A stretch of 43,587 nt of DNA. It comes from a virus. Made by a program: the position numbers and the translations under genes. Location: IMG/VR virus record IMGVR_UViG_3300031578_000110, positions 1 through 43,587 of that record, one strand, 5' to 3'. Below the pieces are notes generated by a model. That model was not told the DNA's origin and searched no databases. It worked only from the letters and a program-made list of their open reading frames with translations. Shown here piece by piece: positions 1 to 43,587 of the stretch. Position 1 is the stretch's first letter, and each line of letters opens with the position of its first letter.

Positions 1-1
1 T

Positions 2-244
2 AGTTTAACAGATGCTATATGTTTACCTGGATTATATACTTTTTCTAATCCTGGAAAAACAAGTACTGTCATAGGAACAGAAATTATATATAAAAATTAT
101 AAAATAACAATTGATAGTACTGGTATAACATTAAATAGTAATGATGCATCATTTTGGAAACCAAATATACTACCAGTTGATCCATTTACAGGTCTTCCTC
201 ATGGTGGGGTAAATGCAGGCATAGTAAAGTTGAGAGGTGCATAA
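2..244 (+). CDS. C-terminal end of a phage structural protein, probably baseplate (partial)
   Basis: The reading frame is open from the left edge of the window and gives the last 80 residues of a protein that ends in LPHGGVNAGIVKLRGA. Its stop overlaps the next start as TAATG, the junction used elsewhere in this genome. It lies directly upstream of baseplate genes in the same direction, so a baseplate hub, spike or spike-associated protein is the natural guess. The segment is too short and too plain for a family assignment. The product name is inference from position; the frame itself is well supported. Confidence 0.6.
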   Translation, partial: SLTDAICLPGLYTFSNPGKTSTVIGTEIIYKNYKITIDSTGITLNSNDASFWKPNILPVDPFTGLPHGGVNAGIVKLRGA

Positions 245-1068
245 TGGCAACAGGTAAATTGTCTGTTTTAATGGCAAATGGAATGCAATCATATATTAAT
301 GGATTACCAACTCCTAAAGAAGATAATTATAATTTTCAAGATGGATATAATGCTATATTTAATAAAACTGAGGATTATTGGAATGAAGTAGTTGAAATAG
401 ATAGTGATTATATAGTTCCAGAAAATACTGGTAATATTACAATTATAATAAAAAGTATAGGTGTTGCAGTTGATCCTAATATTTTTCTTCCTTCAATTGC
501 AACAAATATTGGCAGAAGAATATTTATTATAAATGAAAATGCAGGGCATAGAATTCACCTTGTAGCTGATAGTGGTGATAATATTGAAGGAATTCCTATT
601 TTTGATATTCATGTTTCAACACATAAAAATGATGTAGAATTAATTGCAACTTCATATGGATGGAAAAGAAAGGCAAAAGAATTTATAATTGTACCTGAAA
701 ACTTAAGACCGAATGGATGGACGTTATTAGCAGGTAGTTCACCCACATGGACAGATGTAAGTTTTAATACTTGGGTGCAAAAAGGTGCATATGCCGTACT
801 ATTAAAATATGCTATTCAACTTGTTGGAAATAATATTGATGATACATCTGCTTTTTTATTACGTCCTAAGGGAAGTACAATTGATAATGTAAATCTAAAT
901 ACATCCGTAGCAATACGATATAATAATTTAGCATCAGGAATAACAATGGCATTTAGCAGTCAAATAATAATAGAATGTGATAGTAATGCTGTTATTCAAT
1001 ACAGAAAACAAGATATTACTTTAAATAGTAATTTTTTATTTTTAGCAATAAATGGATATTTTAAATGA
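244..1068 (+). CDS. Tail or baseplate structural protein, function unknown
   Basis: This 274-residue protein is rich in beta-prone, Asn/Ile-rich segments, with no signal peptide and no membrane segment. I do not recognise the family. The start overlaps the previous stop (TAATG), and the end overlaps the next gene (ATGA), so it is translated within the baseplate operon. Residues about 45-140 and 150-274 look like two beta-rich halves separated by a Lys-rich linker (around WKRKAKEF), a form common in baseplate-attached adaptor or carbohydrate-binding proteins. That role is inference only. Confidence 0.6.
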   Translation: MATGKLSVLMANGMQSYINGLPTPKEDNYNFQDGYNAIFNKTEDYWNEVVEIDSDYIVPENTGNITIIIKSIGVAVDPNIFLPSIATNIGRRIFIINENAGHRIHLVADSGDNIEGIPIFDIHVSTHKNDVELIATSYGWKRKAKEFIIVPENLRPNGWTLLAGSSPTWTDVSFNTWVQKGAYAVLLKYAIQLVGNNIDDTSAFLLRPKGSTIDNVNLNTSVAIRYNNLASGITMAFSSQIIIECDSNAVIQYRKQDITLNSNFLFLAINGYFK

Positions 1069-1394
1069 TAGTATATCAATATATTTTAGATAAAAATAAT
1101 AACATACAAACAATACAAGTATGGGGAGAAAATGAAAAACCAAAATTTAAAAATAATCCTATACCTAATGATGAAATATTACAAGGAAATATACATGATA
1201 AATTTGGAAATCCTTTATATTCAATAATTGATAATAAAATAATAAAAAATAATATTGTATTATCAACAGAACAAATTATTTTAAATAAAATAAATAAAAA
1301 AAATATAAATAATATTATACGAATTTTAATTAGTGCTATAGATAATCCTAAAAATTATGAATTTTTAAATTTAAAAAGTGAGATAACAGAATGA
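1065..1394 (+). CDS. Small protein of the tail operon, unknown function
   Basis: A 109-residue, Asn/Ile/Lys-rich protein lies between two structural genes and overlaps both by 4 bases (ATGA junctions). The N-terminal half resembles a short beta-rich module (residues 1-70), and the C-terminal 40 residues are probably helical. Genes in this position of contractile-tail operons often encode fibre-assembly or baseplate accessory proteins, but no family is recognisable here. Existence is supported by the tight coupling to its neighbours. Confidence 0.6.
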   Translation: MIVYQYILDKNNNIQTIQVWGENEKPKFKNNPIPNDEILQGNIHDKFGNPLYSIIDNKIIKNNIVLSTEQIILNKINKKNINNIIRILISAIDNPKNYEFLNLKSEITE

Positions 1395-1747
1395 AAGATT
1401 TATTACTTATTGAAAATACAAATAATCTCATAATACAGAATAAAGATTTACAATTAACCACTAATGATATAGATTATACTGTTCAAAAATGTATTATTAT
1501 TTTAAAAGTTTTTAAAGGTGAATGGTATTTAAATATAAATATTGGTATACCTTATTTTGAAAATATTTTTATTAAAAATCCTAATATAGGACTAATAGAA
1601 GATATTTTTAAAACTGTTATTTTATCTATAGAAACTATAGATGAATTAATTAATTTTAATTTAACATATAATAATATTATTAGAAAATTATCATTGGATT
1701 TTCAAGCAAAACTTACAAATGGAAATATAATAAATGTTAGTATATAA
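1391..1747 (+). CDS. Baseplate wedge protein, GPW/gp25-like
   Basis: This is a wedge component of the contractile-tail baseplate, the counterpart of P2 gpW and T4 gp25, which links the sheath to the baseplate. The family signature is visible: a short N-terminal beta segment, then GEWYLNINIGIPYFENIF (residues about 50-67) and a C-terminal stretch of hydrophobic beta strands. The length (118 residues) fits the family, whose members are usually 100-140 residues. It lies directly before the J-like gene, the usual order in P2- and Mu-type baseplate operons. Composition is extremely Asn/Ile-rich, like its neighbours. Confidence 0.8.
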   Translation: MKDLLLIENTNNLIIQNKDLQLTTNDIDYTVQKCIIILKVFKGEWYLNINIGIPYFENIFIKNPNIGLIEDIFKTVILSIETIDELINFNLTYNNIIRKLSLDFQAKLTNGNIINVSI

Positions 1748-1768
1748 TACAAAGGAGATTATAAATAT

Positions 1769-3220
1769 ATGGCTGATTATGGAATAACTCCTCAAGGATT
1801 TGTAATAAAAGATTTACAAACTATATTATTAGAAGAAGAAAATGATTTAAGATTTGCATTTGGTGATGATATAGATTTAAGTGCGACATCTATTTTTGGT
1901 CAATTAGCAGGTAATAATACAAAAAAAGTATCTTCATTATGGGAATTAGCACAAACAATTTATAATAATTTCAATCCTGATAAAGCAGAAAATGTTAGTT
2001 TAGATGGTGCATCGGCTTTAGTTGGCACAATTAGATTAGCTGCGACTTCTTCAAATTCTATAGTAGTATTATATGGTGATATAGGAACTATTATACCAAT
2101 AGGACATTTAATAAGACAAGATGAAAGTAATGAAAATTTTGAACTTAATGAAGAAGTCATAATTAGTTTATCAAATGTTATTGATATAGATTTTTCAATT
2201 TTAAACTTATTGGATAATCAATTATACACTATTACAATAAATGGTAATAGTTATGATTATACATCGGATGGAACAGCAACAGAAATAGAAATTATAGCAG
2301 GATTAAAAGTAAGTATTGATTTAGGAAGTGAATCTGTTATTGTAGTCGATAATTTAGACGGAACAGGGAAAATATATACTACTAATGACACAATACCATT
2401 TTCCATTTCTGTTGATAGTAATTTACAAATAGATAATCAAGGTAGTCCAGGATTTTATTTATCAGTAAATAAAGGTTTGATACCTGTACCTGCTAACACA
2501 TTAAACATTATAGTAAATCCAATATCTGGATTAGATTCCGTCAATAATATTTACGCTGGATTATCAGGAAGAGAAATTGAAACTGATGAAGAATTAAGAA
2601 TAAGACGACGTGAATTATTAACTGGTATAGGTGCTGCTACGGATGAAGCTATTAGACAAGCTGGATTGCAAGAAGTACCTAATGTCACATCATGTATAGT
2701 TATTTCTAATCGTACTGATATAACAGTATCGGGTAGACCTCCTCATTCTTTTGAAACGGTGATAGCAGGAGGTGATGAGCAAATTATAGCAAATGTTATA
2801 TGGGAAAATATGCCAAGTGGAATTCAACCGTATGGAGATATTACAAAAAATGTTATTGATAGTACAGGAAGAAATCAAATAATAAAATTTAGTAGACCTA
2901 CAAATATTTATTTATGGGGTGATATAGATTATTATCTTGACATAGAAGAAACTTTTCCTACAAATGGAGAAACTGCAATAATAAATGCAATTATTATTTA
3001 TTGTAGACAGACTTTTAATATTGGAAAAGATGTAATTTATCAAAGATTATCTATACCTATATATAGTATACCTGGTGTAGGTGATATTGTTATTAGATTA
3101 GCCGTGAGTAGTACGCCAATTGGGCCTCCTGGATCATACACATCAGCCAATATTATAATTGCAGATGATGAAGTATCCGATTGGGATGAAAGTAGAATCA
3201 CTTTAAATTTATTACCATAA
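1769..3220 (+). CDS. Baseplate J-like protein (Mu gp47 family)
   Basis: This 483-residue protein belongs to the baseplate J / Mu gp47 family, which forms the wedge ring of contractile tails. Typical features are the N-terminal Gly-Ile-Thr-Pro segment followed by a helix that ends around FGDDIDLS, a beta-rich middle, and the segment GIGAATDEAIRQA (about residues 290-302) followed by a VPNVTSC strand, which matches the family's conserved region. A clear ribosome binding site (AAAGGAGA) lies about 10 bases upstream. It sits between the gp25-like and DUF2612-like genes, as expected for this module. Confidence 0.85.
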   Translation: MADYGITPQGFVIKDLQTILLEEENDLRFAFGDDIDLSATSIFGQLAGNNTKKVSSLWELAQTIYNNFNPDKAENVSLDGASALVGTIRLAATSSNSIVVLYGDIGTIIPIGHLIRQDESNENFELNEEVIISLSNVIDIDFSILNLLDNQLYTITINGNSYDYTSDGTATEIEIIAGLKVSIDLGSESVIVVDNLDGTGKIYTTNDTIPFSISVDSNLQIDNQGSPGFYLSVNKGLIPVPANTLNIIVNPISGLDSVNNIYAGLSGREIETDEELRIRRRELLTGIGAATDEAIRQAGLQEVPNVTSCIVISNRTDITVSGRPPHSFETVIAGGDEQIIANVIWENMPSGIQPYGDITKNVIDSTGRNQIIKFSRPTNIYLWGDIDYYLDIEETFPTNGETAIINAIIIYCRQTFNIGKDVIYQRLSIPIYSIPGVGDIVIRLAVSSTPIGPPGSYTSANIIIADDEVSDWDESRITLNLLP

Positions 3221-3230
3221 AAAGGATAAA

Positions 3231-3773
3231 ATGAGTATAGAAAAAATAGTTGATTATTCACAATTTAATACAAATCCCTGGTTAATAGAATTTTTTAAAG
3301 ATTCTAATATCCATGATATTTTAAAAACATATGATAGACAATATAATGATCTAGAAACTGTATTATATGATATGCTTTTAAAATTATGGATTGACAATGC
3401 AGAAGGTAATCAATTAGATATATTAGGAATACATATTGGATTAAATAGAAATGGTAGAAATGATACTGATTATAAATATTTAATTAAAATGAAAATTGAA
3501 ATAAATACATCATCAGGTCAACCTGAAAAGGTAATATCTGCTTTACGATTTTTATATGATACAAATGATATAGAATTTGTTCCTCAATATCCTGCTAAAA
3601 TTGGTATTTATGTAGTAGGTCAAACATATACATTAGAAGAATCAATGTTATTATTGCAAATATTACCTTCCGGAGTAGGTTTAATTTTATCAGAAGAATA
3701 TTTAACAGAAGCATATGAATTTCTTGTTACTGAGGACGATATACAATTATTAACAGAAACATTTTATACATAA
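3231..3773 (+). CDS. Baseplate/tail protein, DUF2612-like
   Basis: A 180-residue protein that follows the J-like gene, where P2 encodes gpI and Mu encodes gp48. The segments GNQLDILGIHIGLNR (about residues 59-73) and DTDYKYLIKMKIEINTSSGQ are typical of the DUF2612 family of phage tail proteins, which cap the baseplate wedge and connect it to fibres. The C-terminal 40 residues are acidic and Thr/Leu-rich and may contact the next gene product, the fibre. The start has a GGA-rich binding site immediately after the preceding stop. Confidence 0.75.
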   Translation: MSIEKIVDYSQFNTNPWLIEFFKDSNIHDILKTYDRQYNDLETVLYDMLLKLWIDNAEGNQLDILGIHIGLNRNGRNDTDYKYLIKMKIEINTSSGQPEKVISALRFLYDTNDIEFVPQYPAKIGIYVVGQTYTLEESMLLLQILPSGVGLILSEEYLTEAYEFLVTEDDIQLLTETFYT

Positions 3774-3788
3774 AGGAGAATATATAAT

Positions 3789-5564
3789 ATGGCATTAAGA
3801 TTTTCACAATTAACACCGGCTACACAATTAAATGATACTGATATATTTGCAATAACACAAAGTTTAAATTCAAAAAGCATAACAGCAGATTTAACAGCTA
3901 AATATACAATGAGAAATTCATCTTATGCAGATGTAATTGAAACTATAATATCTAATAAAGATTATTTATCTTCTGAATTAGAACCAGATCATAGAATTTT
4001 TGTAAATGTTATAACAAGCGATAAAATTTTAGGTTTTTTTAATGGTGCTATTAGAGATGGTTGTACAGTAAATATTTCATGTATAGGGACAGGAAATAAT
4101 ATAGTAAATATAGAATTAGTATCCGATGGAATAACTGATTATATTTTATCTGTAAATGAAAATATAACAATTATATGGGATGATACAAATTCAAAATGGA
4201 TTGTAATATCTCAACAAACTACAAATATATATAGTGTCATTGTAAATAATCAAAATGAATTTAATAGTATAATAGAAAGAATTGGTGTAAATCAATATCA
4301 AATAAAAAGTAATATTAAATCTGTATATTTTAAATTTTTATCAGGTGGATATAAAATGTTTGGAACAGGTACACCTTTATCCGGTGGTGATACATGGGGA
4401 TATATAAAAACAGGATCATGTGTTATGCTTTATTTTGAACCTGGAACATATTTTGAATTTTGGAATACACAAGGATATATAGAAATAGATACAACAGATT
4501 GTATACTTCAAAATATTATAGTAAAAGGTTTAAGTGCAAGTTCTATTGCAATACAAAGAAGTTTTTTATTAAATGCATCTAATGTTACATATATAAATTG
4601 TTCATCAAATTCAAGAACAAGTAATACCAATTTTTATGTATTTGAAGGATCGACAACAGCTATACATAATGAGACATCTCAATATATTGGTTGTAAAATA
4701 AATGATTGTAATGTAAGTACAAATGCACTTTTAACAGGTTTTTATAAATGTAATAACATGTCAAAAATTTCTGTAATAAATATGATTCATTCAGGAACAG
4801 GAGGAGGAATAAATATATTTTCTTTATGTAAAAATGTAAGTAATGTTATTATAAAGACTATTTATGCTACAAATGCAACTAATAATTTAGTATTATCTTG
4901 TTTTAATAATTGTAATAATATAAGTAATTATGTAATCGATGATATCAATTTAAATAGTATTGGTACATCGTCTATTCAAACAATAACAGATTGTATAAAT
5001 TTTAATAATGGTAATATAACAAATGTAAATGCAAATGATGATATTTCATTATTAGTGGCATGTGAAATATTTAATAATATATATATTGAAAATATAGAAT
5101 CTACAAATGGGATAGTTTATGGTTTTAATGGATGTTCAATTATAAATAATTTTTATATTTCACAAATGAATGGTAGTTTACTTTGTACAGGTATTTTTAC
5201 AGGAATAAAATTTAATAATGGAACAATTGATAATTTAAATAGTTCAGGTGGTGTTGCTTATGGATTTAATGCTATAAATCATTTTTCTCTTTGTTCTGTC
5301 AGTAACTGTGATGATGGTTTTAATAATTGTGATTATGGAACAAATAATCATGCATTTAATAACACAAATGATGGATTTAAAGATTGTAATACAATTGGTT
5401 TTTCGAGAGCAACTGGAAATGCTGGTAATGGATTTGATACTTGTAATCATTTAGAACATAATGTATCTAATGGAAATACAGGAGCTAATTATTTAAATTC
5501 ATTTGCTGATTTAGCAGGCACACGAACAGCTGATGTTTCAGATAGTGGTGGAGATAATGCATAA
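3789..5564 (+). CDS. Tail fibre / receptor-binding protein with beta-helix-like repeats
   Basis: This 591-residue protein follows the baseplate genes and is the likely receptor-binding or appendage protein. The first 150 residues form an attachment and beta-sandwich-like region (starting ALRFSQLTP, then alternating strands). From about residue 170 to 560 there are many short, irregular repeats of the kind N-x-N-x-I-x-G with Cys and Asn ladders (such as INDCNVST, FNNGNITNV, NNGTIDNLN), which is typical of right-handed beta-helices in spikes and fibres. There is no recognisable chaperone or peptidase domain at the C-terminus. The ribosome binding site is AAAGGAGA, 12 bases upstream. Confidence 0.75.
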   Translation: MALRFSQLTPATQLNDTDIFAITQSLNSKSITADLTAKYTMRNSSYADVIETIISNKDYLSSELEPDHRIFVNVITSDKILGFFNGAIRDGCTVNISCIGTGNNIVNIELVSDGITDYILSVNENITIIWDDTNSKWIVISQQTTNIYSVIVNNQNEFNSIIERIGVNQYQIKSNIKSVYFKFLSGGYKMFGTGTPLSGGDTWGYIKTGSCVMLYFEPGTYFEFWNTQGYIEIDTTDCILQNIIVKGLSASSIAIQRSFLLNASNVTYINCSSNSRTSNTNFYVFEGSTTAIHNETSQYIGCKINDCNVSTNALLTGFYKCNNMSKISVINMIHSGTGGGINIFSLCKNVSNVIIKTIYATNATNNLVLSCFNNCNNISNYVIDDINLNSIGTSSIQTITDCINFNNGNITNVNANDDISLLVACEIFNNIYIENIESTNGIVYGFNGCSIINNFYISQMNGSLLCTGIFTGIKFNNGTIDNLNSSGGVAYGFNAINHFSLCSVSNCDDGFNNCDYGTNNHAFNNTNDGFKDCNTIGFSRATGNAGNGFDTCNHLEHNVSNGNTGANYLNSFADLAGTRTADVSDSGGDNA

Positions 5565-5590
5565 TACATATATAAGAAAGGATATGACAT

Positions 5591-5842
5591 ATGATAATTA
5601 AAATAAATATAAATAATAAAATAATTAAAATGTCAGAGATAAAATCATGTATAAAAATAAATAAAGAACAAATACAAGAAATAGACTATATGTATATAGA
5701 TGAAAAAGATAATGTAAGTGAATTAAAATATTTTATAATTACTTTTGAAAATGGAATTGAAAAAACAATGGCATCAAATGTAAAAATAGAATTAATTGAT
5801 TTACCGATTATTCAAGAAACTAAAATAGAGGAATGGATATAA
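5591..5842 (+). CDS. Small protein downstream of the fibre, unknown function
   Basis: An 83-residue Ile/Lys/Glu-rich protein with no membrane segment follows the fibre gene. Its stop overlaps the next start as TAATG. Possible roles are fibre assembly or fibre-tip attachment, from position only. I do not recognise the family. The upstream AAGGATATGACAT region contains a modest ribosome binding site. Confidence 0.6.
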   Translation: MIIKININNKIIKMSEIKSCIKINKEQIQEIDYMYIDEKDNVSELKYFIITFENGIEKTMASNVKIELIDLPIIQETKIEEWI

Positions 5843-6228
5843 TGGGTTTTATAATATTAACATTTGCTTTAAAATTAGCTTTTGTAACAAATCAAACTGA
5901 TTATTTATATGAAATAGATCATAGATTTAATAGATGTGTCACAGAAAATTATTATTATGTAGATGGATATTTACAAGCTGATATTTTTGATTTGTTTTTT
6001 ATAAAAGGAAAAATAAATGTACCTGTATTAAAAAATAGAATGAATTTTACTTTCTCACCTTTTAATATTGGTAGTACAATATCAGCGGGAATATATTATT
6101 CAATATTTGAAATTGGATGGATGTATTACTGTTTACATCCAATAATACCATATCATTTTTTAAATTATGCTATACAATATGAGGGAAGTCATAATGAATT
6201 TTATTTGCAAATTAAAGGCAAAATATAA
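5842..6228 (+). CDS. Small membrane-targeted or beta-barrel-like protein, unknown function
   Basis: The start at 5842 is preferred to an in-frame ATG at 5833: it overlaps the previous stop as TAATG and has GAGG 10 bases upstream, while the earlier ATG has only one base of spacing. The 128-residue product starts with a hydrophobic stretch (GFIILTFALKLAFVT) that could be a signal or anchor. It continues with alternating polar and hydrophobic residues, many Tyr/Phe, and the segment IGWMYYCLHP. This pattern is compatible with outer-membrane-like beta strands. No family is named with confidence; if the barrel idea is right, it would point to a diderm host. Confidence 0.55.
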   Translation: MGFIILTFALKLAFVTNQTDYLYEIDHRFNRCVTENYYYVDGYLQADIFDLFFIKGKINVPVLKNRMNFTFSPFNIGSTISAGIYYSIFEIGWMYYCLHPIIPYHFLNYAIQYEGSHNEFYLQIKGKI

Positions 6229-6256
6229 AATATAATATTTTAGGAGGTATTTGAAA

Positions 6257-6613
6257 ATGACAATAATTGAATTTTTAAAGGATTATTTACCTAATTATTT
6301 AGGGATAAATAAAGCGTATGGTGCAATTGTAGAATGGATCTTTCTTGAAGAAAAAAAAGGCAATCCAATATTTGCAAATGAAAATTTTAGATCGCTTAGG
6401 GATAGAGCAGCATTAGGAATTCCTTGTAGTCAAATTGAAGATCAAACAAAATTAAATAATATGCTTGATTTTTTTGAATGGGCTTTATGTATCCATAGAC
6501 AAATAAATCATAAGGAAGATTATCAAAATAGAATAAATAAATTGATACAAAAAGAATCTGTACAAAAAATGGCTGAAATAGTGCCAAGTCCGGAGGGATG
6601 GTGGAATCCTTAA
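6257..6613 (+). CDS. Unknown soluble protein
   Basis: A 118-residue protein with mixed helices and no membrane segment. The start at ATG 6257 is chosen over an in-frame TTG at 6251, because AGGAGG lies 9 bases before 6257 but only 3 bases before the TTG. The end overlaps the next gene by 16 bases. Trp-rich ends (VEWIFLEEKKG and PEGWWNP) are notable. It lies between the fibre and lysis regions. No function can be assigned. Confidence 0.6.
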   Translation: MTIIEFLKDYLPNYLGINKAYGAIVEWIFLEEKKGNPIFANENFRSLRDRAALGIPCSQIEDQTKLNNMLDFFEWALCIHRQINHKEDYQNRINKLIQKESVQKMAEIVPSPEGWWNP

Positions 6614-7257
6614 AACTGTTAAAAAAATCAAAAATAAAACAGCTTAATTTTTTTACACTTTTATTATTTTCTATTATGAACGTGATAATATGTATTGTGT
6701 ATAAAAAAAATGTATTTATATATGCATTACCATTTTTTATATTTTTATTTATATATGTATTTATTCATTCTTATAAAATAGATACTTGTATTTTTATAGC
6801 TGCATCTGCTTTTTCTATTTTATTTGGAGAATGGGGAGAATTACAAGGTGCTATTTTTCTTTATATCTCATATCATTTTCATGGAAATTTATATTTATTT
6901 ATTATATCGTTTATTTGTACTATTATAACGATAATGATAAAAATAATATTTAATTCAAGTTTTATTACTAATGCATTTATATATATTATAGGATTTATTT
7001 ATATATTTATTCTTTGTTATATATTGTTTTTTCCTAAAAAATTATATAATATAGTAATAGATGAAGATAAAATAAATTTAAAAATAATTGATTTTTTAAT
7101 TCAAGGAAATAGAATTAAAGAGATTTCTAATAAAGTTTATTTATCAGAAAATGCAATTACAAAAAGAATTGAAAAAATGAGAGTAAAATATAATTGTAGG
7201 AATAATGAGCAATTAGTATATAATTTTACTGAAAAAGGATATATAAGGCATAATTAA
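6598..7257 (+). CDS. Membrane protein with C-terminal LuxR-type helix-turn-helix
   Basis: This 219-residue protein has about five predicted membrane segments (near residues 17-36, 39-58, 63-93, 98-118 and 122-145). A C-terminal domain at residues about 158-215 follows the LuxR/GerE pattern: IIDFLIQG, then KEISNKVYLSENAITKRIEKM, then YNCRNNEQLV and a final Gly. LuxR-type domains bind DNA, and fusion to a membrane part suggests a one-component sensor that stays in the membrane. It lies just before the lysis control region, so it may govern lysis timing; that is inference. ATG 6598 has its GGAGGG binding site directly adjacent, so GTG 6601 is an alternative start. Confidence 0.7.
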   Translation: MVESLKLLKKSKIKQLNFFTLLLFSIMNVIICIVYKKNVFIYALPFFIFLFIYVFIHSYKIDTCIFIAASAFSILFGEWGELQGAIFLYISYHFHGNLYLFIISFICTIITIMIKIIFNSSFITNAFIYIIGFIYIFILCYILFFPKKLYNIVIDEDKINLKIIDFLIQGNRIKEISNKVYLSENAITKRIEKMRVKYNCRNNEQLVYNFTEKGYIRHN

Positions 7258-7298
7258 GCTTTATATATAAGGACAGGTCACACATGTATTATAATAAC

Positions 7299-7381
7299 AA
7301 TAGTAACCCTAAGGCTGTCTATTGTCATATAAAAAACATAGACGGCCTTTTATTTGTTTTTAAAAAGAAAGGGTTACTATT
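7299..7381 (+). promoter_or_regulatory. Inverted repeat that encloses a terminator and covers the lysis gene ribosome binding site
   Basis: AATAGTAACCCT at 7299-7310 is the exact reverse complement of AGGGTTACTATT at 7370-7381, which contains the ribosome binding site and ends one base before the ATG at 7382. Between the arms lies an intrinsic terminator. In RNA the arms would form a 12-bp stem that hides the binding site. TAGTAACCCT is also complementary to 7770-7779, the binding site of the next gene. Whether it acts in RNA, or as a DNA dyad for a regulator such as the LuxR-like neighbour, is open. Confidence 0.65.
7311..7362 (+). terminator. Intrinsic terminator upstream of the lysis cassette
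   Basis: AAGGCTGTCTAT (7311-7322) pairs with ATAGACGGCCTT (7338-7349), with one G-U pair, and is followed by a T-rich run through 7361. Transcripts from the tail operon would stop here unless read through or antiterminated, so lysis genes downstream would need relief of this stop. Confidence 0.8.
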
Positions 7382-7756
7382 ATGTCAGAAGGGAATAAAA
7401 ATATGACACCTGGTGAAATAAAACACGTCGATGAACAATTTAAAAGCCTTAAAGATTTATTTATTGAAAAAATAGAAAACCTAAAAGAAAGTTTTCAGGC
7501 ATTTATAAATACTTCTCTTAAAGATTCTGAAATACAAAGACAAGATATTGTTAGATTATATGACAAAACAAATGAAAATAAAGAGGAAATTATAAAATTA
7601 AAAGGTAAAGTAGAAAAAATAGAAGAAGTAAAAAAAGCAGAAGAAGGTACAAAAGATAAAGGTTTTAAAGTATGGCAATTGGTATTAGGATTATCTATAC
7701 CAACACTTTTATCAATAATTGGTTTAACAGTTACAATTATAAATTCATTACCATAA
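7382..7756 (+). CDS. XhlA-like membrane-anchored lysis protein
   Basis: A 124-residue protein with a long charged, coiled-coil-like region (residues about 12-90) and one C-terminal membrane segment (VWQLVLGLSIPTLLSIIGLTVTI). This is the layout of haemolysin XhlA-type proteins, which sit beside holins and help membrane permeabilisation. The next gene is holin-like and an endolysin candidate follows, which supports a lysis role. Its ribosome binding site AAAGGG lies inside the 12-bp inverted repeat, so translation may be controlled. An alternative is a phage membrane protein for an unrelated function. Confidence 0.65.
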   Translation: MSEGNKNMTPGEIKHVDEQFKSLKDLFIEKIENLKESFQAFINTSLKDSEIQRQDIVRLYDKTNENKEEIIKLKGKVEKIEEVKKAEEGTKDKGFKVWQLVLGLSIPTLLSIIGLTVTIINSLP

Positions 7757-7783
7757 AAATAATAATAGGAGGGTTACTACATT

Positions 7784-8026
7784 ATGAAAATAAATGGTAG
7801 AAAAATGTTTGGTTTTATTGCTCTTATGATAATACTAACAAGTATATTATACACATTACTTTTTACAGGCAATATTGAATTATTTAAAATGCTTAGTCCA
7901 ACAATAATATCGGCTATGGTTGCATCATTTGTAATTTTAGTTGGTGGAAATATATCAACTAAGTTTATAAAAAGTAAATGGTTTCAACCTGAATTAAATG
8001 GAGAAAAAGAAAATGGAGACACTTAA
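7784..8026 (+). CDS. Holin-like small membrane protein
   Basis: An 80-residue protein with two hydrophobic segments (residues about 7-27 and 35-56), short charged ends and a basic start, a form typical of holins. It follows the XhlA-like gene and precedes the endolysin candidate by three genes. The binding site AGGAGGGTTACTA shares GGGTTACTA with the gene before, so both could be paired by the same upstream sequence at 7301-7310. No holin family is named from sequence alone. Confidence 0.65.
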   Translation: MKINGRKMFGFIALMIILTSILYTLLFTGNIELFKMLSPTIISAMVASFVILVGGNISTKFIKSKWFQPELNGEKENGDT

Positions 8027-8381
8027 AAAAATAAGTGTTTTTATTTGGAAACACATACAATCTATATTTTTAATTATTGGTAGTGTTGTTTTATCTATTT
8101 TAGCATTACAAAAATATAATGAAAAGAAACAATTAAAAAATTTAAATTATAAAAAAATACCCGGAGTAAAAAATGAGATCGAAGTATTAAATAGTGAGGG
8201 TAAATGGGAAAAAGTAAGATTGCCTATTATAAAAAGAAAACAACTTGTATATGAGGACATTAAAACTATAAGGAGTATCAAAGATAATGGAGAATTTAAA
8301 TTTACAATTAAACATGAAATTAAGGATAGGCGTAATATTACTATTGATGATAGTAATGATAATACCGGTATGGACATATGA
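8013..8381 (+). CDS. Inner-membrane protein of the lysis cassette (possible i-spanin analogue)
   Basis: A 122-residue protein with an N-terminal membrane segment (HIQSIFLIIGSVVLSILAL, about residues 10-28) followed by a charged soluble domain. ATG 8013 is preferred to 7998 because GGAG stands about 9 bases before it. It overlaps the holin-like gene by 14 bases, and its 3' end is overlapped by 95 bases by the next gene in another frame. A membrane-tethered protein whose gene hosts a second membrane-protein start recalls Rz/Rz1 spanin pairs, but the partner lacks a lipobox, so the role is tentative. Confidence 0.55.
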   Translation: METLKKISVFIWKHIQSIFLIIGSVVLSILALQKYNEKKQLKNLNYKKIPGVKNEIEVLNSEGKWEKVRLPIIKRKQLVYEDIKTIRSIKDNGEFKFTIKHEIKDRRNITIDDSNDNTGMDI

Positions 8382-8787
8382 ACCGTTAACAAATGATGAG
8401 ATAAAATTATATTGGAGTACATTAACAGAAGATGAAAAAATAGAAGAAATTAGAAAATTAGATGTAATAGAACATTCTATTCCTATTATTACAAATGTAC
8501 AGTATATAGCGTTATTGACAAAAGAAGGTGATTTAATTATTTATCCTAATTTACCTATTATATGTAATATAGGATATCTGTCATATGAAATAGAATTCCC
8601 TCAATATCTAATTGAGGATTTTATAGAAATTAAAGAGGAAAAAAAGAAATATGTATTATCGGTTATTAGTGGTATTATAATAGGTGTATTAAGTACAGCT
8701 GCAACAGGTGAAGATAATTATATTAAATATATAATAAATAGTATGATTGGTATTTTAATAGGGTTATCATATGAATATTTTAGATAA
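8287..8787 (+). CDS. Membrane protein overlapping the preceding gene, unknown function
   Basis: The 166-residue product has an N-terminal hydrophobic segment (LRIGVILLLMIVMIIPVW) and two C-terminal ones (about residues 118-135 and 148-163). The start has AAGGAG 11 bases upstream and lies inside the preceding gene, in a different frame. ATG 8314, directly before the hydrophobic stretch, is an alternative start without a good binding site. No lipoprotein cleavage motif is seen, so it is not a classical o-spanin. A holin, antiholin or membrane-disrupting role is possible from position. Confidence 0.6.
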   Translation: MENLNLQLNMKLRIGVILLLMIVMIIPVWTYEPLTNDEIKLYWSTLTEDEKIEEIRKLDVIEHSIPIITNVQYIALLTKEGDLIIYPNLPIICNIGYLSYEIEFPQYLIEDFIEIKEEKKKYVLSVISGIIIGVLSTAATGEDNYIKYIINSMIGILIGLSYEYFR

Positions 8788-9370
8788 ATATATGTCTTTA
8801 CCGAATAATTTTCCTTATGCTGATTTACAAAAACTCGGTTATCATAAAGAAAATAGTTTATTAAGAAATAGTAAAATACAAACTATATATATAGATAAAT
8901 TAAGATCTGGTAAATGGAAAAGAAAAGGCAATAAAACATATTGCGGACAGTTTGTACTTGAGGGATTACAAGAATTTGGATGTGACATAAAAAATATACT
9001 TGTAAAAAATAATATATACTTGACAAATACTACAACGACATATTACAATTGTATTAAAAATGGTGTATATGAAATAGTCAATTCTATGGGTAAACCAGAT
9101 CCAGAAATGGCATTTTACATTGCCAGGTATGGAGTACCTGTTGATGTATTGTCACCATATGACATGGTAGTCGATCACAAACATTATAATCATTCATTAT
9201 TGGTATGGCCGACATTATGGATTGACTATAATAAATTAGTGGGTTATCCTATGATACAAGAGGGATGGAAGGGATTTTATGGATATGTAAATGATCCATT
9301 TGCTTATGGCGATAATTGGAAAAATGAAAAGATAAAATATTTTGTGTTTCCCTGGAAAGATCACACATAA
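8771..9370 (+). CDS. Putative endolysin with Cys/His peptidase-like core
   Basis: A 199-residue protein at the end of the lysis cassette. The segment NKTYCGQFVLEGLQEFG (Cys58 at the start of a helix) followed by HYNHSLLVW (His about 138 and 141) resembles NlpC/P60 or CHAP-type papain-like peptidases. These cut the peptide part of peptidoglycan with a helix Cys and a strand His. No cell-wall-binding repeats are seen. It overlaps the previous gene by 17 bases and is followed by a terminator hairpin. The family assignment is by pattern and neighbours only. Confidence 0.6.
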   Translation: MNILDKYMSLPNNFPYADLQKLGYHKENSLLRNSKIQTIYIDKLRSGKWKRKGNKTYCGQFVLEGLQEFGCDIKNILVKNNIYLTNTTTTYYNCIKNGVYEIVNSMGKPDPEMAFYIARYGVPVDVLSPYDMVVDHKHYNHSLLVWPTLWIDYNKLVGYPMIQEGWKGFYGYVNDPFAYGDNWKNEKIKYFVFPWKDHT

Positions 9371-9403
9371 TAATATTGTTTTAATTTATTTGTCTCCTTA
9401 TAA

Positions 9404-9450
9404 AGAGAGAGGGTATTTTCCGTTTTCAGGATATACCCTCTTTTCTATTT
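9404..9450. terminator. Hairpin terminator between converging operons
   Basis: AGAGGGTAT (9408-9416) pairs with ATACCCTCT (9433-9441), followed by TTTCTATTT, so it ends the rightward lysis transcript. The leftward small-gene operon ends on the other side (stop at 9519). The A-rich flank is weaker in that direction, but the hairpin may serve both. The stretch 9451-9518 holds nothing else I can see. Confidence 0.7.
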
Positions 9451-9518
9451 ATTATGTACTATCCACATCTATTATTTATTTCTACACATACAATCCATTT
9501 AGAATTAGTCATATTTTC

Positions 9519-9677
9519 TTAATTAAGTGTAAATTGTTTTTTAGATGCATGTAAATATTCAAATACTCCATAATCTTCTTTTTCTTCAATAAATGTACAA
9601 TAGGTAATGCATCGTTTAAATTCACTTGATTTTAATTTATCATCTGGTAAAATTAAAATTCCTTGACTATCTTTCAT
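9519..9677 (-). CDS. Very small leftward protein, unknown function
   Basis: A 52-residue protein, starting MKDSQGILILPDD and ending KKQFTLN, behind the binding site AGGAGGAATGAAAAGTA. It is the last gene of the leftward small-gene operon. It has two Cys (CITYC) and no membrane segment. Function unknown. The conserved binding site shared with its neighbours supports that it is real. Confidence 0.65.
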   Translation of the reverse strand: MKDSQGILILPDDKLKSSEFKRCITYCTFIEEKEDYGVFEYLHASKKQFTLN

Positions 9678-9705
9678 TACTTTTCATTCCTCCTTTCTAT
9701 TTAAT

Positions 9706-9891
9706 TTATGATACATTACATATCTTTTCATTGTTAATATCTATATTAACAACAATATCATTTTCATTTATACTATATTTAATTACATGTAATAAAGCTT
9801 TTTTAATATTTTTACTTTTTATTATAAATGAAGATGTACTTTTATTTTTAAAATGGATACGAATATAAAAAGTATTTAGTTTTGATTTCAT
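9706..9891 (-). CDS. Very small leftward protein, unknown function
   Basis: A 61-residue basic protein rich in Lys, Ile and Asn. Its start overlaps the stop of the gene before it as TAATG (on the minus strand), with an AGGAAGAATGAAAAG binding site. The order of beta-prone segments and a central helix (KKALLHVIKYSI) suggests a compact domain. No family recognised. Confidence 0.65.
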   Translation of the reverse strand: MKSKLNTFYIRIHFKNKSTSSFIIKSKNIKKALLHVIKYSINENDIVVNIDINNEKICNVS

Positions 9892-10022
9892 TACTTTTCA
9901 TTCTTCCTTTCCTTTTTACATTTTGGTGTTTCCAGTTCTTTGGTGATCATTATGCCAATAGCTACACCTGCCAGAAATACTCCGGCTATTACACTAATGG
10001 CTAACTTGTCAAATAAAAACAT
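9891..10022 (-). CDS. Very small membrane protein
   Basis: A 43-residue protein with one membrane segment (residues about 7-27, LAISVIAGVFLAGVAIGIMI) followed by a highly basic tail. AGGAGGAAATGAT precedes the start. It is richer in G and C than its neighbours. Small single-span proteins in early phage operons often modify host membranes or exclude superinfecting phages, but there is no direct evidence here. Confidence 0.65.
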   Translation of the reverse strand: MFLFDKLAISVIAGVFLAGVAIGIMITKELETPKCKKERKNEK

Positions 10023-10064
10023 ATCATTTCCTCCTTATCATATATGTATATATAAAAATTATTA

Positions 10065-10220
10065 TTACTTTTTATTTCTCCTTTCCTTAATATATTCTTC
10101 TAATTTAATATAATAAGTATAAGGATTATCTTTTATTATTTTTTCAACAACCCCATAATCCATATCATAATCTTTTGCAGTATTTACAATGTGTCTATTT
10201 AATTTATTATTATCTTTCAT
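10065..10220 (-). CDS. Very small leftward protein, unknown function
   Basis: A 51-residue, mostly helical, Lys/Asp/Tyr-rich protein behind AGGAGGAATGAAAG, the consensus binding site of this operon. There are no Cys motifs or membrane segments. It could be a small inhibitor or binding protein; this is not shown by the sequence. Confidence 0.65.
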   Translation of the reverse strand: MKDNNKLNRHIVNTAKDYDMDYGVVEKIIKDNPYTYYIKLEEYIKERRNKK

Positions 10221-10236
10221 CTTTCATTCCTCCTTA

Positions 10237-10494
10237 TCATGTAGGTGAATAATAATCTTCTCTTGTTTTTTTATAATCATAATCATCATATTCATTATTA
10301 TACTTTAATATATTACTGATATATGGAATTTCCCGCAAGCTTAAAATTACAGGAGTATTCACATGATGTTTTATACATATTTCTCTTTCTATATGACTAA
10401 TATAATGTCCAGTAATTCCACTACAAAATTTTTCCCATTTATATGATTTTCTTGATCGTTGACTTAACTTAAAAATTATTTCAATCTTTTTCAT
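10237..10494 (-). CDS. Small leftward protein, unknown function
   Basis: An 85-residue protein with a basic N-terminal half (SQRSRKSYKWEKFCSG) and an acidic, Tyr-rich C-terminal end. It starts two bases after the stop of the upstream gene, with AAGGA as a binding site inside that gene's end. Charge separation suggests nucleic-acid or protein binding, without further support. Confidence 0.65.
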   Translation of the reverse strand: MKKIEIIFKLSQRSRKSYKWEKFCSGITGHYISHIEREICIKHHVNTPVILSLREIPYISNILKYNNEYDDYDYKKTREDYYSPT

Positions 10495-10496
10495 AA

Positions 10497-10739
10497 TTAT
10501 TTATTCCTTGTATGTTGGCATTTTTCACAATAACATAAATTACTATTATATTGTGCCGTTAAAACATATGAATCATTTTCTGCATTGTATGTTTCATGTA
10601 TATTTATATGTTTTGAATCAATAGGAATAACATTTATGTTTGTTTTAACGTATGATCCATCTTCCAATTCGTATATAATGATATTTAAATTATTATCATT
10701 ACTAATAAACGTATTAACTACTCTTTGCAATTCGTTCAT
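10497..10739 (-). CDS. Small leftward protein with C-terminal Cys pair
   Basis: An 80-residue protein with beta-prone segments and a C-terminal CYCEKCQH motif that may bind a metal. The binding site is AGGAGGAATGAAAG. Upstream lies a copy of a leader element (10769-10800) shared with two other small genes. Function unknown. Confidence 0.7.
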   Translation of the reverse strand: MNELQRVVNTFISNDNNLNIIIYELEDGSYVKTNINVIPIDSKHINIHETYNAENDSYVLTAQYNSNLCYCEKCQHTRNK

Positions 10740-10768
10740 CTTTCATTCCTCCTATAAAATATATACAT

Positions 10769-10800
10769 ATGCCAAATGTCCTATATAATTCCCCTCCCAT
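10769..10800 (-). repeat. Leader repeat element, copy a
   Basis: On the minus strand this reads GGGAGGGGAATTATAT followed by AGGACATTTGGC, between a stop codon and the next binding site. Closely similar copies lie at 11513-11550 (minus) and 20748-20786 (plus). All three are in the same position relative to the next small gene. Confidence 0.75.
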
Positions 10801-10804
10801 AAAA

Positions 10805-10981
10805 CTATATATCATTCCTTTGCAAGCCTTCATAAGTTGCTATACAATCTTTTTTTGTTGCTATTCCCATAACAGATATCAATGTTTTACCCGTTTTTAC
10901 ATCTATCAAGGTTGTTGTCCGTCCGTATTTGCTATCGTTCCTGAAATATGTCTTTTCGATTCTTACTTCTTTTCTGTCCAT
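10805..10981 (-). CDS. Small leftward protein, unknown function
   Basis: A 58-residue protein with an N-terminal charged stretch and a beta-alpha pattern (GRTTTLIDVKTGKTLISVMG, then a helix). ATG 10981 is chosen over GTG 10987, as GGAGG stands 6 bases before it. The gene is clearly richer in GC than the replication genes, which suggests separate acquisition. No family named. Confidence 0.65.
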   Translation of the reverse strand: MDRKEVRIEKTYFRNDSKYGRTTTLIDVKTGKTLISVMGIATKKDCIATYEGLQRNDI

Positions 10982-10992
10982 AATCACCCTCC

Positions 10993-11220
10993 TTATACCC
11001 TATCCGCCCGTATTACCGGGCACATGCTATATTCCCCAAGTGGTTTGCAGCATTCACTATTATCATATACGTATATCCCCCTAGTTGTGATATCTTTACC
11101 GTATTCCTTCAAGGTTATTCTCTTAGCTGTTCTCTTAATCACCGTAAATGAAAAAATACAATCATAATCACCAACGCTTCTTGTCGTGTAAGTTTTTCCG
11201 GTTTCAAATCTTGCTATCAT
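10993..11220 (-). CDS. Small conserved-looking protein of the leftward operon
   Basis: A 75-residue protein beginning MIARFETGKTYTTRS and ending in CKPLGEYSMCPVIRA plus a short basic tail. ATG 11220 is chosen over an ATG five codons upstream because AGGAGG lies 6-7 bases before it. I recall similar small proteins, with a Lys-Arg-rich beta core and the YSM-PVIRA end, in mobile elements of gut bacteria; this is from memory and not verified. GC content is higher than average here. Function unknown. Confidence 0.7.
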   Translation of the reverse strand: MIARFETGKTYTTRSVGDYDCIFSFTVIKRTAKRITLKEYGKDITTRGIYVYDNSECCKPLGEYSMCPVIRADRV

Positions 11221-11243
11221 AATCACCCTCCTCATTCATGTTT

Positions 11244-11258
11244 GTGCTTTTCATGCAC
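11244..11258 (-). promoter_or_regulatory. 5' hairpin of the second leftward transcript
   Basis: GTGC and GCAC arms (11244-11247 and 11255-11258) lie about 7 bases after the predicted transcription start of the promoter at 11272-11300. Promoters at 11891-11919 and 20331-20359 have hairpins in the same place. Confidence 0.5.
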
Positions 11259-11271
11259 TCTTTCTGTATAT

Positions 11272-11300
11272 ACATTAATACTATTTTTAATAAAAGTCAA
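11272..11300 (-). promoter_or_regulatory. Sigma-70-type promoter of the leftward operon (second)
   Basis: On the minus strand TTGACT (11300-11295), 17 bases, then TAATGT (11277-11272). The upstream stretch AAAAAAGTGC and the TTTA after the -35 box are also shared with the promoter at 11891-11919. It would drive the gene starting at 11220 and those beyond. Confidence 0.75.
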
Positions 11301-11331
11301 GCACTTTTTTAAATTATTTTTAAAATAATTT

Positions 11332-11487
11332 TTATATAATAATAAGATCTATATCAACACTCCCGCACTTTGTACAACCATTCATAAATGCTTTTTCGGC
11401 TGCCTTTACAGTCATCTTTTTACCACATTCCATACACTGAAAAGCTTTTAATGGTTTTATTTTTTTCTTTAATTCTTCTTTTGACAT
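11332..11487 (-). CDS. Small zinc-ribbon-like protein
   Basis: A 51-residue protein with two CxxC pairs: FQCMECGKK (Cys18, Cys21) and GCTKCGS (Cys38, Cys41), separated by a short helix. This is the form of a rubredoxin-like zinc ribbon that could bind DNA, RNA or protein. The binding site is AGGAGGAATGAGT. It is the second gene after the first leftward promoter, and a leader repeat (copy b) precedes it. Confidence 0.7.
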   Translation of the reverse strand: MSKEELKKKIKPLKAFQCMECGKKMTVKAAEKAFMNGCTKCGSVDIDLIII

Positions 11488-11512
11488 ACTCATTCCTCCT
11501 ATAAAAATATAT

Positions 11513-11550
11513 ATGCCGATATCCTATATAATTCCCCTCCCAGGTTACTA
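11513..11550 (-). repeat. Leader repeat element, copy b
   Basis: On the minus strand it reads TAGTAACCTGGGAGGGG followed by AATTATATAGGATATCGGCAT. It matches copy c at 20748-20786 nearly base for base over the first 31 positions, and it lies just after the stop of the gene at 11552-11842. Confidence 0.75.
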
Positions 11551-11551
11551 T

Positions 11552-11842
11552 TTAATTTTCTATAAATCCATGAGAATCTAACTCATCTATTGCATTATAA
11601 AAAAGCCATTCATAATCATAAAGGCTCTGTATTACATCCATTACAGAATGTCTTTGCCATCCTAAATGTGCAAATTTATCTAATATTGAAATCTCTTCAA
11701 CTGATTTGAATATCCTTTTCCATTTGAATTGAATAGCAGGTTCTATCATAGCAATTCTTGCACAATTTAACAATTCAGTATTATTTAAATTATATAATTT
11801 TCTATTTCCAACAATCTCTTTAATTTTATTTAATGTTACCAT
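11552..11842 (-). CDS. First gene of the leftward operon, unknown function
   Basis: A 96-residue, mainly helical protein with many aromatic residues (QFKWKRIF, DYEWLFYNA). ATG 11842 is preferred to ATG 11848, since GGAGG lies 6 bases before it and would overlap the other. It is the first gene after a strong leftward promoter, so it is probably expressed early and strongly. There are no motifs for a specific function. Confidence 0.65.
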   Translation of the reverse strand: MVTLNKIKEIVGNRKLYNLNNTELLNCARIAMIEPAIQFKWKRIFKSVEEISILDKFAHLGWQRHSVMDVIQSLYDYEWLFYNAIDELDSHGFIEN

Positions 11843-11862
11843 ATTCATCCTCCTGTTGGTTT

Positions 11863-11878
11863 CATGCTGTTTTGCATG
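11863..11878 (-). promoter_or_regulatory. 5' hairpin of the first leftward transcript
   Basis: CATGC (11863-11867) and GCATG (11874-11878) form a 5-bp stem with a 6-base loop, starting about 6 bases after the predicted transcription start. Such 5' ends can slow mRNA decay. Confidence 0.5.
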
Positions 11879-11890
11879 TTATCTATATAT

Positions 11891-11919
11891 ACATTAATAC
11901 CATTTATTGTAAAAGTCAA
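11891..11919 (-). promoter_or_regulatory. Sigma-70-type promoter of the leftward operon (first)
   Basis: Minus strand TTGACT (11919-11914), 17 bases, TAATGT (11896-11891), with AAAAAAGTGC just upstream of the -35 box. It is almost identical to the promoter at 11272-11300 and is similar in its upstream part to the one at 20331-20359. Confidence 0.75.
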
Positions 11920-11942
11920 GCACTTTTTTAAATAAAATAACT

Positions 11943-12113
11943 ATATATATATGTTAAGTACTATATGAAAAACGTCTGTAAACAGTCATATTTTTAAAAA
12001 GGTATTTAGATAGCATATATGTATAAAAAATCATTAGTAGTGTGGTTTTTCGTCGTATCATGGCATTTTTAAAAACTTTCTTAAACTTTTTATATAAATA
12101 TATTATTTTTCTC
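11943..12113. other. Divergent control region between the leftward and rightward promoters
   Basis: No gene is seen in this AT-rich stretch. The likely operator-like part is 11965-11993, where ATATGA and TCATAT flank GTCTGTAAACAGTC, a dyad with one mismatch. There are several A- and T-tracts that may bend DNA. A regulator binding here could choose between the two directions; no regulator can be assigned. Confidence 0.35.
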
Positions 12114-12142
12114 TTGACTTTTTAAAATAAATGATTTAATAT
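12114..12142 (+). promoter_or_regulatory. Main rightward early promoter (sigma-70 type)
   Basis: TTGACT at 12114-12119, a 17-base spacer, and TAATAT at 12137-12142 predict transcription from about 12149. It precedes a structured leader and the long replication gene cluster. Confidence 0.75.
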
Positions 12143-12148
12143 CATATT

Positions 12149-12325
12149 TGTACAGTGAATTTGTTCTTTTAAATAACTTTTTTGAAATCAACCGGGAAAA
12201 TAGTATTTTTAAATTTAAAGGCTTAAAGCAGCCAATGATAAGATTATTTTCCTTTCCCGGTTGGTATCTTATCATTCTGTCATTTATAGATAATGACAGG
12301 CTGCTTTAAGTCTTTTTTATTTTTT
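12149..12325 (+). ncRNA. Structured leader RNA with pseudoknot, three-way junction and U-tract
   Basis: Four pairings are visible. A: 12187-12199 with 12253-12265 (core CAACCGGGAAA with TTTCCCGGTTG). B: 12234-12244 with 12266-12276 (AATGATAAGAT with ATCTTATCATT). C: 12221-12233 with 12299-12311 (CTTAAAGCAGCC with GGCTGCTTTAAG). D: 12278-12284 with 12292-12298. C, B and D together form a nearly seamless three-way junction that ends in TCTTTTTTATTTTTT, as in an intrinsic terminator. A crosses B and C, so it forms either a pseudoknot with the B loop or a competing fold. It may be an attenuator, a riboswitch-like sensor or a released small RNA. I do not recognise a known class. Confidence 0.6.
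12299..12325 (+). terminator. U-tract terminator end of the leader RNA
   Basis: The 3' arm of stem C (12299-12311) runs directly into TCTTTTTTATTTTTT. With the C stem formed, transcription should stop about 25-30 bases before the first gene, whose binding site AAAGGAG comes just after. Confidence 0.55.
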
Positions 12326-12348
12326 AAAATGAAAAGGAGAAATAGATT

Positions 12349-12717
12349 ATGTCAAGTGATGATTATGTAGATGAATTAACAAAAGAAGAATTTGAAGAAA
12401 TATATAAACATAAAAATTCTATGTTCAAAACTGGAACTACTGTTTTTTTCGGTATAGGAAATGATATTAATTATGTTATTCCTATTTCAGAATGGGAATC
12501 AATAGTAAAATTTAAACCTAATATTGGTTATAAAGAATTCCATTGTTATTATTATAAAGAATATGATTTTATTGTAGTAACTGATAATGAATTTAAAAAT
12601 TGGAAACTTGCAACAGAAACAGCTTGTATACTTATAAAAAAATCAGATGAATATAAAACATGGTTTAAAAATAAAGCACATAGAAAAAGCTATTTTTCAG
12701 CATTTTTATATGTATAA
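12349..12717 (+). CDS. First gene of the rightward early operon, unknown function
   Basis: A 122-residue acidic-to-neutral protein with many aromatic residues, such as FHCYYYKEYDFIVV. The start has AAAGGAG 10 bases upstream, right after the leader's U-tract. Its position behind a regulated leader suggests an early regulator or host-takeover protein. I see no known motif. A ToxN-like toxin was considered and not supported. Confidence 0.65.
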   Translation: MSSDDYVDELTKEEFEEIYKHKNSMFKTGTTVFFGIGNDINYVIPISEWESIVKFKPNIGYKEFHCYYYKEYDFIVVTDNEFKNWKLATETACILIKKSDEYKTWFKNKAHRKSYFSAFLYV

Positions 12718-12737
12718 TAAAAGGAGAAATAATATAA

Positions 12738-14027
12738 ATGTCTGAACAAATAAAAGAGGAAAATAATAAAAGAGATTGGAAAGGAATATGGATTCCTAAA
12801 GAAATATGGCTTGCAAAAGATATTTCTATTATAGAAAAATGTTTATGGGCAGAAATTGATAATTTAGATAATGGAAAAGGTTGTTTTGCAAGTAATGATT
12901 ATTTTTCCAATATGTTTAATATTTCTAAAACATCAATAAGTAATCATATTTCCAATTTAAAAAAACAAAAATATATAAAACAATCTTTTTTTAATGGCAG
13001 AAGAAGAGTTTTAAATTCCTTTAAGGCAGCTTTAAAGTTTTCTTTAAAGCAGAATAAAAGAAAACTTAAAGGCAGCTTTAAAGAAAACTTAGAATCGTAT
13101 ATAGATAATAGTATAGAAAATAATATAGATAATAGTAATACTTCTAAGAGAAGTAAAAACGATTCTAATGAATCGCCTAAAACTTCTTATAATAAATCTT
13201 TATTTTTAGATAAGGATATATATTCATTATTTAAAAAAGTATTATCTAATAGCATTATTTTTAATAAGCATAAATTACCAGAAACAGAAAATGATTCATG
13301 TAGTAAACTGCTTATTCAATCACAAAAATATTTATTATCTTTTATGAATAATAGTTATGTAGATAGTTATGTATGGAATACTGAATGGAAGAAAAAAATA
13401 GATATATTTAATAACAAAACTTTTTTCTGTACAGATATATATTTATTATTTAAAAAGGCTATTATCAGATATAATAAAATGCATACAGATGGTTATTGGC
13501 CATATGATAAATCCAGTTTGACACATAATTTATCAGATTTTTTGTACAATCCCCGTACACATAAATCATGGTTTTTGTATTGTTTGTGTAATATTCCACA
13601 GGAATTAAAAAATGAAAATCATATTAAAATAAAAGAATCATTACCGGAAGACATACAAATAATGGCAGAAATATATATTAAGAATAAAAATTGGAATGAA
13701 ATAGAGTATTATAAAAAAGTAAATATTCTTTATGACTGGTTTAATACTAATCATAAAGATCTTTTAAAATACAATTATGTATTTTATGGGGGAAATATAT
13801 ATAGTTATATGCAACAATTTATTTCTTTTTTTAAATTGATAGATGAATATTCCACAATATATGATAATTGGAGTTTATCGAATTTTGGATATGGAAATAA
13901 AACATGGTCGGCTTTTATAAAATGGATATTAGAAAAGTATGGTTTTGATTTAAAACCAGATAAAGATAAATTAAAAAGAGGTGTGGACGCTTTTAATGAG
14001 AAAGAAGCGAAAAGAAAGGAGAAATAA
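12738..14027 (+). CDS. Replication initiator-like protein with N-terminal winged helix
   Basis: A 429-residue protein whose first about 110 residues (WKGIWIPKEIWL, then CLWAEIDNLDNGKGCFASNDYFSNMF, then SKTSISNHISNLKKQKYI) follow the helix-turn-helix pattern of phage replisome organisers and DnaD-like initiators. Such proteins bind the origin and recruit the helicase. The middle is a low-complexity Ser/Asn/Lys linker, and the C-terminal half is helical and aromatic-rich. A dense block of repeats at 13025-13090 inside the gene looks like an origin. It is the second gene after the main early promoter. Ribosome binding site: AAAGGAGA. Confidence 0.7.
   Translation: MSEQIKEENNKRDWKGIWIPKEIWLAKDISIIEKCLWAEIDNLDNGKGCFASNDYFSNMFNISKTSISNHISNLKKQKYIKQSFFNGRRRVLNSFKAALKFSLKQNKRKLKGSFKENLESYIDNSIENNIDNSNTSKRSKNDSNESPKTSYNKSLFLDKDIYSLFKKVLSNSIIFNKHKLPETENDSCSKLLIQSQKYLLSFMNNSYVDSYVWNTEWKKKIDIFNNKTFFCTDIYLLFKKAIIRYNKMHTDGYWPYDKSSLTHNLSDFLYNPRTHKSWFLYCLCNIPQELKNENHIKIKESLPEDIQIMAEIYIKNKNWNEIEYYKKVNILYDWFNTNHKDLLKYNYVFYGGNIYSYMQQFISFFKLIDEYSTIYDNWSLSNFGYGNKTWSAFIKWILEKYGFDLKPDKDKLKRGVDAFNEKEAKRKEK
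13025..13090 (+). repeat. Iteron-like repeat block inside the initiator gene (candidate origin)
   Basis: GGCAGCTTTAAAG occurs at 13025-13037 and 13071-13083. CTTTAAAGC (the reverse orientation) lies at 13042-13050. AAGTTTTCTTTAAAGC at 13035-13050 is a perfect 16-bp inverted repeat of GCTTTAAAGAAAACTT at 13075-13090. The core GCTTTAA also appears twice in the leader (stem C arms). Replication origins inside initiator genes are known in several phages (for example lambda O), so this is a good origin candidate. Confidence 0.6.
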
Positions 14028-14032
14028 ATATT

Positions 14033-14638
14033 ATGGAAATAATAATTGATTATGAAGTTGAGGGTGCATGGACTACAAAAAAAGCAGAAAGTCAATGTCG
14101 ATGTTGTGGTGCATTAAAAGAATTAGTTCCTAAAACTGGTCATTATAATTCCAAATATTGGGAATTAAAAAGAAATGATGGACTTGATTTATTTTGTTGT
14201 CCTCATGGTTGTTCTGTTGAAGATGCAAATAAAAAAATGAATTATTTTATTAATTTTTCATATTATATGGTAGATGGTAGTCAATCATATAATTATAAAT
14301 TAGATTATTCAAAAATAAAATGTGGTTGGATAGATCGAAAAGGTATAATATATCCTTGTTATAATCGTGAACATAGATATATTGCAGAAGAAATATTAAA
14401 TTCAACTCAAGATAAAATTGAAAAAGAAGGATATGTTTTATTGACAATAGAAATTAATAAATATGTTAATAATTATAGAGTTGTATGTACAAAAAAAGTT
14501 AGTAAGTTACAAATAAATACTATATTATATTGGGCTCATGCTAATAATTTAAAAACAAAAGATTTTTATGATACCTGTATGAATTCAGGTGAATTATGGT
14601 TTTTGTTTGAAAAAACTACAAATACAAAGGAGAAATAA
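14033..14638 (+). CDS. Cys-rich protein, possible zinc-binding
   Basis: A 201-residue protein with SQCRCCGAL (about residues 21-29) and LFCCPHGCS (about 53-61), which could form a zinc site with four to six Cys and a His. The rest is beta-rich with many Tyr. It lies directly after the initiator gene with an AAAGGAGA binding site, so a role in early replication is possible. No family recognised. Confidence 0.6.
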   Translation: MEIIIDYEVEGAWTTKKAESQCRCCGALKELVPKTGHYNSKYWELKRNDGLDLFCCPHGCSVEDANKKMNYFINFSYYMVDGSQSYNYKLDYSKIKCGWIDRKGIIYPCYNREHRYIAEEILNSTQDKIEKEGYVLLTIEINKYVNNYRVVCTKKVSKLQINTILYWAHANNLKTKDFYDTCMNSGELWFLFEKTTNTKEK

Positions 14639-14643
14639 ATAGT

Positions 14644-15012
14644 ATGGCAATGACAATTGATGTATATAAAGAAAAGTATCAAAAGGGAAAAGAGGTATTT
14701 GATTTTATTTTTAATTTTAATAGTCATAAAATTAAATTGACAATTGAATATATTATAGGTGATGATATAATAAAACAATTACACATAAATGATATATTTA
14801 ATAAGGGTACTGTCATAAAGACAATTGAAAATGATATACCGGATGGTATATCTATACATTATTATGATCATTTATATATTAATCCAGTTGGTATTTATTG
14901 TAAATTAGAACATAAAGAACAATGTTTAATATATGAATTTTCAAGTTCCATACTTTCAAGTACTGAAATTATAAATAAAATAAAAGAAATATGGTATAAT
15001 GATAATGAGTGA
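14644..15012 (+). CDS. Unknown early protein
   Basis: A 122-residue Ile/Asp-rich protein, probably alpha-beta, with no membrane segment. AAAGGAGA precedes the start by about 11 bases. Its end overlaps the following gene. No function can be inferred. Confidence 0.6.
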   Translation: MAMTIDVYKEKYQKGKEVFDFIFNFNSHKIKLTIEYIIGDDIIKQLHINDIFNKGTVIKTIENDIPDGISIHYYDHLYINPVGIYCKLEHKEQCLIYEFSSSILSSTEIINKIKEIWYNDNE

Positions 15013-16060
15013 TATTTTAATTTCAGATGTAAAAAAGTATATATTACAATTTAAAAGTGAAGAAGGAAGAATTCCTAAATTGGATGAGGTATCATCTAAA
15101 TTTAAAATATCAAAAAGTATAGCAAGTAATATTTATCAGAAATTAAAAAAAGATAAATTTCTTATTTTAAAAAGGACTCGTTATTTAAAAAATAATGCTA
15201 TTGAAGAAGAAAAGAATATAAAAGAAAAAGTCAAAGATAAAGTAAAGGAATATTTTACAGATATTCCTTTATTGATAATAAAAGTATGTATGGGAATTAT
15301 TGGAATTGGAGCTATTATTTTAAGTGTTTATTATACTGGTATATGGTTAATAGATTATCTTGTAAGGTGGTTAGCTTTTTTATTAAGTGCTATAATGGTT
15401 TTATTTTCTGTAATTGCATTTGAAGTAATTATTATTATGTTTGTAAATGGTAAAAAATATATTCCTTTATGTATTTTATTTATAGGATTATGGTCTGTGG
15501 TTTTAATTTTTTCGATGACAAGTACTGTTGCCGGTCAATATAATACAAGAATGAAAACCATAAGTAAAAATATAAATGATAATAGTACAGTTATAATACA
15601 GAGAGAAACATATAATTTATTATTAGAAGAAGAAAAAGATATTGTAAAACGTATAGAAAACAAAGAACGTGAAAGAGAACCATTTATGAAAATAATGGAA
15701 AAATATGAATCCCCGGAAGATAGACAAGAAAATGCATGGGAGTATTGGGATGCTTATAAAAAAGTAGAAAATATAAATAAAAGTATTGAAAAATTATATA
15801 TTATGTTAGTGGATAAAAGAAAAGAGAAAAAAGAATATCTTATTACAAAAAGTGAAAATGAAATAGATAGTGTGGGTGCAATTGAAGAAACGACAAATGA
15901 AAGTAAATCATTTTATTTATGGGTATCTGATATTTTACAAGTGAATGCAAAGTATATAGAATTTTGGTTATCTGTATTTCCGGCTGTGTTTATTGATATT
16001 ATTGCACCATTATCAATTGCTATAAGTATGTTTTTGAAAAGAAAACGAAAAGGAGAATAA
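15005..16060 (+). CDS. Membrane protein with N-terminal winged-helix DNA-binding domain
   Basis: A 351-residue protein. Residues about 1-60 (ISDVKKYILQFKSEEGRIP, then LDEVSSKFKISKSIASNIYQKL) fit a GntR-like winged helix. Then come about three membrane segments (residues about 85-170), a long charged coiled coil (about 185-275), and a last membrane segment near the C-terminus. ATG 15005 is chosen as the start; ATG 14999 is equally possible because no strong binding site is present. This would be a DNA-binding protein anchored to the membrane, perhaps tethering or sensing. It overlaps the previous gene. Confidence 0.6.
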   Translation: MSDILISDVKKYILQFKSEEGRIPKLDEVSSKFKISKSIASNIYQKLKKDKFLILKRTRYLKNNAIEEEKNIKEKVKDKVKEYFTDIPLLIIKVCMGIIGIGAIILSVYYTGIWLIDYLVRWLAFLLSAIMVLFSVIAFEVIIIMFVNGKKYIPLCILFIGLWSVVLIFSMTSTVAGQYNTRMKTISKNINDNSTVIIQRETYNLLLEEEKDIVKRIENKEREREPFMKIMEKYESPEDRQENAWEYWDAYKKVENINKSIEKLYIMLVDKRKEKKEYLITKSENEIDSVGAIEETTNESKSFYLWVSDILQVNAKYIEFWLSVFPAVFIDIIAPLSIAISMFLKRKRKGE

Positions 16061-16065
16061 AAAAT

Positions 16066-16533
16066 ATGTCAAAAAAACCAATACAGATTACACATGGATG
16101 GGTAAAAGATTTTTTAAAAGAATTAAAAGATAAAGGAATAAAAGGATTTTATCATACTGGAAGTAATTTATTTGAATTAAGTAATAAAAATTCTGATTAT
16201 GATTATGTGGTTACAAATGAAACATGGGATTCTATAAATGAAGATGCTCATATATTTTATGGAAAAGGATGTAATAAAATAGATAGTTTTAGTAATGGTA
16301 AACCAGAATATGAATTTGAAAATCTAAAATTACAATTAGATAATGATTTATTTGATTTTATAGTTGTCCCTGATGAAATAGAATATAAAGTATGGGTTTT
16401 ATCAACTAAGGCTTTTTTATTATTACTTGATAATGTTGTTATTAAAAAAATAATGATAGATAAAAGTAAAAGAGTTGAAATGTTTGAAAATTTAAAAAAT
16501 GTATTTAGAGAATATTATAAGGAGGATGTATAA
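16066..16533 (+). CDS. Nucleotidyltransferase-fold protein (Pol beta-like)
   Basis: A 155-residue protein with the Pol beta-type motif: TGSNLFELSNKNSDYDYVV (Gly32-Ser33, then Asp44 and Asp46) and a third acidic strand, NDLFDFIVV. Such small proteins transfer nucleotides to RNA, proteins or antibiotics, and some act in toxin systems (MNT-type). Its target cannot be inferred. AAGGAGA precedes the start. The substrate-specific parts are not recognisable. Confidence 0.6.
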   Translation: MSKKPIQITHGWVKDFLKELKDKGIKGFYHTGSNLFELSNKNSDYDYVVTNETWDSINEDAHIFYGKGCNKIDSFSNGKPEYEFENLKLQLDNDLFDFIVVPDEIEYKVWVLSTKAFLLLLDNVVIKKIMIDKSKRVEMFENLKNVFREYYKEDV

Positions 16534-16534
16534 T

Positions 16535-16873
16535 ATGATATATATTGGTGATAGTAATAATAATTTTGGTAATGATTTTGTCGAGTTGTATACAGGTATA
16601 TTGGAAAATGATGATACATATTCGATTGCAAATATTTATGGTAAAAAGGTTTTTATTATGAAAAATACAAAAGAAGGTATAATTATAAAAGAATTGATAG
16701 AAAAAGAAGTTGATTATATTTATATTATAAAAAATATACAGGAATGGGTTTTAAGAATTATTTCTGTTGATGATATGAATGCATATATTGATTATTTATG
16801 TAGAGAATATATTGAATGGGGAAAAATTGAAAAGAAAAACGAAATTAAAAAAGTTTTAGGATTGGATGGATAG
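16535..16873 (+). CDS. Unknown early protein
   Basis: A 112-residue, alpha-beta protein (MIYIGDSNN start). ATG 16535 is preferred since AAGGAGG lies 8-9 bases before it; upstream in-frame starts lack that. It ends with TAG, which shows that TAG is used as a normal stop in this genome. No family recognised. Confidence 0.6.
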   Translation: MIYIGDSNNNFGNDFVELYTGILENDDTYSIANIYGKKVFIMKNTKEGIIIKELIEKEVDYIYIIKNIQEWVLRIISVDDMNAYIDYLCREYIEWGKIEKKNEIKKVLGLDG

Positions 16874-16899
16874 ATTTTGAAAAGGAGAATAAAAATATA

Positions 16900-17181
16900 A
16901 TGGACATTTATTTAAAGCATTTTAAAAATATGACAAAGCGGGTTATAAATAAAAGTGATCGTGAAAAAGATCCTATGTTTATAGAGTATAAAGATTTATA
17001 TGAAAGAATTATAAAATGTTTACCTAATGATAAAAAAAGATATTGGTTAGGGAGATTAAAAGGAATAAAAACATTTAAGAGTAAAATAGAATTTTTAAAA
17101 AATATGGTCAAATATTGGGAAAAGAAAGGAGAAAAGGAAAGTGATAAAATCATTACAAATACAAAACTTTCAATCACATGA
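16900..17181 (+). CDS. Unknown basic protein
   Basis: A 93-residue, Lys-rich, helical protein with KGKKES-like charged ends and an aromatic core (YWLGRLKGIK). The binding site AAAGGAGA precedes it by about 12 bases. Its last 41 bases overlap the SbcC-like gene start in another frame. Possibly a nucleic-acid binder; not shown. Confidence 0.6.
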   Translation: MDIYLKHFKNMTKRVINKSDREKDPMFIEYKDLYERIIKCLPNDKKRYWLGRLKGIKTFKSKIEFLKNMVKYWEKKGEKESDKIITNTKLSIT

Positions 17182-18358
17182 AAATACTACACTTGAATTT
17201 TCAGAGGGTGTCAATTCTATAATTGGTGATTCCAACCAGGGAAAGACAGCTATTTTTCGTGCCATGTTATGGGTATTGACTAATCGGCCTGGTGGGTATG
17301 CATTTATATCTAATTGGCAAAAAAAGAAAGTTAAAGATAAAATAGAAATATCAGGTGATGGTGTTTCTGTTATTATAGAAACTGATAAAGGAAAAGTAAA
17401 AAGAAAAAGAAATGAATTATTTAATGGTTATATAATAAATGAAAATGAGTATACTGCGGTAAATAGAGATGTTCCCGATGATATAAAACATGTCATTAAC
17501 ATAAATGATGTAAATATACAAAAACAATTAGATGCCCATTTTTTATTGTCTGATTCATCCGGTAAAGCAGCCGAATTTTTAAATCAAATTATAAAATTAG
17601 ATTCAATAGATAATATGTTTAAATTAATTGAATCTGATAAAAGAAAAAATAAAAGAAGTATAGAAAATAAAAATGAAGAATATGAAAAAACAATAAAACA
17701 ATTAGATAAATTAAAATGGATTGACATTATAAATCCTTTAATTATTAAAGGTGAAAAAATAGAACAGCATGTATGTGATAGTCATAATATATATGATGTC
17801 ATTACAAAAGAAATAGAAAATTATAGATTACAAAAAGAAATATACAATAAAGTAAATATTGATGAAATAGAATGTTATATTATTAAAGTAGATAAAATAA
17901 TATATGATAAAAAAGAAAAAGAAAAAGAATTAAATAGAATTGAATCGGATATTCATGTATATAATGAAAATAGAAAGATAATTAAAAAATTAGAATATAT
18001 TGATCTTATTAAATATGATATAATTAAAATAGATTTACTTATAATAAAAATAAATAATACAAATCAAATATTAAAAAATCTATGTTCAGATATACATATA
18101 TATAAAGGACATCAAATTAATTATAAAAAAGGAAAAAATATAGATTCTATATGTGAAATAATTATAGTAATAGATAAAATAAAAAAAGAATTACAACATA
18201 CACATGATGTATATGAAGAAATACATAATAACATTGTACAGTATATAGAGTATAAGGATGATATACAAATATGTGATAAAAAGATAAATAAATATAATAG
18301 TATATTACCGAATATATGTCCATTATGTGGAAATAAAATGAAAGGAAATAAAAAATGA
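17141..18358 (+). CDS. SbcC/Rad50-like ATPase, N-terminal half with zinc hook
   Basis: Start is GTG 17141, with AAAGGAGA upstream. The 405-residue protein begins with the Rad50/SbcC lobe (MIKSLQIQNFQSHENT) and Walker A GDSNQGKT at residues 29-36. A long coiled coil spans about 165-385, and the C-terminus carries the zinc-hook motif CPLCG about 12 residues from the end. The second lobe with the ABC signature and Walker B is absent. Those motifs lie in the separate gene at 19677-20288, after the SbcD-like nuclease. The two halves would have to assemble into one ATPase. Rad50-type proteins help process DNA ends with Mre11. Confidence 0.85.
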   Translation: MIKSLQIQNFQSHENTTLEFSEGVNSIIGDSNQGKTAIFRAMLWVLTNRPGGYAFISNWQKKKVKDKIEISGDGVSVIIETDKGKVKRKRNELFNGYIINENEYTAVNRDVPDDIKHVININDVNIQKQLDAHFLLSDSSGKAAEFLNQIIKLDSIDNMFKLIESDKRKNKRSIENKNEEYEKTIKQLDKLKWIDIINPLIIKGEKIEQHVCDSHNIYDVITKEIENYRLQKEIYNKVNIDEIECYIIKVDKIIYDKKEKEKELNRIESDIHVYNENRKIIKKLEYIDLIKYDIIKIDLLIIKINNTNQILKNLCSDIHIYKGHQINYKKGKNIDSICEIIIVIDKIKKELQHTHDVYEEIHNNIVQYIEYKDDIQICDKKINKYNSILPNICPLCGNKMKGNKK

Positions 18359-19263
18359 AACAGAAAAATAAATATATTATAACGGCTGATTGGCATCTTA
18401 GAGCGGATAAGCCAAGATGTAGATTAGATAATGATTGGTTGCAAACTCAAAAAGATATTTTAAAATTTATATATAATATAGCACATGATAATAATGCTGA
18501 TATTATATTAGTGGGTGATTTATTTAATAGTTCAAATGAATCTGATTATATTAAATATATATTTCTTGATTGTGCATTACGAACATATAATGAAATAGTA
18601 AAAACGTATTTATTAGCAGGCAATCACGATGAATATTATAATTCTTTTAAACATATAAATAAAAGTTCATTTGGTATTATATGGCGATTAGTAGGAAAAC
18701 CGAATATATTAAGAAGTTTAAATGATTTAGGAATAGCCATTCATTACGGAGAAGAATTAAAAGATTTAAGAAAAGATATAGATAAATTATTTATTCATAC
18801 ACTTGTATATAAAGATAAAATTCCACCATATATAAAAAATGCGGTAAATGCTCAAACATTACTTGATAAATATCCAGATGTGAAATGGATTTTTACAGGT
18901 GATAATCATCATAAATTTATATATAAAAATAAAGATAGATATGTTATAAATCCAGGTTGTATTATTAGACAGACAGCTGATATGATTGATTATATACCAT
19001 CTGTATATTTGATTGACTTTGATAATGATAGTATAAAAGAAATAGAAATACCGGATAAAAAAGAAATGGTCACAGATGAATATATATTATTGGAAAAAGA
19101 AAGAAGTGATAGAATTGAATCTTTTGTTTCATCGATTGTAGTAGATAAAAATGTTTTATTTGATTTTATAAGTAATATAGAAGAAGCTATGAAAAAAAAT
19201 GATAATGATATAGATGAAGATATGGAAACATATATAAATAATTTGATTATGGAGGTAAAATAA
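18355..19263 (+). CDS. sbcD: SbcD/Mre11-like DNA exonuclease
   Basis: A 302-residue metallophosphoesterase. The Mre11 motifs are in order: DWHL (residues 12-15), GDLFN (54-58), GNHDE (89-93), FIHTL (about 145-149) and GDNHH (about 182-186). These coordinate the two manganese ions. The SbcCD/Mre11-Rad50 complex cuts DNA ends, hairpins and blocked ends, and in T4 gp46/gp47 prepares recombination. The start overlaps the previous stop by four bases (ATGA), so it is translationally coupled with the ATPase half. Confidence 0.9.
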   Translation: MKQKNKYIITADWHLRADKPRCRLDNDWLQTQKDILKFIYNIAHDNNADIILVGDLFNSSNESDYIKYIFLDCALRTYNEIVKTYLLAGNHDEYYNSFKHINKSSFGIIWRLVGKPNILRSLNDLGIAIHYGEELKDLRKDIDKLFIHTLVYKDKIPPYIKNAVNAQTLLDKYPDVKWIFTGDNHHKFIYKNKDRYVINPGCIIRQTADMIDYIPSVYLIDFDNDSIKEIEIPDKKEMVTDEYILLEKERSDRIESFVSSIVVDKNVLFDFISNIEEAMKKNDNDIDEDMETYINNLIMEVK

Positions 19264-19265
19264 TT

Positions 19266-19409
19266 ATGAGAAATACAAGAGCACGACAAATTAAAGAAAT
19301 GAGTAAAAAAGGAGAATATAGAAAAAATAAAAAAACATATACTATGTATTCTAAACGTGAAAGAATTATATTTTTATCTGAATTAAAGAATGAAGAGAAA
19401 GGAGAATAA
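19266..19409 (+). CDS. Very small basic protein inside the SbcCD operon
   Basis: A 47-residue protein, MRNTRARQIKEMSKKG..., rich in Arg and Lys, with a GGAGG binding site just before. It begins right after the sbcD stop. Basic proteins of this size may bind DNA or the nuclease. Function unknown. Confidence 0.6.
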   Translation: MRNTRARQIKEMSKKGEYRKNKKTYTMYSKRERIIFLSELKNEEKGE

Positions 19410-19413
19410 GACC

Positions 19414-19680
19414 ATGCCAGAAAATAATGATGTTATGACAATTGAGGAATTTGAAGAGTTAAAAGAAAAAATAGAAAATGAAAAAGAGAAAAAAAATAAA
19501 GCTAAAGGTGCTATGGAAAGTATAGAAACTAAATGGGAAAAAGAACATAGTTTTTCTACAATTGAAGATGCTGAAGAAAAAGAAAAAGAACTAAAAAAAG
19601 AAATTGAAAAATCAGAAAAAGAATTAAATGTATTATTAAAAAAAATAGGTAATATAGTTGATGAGGAAGAAATAGAATGA
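19414..19680 (+). CDS. Small coiled-coil protein in the SbcCD operon
   Basis: An 88-residue, highly charged helical protein (heptad-like EE/KK repeats throughout) that ends by overlapping the next start (ATGA). Start ATG 19414 follows GGAGA at about 9 bases; an upstream in-frame ATG at 19390 lacks a site. It lies between Mre11 and the C-terminal Rad50 half, so it may supply part of the returning coiled coil, making the ATPase a three-piece assembly. That is inference. Confidence 0.65.
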   Translation: MPENNDVMTIEEFEELKEKIENEKEKKNKAKGAMESIETKWEKEHSFSTIEDAEEKEKELKKEIEKSEKELNVLLKKIGNIVDEEEIE

Positions 19681-20288
19681 AAACTATAAATGAGTATAAA
19701 CAGATATATACTGAAAATAAAGGTAAAAGAGATTTACTAATAAAAAATAAAAATGTATTAAAAAATGATATAGATGTGTTGGAAAAGAAAAAAATAACAA
19801 TAGAAAATACACAAGTATTTATTCAGGAATTGGCAAGAATTACACAAGAAAAATTAAAATTTCATATTGAGGATATAGTACAAATGATGCTTGATGCATG
19901 TGAATTTACCGAATTTAAATTTGTGCTTGATTTTTCTATTGAAAGAGGAAAAACGGTTGCACGATTATTTTTTATGAAAGATGATGAAGAAACAGATCCT
20001 ATGAATAGTACAGGTGGGGGAGTGGTTGATATTACCGCATTCGCTTTGCGTATAGCATGTTGGAGTTTATCAAAAACAGATCCCATTATAATATTTGATG
20101 AGCCGTTTAAACATCTATCGATGAATCTAAGAAAGCAAGCAGGAGAAATATTAAAAAAACTTAGTGAGACATTAAAATTACAAATGGTTATAGTTACTCA
20201 TGATCCTGCTATAATAGATGTTAGTGATCGTGTTTTTAATGTGCAATTAAAACCAGATGGGCAATGGCTAAAATCAGAAATTACTTAA
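19677..20288 (+). CDS. SbcC/Rad50-like ATPase, C-terminal half
   Basis: A 203-residue protein with a short N-terminal coiled coil (residues about 1-50) and the C-terminal ABC lobe. It has the signature STGGG (residues 111-115), Walker B PIIIFDEPF (Asp141-Glu142) and the H-loop His175 in VIVTHD. It has no Walker A, which is in the 17141-18358 gene. It is the last gene before a new promoter region. Paired with the N-terminal half it would complete a Rad50-like ATPase. Confidence 0.85.
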   Translation: MKTINEYKQIYTENKGKRDLLIKNKNVLKNDIDVLEKKKITIENTQVFIQELARITQEKLKFHIEDIVQMMLDACEFTEFKFVLDFSIERGKTVARLFFMKDDEETDPMNSTGGGVVDITAFALRIACWSLSKTDPIIIFDEPFKHLSMNLRKQAGEILKKLSETLKLQMVIVTHDPAIIDVSDRVFNVQLKPDGQWLKSEIT

Positions 20289-20330
20289 CATATATTAAGT
20301 ATAAATATTTAAAAAAGTTTATAAAAATGC

Positions 20331-20359
20331 TTGACTTTTATAAATAACAATGATATTAT
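20331..20359 (+). promoter_or_regulatory. Sigma-70-type promoter of the right small-gene cluster
   Basis: TTGACT at 20331-20336, 17 bases, TATTAT at 20354-20359. The run of A's and the TGC just before the -35 box, and TTTA after it, match the leftward promoters. The gap 20289-20425 holds this promoter and its leader only. Confidence 0.75.
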
Positions 20360-20371
20360 TATATATATAGA

Positions 20372-20399
20372 ATGAATGAGGGAATAGAAAATCATTCAT
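20372..20399 (+). promoter_or_regulatory. 5' hairpin of the right small-gene transcript
   Basis: ATGAATGA (20372-20379) and TCATTCAT (20392-20399) are perfectly complementary and lie 6-7 bases after the predicted transcription start. Similar 5' hairpins follow the other two promoters of this type. Confidence 0.5.
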
Positions 20400-20425
20400 A
20401 GATACATTTTATAGGAGGAATGAGT

Positions 20426-20746
20426 ATGAGAAAGATTGAATATGGTAAAAAATACGGCAATAATGATTTTTATGTAACATGGCAGAAAACGGGAAGTGGT
20501 GCAACATGTGTCAAGCTGACCGGGACTGTTTATTCGGATGGTGAAAAAGATGACAGCTTTGAAACTATTGTTTTTATCCCGCATGAAAATATCAGAGCTG
20601 AAAACGAAAAAAGTATAATTGTCGTAAAGGTAAGAGTAGAATCAGAATTTTCAGAATGGATTTCAGCAGATAAGCCGGGCGGATTTAAATATTTTAAAGA
20701 AGTCATCCTTTATGAAAAAAAGATAGCAAAACAAAATTTAAGTTAA
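20426..20746 (+). CDS. Small beta-rich protein, unknown function
   Basis: A 106-residue protein with alternating beta segments (DFYVTWQKTGSGATCVKLTG, then FETIVFIPH) and a C-terminal Lys tail. ATG 20426 is chosen over ATG 20420, with GGAGG 7 bases before it. GC content is clearly higher than in the replication genes, and its promoter and binding site match the leftward operon. This suggests a module exchanged between phages. A host- or defence-directed role is possible. Confidence 0.65.
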   Translation: MRKIEYGKKYGNNDFYVTWQKTGSGATCVKLTGTVYSDGEKDDSFETIVFIPHENIRAENEKSIIVVKVRVESEFSEWISADKPGGFKYFKEVILYEKKIAKQNLS

Positions 20747-20747
20747 A

Positions 20748-20786
20748 TAGTAACCTGGGAGGGGAATTATATAGGACATTTGGCAT
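20748..20786 (+). repeat. Leader repeat element, copy c
   Basis: TAGTAACCTGGGAGGGG followed by AATTATATAGGACATTTGGCAT, lying between two small genes, in the same place as copies a and b on the other strand. Confidence 0.75.
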
Positions 20787-20816
20787 TTATAGATACATTT
20801 TATAGGAGGAATGAAG

Positions 20817-21050
20817 ATGGAAAAGAAAGATATTTTTGCACGAAAACGAATAGATAAAAATTATGATTTATTATATTATAATACTGGTGAACCAGTTACG
20901 ATATTATCTGAAAATGATTTTCCGGAAGAAATATGGTCTGAAAATGATCATAGTAAATCATGTCATTATGAACATCCAGAGGGAATTATAATACGTGCAA
21001 CTGACGTAAAAAAACTGGGTATTAAGGTAGAATATAATAGAGTTAGGTAA
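20817..21050 (+). CDS. Small protein, unknown function
   Basis: A 77-residue protein (MEKKDIFARKRIDKNYDLL) with alternating charged and aromatic segments. ATG 20817 is preferred to ATG 20811, with GGAGG 7 bases before it. It is followed by a strong terminator. No motif identified. Confidence 0.65.
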   Translation: MEKKDIFARKRIDKNYDLLYYNTGEPVTILSENDFPEEIWSENDHSKSCHYEHPEGIIIRATDVKKLGIKVEYNRVR

Positions 21051-21084
21051 TCAATCTGATATAGATTGTCTGACTTGGTGTGCT

Positions 21085-21118
21085 ATGGGGAAGACGGAAA
21101 AATTCCTTCCCCATTTTT
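21085..21118 (+). terminator. Intrinsic terminator after two small genes
   Basis: ATGGGGAAG (21085-21093) pairs perfectly with CTTCCCCAT (21106-21114), followed by TTTTAAT. A small hairpin CAATCT/AGATTG lies just upstream (about 21053-21069). Confidence 0.85.
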
Positions 21119-21165
21119 AATTAAAATATTTGTTGTTAAATAATATTTTATAGGAGGAATGAAAG

Positions 21166-21561
21166 ATGAAATTTGCATGGAATTATATTGGTAAAACAAT
21201 CAAAGAACAAAAAATAAATGAAGATGGACAACCTTATTTTGTTCTTGCAGATGGAACTATTATTGACATTGATAAAAGTGAATTGGTTGACGACGATGAC
21301 GAAGGCTATGAAAATGTACTTGATAATCATCCTGATATTACAACTGAGTCAACATGGAATATAGAAAGATCTATGCCAAACATAGAAATTAAAACAACAC
21401 CAATAGAAGCAGTTGAGATTTGGAAATGGGATAAGTATGAAAATGAGTATTGCCTTTATGATCTTATCAATAAGAAAACAGGAAAACCTATATTATTTAA
21501 AGGTTTAGTATACACGGATGATCCTATAAATAATCATCCACAGTGTAGTATTTGTTATTAA
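21166..21561 (+). CDS. Acidic small protein, unknown function
   Basis: A 131-residue protein rich in Asp and Glu with a central DDDDE stretch (about residues 43-50). The mid-part (VEIWKWDKYENEYCLYDL) is aromatic-rich. The binding site GGAGGAATGAAAG is perfectly complementary over 12 bases to TTTCATTCCTCC at 21589-21600, downstream on the same transcript. Highly acidic phage proteins sometimes mimic DNA; that idea is only a suggestion. Confidence 0.65.
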   Translation: MKFAWNYIGKTIKEQKINEDGQPYFVLADGTIIDIDKSELVDDDDEGYENVLDNHPDITTESTWNIERSMPNIEIKTTPIEAVEIWKWDKYENEYCLYDLINKKTGKPILFKGLVYTDDPINNHPQCSICY

Positions 21562-21682
21562 GTTTATAAATGAGGAAAGTATATATTATTTCATTCCTCC
21601 GAATGGAAATTTGTTCTTTGCTTCCCCTTTATCAATATATATTATGGCCGAGGGGAAAGCAGAGGACTATTAAAAATGAGGA
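21562..21682 (+). ncRNA. Structured 3' region with anti-ribosome-binding-site segment
   Basis: No gene fits here. TTTCATTCCTCC (21589-21600) is the complement of the GGAGGAATGAAA binding site family. After it, CTTTGCTTCCCCT (21616-21628) pairs with AGGGGAAAGCAGAG (21651-21664), with a single bulge and one G-U pair, around a 22-base loop. No U-tract follows, so it is not a typical terminator. It could be a cis or trans regulatory RNA. Confidence 0.45.
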
Positions 21683-21703
21683 ATGAGAAAGGAAATAGGA
21701 AAG

Positions 21704-22102
21704 ATGAAAGTATATAAAATTATATTTTTTTTATCATGTGTTATTTGTTTTTTTATAATTGGTGATTTAATAGTTACATTTGGAATAAATAATCCCATTA
21801 GTATGTTTAAAAAATATTGTAATTGTCAAATTAAAACTGAATATGTATTGAATGATAAAACACGGGTAGACATAGTGACAAATGAATATGCCATAGAAAT
21901 AGATTATGCAAAGGACTTTTATGAAGCGATAGGACAGTCATTATTTTATAGTATAAAAACAGGATTAAAACCAGGTATATTATTAGTCATAATTAATGAT
22001 AAAGATATTAAATATAAAGATCGATTATTATCAGTTGCTAAAACATATATGATATCAGTATGGATATTATATCAAGGTAGAATTGAATGGGTATTAAAAT
22101 GA
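21704..22102 (+). CDS. Membrane-anchored PD-(D/E)XK-like nuclease
   Basis: A 132-residue protein with an N-terminal hydrophobic segment (KIIFFLSCVICFFIIGDLIV). The next domain carries RVDIVTNEYAIEIDYAKDFYEAIGQSL, which matches the nuclease-fold pattern with Asp (RVD), Glu and Asp (AIEID) and Lys. A following KPGILLVI strand fits as well. ATG 21704 follows AGGAAAG; ATG 21683 is a longer alternative. Anchored or exported nuclease-like proteins could act against incoming DNA at the envelope; this is inference. Confidence 0.55.
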   Translation: MKVYKIIFFLSCVICFFIIGDLIVTFGINNPISMFKKYCNCQIKTEYVLNDKTRVDIVTNEYAIEIDYAKDFYEAIGQSLFYSIKTGLKPGILLVIINDKDIKYKDRLLSVAKTYMISVWILYQGRIEWVLK

Positions 22103-22380
22103 AAGAAAATAAATATGAATGGATAGATAATAAATTATATGGTACAGGATGTACATTACAATTTGGGTATGGTTTTGATATTTGTGTTGAATGGGATTCA
22201 TCTATGTCTAAAGGTGATGAGAAAGCACCATTTATTATAATAATAAATAAATGTAAATTACAAAAAAGATTTTTTGATTATAATGAAGCAAAAGTATATG
22301 CTATAGAAGCAGCTGAAAAAATACTTGATGCTTTATTAAATAGAATTGTTGCTTTTAAAAAGAAGGGAGAAATAAAATGA
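22087..22380 (+). CDS. Unknown small protein
   Basis: A 97-residue protein with a beta-rich centre and helical C-terminus (YAIEAAEKILDALLNR). Two starts are possible: ATG 22087, with AAGG nine bases upstream, or ATG 22099, which overlaps the previous stop as ATGA. Stop and next start also overlap. No function assigned. Confidence 0.6.
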   Translation: MGIKMKENKYEWIDNKLYGTGCTLQFGYGFDICVEWDSSMSKGDEKAPFIIIINKCKLQKRFFDYNEAKVYAIEAAEKILDALLNRIVAFKKKGEIK

Positions 22381-22763
22381 CAATATTATATATTATAGGT
22401 AGTTTTATTTATTTTTTTATAGGATTAGGCGTTTTTAGTTTTTTATTTATTACAGAATGGTATAAAATATGTATACATAATTATGTATGGAAAAGAATTG
22501 TTTTATTTTTAGTATGTATTATTTTATGGTCATTATTACTTTTTTGTATTGGTATATTTTCATTTGTTTGTTTAATATACAGTTTAAATGATAAAGAAAA
22601 ACACGGTAAAAAAGAATTAAAAAGAAAAGTGAATGAATTAAATAAATGTTACTATGATTATGAATATGGTGTTGATTATAATTTACATGATGAATGTCAA
22701 TATTGTATGGGACATGTGATATGTGAAGAAAAATATAATGTAATAGTAGAAAGTCATAATTGA
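22377..22763 (+). CDS. Membrane protein with two spans and Cys-rich tail
   Basis: A 128-residue protein with two long membrane segments (about residues 2-28 and 38-68), a charged linker, and a tail with ECQYCMGHVICEE, which could bind a metal. It overlaps the previous gene (ATGA) and stands just before the primase gene. Possibly a membrane anchor for replication, but no direct evidence. Confidence 0.6.
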   Translation: MTILYIIGSFIYFFIGLGVFSFLFITEWYKICIHNYVWKRIVLFLVCIILWSLLLFCIGIFSFVCLIYSLNDKEKHGKKELKRKVNELNKCYYDYEYGVDYNLHDECQYCMGHVICEEKYNVIVESHN

Positions 22764-22770
22764 GGATATA

Positions 22771-23697
22771 ATGAGTTACAATATTGTTAAATTATTAGAA
22801 GATTATAATATAGAAACTTTCATAGATGGAAAAAATACATCTAATAATTGGATAAATATAAAATGTCCAGTATGTAATGATAAATCAAATCATGGTGGAT
22901 TTAATATCAATAGTGGACAATACAATTGCTGGTCATGTGGAAAACATCATTATATAGATATATTATGTGAATTGTTAAATATGTTATATGGTAGTGTTTT
23001 AAAAATTATACGTGAAGAATATACAGAAGATTATATATTACAAAATATTATAATTAAAAATAAAAAGGAAATTAAAAAAATAATATTACCGGGTACTAAT
23101 GATTTAATAAAAATATATAGTGATTATTTACATAACAGATGTTATAATCCTGATTATATAAAAAACAGATATCATGTGCAAAGTGGTGATCTTGTAGGGG
23201 AATGGGGATATCGGCTTATAATACCTGTTTATTATAATAATAAAATTGTCACCTGTACAGGAAGAACTATCATTGATGAAGATCCTAAATATTTAAATTT
23301 GTCCGATGATAATAGTATTATAAGTATTAAAAATTGTTTATATGATATTGATAATTGTGTGCATGATATATTGGGTGTGGTTGAGGGTGTGATGGATAAG
23401 TGGAGAATGGGAAATGATTTTTGTGCAACATTTGGAACCAACATTACAGAGTCACAAATAAGATTGATGAAACAATATAAACGAATTTTCTTTTTGTTTG
23501 ATAATGACAGTAAAGCGTATCAAATGGCAAGACAGGCAGCATACAAGTTATCATCATTTAATTGTCAAGCGGAAATAATAGATATTAAATCTATAAATCA
23601 TACAGTAAAAGATCCTGATAAATTATCATATGATGAAGTGCAATACATACGAAAAGAATTAGGATTTAAAATAATTGTTGATGATAGGAGAAATTGA
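22771..23697 (+). CDS. DNA primase, DnaG-like with zinc finger and Toprim
   Basis: A 308-residue primase. The N-terminal zinc-finger Cys set is CPVC (residues 32-35) and CWSC (53-56), plus His after it. The Toprim core is VVEGVMDKWR (about residues 203-212) and FFLFDNDSKA (about 239-248), with Glu and the Asp-Asn-Asp acidic cluster that bind metal. It makes RNA primers for lagging-strand synthesis. It is shorter than bacterial DnaG (about 600 residues) and has no helicase-binding domain, as in many phage primases. The DnaB-like helicase lies at 27341-28732. Confidence 0.85.
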   Translation: MSYNIVKLLEDYNIETFIDGKNTSNNWINIKCPVCNDKSNHGGFNINSGQYNCWSCGKHHYIDILCELLNMLYGSVLKIIREEYTEDYILQNIIIKNKKEIKKIILPGTNDLIKIYSDYLHNRCYNPDYIKNRYHVQSGDLVGEWGYRLIIPVYYNNKIVTCTGRTIIDEDPKYLNLSDDNSIISIKNCLYDIDNCVHDILGVVEGVMDKWRMGNDFCATFGTNITESQIRLMKQYKRIFFLFDNDSKAYQMARQAAYKLSSFNCQAEIIDIKSINHTVKDPDKLSYDEVQYIRKELGFKIIVDDRRN

Positions 23698-23700
23698 AAG

Positions 23701-23904
23701 ATGGAAGAAATGACATTAAAAATATTGATAGAATCAACAGATTATAAATTAGCTTTAAAGTTAATTGTACATACAGATAAATTAAGTAGAATATTAAAAT
23801 GTATTGAAAGTTGTAAATATGAATGTGATAAACTTTTAATATATAAAGAAAGATTAGAGAGAGAATTAAAATCTATTAAGAAGGAATTAAAAGATGAAAA
23901 TTAA
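23701..23904 (+). CDS. Small coiled-coil protein
   Basis: A 67-residue, helical, Lys/Glu-rich protein with heptad-like pattern, likely a coiled coil (about residues 15-65). Its end overlaps the next small gene. No function known. Confidence 0.55.
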   Translation: MEEMTLKILIESTDYKLALKLIVHTDKLSRILKCIESCKYECDKLLIYKERLERELKSIKKELKDEN

Positions 23905-24058
23905 AGATTATGCTAATAGGGAACATATTAAAAAGGTAGTAAAGAAAAAAAGAGAAATAAGAAATAAAAAAGTTAATGTTGATTGTATAATTGATACTGA
24001 TATAATAGAAGATGGTATTGTTAAGTTAGTATTAAATAATAAGGATGAGGAGAAATAG
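23894..24058 (+). CDS. Very small protein, unknown function
   Basis: A 54-residue, Lys-rich protein overlapping the end of the previous gene in another frame. AAGGA lies about 10 bases before ATG 23894. It ends in TAG and leads into a GAGGAGAAATAGATTATG junction with the next gene. No family recognised. Confidence 0.55.
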   Translation: MKIKDYANREHIKKVVKKKREIRNKKVNVDCIIDTDIIEDGIVKLVLNNKDEEK

Positions 24059-24061
24059 ATT

Positions 24062-24295
24062 ATGAAGATTGAATATGATAAAGAAGATGATCATTTGTAT
24101 GTAAATATAGAAATATCATCAGAGCAATTAATGAGTATAGCAAATAGATTATTCTATCATGAATGTAATATTAAGCCTGGAAATGATAGAGTTGGTTTTA
24201 CAATAAAAAATGAAAATATGAATATTAGATTTTCAATAGAAGATAATATGTGGTGTAAGTCAAAAGAAATTGTATTGAATGATGAGGAGAAATAG
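24062..24295 (+). CDS. Small protein, unknown function
   Basis: A 77-residue beta-alpha protein (MKIEYDKEDDHLYVNIEIS). The binding site is GAGGAGA of the previous gene's end, and it itself ends with the same GAGGAGAAATAG junction. It ends in TAG. No motif seen. Confidence 0.6.
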   Translation: MKIEYDKEDDHLYVNIEISSEQLMSIANRLFYHECNIKPGNDRVGFTIKNENMNIRFSIEDNMWCKSKEIVLNDEEK

Positions 24296-24298
24296 ATT

Positions 24299-24493
24299 AT
24301 GTTTATAGGATTATTTAAAAGGAAATTTGTAAAAGATAGATTTATTTTTCATGTTTTACAAAAATGTGGTTCTCCAAGGATATTAACTATGAAAGATTTT
24401 AGAAATAGATATAAATATATACCTCTTATAAAATGTAAAAAAATAGTTGATAAGATTTTAAAATTTAAATTGTATGAGGAAAAAGATAAATAA
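24299..24493 (+). CDS. Small basic protein, unknown function
   Basis: A 64-residue, Lys/Arg-rich protein (MFIGLFKRKFVKDRFIF). It directly precedes the SNF2-like helicase gene. A basic accessory to that helicase is possible but not supported further. Confidence 0.6.
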   Translation: MFIGLFKRKFVKDRFIFHVLQKCGSPRILTMKDFRNRYKYIPLIKCKKIVDKILKFKLYEEKDK

Positions 24494-24494
24494 A

Positions 24495-26174
24495 ATGAAA
24501 ACTGTTATGTATAAAGATAATAAATTATATGTACATTTTAAATTTCCCTGGAATGATCCAGAATTTAATAATACATTAAATAAGGTAAAATCTTTATATG
24601 GTAGAGAATTTATAATGGAATCTAAAAAATGGATAGTTCCACCCACAGATACTAATATAGAAAAATTAGCAGAATGGGAATTTGATTTTGACGATTCATG
24701 TATTCGTTTATTTGAAAAAGAAAATACAGAAGAAAATTATAAAAATATACCTATAGATAAAAGTCAATTAAAAAAGTTATATCCTTTTCAATTAGAAGCT
24801 GTTCAATTTTTAGAATACCACAAAGGAAAAGGATTAATTGGCGATGATATGGGTATTGGAAAAACTATAGAGTCATTATCTTATTTTAAAATACATAAAG
24901 AAAAAAGACCAATACTTATTATATGTCCTGCATCTATCAAGTTGAATTGGGAAAGGGAAATTTATAAATGGGTAAGTGAAAATGAAAAAGTTATTATTCT
25001 ATATGGAAATAAAAATTATGATATAAAAGATTTTGATTTTTGCATTATAAATTATGATATACTCGGTTATGGTCAAAAAGTAGAATATGAAAAAGATGGA
25101 GTGAAAAAAGAAAAAATTATATTAGCAGGTGGTTGGTATGAAACATTTTTAAATATAGAATGGAAAGGAATAATAGTTGATGAATGTCAATACTTATCTA
25201 CTCCATCTACAATACGAACTATGGCATTTAAACAGATTAAAAAAGTATGTAATGATAATATTATATTTTTATCAGGTACACCATTAAAAAATAAACCTTC
25301 TGAATTATTTACAGTATTAAATACTTTAGATAAAAATAAATTTCCTAACTATTATAAATATAAAGAAAGATATTGTAATCCTAAACATAATGGTTATGGA
25401 TGGATATATAAAGGTGTATCCAATTGGAAAGAACTACATAGAGAAGTAAAAAATATAATGATTAGACGTAGTAAAAGTGAAGTATTAAAAGATCTTCCTG
25501 AAAAGAATAGAATTATAATTCCTTTAGAATGTAATGAAAAATATTATGATAAATATATAGAAGAAGAAAATAGTATCATAGAAAATATGGATAGTAGAAA
25601 AAAATTAGAAAGACAAAATGATTTTGATAAGTTAAAAGGTATGGCATATTTTGCTAAACGTGATTCAATAATATCATGGTTAAAAGATTATATTTTAACA
25701 GGTAATAAAATAATTGTATCTGCATATCATATATCCGTATTAGATGATTTATGTAGTTGTTTTAATAAAAAAAATTATGTACGAATAGATGGATCTGTCC
25801 CATCTGTAAAAAGACAATCGATAGTTGACAGATTTCAAACAGATGAAAATACATTATTGTTTTTCGGGCAGATATTAGCAGCAGGGGTAGGAATAACATT
25901 AACGGCTGCAAGTGCATCTTGTTTTGTGGAATTTGGATGGACGCCAGCCGACCATATACAATTTGAAGATCGGGTACATAGAATAGGACAAATGGCCGAT
26001 TCTGTATTTGCTTATTATTTAGTAGCAAATGGTACAATAGAACAACATATAGTTGAATTATTACAACAGAAATATGATGTGATTAGTAAAGTGTTAGACG
26101 GAAAAGAAAATCAAACATTATTTGATAATTCAATTTTAGATGATTTATTTAATAGATTGAAAGGGAATAAATAA
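24495..26174 (+). CDS. SNF2-family helicase/translocase with HARP-like N-terminus
   Basis: A 559-residue SF2 enzyme. The N-terminal domain (residues about 10-90, KFPWNDPEFNNTLNKV then KKWIVPP) resembles HARP domains of SMARCAL1-type proteins. Motif I is GDDMGIGKT (116-124), motif II VDECQYL, motif III FLSGTPLKN, and the C-lobe carries GITLTAASA followed by QFEDRVHRIGQ. Such enzymes move along DNA and remodel stalled replication forks or protein-DNA complexes. ATG 24495 is chosen since the earlier ATG 24474 lacks a binding site. Confidence 0.85.
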   Translation: MKTVMYKDNKLYVHFKFPWNDPEFNNTLNKVKSLYGREFIMESKKWIVPPTDTNIEKLAEWEFDFDDSCIRLFEKENTEENYKNIPIDKSQLKKLYPFQLEAVQFLEYHKGKGLIGDDMGIGKTIESLSYFKIHKEKRPILIICPASIKLNWEREIYKWVSENEKVIILYGNKNYDIKDFDFCIINYDILGYGQKVEYEKDGVKKEKIILAGGWYETFLNIEWKGIIVDECQYLSTPSTIRTMAFKQIKKVCNDNIIFLSGTPLKNKPSELFTVLNTLDKNKFPNYYKYKERYCNPKHNGYGWIYKGVSNWKELHREVKNIMIRRSKSEVLKDLPEKNRIIIPLECNEKYYDKYIEEENSIIENMDSRKKLERQNDFDKLKGMAYFAKRDSIISWLKDYILTGNKIIVSAYHISVLDDLCSCFNKKNYVRIDGSVPSVKRQSIVDRFQTDENTLLFFGQILAAGVGITLTAASASCFVEFGWTPADHIQFEDRVHRIGQMADSVFAYYLVANGTIEQHIVELLQQKYDVISKVLDGKENQTLFDNSILDDLFNRLKGNK

Positions 26175-26175
26175 A

Positions 26176-26349
26176 ATGGAAATGAATATATATTTTATAG
26201 AATTTATTTTAATAGATAATTTAGGTGATAGAAAAAAGTTAAAATTAAAAAGAAAAGGTAAAACAACTAAATCAGTTTTATTATATGTTATTGAAAATTT
26301 TATTAAGGATTATGAGATAGTTGAAATTAAAATTTATAATAAAGTTTAA
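26176..26349 (+). CDS. Very small protein, unknown function
   Basis: A 57-residue beta-rich protein (MEMNIYFIEFILIDNLGDRKKLKLKRKGKT). It starts one base after the helicase stop, in TAAATAAAATG, the spacing seen elsewhere in this genome. No motif recognised. Confidence 0.5.
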   Translation: MEMNIYFIEFILIDNLGDRKKLKLKRKGKTTKSVLLYVIENFIKDYEIVEIKIYNKV

Positions 26350-26383
26350 TAAGATGCATAGAAAGAAAGGAGACAAATAAATA

Positions 26384-26569
26384 ATGATAAATGCTAATGA
26401 TGCTTATGATAAAGGTAAAGACGCATCCGCTATGGTAGATGGATGTGATAGAGTAGGAAAAGTATATAAGAATCATTTTTTCTATAAAATTTGTAAGTTA
26501 GTTATGTGGATTCCTATTTCTGATGAAAAAATAAAAAACTTAATATATATAAAGAAAGGAGATAAATAA
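26384..26569 (+). CDS. Small protein, unknown function
   Basis: A 61-residue protein with a charged N-terminal region (DAYDKGKDASAMVDG) and a hydrophobic stretch (FFYKICKLVMWIPIS). A strong AAAGGAG lies before ATG 26384. No family recognised. Confidence 0.6.
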   Translation: MINANDAYDKGKDASAMVDGCDRVGKVYKNHFFYKICKLVMWIPISDEKIKNLIYIKKGDK

Positions 26570-26570
26570 A

Positions 26571-26819
26571 ATGGATAAGAAAGAGTTAATGGAAATAATA
26601 AAAGCAGTAAATTTAATTCCTGTATTTTGTCATACTAATTTAGATGATTATAAAAGTAGTTTATGGCCGAAGTTTTTAGTATGTAGACCAATAGAAGGTG
26701 ATAATATTGAAGATTCACAAGGTAGGCATTTAAAAATAGTAAGAATTACACACAAAGATAATTATAGTACTAATAGTAATGCTTATTTTTATTATTTAGA
26801 TATAGAATTATGGAAGTAA
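26571..26819 (+). CDS. Small protein, unknown function
   Basis: An 82-residue alpha-beta protein with AAAGGAG before the start (in the end of the previous gene). It contains KFLVCRPIEGDNIEDSQGR, a beta hairpin-like stretch. No function can be assigned. Confidence 0.6.
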   Translation: MDKKELMEIIKAVNLIPVFCHTNLDDYKSSLWPKFLVCRPIEGDNIEDSQGRHLKIVRITHKDNYSTNSNAYFYYLDIELWK

Positions 26820-26824
26820 ATAAA

Positions 26825-27037
26825 ATGAAAGACAAACAAGAATTAAGAGAATCTATTATTGAGAAAATGGATTTTATAGAAGAGTATGGAAATGATGAAA
26901 ATATGAGTGAATGGGATATCACTTTTATAGATGATATATCTATTAAGATAAGAAAAAATGAAAAGTTTAATATTACATGGCCGATTCAAAAACAAATAAT
27001 TAGGATTTATAAACAAGTTGAAAGTGAGATGGGATAA
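26825..27037 (+). CDS. Small acidic protein, unknown function
   Basis: A 70-residue helical acidic protein. ATG 26825 (TAAATAAAATG) is chosen; an in-frame ATG at 26810 would lie inside the preceding gene. No strong binding site is visible for either. Confidence 0.5.
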   Translation: MKDKQELRESIIEKMDFIEEYGNDENMSEWDITFIDDISIKIRKNEKFNITWPIQKQIIRIYKQVESEMG

Positions 27038-27040
27038 TTT

Positions 27041-27295
27041 ATGAAAAGATTTACTGAAGGTGGAATATTTGTCGGTTATAAACAAAGATGTACTTGTAAT
27101 AATTTTAAATTATCATGTTATAAAAAAGAACAGGATCATGTAAAAAATAAATATAAAAATTGGATTAAATGTTTTATGAGTGAAATAAATAAAAAAGGTA
27201 GTAGTTTAATAAGATATAAACAAAAAGTATGGATTGCAGAATGTAGTCAATGTAAAAAGCAACATTTAAAAAGAAAACCTTTGTGTTTATTTTAA
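27041..27295 (+). CDS. Small basic Cys-containing protein
   Basis: An 84-residue Lys-rich protein with CTCNN...C and CSQCKK plus C near the end, which may bind zinc. It lies upstream of the DnaB-like helicase. A DNA-binding role is possible but unproven. Confidence 0.55.
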   Translation: MKRFTEGGIFVGYKQRCTCNNFKLSCYKKEQDHVKNKYKNWIKCFMSEINKKGSSLIRYKQKVWIAECSQCKKQHLKRKPLCLF

Positions 27296-27340
27296 ATAAT
27301 TGTGATTTAGAATTTGAATGGATTAAATGAAATAAAGTAT

Positions 27341-28732
27341 ATGAATAGAGAACGAATTGATTTATTTCAGGAAAGGCAGATTATTATTTATATGATAGTA
27401 TCATCTAAATATTTAAAGGAAATACAATCTATAATAAAACCAGATTATTTTAATAGTCCATATGGACAGACTATAAGTAAATGGGTTTTAGAATATTTTA
27501 ATGAATTTAAAACTTCACCCGGTAAGCAGATAAAAGACATTTTTTATCAGAAATCTGTAACAATAAAAAATAAAGATCATGTTGAAAATGTATCTGATTT
27601 TTTATCGTCCATATCGGATGAGTATGAAAATAGCAGTGTCACAGGTGATATTGAATTTATTTTAAAACAATCTATTGATTATTTAAAAATTAGATCACTT
27701 GACATACTATCTGATAAAATAAAATTGGCAGTAAATAATAATAATCCTTTAGCAGGTGAGCAATTTTTAGCTAATTACAAAAGAGTTGAAAAAATGTATG
27801 GTACAGGTGTATCTATTTTATATGATGCACAAGAAATAAAAAATGCATTTATGATGGAAGATGAAATATTATTTTCTTTTCCAGGTGTATTAGGTGAGGT
27901 ATGCGGGAAGTTTTTAAGAGGTGATTTAATTGCTTTTATGGCAGCTGCTAAGAAGGGGAAATCATGGTTCCAAATGTACTTGGCAGAAGTGGCAATGTTT
28001 TATGGTTATAAAGTACTTTTATTTGATTTAGAAATGACTAAAGCACAAAGAATAAGACGGACATGGTCAGGATTAGTTGGAGAACCACGAAAAAGCAAAG
28101 ATATAGAAATATTTAAATTTGTAGAAAGTGGTATTAAAGATAAATGGAAAATTGAAAAAGATATTATAAGTAAAAAAGGAATAAATTTAAATAATATAGA
28201 AAAAGAACAAAAAAAGTTTAAAAAAATGTCAAAATGTGGTGATTATAAAATAGTTACTGTTCCTGCTAATAGTAATACAATAGAAGATATAGAATTATAT
28301 TTAGATAACTTTTATTTTTATGAAAATTATATTCCTGACATTGTTATAATTGATTTTATTGATATAGCTAATAAGTCTAAATATTTTACTGGGGATCATA
28401 GAAATGAAATAAATGATAAATGGGTAAAAGTAAGACACATTGCAAAAGATAGAAATATATTGGTTGTATCTGCAACTCATTCTGGTAGATCGACATTTTC
28501 AAGGGATGCTACGGAAAGTGATACTGGTGAAGATATACGAAAATTAGCACATGTTGGAAAAATGATTGTTATAAATCAAAATAAAGATGATGCATTATGT
28601 AATTCTGTCAGAGTTACACAATTGATTGAACGTGATGGAAAAAAGAATTGGGATGAGGCTATAATTTTACAATGCCTTGATATAGGTAAGCCTTATTTAG
28701 ATAGTCGATATGTCAAAGATATTGTAAAATAA
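27341..28732 (+). CDS. Replicative DNA helicase, DnaB-like
   Basis: A 463-residue protein with an N-terminal helical domain (residues about 1-120) like DnaB family members and a C-terminal RecA-like motor. Walker A is AAAKKGKSW, a slightly degenerate form of GxxxxGKS, followed by VLLFDLEMTKAQRIRR. Walker B is IVIIDFIDI, and further motifs include VVSATHSGRS with an Arg-rich C-terminal region. It unwinds duplex DNA ahead of the polymerase as a hexamer. ATG 27341 is chosen; TTG 27314 would add nine residues and neither has a strong binding site. Confidence 0.85.
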   Translation: MNRERIDLFQERQIIIYMIVSSKYLKEIQSIIKPDYFNSPYGQTISKWVLEYFNEFKTSPGKQIKDIFYQKSVTIKNKDHVENVSDFLSSISDEYENSSVTGDIEFILKQSIDYLKIRSLDILSDKIKLAVNNNNPLAGEQFLANYKRVEKMYGTGVSILYDAQEIKNAFMMEDEILFSFPGVLGEVCGKFLRGDLIAFMAAAKKGKSWFQMYLAEVAMFYGYKVLLFDLEMTKAQRIRRTWSGLVGEPRKSKDIEIFKFVESGIKDKWKIEKDIISKKGINLNNIEKEQKKFKKMSKCGDYKIVTVPANSNTIEDIELYLDNFYFYENYIPDIVIIDFIDIANKSKYFTGDHRNEINDKWVKVRHIAKDRNILVVSATHSGRSTFSRDATESDTGEDIRKLAHVGKMIVINQNKDDALCNSVRVTQLIERDGKKNWDEAIILQCLDIGKPYLDSRYVKDIVK

Positions 28733-28759
28733 ATATATGATATAAGAGGATTGAATATT

Positions 28760-29008
28760 ATGAATGAAGAATTATGTTATCTTAAATTTGAAAAAAATGC
28801 ATATAGAGATAGTAAAGGTTGGTATTTAAATAGTTCAATTTTTGCTATATCAGAGGGAAAGAAAGGAGTTAAATTGTATATAGGTAAAAATAGAAAAATA
28901 GCCATTGATAATTTAAAAAATAAAAAAGAAATTATTGATAATTTTTTTAAAAAAAATCTTAGAGGATTTAATAAGGATTTACTTATTGAGAATATAGATA
29001 ATTTATAA
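28760..29008 (+). CDS. Small protein, unknown function
   Basis: An 82-residue Lys/Asn-rich alpha-beta protein with AGAGGA about 9 bases upstream of ATG 28760. Directly after the helicase gene. No motif recognised. Confidence 0.6.
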   Translation: MNEELCYLKFEKNAYRDSKGWYLNSSIFAISEGKKGVKLYIGKNRKIAIDNLKNKKEIIDNFFKKNLRGFNKDLLIENIDNL

Positions 29009-29019
29009 GGAGAGTATAT

Positions 29020-29172
29020 ATGATGAAAACTAAAGAAGAAATAGAAAAGAGATTAGAAGAGTGTGAACGAATAGAAATTGGTATGAGAAATAATGTTGAA
29101 AATTATTTTAGTAATGATTTTAAAATAATTGATATAAAAATAAAATTATTAGAATGGGTATTAGATATATGA
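29020..29172 (+). CDS. Very small helical protein
   Basis: A 50-residue, charged helical protein with an AAGGAGA binding site before ATG 29020. Its end overlaps the next gene as ATGA (29169-29172), so both are probably coupled in translation. Confidence 0.6.
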   Translation: MMKTKEEIEKRLEECERIEIGMRNNVENYFSNDFKIIDIKIKLLEWVLDI

Positions 29173-30581
29173 GTTATAATGATTTTATTCAAAAGAAATT
29201 AAAAATATCTCATTATCATGGTTTTGAAGTTGATAAAAAGGACATACATAAAACTTTATTTAATTATCAAAAAGATTTGACATTATGGGCATTAAAAAAA
29301 GGAAAAGCATGTCTATTTACAGGTACGGGTACAGGTAAAACTTTTATGGAGTTAGAATTTGCCAGACAAGTAAATTTAAAAACTGGTAAAAAAAGTATAA
29401 TTGTTGCACCATTGGCAGTATCAGAACAAATAAGAAAAGAAGCACATGATAAAATGGGATTAGACATATATAATATTCGTAGAAATACAGGAAATTATAA
29501 AAGTGATATTCATATTATAAATTATGAATCAATTTCAAAAATAGATCCTGCTGATTATATCGATTGTATTTTTGACGAAAGTTCTATACTAAAGAATTTA
29601 GATGGAAAAAGAAGAAATGAATTGATTGAAATGTTTATAGATTATTCGTATAAATTATGTTGTAGTGCAACACCTTCACCGAATGATTTTATGGAATTAG
29701 GAAATCATTGTCAACATTTAAATGTGATGAGTTACAATGAAATGTTAGCTATGTACTTTACACATGATGGAAGTGATACTACTAAATGGAGATTGAAAAA
29801 ACAAGGTATAAAAAGATTCTGGGAATTTCTGTCCACATGGGCAGCATTTATGAATGAACCATCCGATTTAGGATATGATTTTAATTTTAATTTACCGGAA
29901 TTACATATAGATATTATAAAAGTAAAAGAAGAATATAAAAATGAAAATAAATTTTTCTTAGTTGATGTAGATGTTTCTAAAATGTCATTAAATGATAGAA
30001 GAAAAGCAAGAAAGAATTCATTATCAGCTAAAGTAGAATGGATTAAAAATTATATTGATAATCATAAAGATAATATTTTTTGTATTTGGTGTGATTTAAA
30101 TAAGGAATCTGAAGAATTACATAAAAATATAAATGAATCTATTGAAGTGAAAGGAAGTGATAAATTAGAAATAAAAGAAAAAAATCTACTTGCTTTTTCA
30201 GAAGGTAAAATAAAAGAATTGATTACTAAGCCGAAAATAGCTGGTCATGGTATGAATTGGCAAATTTGCCATAATGTTTTTTTCTGTGGTTTATCGGATT
30301 CGTTTGAACAATTTTTTCAGGCTATTAGACGATTCTGGCGATATGGTCAATTACACAATGTAAATGTTTTTATAGTAGTTTGTGATTCTGAAAATATCAC
30401 TATAGAAAATATTCAAAGAAAGGAAAGAGACCATAATAAAATGTATTCTGAAATGGTTTTGCATACTAAAAAATATATTATTGATGATATAAGAGGAAAT
30501 AAAGACCATGCATCTTCTTATAAACCTAATATAAATATGATAATACCGGAATGGTTAAGGAGTTATACAGATGTTAGTTGA
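29169..30581 (+). CDS. SF2 DEAD/SNF2-like helicase beside a DNA methyltransferase
   Basis: A 470-residue helicase. Motif I is FTGTGTGKT (about residues 50-58), motif II IFDESSI, motif III CCSATPSPND, and the C-lobe carries AGHGMNWQICHNVFFCGL then QAIRRFWRYGQ. Proteins with this motif III (ATPSPND) are often found next to, or with, DNA methyltransferase genes in phages and mobile elements (from memory). ATG 29169 is chosen for its ATGA overlap; ATG 29154 is an earlier in-frame alternative. Its partner may be the methyltransferase at 30851-31858, suggesting joint DNA modification or takeover of host DNA. Confidence 0.8.
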   Translation: MSYNDFIQKKLKISHYHGFEVDKKDIHKTLFNYQKDLTLWALKKGKACLFTGTGTGKTFMELEFARQVNLKTGKKSIIVAPLAVSEQIRKEAHDKMGLDIYNIRRNTGNYKSDIHIINYESISKIDPADYIDCIFDESSILKNLDGKRRNELIEMFIDYSYKLCCSATPSPNDFMELGNHCQHLNVMSYNEMLAMYFTHDGSDTTKWRLKKQGIKRFWEFLSTWAAFMNEPSDLGYDFNFNLPELHIDIIKVKEEYKNENKFFLVDVDVSKMSLNDRRKARKNSLSAKVEWIKNYIDNHKDNIFCIWCDLNKESEELHKNINESIEVKGSDKLEIKEKNLLAFSEGKIKELITKPKIAGHGMNWQICHNVFFCGLSDSFEQFFQAIRRFWRYGQLHNVNVFIVVCDSENITIENIQRKERDHNKMYSEMVLHTKKYIIDDIRGNKDHASSYKPNINMIIPEWLRSYTDVS

Positions 30582-30858
30582 ATTATTGATAATTAAAAAA
30601 GCTTGTTATTATGTTAATAATAAAGCAATACGATATAAAATAATAGGAAAGAAAAATAAAACAAATGTATTTCAAGCTATATGGATTCCTAAATCATGTT
30701 TAGCTAAAGATGGTATGAAAATAATTAGAAATATAGATTGGTTCTGGAATGAAAAAATAAATAAACATAAATTATTTTTAGCTGGTTATATTGTTAATGA
30801 AAATGATAATATAACAGTTGATGTTATTATTAGAAAGGAGTTAAATGATAATGAGTAA
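30571..30858 (+). CDS. Small protein between helicase and methyltransferase, unknown
   Basis: A 95-residue beta-rich basic protein. Good binding site AAGGAG precedes ATG 30571, which lies inside the helicase's last codons. Ends inside the methyltransferase start region. No motif recognised; possibly an accessory of the pair. Confidence 0.6.
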   Translation: MLVELLIIKKACYYVNNKAIRYKIIGKKNKTNVFQAIWIPKSCLAKDGMKIIRNIDWFWNEKINKHKLFLAGYIVNENDNITVDVIIRKELNDNE

Positions 30859-31858
30859 AATTAAAGTTATGGATCAATTATTAAATGATAACTATTGTTT
30901 GTATAATGGGGATTCTGTGGATATATTAAACGAATTTCCCGATGAAAGTGTGGGGTATTCTTTATTTTCTCCACCATTTATGGATTTATATGTATATTCA
31001 GATAGTGAAAGGGACATGGGAAATTCAAAAAATAATGATGAATTTTGGAATCATTTTAATTATCTTATTAAAGAATTGTATAGAATAACCATTCCGGGTA
31101 GATGTGTATCAATACATTGTTCACATGTTCCCACAAAAAAAGCATGGGATGGAATAATTGCATTAAAAGATTTTCCAGGTGATATAATACGAATCTTTCA
31201 AAATAATGGTTTTTTATTTCATAGTCCAGTTACAATATGGAAAGATCCATTGATTGAAACAGTGAGAACAAATGCAAAAGGATTATTATATAAACAGCTA
31301 TGTAAAGACTCATCGTGTTCACGTCAAGGATTGGCTGATTATATTATTACTATGAGAAAAAAAGGAGACAATCCATATCCTATAGAACATAATATATATA
31401 TAGGTTTAGGTACTTATCAAGGTAAAAAAGAATTTGAACCTGACATGCAAAAAATAGAAAATGATATACTTTGTTCTGCAATAAAAGATTATACAAAAGA
31501 AGAATTAGAAAAATTAAAAACATTAAATTATAATCATCGGGTATGGCAGTTATACGCCAGTCCGGTATGGATGGATATTCGACAGACACATGTACTACAA
31601 AAAAAAGATGCAAGGGACGCAGAGGATGAAAAACATATCTGCCCATTGCAGTTAGATACTGTACATAGATGTATAACTATGTGGAGTAATAAAAATGATA
31701 TTGTATTAGATCCATTTATGGGAATTGGTACTGTGGGATATAAAGGTTTAGAATTAAATAGAAGATTTGCAGGATGTGAATTAAAAAAATCCTATTATCT
31801 GCAATCTGTAAAGAATGTTAAAAAAATTACTTTTAATAAGAGTAATAAAATATTATAA
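30851..31858 (+). CDS. DNA methyltransferase, beta class (N4-cytosine or N6-adenine)
   Basis: A 335-residue enzyme with the catalytic SPPF (residues 40-43) near the N-terminus and the SAM-binding DPFMGIGT near the C-terminus (about 287-294). This order defines the beta class. SPPF is more usual for N4-cytosine enzymes, but N6-adenine cannot be excluded. No restriction nuclease gene is adjacent. A likely role is protection of phage DNA from host restriction. ATG 30851 is chosen for a 10-base spacing to AAGGAG; ATG 30845 is the alternative. Confidence 0.8.
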   Translation: MSKIKVMDQLLNDNYCLYNGDSVDILNEFPDESVGYSLFSPPFMDLYVYSDSERDMGNSKNNDEFWNHFNYLIKELYRITIPGRCVSIHCSHVPTKKAWDGIIALKDFPGDIIRIFQNNGFLFHSPVTIWKDPLIETVRTNAKGLLYKQLCKDSSCSRQGLADYIITMRKKGDNPYPIEHNIYIGLGTYQGKKEFEPDMQKIENDILCSAIKDYTKEELEKLKTLNYNHRVWQLYASPVWMDIRQTHVLQKKDARDAEDEKHICPLQLDTVHRCITMWSNKNDIVLDPFMGIGTVGYKGLELNRRFAGCELKKSYYLQSVKNVKKITFNKSNKIL

Positions 31859-31869
31859 GGAGAATTATT

Positions 31870-32049
31870 ATGACAATGTATACAGAAGAACAAATAGAAG
31901 GAATGAAAAAAATAGTAGTAAATAAAAAAATAATTAATTTTTATTATGAAAAAGAAGGTGATTATTATGTTATTGTTTTAAAAAGTGGTGAGGAATTTAG
32001 TTTTAAATTTATGTCTGATATTGTAAGAGAAAAGGAGTTATTAAAATGA
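31870..32049 (+). CDS. Very small protein before the sliding clamp
   Basis: A 59-residue beta-alpha protein (MTMYTEEQIEGMKKIV) with AAGGAGA upstream and an ATGA overlap to the clamp gene. It may be coupled in translation to the clamp. No family recognised. Confidence 0.6.
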   Translation: MTMYTEEQIEGMKKIVVNKKIINFYYEKEGDYYVIVLKSGEEFSFKFMSDIVREKELLK

Positions 32050-33116
32050 AAATTAATAAGGAAATATTATTAGATGCATTAAAAAAGTGTATGCCTGGTA
32101 TAGATCTATTGGATAAAATGATGGTTGGATCGGATTGTTTTTATTTTAAAAATGGATATGTATATAGTTTGAATAATACATGTTCCGTAGTTATTCATTT
32201 AGGTGATGATTTAAAAGAATTAAATGGATGTGTAAAAGCAGATGAATTTCACAAAATAATATCAAAATTATCAGGTGATATTATTTTAGATGTAGATGAT
32301 ACAAATTGGAATATTAAATGTGGAAAAGCAAAAATTACAATTGCATTATTAGAAAAAAATATGAATCGTTTCATAGAAGAAATAAATGCAGAAGAAAAAA
32401 TATATGAAGATTTACCAATTACTTTTTTTAATAACATAAAAATATGTAGAATAGAAAATAATAATACTGAAAAAAATGGTATATATATATCTGAAAAAAG
32501 TATAACGGCTACAAATGGAATGTGTATATCATGGTTAGATATAAAAAATGATGTTCATTCATTTTGGATGGATGAAAATAGATTATCTAAACTATTAAAA
32601 TTTGAAGGTATTGTATCTAAAATATATATAGATAATTCAAGAATTTATTTTTCTTCTGAAAACAATAATGTATTTTTTTCATTTGGAAGATTGATTGATT
32701 CTAATTATCCATTTGAAAAAAGTATGAATGTATATAATGATATTATTGAAAAAGAAAATGTAATAGAAGGTGTTTTACCTGTTCAAATGTTACTACTAAT
32801 AGATAAAGCATCATCTTTTTCTACAAATATAAATTCATATAATGCTATATGTCTAAAAATAGATAGTAAAAAAATTGAATGTTCATCAAAAAGGAGTACT
32901 GGAAGTTACAATGAAACAATTACATGGAATTGTGAAACAAAAAATAAATTTGAACCTATGACTATATATGTAAGTCCGGAGTTTTTTAAAGCTGGATTAA
33001 ACATAAGTAGTAAAATATGTATAAAACAATTTGGTAAAAAAACATGTGTTTTATTTATAAAAGATAATTATACATATGTTATGTCTAACTATATGACAGA
33101 AGAAGAGGATAAATAA
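32046..33116 (+). CDS. DNA sliding clamp, DnaN-like
   Basis: A 356-residue protein with the length and repeating beta-alpha-beta pattern of bacterial beta clamps (about 366 residues, three similar domains). The segment YPFEKSMN and the C-terminal beta strands ending in YTYVMSNYM fit. It would hold the phage polymerase on DNA. The presence of a clamp loader at 37264-38196 supports this reading. Sequence is divergent, so the call rests on length, pattern and context. Confidence 0.7.
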   Translation: MKINKEILLDALKKCMPGIDLLDKMMVGSDCFYFKNGYVYSLNNTCSVVIHLGDDLKELNGCVKADEFHKIISKLSGDIILDVDDTNWNIKCGKAKITIALLEKNMNRFIEEINAEEKIYEDLPITFFNNIKICRIENNNTEKNGIYISEKSITATNGMCISWLDIKNDVHSFWMDENRLSKLLKFEGIVSKIYIDNSRIYFSSENNNVFFSFGRLIDSNYPFEKSMNVYNDIIEKENVIEGVLPVQMLLLIDKASSFSTNINSYNAICLKIDSKKIECSSKRSTGSYNETITWNCETKNKFEPMTIYVSPEFFKAGLNISSKICIKQFGKKTCVLFIKDNYTYVMSNYMTEEEDK

Positions 33117-33548
33117 ATGAAGATAATGGAAGATATTAGATTTAGATATTCAGTTAAAAAAGAAAGTGGATATTATTTTGCAAAAATATTCACTTTAAAA
33201 CAAATAGAAAATGGGGATATTAAACAATGGATAAAAGCAAATTGTATATATAATGAAGATGTTATAAATAAAGATCAATATATAGGTATACATGATAGTA
33301 GTAAAGAAAAAAGGGAATTGTATGAAAATGATATTGTCGAAGTATATATTGATTATGATTTTATTACAGATATATTATCAGTAATTGGTGTAATCACATA
33401 TGATGGAGAAGAATGTTGTTATTATATTGATTTTCCTAAATGGGGAATGTATAAGCCTTTAAATTCCCTTATTGATGAGGGAATAATTAAAAAAGGAAAT
33501 TATTATATGGATGTTGCTTTATTAGAATTAGAAGAAGAGGAGAAATAA
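33117..33548 (+). CDS. YopX-like small protein
   Basis: A 143-residue protein with the YopX-type stretch DQYIGIHDSSKEKRELYENDIVEV followed by a beta-rich region, seen in many phage and prophage proteins of unknown function. ATG 33117 has GAGG about 10 bases upstream; an ATG at 33126 is weaker. Function not known. Confidence 0.65.
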   Translation: MKIMEDIRFRYSVKKESGYYFAKIFTLKQIENGDIKQWIKANCIYNEDVINKDQYIGIHDSSKEKRELYENDIVEVYIDYDFITDILSVIGVITYDGEECCYYIDFPKWGMYKPLNSLIDEGIIKKGNYYMDVALLELEEEEK

Positions 33549-33553
33549 ATATT

Positions 33554-33850
33554 ATGGAAAAGTGTTTTAAATGTGGTTTTAAGCATTATGATTTTGAGGA
33601 TTGTCTAACAACTTTTTTATTTTTATATGGGGATTATTATGGTGGTGAATGGCAAACAATAGGTGCATATAGTTTTGAGGATGCTGCTGAAAGGGCAGCA
33701 ATAGAAATAAATGAAGATGAAAATAATACAGGTGTAATAATAAAAAAAATAAGTATTGCTAATTATGATAGTACAGTTATAAAATATTTTTCTGTTGATG
33801 CTCGTGTAGAATTAAATTATTATACTAAAAAATTAGAGGAAAACAAATAA
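33554..33850 (+). CDS. Small CxxC-containing protein, unknown function
   Basis: A 98-residue protein with CFKC (about residues 4-7) near the start and an acidic, helical middle. It overlaps the next gene by one base (TAATG). Possibly a metal-binding accessory of the polymerase; no further evidence. Confidence 0.6.
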   Translation: MEKCFKCGFKHYDFEDCLTTFLFLYGDYYGGEWQTIGAYSFEDAAERAAIEINEDENNTGVIIKKISIANYDSTVIKYFSVDARVELNYYTKKLEENK

Positions 33851-36357
33851 TGCCACAAGGATTTTTTAAAGAGTTAGACATAACACCAATTAAAAATAAA
33901 TCTCATAATAGAATAATGGATTGTAGTGATTGTGGATTAAATAGAAACTGTAAATCATCTGAAATAATAAAAGTAAAAGGTGAAGGTAAAAAAAGAATAT
34001 TGATTGTTGGTACATGTCCGGAAAAAACAGAACATATAGATTTATTAAATGAACATATAAAAAATATAGATCGTGATTATTGGATGACAAATGCTGTTAT
34101 ATGTAACACTCCCGATAATAGATTACCTACAAAAAAAGAAATAAAGATATGTCATCAATTTTTATTAAAAACAATAGAAACATATAATCCTAAAACTATT
34201 ATTGTAATGGGTGATATAGCATTAAATAGTATAATAGGTGATAGAATTTCTGGACGAATAAAAAATGTTTCTTTTTCAGATTGGGTAGGTGAAAGAATAC
34301 CAGATCAGCATTTACAAAAATGGATATGTCCTATATATGATATCGGTTATATACTACAAAATGATAGGGATAGAGTATTAAAAAGAAACTGGATTGATTC
34401 TATTGAAAAAGCAATAAAAACTATAGATGATGCTTTTTATATTCATAATTATGAATCCGATGTTATCATTATTAAAGATGTAAATGAGGCTATAAAATGT
34501 ATTAAAGATATAAAAAATAAAAAAGTACCATTTGCATTTGATTATGAAACCGATGGATTAAAACCATATAGTAAAGGACATTGTATATATTCAGTATCTA
34601 TTTCAGATGGATTATTTTCTTATGCTTTTCCATTTTTTGATAATGATGATTTTAAGAATGTATTTAAAAAGTTAATTTGCTCACCGCATGCATTACCTAT
34701 AGCACAAAATATTAAATTTGAGGAAATGTGGACTAACATTATATTAAATGGAACTATTAAAAATAGAACATGGGATACAATGATAGGTCAATCTGTACTG
34801 GATAATAGAAAAACAACACAATTAAAATTCTGGACATATATACGATATGGTGTAATAGGTTATGATGAGGATGTTGACAAGTATTTAAAAAGTAATGATA
34901 AAAGTACAAATTCTTTTAATGAAATTGAAAATGCAATAATAGATAAAGTATTATTATATAATGGATTAGATTCTTTATTCACATATAAATTATATGAATA
35001 TCAAATAAGTAATATAAAAGGTAATTTATTAGATGCATATAATCTTTTTATTAAAGGAAATAGATGGTTATTAAAATGTCAAAATAATGGTATTAGATTA
35101 GATATAGAACAAATAGAAAAAAATAAAAATGAAATAAGTAATAATTTAAAATTATTAAAAGAAGAAATAAAAAATGATAGTATATTAAAAAAATGGGATA
35201 AGGATGAACCATTTGAATTTAATAAACCAGATAAATTAAGATATTTATTATTTAATATATTGAAAATTAAAAAAGGTAAAAAAACTAATAAAGGTAGTTT
35301 ATCTGTTAATCACGCATCTTTAGAAAAAATAAAGTTACCAATTATAAAAAATATACTTGAATATAGAAAATGGGAAAAAGTATTGAGTACATATATTATG
35401 CCATATTTACGGGAACATACAGATAGTATTATACATCCATTTTTTAATTTAGGTACAAGCAGAAAGGGAAAAGGAGTTGTTACATATAGATCATCATGTG
35501 ATTCACCTAATCTACAAAATGTACCAAATAGAAATAAAGAAGTAAAAAACATGGTACGTACACCTATTATAGCACGAAAAAATCATAAATTAGTAGAATG
35601 GGATTTTAAAGGGATGGAAGTTTCTATTGCAGCATGTTATAATCATGATCCAGTGTTAATAAAATATTTAGAAGATCCTTTGTCCGATATGCATAGAGAT
35701 TGGGCGAGTGAATTATTTATAAAAGATAAATGTGATATAGATAAAAAAGAAAGATATATAGGAAAAAATGGTTTAGTATTTCCTGAATTTTATGGTAGTT
35801 ATTATGTGGATATTGCAAAAGAAGTATGGATTGTTTTACCAGAAAGTACATTAAATCATTTAAAAAGTAAAGGTATTATTTCATATGAAGATTTTGAAAG
35901 TCATGTACAAAAAATAGAATCTAAATTTTGGGAAACATTTTCTGTATATGGTGAATGGAAAAAAGAAACATATAGAGATTATGAGAAAAAAGGATATGTA
36001 GATTTATTTACCGGTTTTAGATGTTATGGGCCTATGAAATATAATGAAGTAATAAATTATAGAATACAAGGAACAGCTTTCCATTGTTTATTGTATACGT
36101 TAAATCATGTTATGGAAAGAATGGAAAATAAAGGTATTAGTGATAGTTATATTATAGGACAAATTCATGATTCTATGTTAGGTGATATTTTACTGGAAGA
36201 TGAAAATTCTATAGATAAAATGATATGGTATTATGGCACTCAAAAAATAAGGGAAGATTGGGAATGGATAATAGTACCATTAAGGATAGAAAAAGAAAGT
36301 TCAGAAATAAATGGTAATTGGGCAGAAATGAAAGATTGTGGTTATTTAGAGTTTTAA
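33850..36357 (+). CDS. Family A DNA polymerase with uracil-glycosylase-like N-terminus
   Basis: An 835-residue protein. Residues about 20-190 resemble a type IV uracil-DNA glycosylase: CSDCGLNRNC (Cys25, Cys28, Cys34), then ILIVGTCPEKTE. Canonical GEAPG and HPS motifs are degenerate. The 3'-5' exonuclease starts with FAFDYETDG (Asp231, Glu233). Polymerase motifs are VEWDFKGME (about 581), KNGLVFPEFYGSYY (about 638) and IHDSMLGD (about 771). It is the phage replicative polymerase. Whether the N-terminal domain has activity or is a structural remnant is open. Confidence 0.9.
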   Translation: MPQGFFKELDITPIKNKSHNRIMDCSDCGLNRNCKSSEIIKVKGEGKKRILIVGTCPEKTEHIDLLNEHIKNIDRDYWMTNAVICNTPDNRLPTKKEIKICHQFLLKTIETYNPKTIIVMGDIALNSIIGDRISGRIKNVSFSDWVGERIPDQHLQKWICPIYDIGYILQNDRDRVLKRNWIDSIEKAIKTIDDAFYIHNYESDVIIIKDVNEAIKCIKDIKNKKVPFAFDYETDGLKPYSKGHCIYSVSISDGLFSYAFPFFDNDDFKNVFKKLICSPHALPIAQNIKFEEMWTNIILNGTIKNRTWDTMIGQSVLDNRKTTQLKFWTYIRYGVIGYDEDVDKYLKSNDKSTNSFNEIENAIIDKVLLYNGLDSLFTYKLYEYQISNIKGNLLDAYNLFIKGNRWLLKCQNNGIRLDIEQIEKNKNEISNNLKLLKEEIKNDSILKKWDKDEPFEFNKPDKLRYLLFNILKIKKGKKTNKGSLSVNHASLEKIKLPIIKNILEYRKWEKVLSTYIMPYLREHTDSIIHPFFNLGTSRKGKGVVTYRSSCDSPNLQNVPNRNKEVKNMVRTPIIARKNHKLVEWDFKGMEVSIAACYNHDPVLIKYLEDPLSDMHRDWASELFIKDKCDIDKKERYIGKNGLVFPEFYGSYYVDIAKEVWIVLPESTLNHLKSKGIISYEDFESHVQKIESKFWETFSVYGEWKKETYRDYEKKGYVDLFTGFRCYGPMKYNEVINYRIQGTAFHCLLYTLNHVMERMENKGISDSYIIGQIHDSMLGDILLEDENSIDKMIWYYGTQKIREDWEWIIVPLRIEKESSEINGNWAEMKDCGYLEF

Positions 36358-36390
36358 ACTATATAAATATTATAAGGAGAAATAAATATT

Positions 36391-36615
36391 ATGAAAACAT
36401 TAACTGTTGCTGAAATAAAACATAAGGTATTTGAATGGGAAGATTTTTATGGTTAGGATATTGTACAGACTGATTTAATTAAAAAAGCAAAGTCAAAAAA
36501 AGTTATAAAAGAAATTATAAATAATCATATACGATGGTTGCAAGATCAAAATATTGATGCTATAAAACATGCAGAGCAATTTATAGAAGAATTAGGATTA
36601 AAATATATATTATAA
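36391..36615 (+). pseudogene. Small gene interrupted by one TAG
   Basis: A reading frame of 74 sense-plus-TAG codons runs from ATG 36391 to TAA 36615 with a single in-frame TAG at 36454-36456 (codon 22). AAGGAGA precedes it and another follows, as for normal genes. The first part is MKTLTVAEIKHKVFEWEDFYG; the second part begins DIVQTDLI and is helical with no start codon after the TAG. It is a broken gene, an assembly error, or a read-through/suppressed gene. TAG otherwise acts as a normal stop in several genes here. Confidence 0.55.
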
Positions 36616-36628
36616 GGAGAAATAAATT

Positions 36629-37267
36629 ATGAATTATGTTGATCAATTTTTTAGATGGAATTGCAAAGATGATATTATGAAAGCAGTTCCTAATTTTGGA
36701 AGTAAACCAATGAAAGAAATTACAGAGGCAATGGCCATTAGAAACATGGTAAGTGAAATAGTGATAAAAGAAAAAAATAAAATGAAATATAGTATAATAG
36801 ATTTATGTGCCGGTGTAGGATTAGCAGGAATATTTTGTGTATATACATTACCAGTTATGGAAGTTATAGGAATTGATAAACAAAAAAGAATAAAAAATGA
36901 TTATTTAAAAATTAAAAGATATGGTTTTTTTGAAATAAATATATATAATAATTCATTTATAAATATATCTATTCCTACTATTTTAGTTAGTGTGCATCCT
37001 TGTAAAAAGTTAGCTGAAAAAGTTATTGATATATATTGTGAAAATGATAATATTGAATATTTGTTTTTAATGCCTTGTTGTGGTGGTGGTGATGTGCATG
37101 ATTCTTTTATTGAAAATAAATTAGGAAAGTATGTTGATTGGTGTTACTATTTAAAAGAAAGAATAATAAATAATAGTAAAAGTATTATTAAAATTAAAGA
37201 AGACATTAAGATTATGTCACCTAAAAATATAATAATTAGTGCAAGAAAGGAGAAAATTAAAATATGA
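36629..37267 (+). CDS. SAM-dependent methyltransferase-like protein
   Basis: A 212-residue protein with a Rossmann motif, IIDLCAGVGLAGIF then VIGIDKQ (about residues 56-85). A second motif, SVHPCKKLAEKVID then YLFLMPCCGGG (about 117-152), resembles Methyltransf_32-type proteins with HPC and PCC. The substrate (protein, RNA or small molecule) is unknown. It overlaps the clamp loader gene by four bases (ATGA). Binding site: AAGGAGA. Confidence 0.6.
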   Translation: MNYVDQFFRWNCKDDIMKAVPNFGSKPMKEITEAMAIRNMVSEIVIKEKNKMKYSIIDLCAGVGLAGIFCVYTLPVMEVIGIDKQKRIKNDYLKIKRYGFFEINIYNNSFINISIPTILVSVHPCKKLAEKVIDIYCENDNIEYLFLMPCCGGGDVHDSFIENKLGKYVDWCYYLKERIINNSKSIIKIKEDIKIMSPKNIIISARKEKIKI

Positions 37268-38196
37268 ATTTATATCGAAAATATCGACCGACTACATTTG
37301 ATGAAATGTATGGAAATGAGGAGACTATAGAAAGTCTACAAAATGAATTAAAGAAAAAAGATAAATCCCATGTGTATTTATTTACCGGACAAAGTGGATG
37401 CGGAAAAACTACGGTTGCCCGTATCATGGCCAATGAATTGCATGCAAGTGAAATGGGTATAGTTGAAATAAATTCCAGTAATAATAGAGGTATTGACACG
37501 GCAAGATCTATAATAGAACAAATGCAAGGATACCCTATTGATGGAAATATATGGGTATTTATTATTGATGAGGTGCATAAAACTACAAATGAGTACCAAA
37601 ATGCAATGTTAAAACCATTAGAAGATACACCTTCTCATGTGTATTTTATTTTATGCACTACTAATCCTGAAAAACTAATAAAAACAGTAAAAAGCAGATG
37701 CACTCATCATGTTTTTAATTCATTACCAGAAAATGATATTTATAAATTACTTGTAAGAGTACATAAAAAAGAAAGTGGAAAATTAGATAAAAATATATTA
37801 AAAAAAGTATCTGAAAATTGTAATGGTTCACCGAGAAAATCACTTGTATTATTAGAAAAAATTATTGGAATGGAAGATGAAAAGAAAATATTAAAAATAA
37901 TAAAGGATGGAGTAGATGAGGATAATGAAAAGGAAATAAAAAAAATAGGCTATATGTTATTAAATGGTAATTCATCATGGAATAGTGTTTGTGAAATATT
38001 AAATCAATTAAAAGATGAAAAGGTTGAAATTGAAAAAATAAGATATATGATACTTGGCTATATGCAAGCAGTTTTATTAAAGGGAAGTCAAAATAATAAA
38101 GCTGCATCTATTATGAGTAATTTTATAGAACCATTTTATAATAGTGGTTTTTCTGGATTAGTGTTGGCTTGTTATGATTCTTTATATTCTAATTAG
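37264..38196 (+). CDS. dnaX: Clamp loader subunit, DnaX-like AAA+ ATPase
   Basis: A 310-residue AAA+ protein with the conserved start LYRKYRPTTFDEMYGNE, Walker A GQSGCGKT (residues 42-49), Walker B IIDEVHK (about 100-106), sensor TTN and the Arg-finger SRC motif (144-146). The zinc-binding Cys of bacterial DnaX are missing, which is usual in phage versions. It loads the beta clamp on DNA. No separate delta subunit is seen in the window. It ends in TAG inside a 42-bp tandem repeat. Confidence 0.9.
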   Translation: MNLYRKYRPTTFDEMYGNEETIESLQNELKKKDKSHVYLFTGQSGCGKTTVARIMANELHASEMGIVEINSSNNRGIDTARSIIEQMQGYPIDGNIWVFIIDEVHKTTNEYQNAMLKPLEDTPSHVYFILCTTNPEKLIKTVKSRCTHHVFNSLPENDIYKLLVRVHKKESGKLDKNILKKVSENCNGSPRKSLVLLEKIIGMEDEKKILKIIKDGVDEDNEKEIKKIGYMLLNGNSSWNSVCEILNQLKDEKVEIEKIRYMILGYMQAVLLKGSQNNKAASIMSNFIEPFYNSGFSGLVLACYDSLYSN

Positions 38197-38274
38197 AAAG
38201 GAGGTATAATAAAAATATGAGTATTATTGAGGAATTAGAAAGGAGGTATAATAAAAATATGAGTATTATTGAGG
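38191..38274 (+). repeat. 42-bp tandem duplication carrying a ribosome binding site and start
   Basis: The unit 38191-38232 is repeated exactly at 38233-38274 (AATTAGAAAGGAGGTA then AATATGAGTATTATTGAGG). It includes the last codon and stop of the clamp loader, AAAGGAGG and an ATG. The next gene therefore has two in-frame starts 14 codons apart, each with a good binding site. The identical copies suggest a recent event. Confidence 0.95.
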
Positions 38275-38612
38275 AATTTGAAAAATTATGTGATAGAATG
38301 AAAAATGAAATACAAATAAATAAAGATTTATCTTTTGATTTGTGTATTATGTATGAAAAAGATGCAATTAAAAAGATAGTAGATGAATGTGAAAAAAGTG
38401 AATTATACACTAATTCAGAAAAAGCAAGAAAGGAGTATTGGAAAGGTATAAATGAAATAAAAGAAGAAACAAAAAATAAAGATAAATTATATTCTATTAT
38501 TTTTTCAGATTTATTAAATAAAATAAATAACAGACTTACAGATATGCATATGTATGGTATTATTGTTTTATTATTACCGTTGGTATATAAAGCAATAGTT
38601 GAAAATAAATAA
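38217..38612 (+). CDS. Small helical protein with duplicated N-terminus, unknown function
   Basis: A 131-residue helical, Glu/Lys-rich protein. The first 14 residues are repeated (MSIIEELERRYNKN, then MSIIEEFEKL) because of the 42-bp DNA duplication, so a 117-residue form from ATG 38259 is equally likely. The rest ends in a hydrophobic helix (MYGIIVLLLPLVYKAI). No family recognised. Confidence 0.6.
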   Translation: MSIIEELERRYNKNMSIIEEFEKLCDRMKNEIQINKDLSFDLCIMYEKDAIKKIVDECEKSELYTNSEKARKEYWKGINEIKEETKNKDKLYSIIFSDLLNKINNRLTDMHMYGIIVLLLPLVYKAIVENK

Positions 38613-38633
38613 TTTTATAAGGAGAATAATTTT

Positions 38634-39113
38634 ATGAGTAGAATTGATTTAGAAGATTTTAAAAATGTAATTAAAGTAGATCGTTTTAATTTACATGTGG
38701 ATTGTGAAATTCAAGCTGTAGCAGTTGATTACTGGAATGATAAACAATCTGATATTAAAAAAGAAAAAGAATATGCAGAGATTGAATTGGATGTATTGCT
38801 AAGTAGTAAGGAATTAGAATATAGGGAAAATCCACCTGAAAAGATGAAAGTTACAGATGCAGCAATTAAAGCATTAGTTGTAGTTGATTTGGATATTATA
38901 AAGCAAAAGAAGAAAGTAATTGAATTAAAATTTAAATTAAATGATTTAGATAATAAACGAAATGCATTGGAACATAGAAAATCTATGTTAAAAAACCTTG
39001 TTTCTTTATATGGATTTGGATATTATTCTTTACCGGAAGGTAAGAATACAAATACAGATCAAATAAAGGAAGAAATGATGGCTGAAAAGAAACGTAGAAA
39101 GGAGAATAAATAA
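38634..39113 (+). CDS. Helical protein before the SSB; possible recombination mediator
   Basis: A 159-residue helical protein with heptad-like stretches and the segment ENPPEKMKVTDAAIKALVVVD, a pattern I associate with phage recombination mediators near gp32-type SSB genes (UvsY-like). Its position just before a gp32-like SSB and RecA-like gene supports such a role, helping the recombinase displace SSB. Similarity to UvsY itself is not clear, so this is tentative. Confidence 0.5.
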   Translation: MSRIDLEDFKNVIKVDRFNLHVDCEIQAVAVDYWNDKQSDIKKEKEYAEIELDVLLSSKELEYRENPPEKMKVTDAAIKALVVVDLDIIKQKKKVIELKFKLNDLDNKRNALEHRKSMLKNLVSLYGFGYYSLPEGKNTNTDQIKEEMMAEKKRRKENK

Positions 39114-39114
39114 T

Positions 39115-40191
39115 ATGAAGAAGAAAAAGAAAGATAAAGGGTATAACACAAGTTATGATAATAGAGGTGGTGACTCAAGAAAATTAATTTTTGATTTACC
39201 AGATAATATTCCTATTTATAATATTAAAGAAGGTAGTAATTCAATTATAATTTTGGCATGGGAAATACAATCGAAAAAAAATCCAATGGTTGTTAAGCAA
39301 CATAGATCAATTGGTGATTGGGCATTTGAAATGGATGTATTTGTTCATATGTTAAGTAAACCATCTAAAATGGATATTTTTTGTCTTAATAGAAATTATG
39401 GTACATCTGAATCATTATGTGATTATGCCAAGGAATTATATGATAGTGGAAAAGAAAAAGAGTATTCATTTATAAAAGCAAAAAGAAGAGTTTATTACTG
39501 GATACTTGATCCTAATGATCTTGATAAAGGTATAAAGTTTTTTAGTCCAGGAAGTCAAATGTACTTTGGAAAAGAACTTATAGAGGAAGCAAATGAATGT
39601 TCTAAAGGTGAAAGTATTATTGATTTCTCAGCCGATGGTGATAATGATATTTATATTGTAAAGTTTAGAGCAGTAAAAGAAGAAATAGGTAAATCAAGTT
39701 ATCTTAAATATAAAAGTTTTAAATTTATAAATATAGAAAATGATGAAGTTGATAATGCTAAGGATATAAAAAAAGCTGTTGAAAAAGCAATGGAAAATAT
39801 TGTTTCACTTGATATTTTGTTAGTTGTAAAAACAGAAGATGAAATAAAAAAATTAATGTATTTAGAAGAAGATGATAATGATGATGATGAAGAAGAAGAA
39901 GAAGAAAAAGAGGAAAAGAAAAATAAAAAAAGTAAAAGTAATGATGATGAAGATGAAGAAGAAGAAGAAAAAGAGGAAAAGAAAAATAAAAAAAGTAAAA
40001 GTAATGATGATGAAAATGAAGAAGAAGAAAAAGAGGAAAAGAAAAATAAAAAAAGTAAAAGTAATGATGAATGTCCTCATGATTTAGTATTTGGGAAAGA
40101 TTTTGAAAAAGAAAAATTATGTAATAAATGTGATTTGTGGGAAGAATGTTGTGATGAACATGCAGCAATAAAAAAGAGGAATAAAAAATAA
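39115..40191 (+). CDS. gp32-like single-stranded DNA-binding protein with repeated acidic tail
   Basis: A 358-residue protein with a basic N-terminal end (KKKKKDKG), a central aromatic-rich core (residues about 20-245) and a C-terminal tail. The tail begins with an acidic stretch, then three tandem repeats of about 20 residues with DDxxEEE...EEKKNKKSKSN (DNA repeats about 39884-40066). It ends in CPHDLVFGKDFE and CNKCDLWEECC. This end is reminiscent of phage SSB C-termini. It would protect single-stranded DNA and contact replication proteins through the acidic tail. Confidence 0.75.
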   Translation: MKKKKKDKGYNTSYDNRGGDSRKLIFDLPDNIPIYNIKEGSNSIIILAWEIQSKKNPMVVKQHRSIGDWAFEMDVFVHMLSKPSKMDIFCLNRNYGTSESLCDYAKELYDSGKEKEYSFIKAKRRVYYWILDPNDLDKGIKFFSPGSQMYFGKELIEEANECSKGESIIDFSADGDNDIYIVKFRAVKEEIGKSSYLKYKSFKFINIENDEVDNAKDIKKAVEKAMENIVSLDILLVVKTEDEIKKLMYLEEDDNDDDEEEEEEKEEKKNKKSKSNDDEDEEEEEKEEKKNKKSKSNDDENEEEEKEEKKNKKSKSNDECPHDLVFGKDFEKEKLCNKCDLWEECCDEHAAIKKRNKK

Positions 40192-40192
40192 T

Positions 40193-40591
40193 ATGTTTAA
40201 AAATGATGATGATAGACTTTGGATTAGTAAAAAAGAAGCACTTAATTTATTGAAAGAACATGACCGGAAGATAACCTCTTCCGGTCTTAGATATTTGTCC
40301 CACAAATATGATTTTGAAAGAGTACATGAGGATGATTTTCATAGAGAATATAATATACTTAAACTTAAAGAGTATATTGAATTGGATTATAATAATTTAA
40401 TAAAAGATGGATTTATAAGTATTAAAGATTATTCTATTAAATATGATATACCAGTATCAAGTATTTATTATTTTCTTAAAAAAGGAATAGTTGAAATACA
40501 AAGAATGGAAACATTAAGAAAATGTTTTTTTAATGAAAAAGAATTTACTAAGAAATATAGTGAATATAAAGAAAGGAAGAAAAGAAAATGA
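40193..40591 (+). CDS. Small protein with two helix-turn-helix-like segments
   Basis: A 132-residue protein. The first segment (WISKKEALNLLKEHDRKITSSGLRYLSHKY) and the second (FISIKDYSIKYDIPVSSIYYFLKKG) both fit helix-turn-helix patterns, so it probably binds DNA as a regulator. A GC-rich dyad lies inside the gene (40262-40286). It stands between the SSB and RecA-like genes. Target unknown. Confidence 0.55.
   Translation: MFKNDDDRLWISKKEALNLLKEHDRKITSSGLRYLSHKYDFERVHEDDFHREYNILKLKEYIELDYNNLIKDGFISIKDYSIKYDIPVSSIYYFLKKGIVEIQRMETLRKCFFNEKEFTKKYSEYKERKKRK
40262..40286 (+). repeat. GC-rich 9-bp dyad inside a coding region
   Basis: GACCGGAAG (40262-40270) and CTTCCGGTC (40278-40286) are perfect inverted repeats around 7 bases. 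They stand out from the AT-rich surroundings and force rare GC-rich codons such as CGG. It may be a protein-binding site or RNA hairpin. Confidence 0.6.
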
Positions 40592-40743
40592 AATGTAATA
40601 TTTTTTATGTTGTATGGTTTATAATTTTATGTATAATGATTAGTATAATTTTAATAGGAATAATTATAAATGACTATTATGTATTGTTAAATAATAAATT
40701 AGATACGTTAATTGAAAGGATAGAATATAATGAAACAAAATAA
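40588..40743 (+). CDS. Very small membrane protein
   Basis: A 51-residue protein with one membrane segment (residues about 5-28, IFYVVWFIILCIMISIILIG) and a charged tail. It overlaps the RecA-like gene by 14 bases. AAGGA-like GGAAG lies upstream. Possibly an envelope-modifying protein; unknown. Confidence 0.6.
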   Translation: MKCNIFYVVWFIILCIMISIILIGIIINDYYVLLNNKLDTLIERIEYNETK

Positions 40744-41974
40744 TATACGATATTATACAGGATGTACATTGCTTGACTTGGCTATAGGTGGGGGATTAGG
40801 TGTTGGTATTCCAGAAGGTTCAATTGTAAATATAGTTGGTGATACTGGTTCAGGTAAAACTTTTATAGCTATTGAAATATTGGTATCTGCTTTTTATCAA
40901 TATAAAAAGAATTTAAAATGGGTATATGATGATTGTGAAAGTGGATTCACATTTGATACAAATAATTTATATGGTTTAGAAATAATATCAGATGATGAAA
41001 ATATAAAAAGTGAAACGATACAAGATTTATATTGTAATTGTAGAAAGTTTTATACTTCTTTAAAAGATAAAAAACAAGGTGTGTATATTGTAGATTCTTT
41101 AGACGGTTTATCTTCTGATGAAATAAATAATTTAGGTACTAAAAAATATAATGCTTTTAAAAAAGAAAAAAAAGAAAATGAAAAAGAAAAAGGATCTTAT
41201 AAAATAGAAAAAGCAAAAGTACTTAGTCAAGAATTTTTTCCACAAATAAAACCATATAATGTAAAAACAAATAGTCTACTTATTATGATATCACAAACAA
41301 GGGATAAAATAAATTCTATGTTTAAAACACAAACAAGGTCAGGGGGAAAAGCACTTGATTTTTATGCAGATGTGATTATATGGTTAAGTCATGTTATGGA
41401 AATAAAAAGAAAGGAAAGAGTGATTGGTTATATTGTAAAAGCATATGTAAAAAAGAATAAGACACCCAGACCATTTAGAAAAGTTACATTTCCTATTTTA
41501 TTTGATTACGGTATTGATGATATAGGTAGTAACTTAGATTTTCTTTATGATTTAAGAGGAAAAGATGGTAAATTATTAAATGCTGCAAATAAAATAAAAT
41601 GGAATATTGATAATGATATTATTGATAATAATGAAAATCAAAATGTTTCTTTAAAAGATTTATTGATTTTAATTCGTTCAAATAAAGAATGGGAAAGTGC
41701 ATATAAAGATTGGTATCCGGCAGACGGTTTAAAAGGTAAAGAAAAAATCAATAAAATAATAGAATGGATATGTTCATGTAAAGATATTAAAAAAGAATAT
41801 GATAAATTGTTTAATGCTATAGTAGATGTAGATAATACTAAAAATAGATCTGATTTAATTAAATGGATTGTTGAAAAAAATAAACAAGATGAATTGAAAA
41901 AAAGAGTAATTGATAAATGGGAAGCAATAGAACAAAGTATAAGTTCTAATAGAGGTAAGAAATATAATAATTAA
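40730..41974 (+). CDS. RecA/UvsX-like recombinase
   Basis: A 414-residue protein with Walker A GDTGSGKT (residues 37-44), Walker B VYIVDSLDGL, and the ISQTRDK loop region, in the RecA/RadA pattern. RecA-like proteins coat single-stranded DNA and pair homologous duplexes, driving recombination-dependent replication together with the SSB and possible mediator upstream. The C-terminal about 130 residues are helical and Lys-rich, unlike RecA's compact tail. AAAGGATAG precedes the start. Confidence 0.8.
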   Translation: MKQNNIRYYTGCTLLDLAIGGGLGVGIPEGSIVNIVGDTGSGKTFIAIEILVSAFYQYKKNLKWVYDDCESGFTFDTNNLYGLEIISDDENIKSETIQDLYCNCRKFYTSLKDKKQGVYIVDSLDGLSSDEINNLGTKKYNAFKKEKKENEKEKGSYKIEKAKVLSQEFFPQIKPYNVKTNSLLIMISQTRDKINSMFKTQTRSGGKALDFYADVIIWLSHVMEIKRKERVIGYIVKAYVKKNKTPRPFRKVTFPILFDYGIDDIGSNLDFLYDLRGKDGKLLNAANKIKWNIDNDIIDNNENQNVSLKDLLILIRSNKEWESAYKDWYPADGLKGKEKINKIIEWICSCKDIKKEYDKLFNAIVDVDNTKNRSDLIKWIVEKNKQDELKKRVIDKWEAIEQSISSNRGKKYNN

Positions 41975-41990
41975 GGAGTATATAAATATT

Positions 41991-42494
41991 ATGAGAGAAG
42001 TGAAATTGACTGATAAGGAAATAAATTGTATATTAGATAGTTTACAATATATGAATTTATATACAGATGATAATAAATTAATACGCAAGTCTCTTTTTCA
42101 AAGATTAAAAAAAGTATTAAAACCACCGACTAAAATACAAAGTAGAAAAAGTAATGCACGTAATTTACAAAAATGGGTATGTCAAAAAATAGCTGATATA
42201 TTAAATATTGAATATAATCAACAAAATGATCAATGTCCTATTCATAGCAGGGAAATGGGACAACCTGGAAATGACATTGTATTTAGAAATGAAGAAATTA
42301 TAAAAAAGTTTCCTTATAGTATTGAGTGTAAAAGCGGTAAAACATTAAATTTAAAAGGTACTATACGACAAGTAAAAAATAATATGATAAAAGGTACTGA
42401 ATGGATTATAGTACATAAAAGTAATTCTTTTCATAATCCAATTGTAATAATGGAATGGGATTGTTTTAAAAAGTTATTTAGAAAGGAGAAATAA
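41991..42494 (+). CDS. Holliday-junction-resolvase-like nuclease (PD-(D/E)XK)
   Basis: A 167-residue protein with HSREMGQPGNDIVF followed by FPYSIECKSGKTLNLKG (about residues 82-120), matching the PD-(D/E)XK nuclease pattern with Asp, Glu and Lys in the right spacing. It follows the recombinase gene, so a role in resolving recombination intermediates is likely. Alternatives are a packaging or repair nuclease. An N-terminal helical Lys-rich region may bind DNA. Binding site: AAGGAG. Confidence 0.7.
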   Translation: MREVKLTDKEINCILDSLQYMNLYTDDNKLIRKSLFQRLKKVLKPPTKIQSRKSNARNLQKWVCQKIADILNIEYNQQNDQCPIHSREMGQPGNDIVFRNEEIIKKFPYSIECKSGKTLNLKGTIRQVKNNMIKGTEWIIVHKSNSFHNPIVIMEWDCFKKLFRKEK

Positions 42495-42495
42495 T

Positions 42496-42729
42496 ATGAT
42501 ACTTACATTATATCTTATAACAAATAAAAATGATAATTGTGATAAAGGATTATATATATGTAAAGAGACTGCTATTAAATTTATGAATTCTTTAAATCAG
42601 AATAACAGTTTTGATAAATGGAAAATACAAACTATTTATATAGATGAAAACAATACTGATTTATTTGATAAAATGGACAGTTTAAAAAAATTACAAATGA
42701 TACATAATAAAAAAGGAAATATAACATGA
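42496..42729 (+). CDS. Small protein, unknown function
   Basis: A 77-residue alpha-beta protein (MILTLYLITNKND) with AAAGGAGA before the start, overlapping the next start as ATGA. No motif identified. Confidence 0.6.
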   Translation: MILTLYLITNKNDNCDKGLYICKETAIKFMNSLNQNNSFDKWKIQTIYIDENNTDLFDKMDSLKKLQMIHNKKGNIT

Positions 42730-42926
42730 AAATAGCAATAATAATAGATCAGAAAGAATACAATGAGTTGTTAAGTAGATTTGTTGATAATTGGATAAAT
42801 CAACAAAGTAAATCTTATGGTTTTAAATTAGTAAATAATACAGGAATTGAAATTATTGATAAAGATACTTTAATAGGTTATTTATCTTTTATATGGAAGA
42901 AAACTTTTAAAAATGAAAATGAATAA
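42726..42926 (+). CDS. Small protein, unknown function
   Basis: A 66-residue protein starting MKIAIIIDQKEYNELLSRFV with a helical rest. It overlaps the previous gene (ATGA) and the next gene. Function unknown. Confidence 0.6.
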   Translation: MKIAIIIDQKEYNELLSRFVDNWINQQSKSYGFKLVNNTGIEIIDKDTLIGYLSFIWKKTFKNENE

Positions 42927-43317
42927 AGATAAAATAAAAAAGACAACTACTCTTATAATATTTTGTATAGGTGTTTGTATAAGTTTTATTGTATTTATAA
43001 TGGGTTTATTTTTTTCTTCTTCTGTAGTATTTAATTATAATCCTATGTTATTTAAAATAAATAAATTTATCTCTTTTAATTTTGGTATTATTCTTATTTT
43101 TATAGGATTAGTAGGAATAATAATTTCTATGTATTTTATTGTAAAACATAAAATATTAATTGATTTACTTATAAAATACAGTGAACCATATTATAATACT
43201 ACTAATACAATAAAAGAAGTTTTAAAAGAAATAACAAATGAAACAATAGATGTAGTTTTATTTAAGATGGAAGAAAAAGCAAAAGATAAAATAAAACAAA
43301 TAAAGGATAAGAAATAA
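42913..43317 (+). CDS. Membrane protein with two spans and a helical tail
   Basis: A 134-residue protein with two membrane segments (about residues 13-40 and 52-77) and a charged amphipathic C-terminal helix. Two starts, ATG 42913 and ATG 42919, are possible, both overlapping the previous gene. Its stop overlaps the next start (TAATG). Role unknown. Confidence 0.55.
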   Translation: MKMNKDKIKKTTTLIIFCIGVCISFIVFIMGLFFSSSVVFNYNPMLFKINKFISFNFGIILIFIGLVGIIISMYFIVKHKILIDLLIKYSEPYYNTTNTIKEVLKEITNETIDVVLFKMEEKAKDKIKQIKDKK

Positions 43318-43587
43318 TGAGTGATTTTATTATTACTGAATATGATATAAAAGAAGCAAAAAGATATTATGAACAGGATAGAATTAAAGATATTTCATTA
43401 AATGGATTATTTAGAGGGATGCTTTATTGTTTTTTATCTATAGGTCAATTATATAAAACTCAAATGATGATATATAGAGATTTAGTTAACAGGAATATGG
43501 ATAAACTGAATTATATTTGTGGTAATATTCCTTTATTAAAAACTATATTATTAAAAGCACGTTTTCCTAATTCTATGTTAAAATATA
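43317..43587 (+). CDS. N-terminal part of an unknown protein (cut by window end)
   Basis: The frame from ATG 43317 is open to the window end (90 residues). LFRGMLYCFLSIGQLYKTQMMIYRDLV followed by LLKARFPNSMLKY has the spacing and RFPN end I associate with HhH-GPD type DNA glycosylases of the 8-oxoguanine family, but the catalytic part would lie outside the window. The assignment is a weak guess; the frame is well supported by the TAATG junction. Confidence 0.5.
   Translation, partial: MSDFIITEYDIKEAKRYYEQDRIKDISLNGLFRGMLYCFLSIGQLYKTQMMIYRDLVNRNMDKLNYICGNIPLLKTILLKARFPNSMLKY

Follow-up and report, generated by a model that had tools for sequence, protein, structure and literature searches.

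A folded leader RNA with a crossing helix, a possible attenuator, at the head of a phage replication operon

In phage HK022, the put RNA works through the polymerase to affect terminators further downstream. In the rplJL-type protein-controlled attenuators of Bacillus subtilis, antiterminator and terminator share nucleotides (PMC4538822), the pIP501 repR leader (RNAII) is attenuated by the antisense RNAIII (PMC4981023), and RepE of plasmid F binds inverted repeats located between the promoter and repE (PMC13028717).

By analogy, the phage leader analyzed here would work most like the replication-operon leader attenuators (pIP501 repR, PMC4981023). Like the pIP501 repR transcript, that of the phage replication initiator would begin with a long leader that is not translated and where a terminator can cut synthesis short, but the plasmid depends on an antisense RNA, whereas no antisense promoter was seen here, and the phage leader has a crossing helix in its fold and no sequence match in PLSDB. 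As in the rplJL-type attenuators, a terminator-bearing leader precedes an operon and the choice would be made during transcription; in contrast to them, the early helix (A) and the putative terminator helix (C) of the phage leader are built from different nucleotides. The likeness to HK022 put lies in a folded RNA that heads early phage operons and affects termination, the difference being that the phage leader itself ends in a putative terminator and has no match in Rfam. Finally, an iteron-like inverted repeat between promoter and initiator operon recalls the F repE operator, but here 76 bp separate the arms, whose match to the iterons is partial and which are part of a nested RNA fold with a U-tract.

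The window, by which we mean the whole analyzed stretch of 43,587 bases (virus record IMGVR_UViG_3300031578_000110), has a low GC content of 24.4%. Baseplate genes occupy its left part, and the right part is a long early/replication block (primase, DnaB-like helicase, clamp, DNA polymerase, clamp loader and UvsX-like recombinase). Two helicase genes (24474-26174 and 29154-30581) both match PHROG 62, and the second is followed by a DNA methyltransferase gene (30845-31858). Minus-strand genes (start 11848) and plus-strand genes (start 12349) are separated by a 500-bp control region, whose right end is the leader. A small unlisted minus-strand reading frame of ~53 aa (~11333-11493) adjoins this divergent control region and carries two CxxC-type pairs (CMEC...CTKC), which gives it a zinc-ribbon-like appearance. 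The features of the leader and its surroundings, in window coordinates, are the following:

11300-11272 (minus), 11919-11891 (minus), 12114-12142 (plus) and 20331-20359 (plus): copies of the putative promoter family CTTGACTTTT...TAnnnT
12114-12142, plus strand: putative promoter TTGACT-17-TAATAT with a predicted RNA start near 12149, one of the four intergenic copies, 9/12 to consensus
12149-12325, plus strand: predicted leader RNA, ~170 nt to the U-tract (MFE -47.0, z -5.6; unique in the window)
12187-12199, plus strand: 5' strand of helix A, AUCAACCGGGAAA, 13 bp with 12253-12265, one G-U
12217-12233, plus strand: 5' strand of helix C, 17 bp with 12299-12315, one G-U
12234-12244, plus strand: 5' strand of helix B, 11 bp with 12266-12276
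12253-12265, plus strand: 3' strand of helix A, UUUCCCGGUUGGU, within the B loop
12266-12276, plus strand: 3' strand of helix B, pairing with 12234-12244
12278-12298, plus strand: hairpin D, 7 bp (12278-12284 with 12292-12298) and a 7-nt loop
12299-12315, plus strand: 3' strand of helix C, the putative terminator stem, with UUUAUUUUUU directly after it
12313-12325, plus strand: U-tract TTTTTTATTTTTT, read from the sequence
12333-12341, plus strand: ribosome-binding site AAAGGAGAA of the first gene, read from the sequence
12349-12717, plus strand: first operon gene, 122 aa, no relatives found in Pfam, PHROG, PADLOC and phage-collection searches
12738-14027, plus strand: replication-initiator-like protein with an N-terminal HTH (PF13730 4.7e-06; phrog_2880 1.5e-14)
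13019-13083, plus strand: three iteron-like 19-bp repeats (CTTTAAGGCAGCTTTAAAG) within the initiator gene, sharing TTAAAGCWGCC with the C arms, which is weak as a link

All four pairings described by the first-pass annotation were recovered at the places it gave, with helix C extending over 17 bp instead of 13. The almost seamless three-way junction of C, B and D was likewise confirmed (B abuts the 5' side of C, D abuts its 3' side, and 12277 is the only unpaired base between B and D), as was the terminator-like end, with helix C leading straight into the U-tract. The leader folds with an MFE of -47.0 kcal/mol, the shuffles averaging -27.3 (z -5.6; 0/200 shuffles as good), and in a window-wide fold scan with a reduced shuffle number it ranked second by z-score among 964 segments of both strands. 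Three strong nucleotide-disjoint helices at one place are found in the leader and nowhere else in the window, and the window scan for strong crossing helix sets returned, besides the leader, one weaker spot at 28301. Helix A brings the 5' tail and the B loop together, a match not explained by composition: none of 3000 shuffles of the tail paired equally well with the loop, and in the reverse control, where the short B loop was shuffled instead, 23/3000 were as good. The crossing of A with B and C, previously read as a pseudoknot or a competing fold, is thus genuine, but A, B, C and D have no nucleotides in common and do not form a classical overlapping alternative, so any competition between A and B/C must be topological; among the strongest remaining alternative helices in the leader, none replaces C. 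The analysis supports a folded leader RNA of ~170 nt, running from the predicted start near 12149 to the U-tract, and we consider it very probable that the element is an RNA fold under selection.

A second strongly folding intergenic spot was noticed at 7231-7410 (z ~-5.4 on the plus strand). Its inner hairpin (AAGGCTGTCTATT...ATAGACGGCCTT) has a T-rich tail and is surrounded by a 12-bp outer stem, the 3' arm of which covers the beginning of the gene at 7382, and the fold may represent a terminator plus translation-control hairpin.

Consistent with the initial impression that the leader belongs to no known riboswitch class, it had no Rfam match; no part of the window scored at or above the gathering score, and the scores near the leader were at chance level. 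HDV-like ribozymes have the strand order P1, P2, P3, P3', P1', P4, P2'; this class was rejected because the 3' strand of A comes before that of B and no Rfam match exists. A type III toxin-antitoxin RNA was also rejected: the leader has no tandem array among the repeats found in 11200-13400, and the first gene falls into none of the Pfam, PHROG and PADLOC families and has no toxin match.

Homologous leaders in related phages, which the first-pass annotation had proposed to look for, were not found in IMG/VR, INPHARED, PLSDB, four virus records and about 800 bacterial genomes, collections that may omit records very near the window. In brief, blastn of the leader against INPHARED and PLSDB gave short non-significant pieces only, and exact-arm pattern scans of IMG/VR and the GTDB genomes gave chance matches, none of which, among the matches listed, had the B and C context. 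A covariance model built from the single leader sequence had no hits in the four virus records, related or distant, in 393 Spirochaetota-type genomes (the phylum of a Treponema MAG), or in 399 genomes from the class of Saccharibacillus and seven others. The one good IMG/VR relative of the DNA polymerase (47%) is encoded by IMGVR_UViG_3300028823_000325, a fragment without the operon head, and distant relatives were seen besides it; an arm-like match near the end of this fragment was discarded as a leader relative, as it sits in coding sequence. Fragmentary relatives of the polymerase (33850-36357) also occur on 6-kb contigs of two MAGs, neither of which shows the leader on these contigs; the first MAG belongs to the same phylum as a Treponema MAG (730 bits), the second shares its class with a Clostridia MAG, and the pair may serve as a lead to the host.

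The promoter at 12114-12142 had been called strong. Its 9/12 match is as common in shuffles, but its membership in a four-copy family speaks for it: CTTGACTTTT followed 17 bases on by a -10-like TAnnnT occurs at four places in the window, all of them intergenic, with the two minus-strand copies lying in a 61-bp direct repeat (85% identical). We took these copies as a putative phage-specific promoter family. The 23 bases from the U-tract to the first gene are too short for a promoter and the next plus-strand family promoter lies at 20331, so the genes from 12349 to ~20288 would probably depend on read-through of the terminator. Weak promoter-like matches are present inside the early genes, and some of them could be real promoters. 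As expected of an intrinsic terminator, a G+C-rich stem (the 17-bp C, with 7 G-C pairs) is followed by a U-tract, which overlaps the last 3 pairs of C; the short closing loop is lacking, the 65 nt enclosed by C being a junction from which B and D branch off, and the standard terminator scan accordingly leaves C out of its list. That the B loop might mask the ribosome-binding site was considered and dropped (222/1000 shuffles equally good).

Whether A, B and C could form together was estimated with ideal, straight A-form helices, a crude model in which the crossing pairing, as in an H-type pseudoknot, has feasible but taut linkers. With A and B both formed, the 8-nt linker 12245-12252 is stretched to 5.8 Å per step, and addition of the inner 13 pairs of C puts the other linker at 5.1 Å per step, whereas the outer four pairs of C, beside the U-tract, require 6.9 Å per nucleotide step. 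In this model helix A likely strains the base of the putative terminator C without forbidding it. MFE folding of the growing transcript, which considers nested folds only and hence treats A and C/B as exclusive, showed A appearing from 12260-12265, complete at 12265, dominant to 12305, and giving way to C+B+D at 12310. RNA polymerase encloses 10-14 nt of RNA, so that the swap would become possible only once the polymerase has reached the U-tract, and the modelled timing is that needed by an attenuator.

These features lead us to propose, tentatively and at somewhat below an even chance, that the leader is a cis-acting attenuator RNA in which an early helix A is set against a late terminator C. 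From the phage early promoter, the polymerase would begin the leader near 12149 and extend it to about 12320, helix A closing first, ahead of the 3' strands of B and C. Once the polymerase has released the 3' strand of C, this helix could close around B and D and act as an intrinsic terminator, so that transcription would stop at the U-tract and release an RNA of ~170 nt. If A persisted, it would hinder B and the base of C, by topology or because it is held by a factor, and the polymerase would go on to transcribe the early operon, with the 122-aa gene and the initiator at its head. The balance would be set by time, by a phage or host protein, or by the initiator itself. The helices, the order in which they become available, the U-tract, the promoter family and the want of promoter room before the first gene are read or calculated from the sequence; we infer a terminating role for C, an opposing one for A, and some influence that sets the balance between them.

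In favor of the attenuator are a structure far beyond chance and unique in the window, a long stem C running into a U-tract that ends 24 nt ahead of the first start codon, the exchange of A for C+B+D at about the moment when the polymerase would stand on the U-tract, the strain that A should place on the outer 4 pairs of C (straight-helix estimate), and the position of the next plus-strand family promoter, only at 20331. Among the hallmarks of attenuators, an upstream helix able to precede the terminator is present, since A precedes C+B+D in prefix folding, and mutually exclusive helices sharing nucleotides are absent, A being disjoint from B, C and D; with no nucleotide common to A and C, there is no classical antiterminator, which counts against the reading, as do the failure of the strongest alternative helices to replace C, the empty result of the searches for homologous leaders in the collections covered, and the weak promoter-like matches within the early genes. 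Termination by so large a junction stem is assumed.

Much of the same evidence would also suit a stand-alone phage RNA of ~170 nt with a static pseudoknotted fold, whose target in trans might be host RNA polymerase, the ribosome, another RNA or a defence system; transcription continuing into the operon would then be either constant or a side effect. Four helices made of different nucleotides, with feasible linkers, can coexist as in a static fold, and the RNA, stable and unique in the window, would have its own promoter and its own terminator. We nevertheless judge this reading somewhat unlikely, because the element lies 24 nt before a first gene that has no separate promoter, it has no known target, no relatives were found although trans-acting RNAs are often shared, and it is not a type III antitoxin array followed by a gene with a toxin match. 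Also unlikely, and a little more so, is a bolder version of the attenuator, a new RNA class in which the early-forming 13-bp crossing helix would mechanically keep the base of a junction-type terminator open, or, failing that, a trans-acting stand-alone knotted RNA.

The leader had been placed at the head of an early/replication operon, and this is borne out by the second gene, whose product has a phage replication-initiator HTH; only this HTH is held in common with other phages. Searches of Pfam, PHROGs, PADLOC and the phage collections returned nothing related to the 122-aa product of the first gene, and the AlphaFold model of this protein is uninformative (mean pLDDT 40). This orphan protein (12349-12717) and the product of 16066-16533, which weakly resembles a nucleotidyltransferase domain, have a common short motif, FIVV.D..E.K.W.L.T. 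The repeats at 13019-13083 have a 23-bp spacing, not divisible by three, also make a long inverted repeat and are followed by an AT-rich stretch to ~13280; together with this stretch they are probably a lambda-O-type origin, judging from sequence features. A further iteron-like box at 11398 was dropped, as it lies inside a small reading frame.

It could be imagined that the initiator binds the C arms and represses its own operon as iteron-plasmid initiators do, for which RepE of plasmid F is a precedent (PMC13028717), the RNA fold being secondary. The 11-bp core TTAAAGCWGCC has four copies in the window, namely both C arms and two of the iteron-like repeats, the half-sites in the arms are 10/11 identical to those repeats, and a C arm is equalled in its match to the repeats by only 18/8616 window 17-mers of similar GC. 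Against shuffles and a matrix scan the resemblance is weak: 20% of arm shuffles reach the score, and in the ranking by a matrix built from the repeats, the two C arms come no higher than 10th and 13th. With arms 76 bp apart, and with A, B, D and the U-tract unaccounted for, we find such a site quite improbable as the explanation of the element.

Leaky terminators are common in phage operons, and an ordinary one with an ornate hairpin, lowering or polarizing early transcription, would require neither a ligand nor homologues; helix A would then have no role, and as the 13-bp pairing of tail and B loop is unneeded there and not expected by chance, this reading is very improbable. Control by an opposite-strand RNA that refolds the leader, to which the place and length class shared with the pIP501 repR leader (PMC4981023) would point, is extremely improbable, since the minus strand of the leader and of the bases right next to it offers only weak promoter matches, none of them convincing (among the best, TTGACA-18-CATTTT at 12355-12326).

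The opening of early phage operons is usually credited to repressors or protein antiterminators. If the attenuator reading is true, a compact pseudoknotted leader that gates the replication operon would be a further, RNA-based route, and the disjoint helices make the question whether a knot can hold a terminator open directly testable. Initiator binding at the C arms, if it occurs as well, would make the element a link between transcription and the control of replication.
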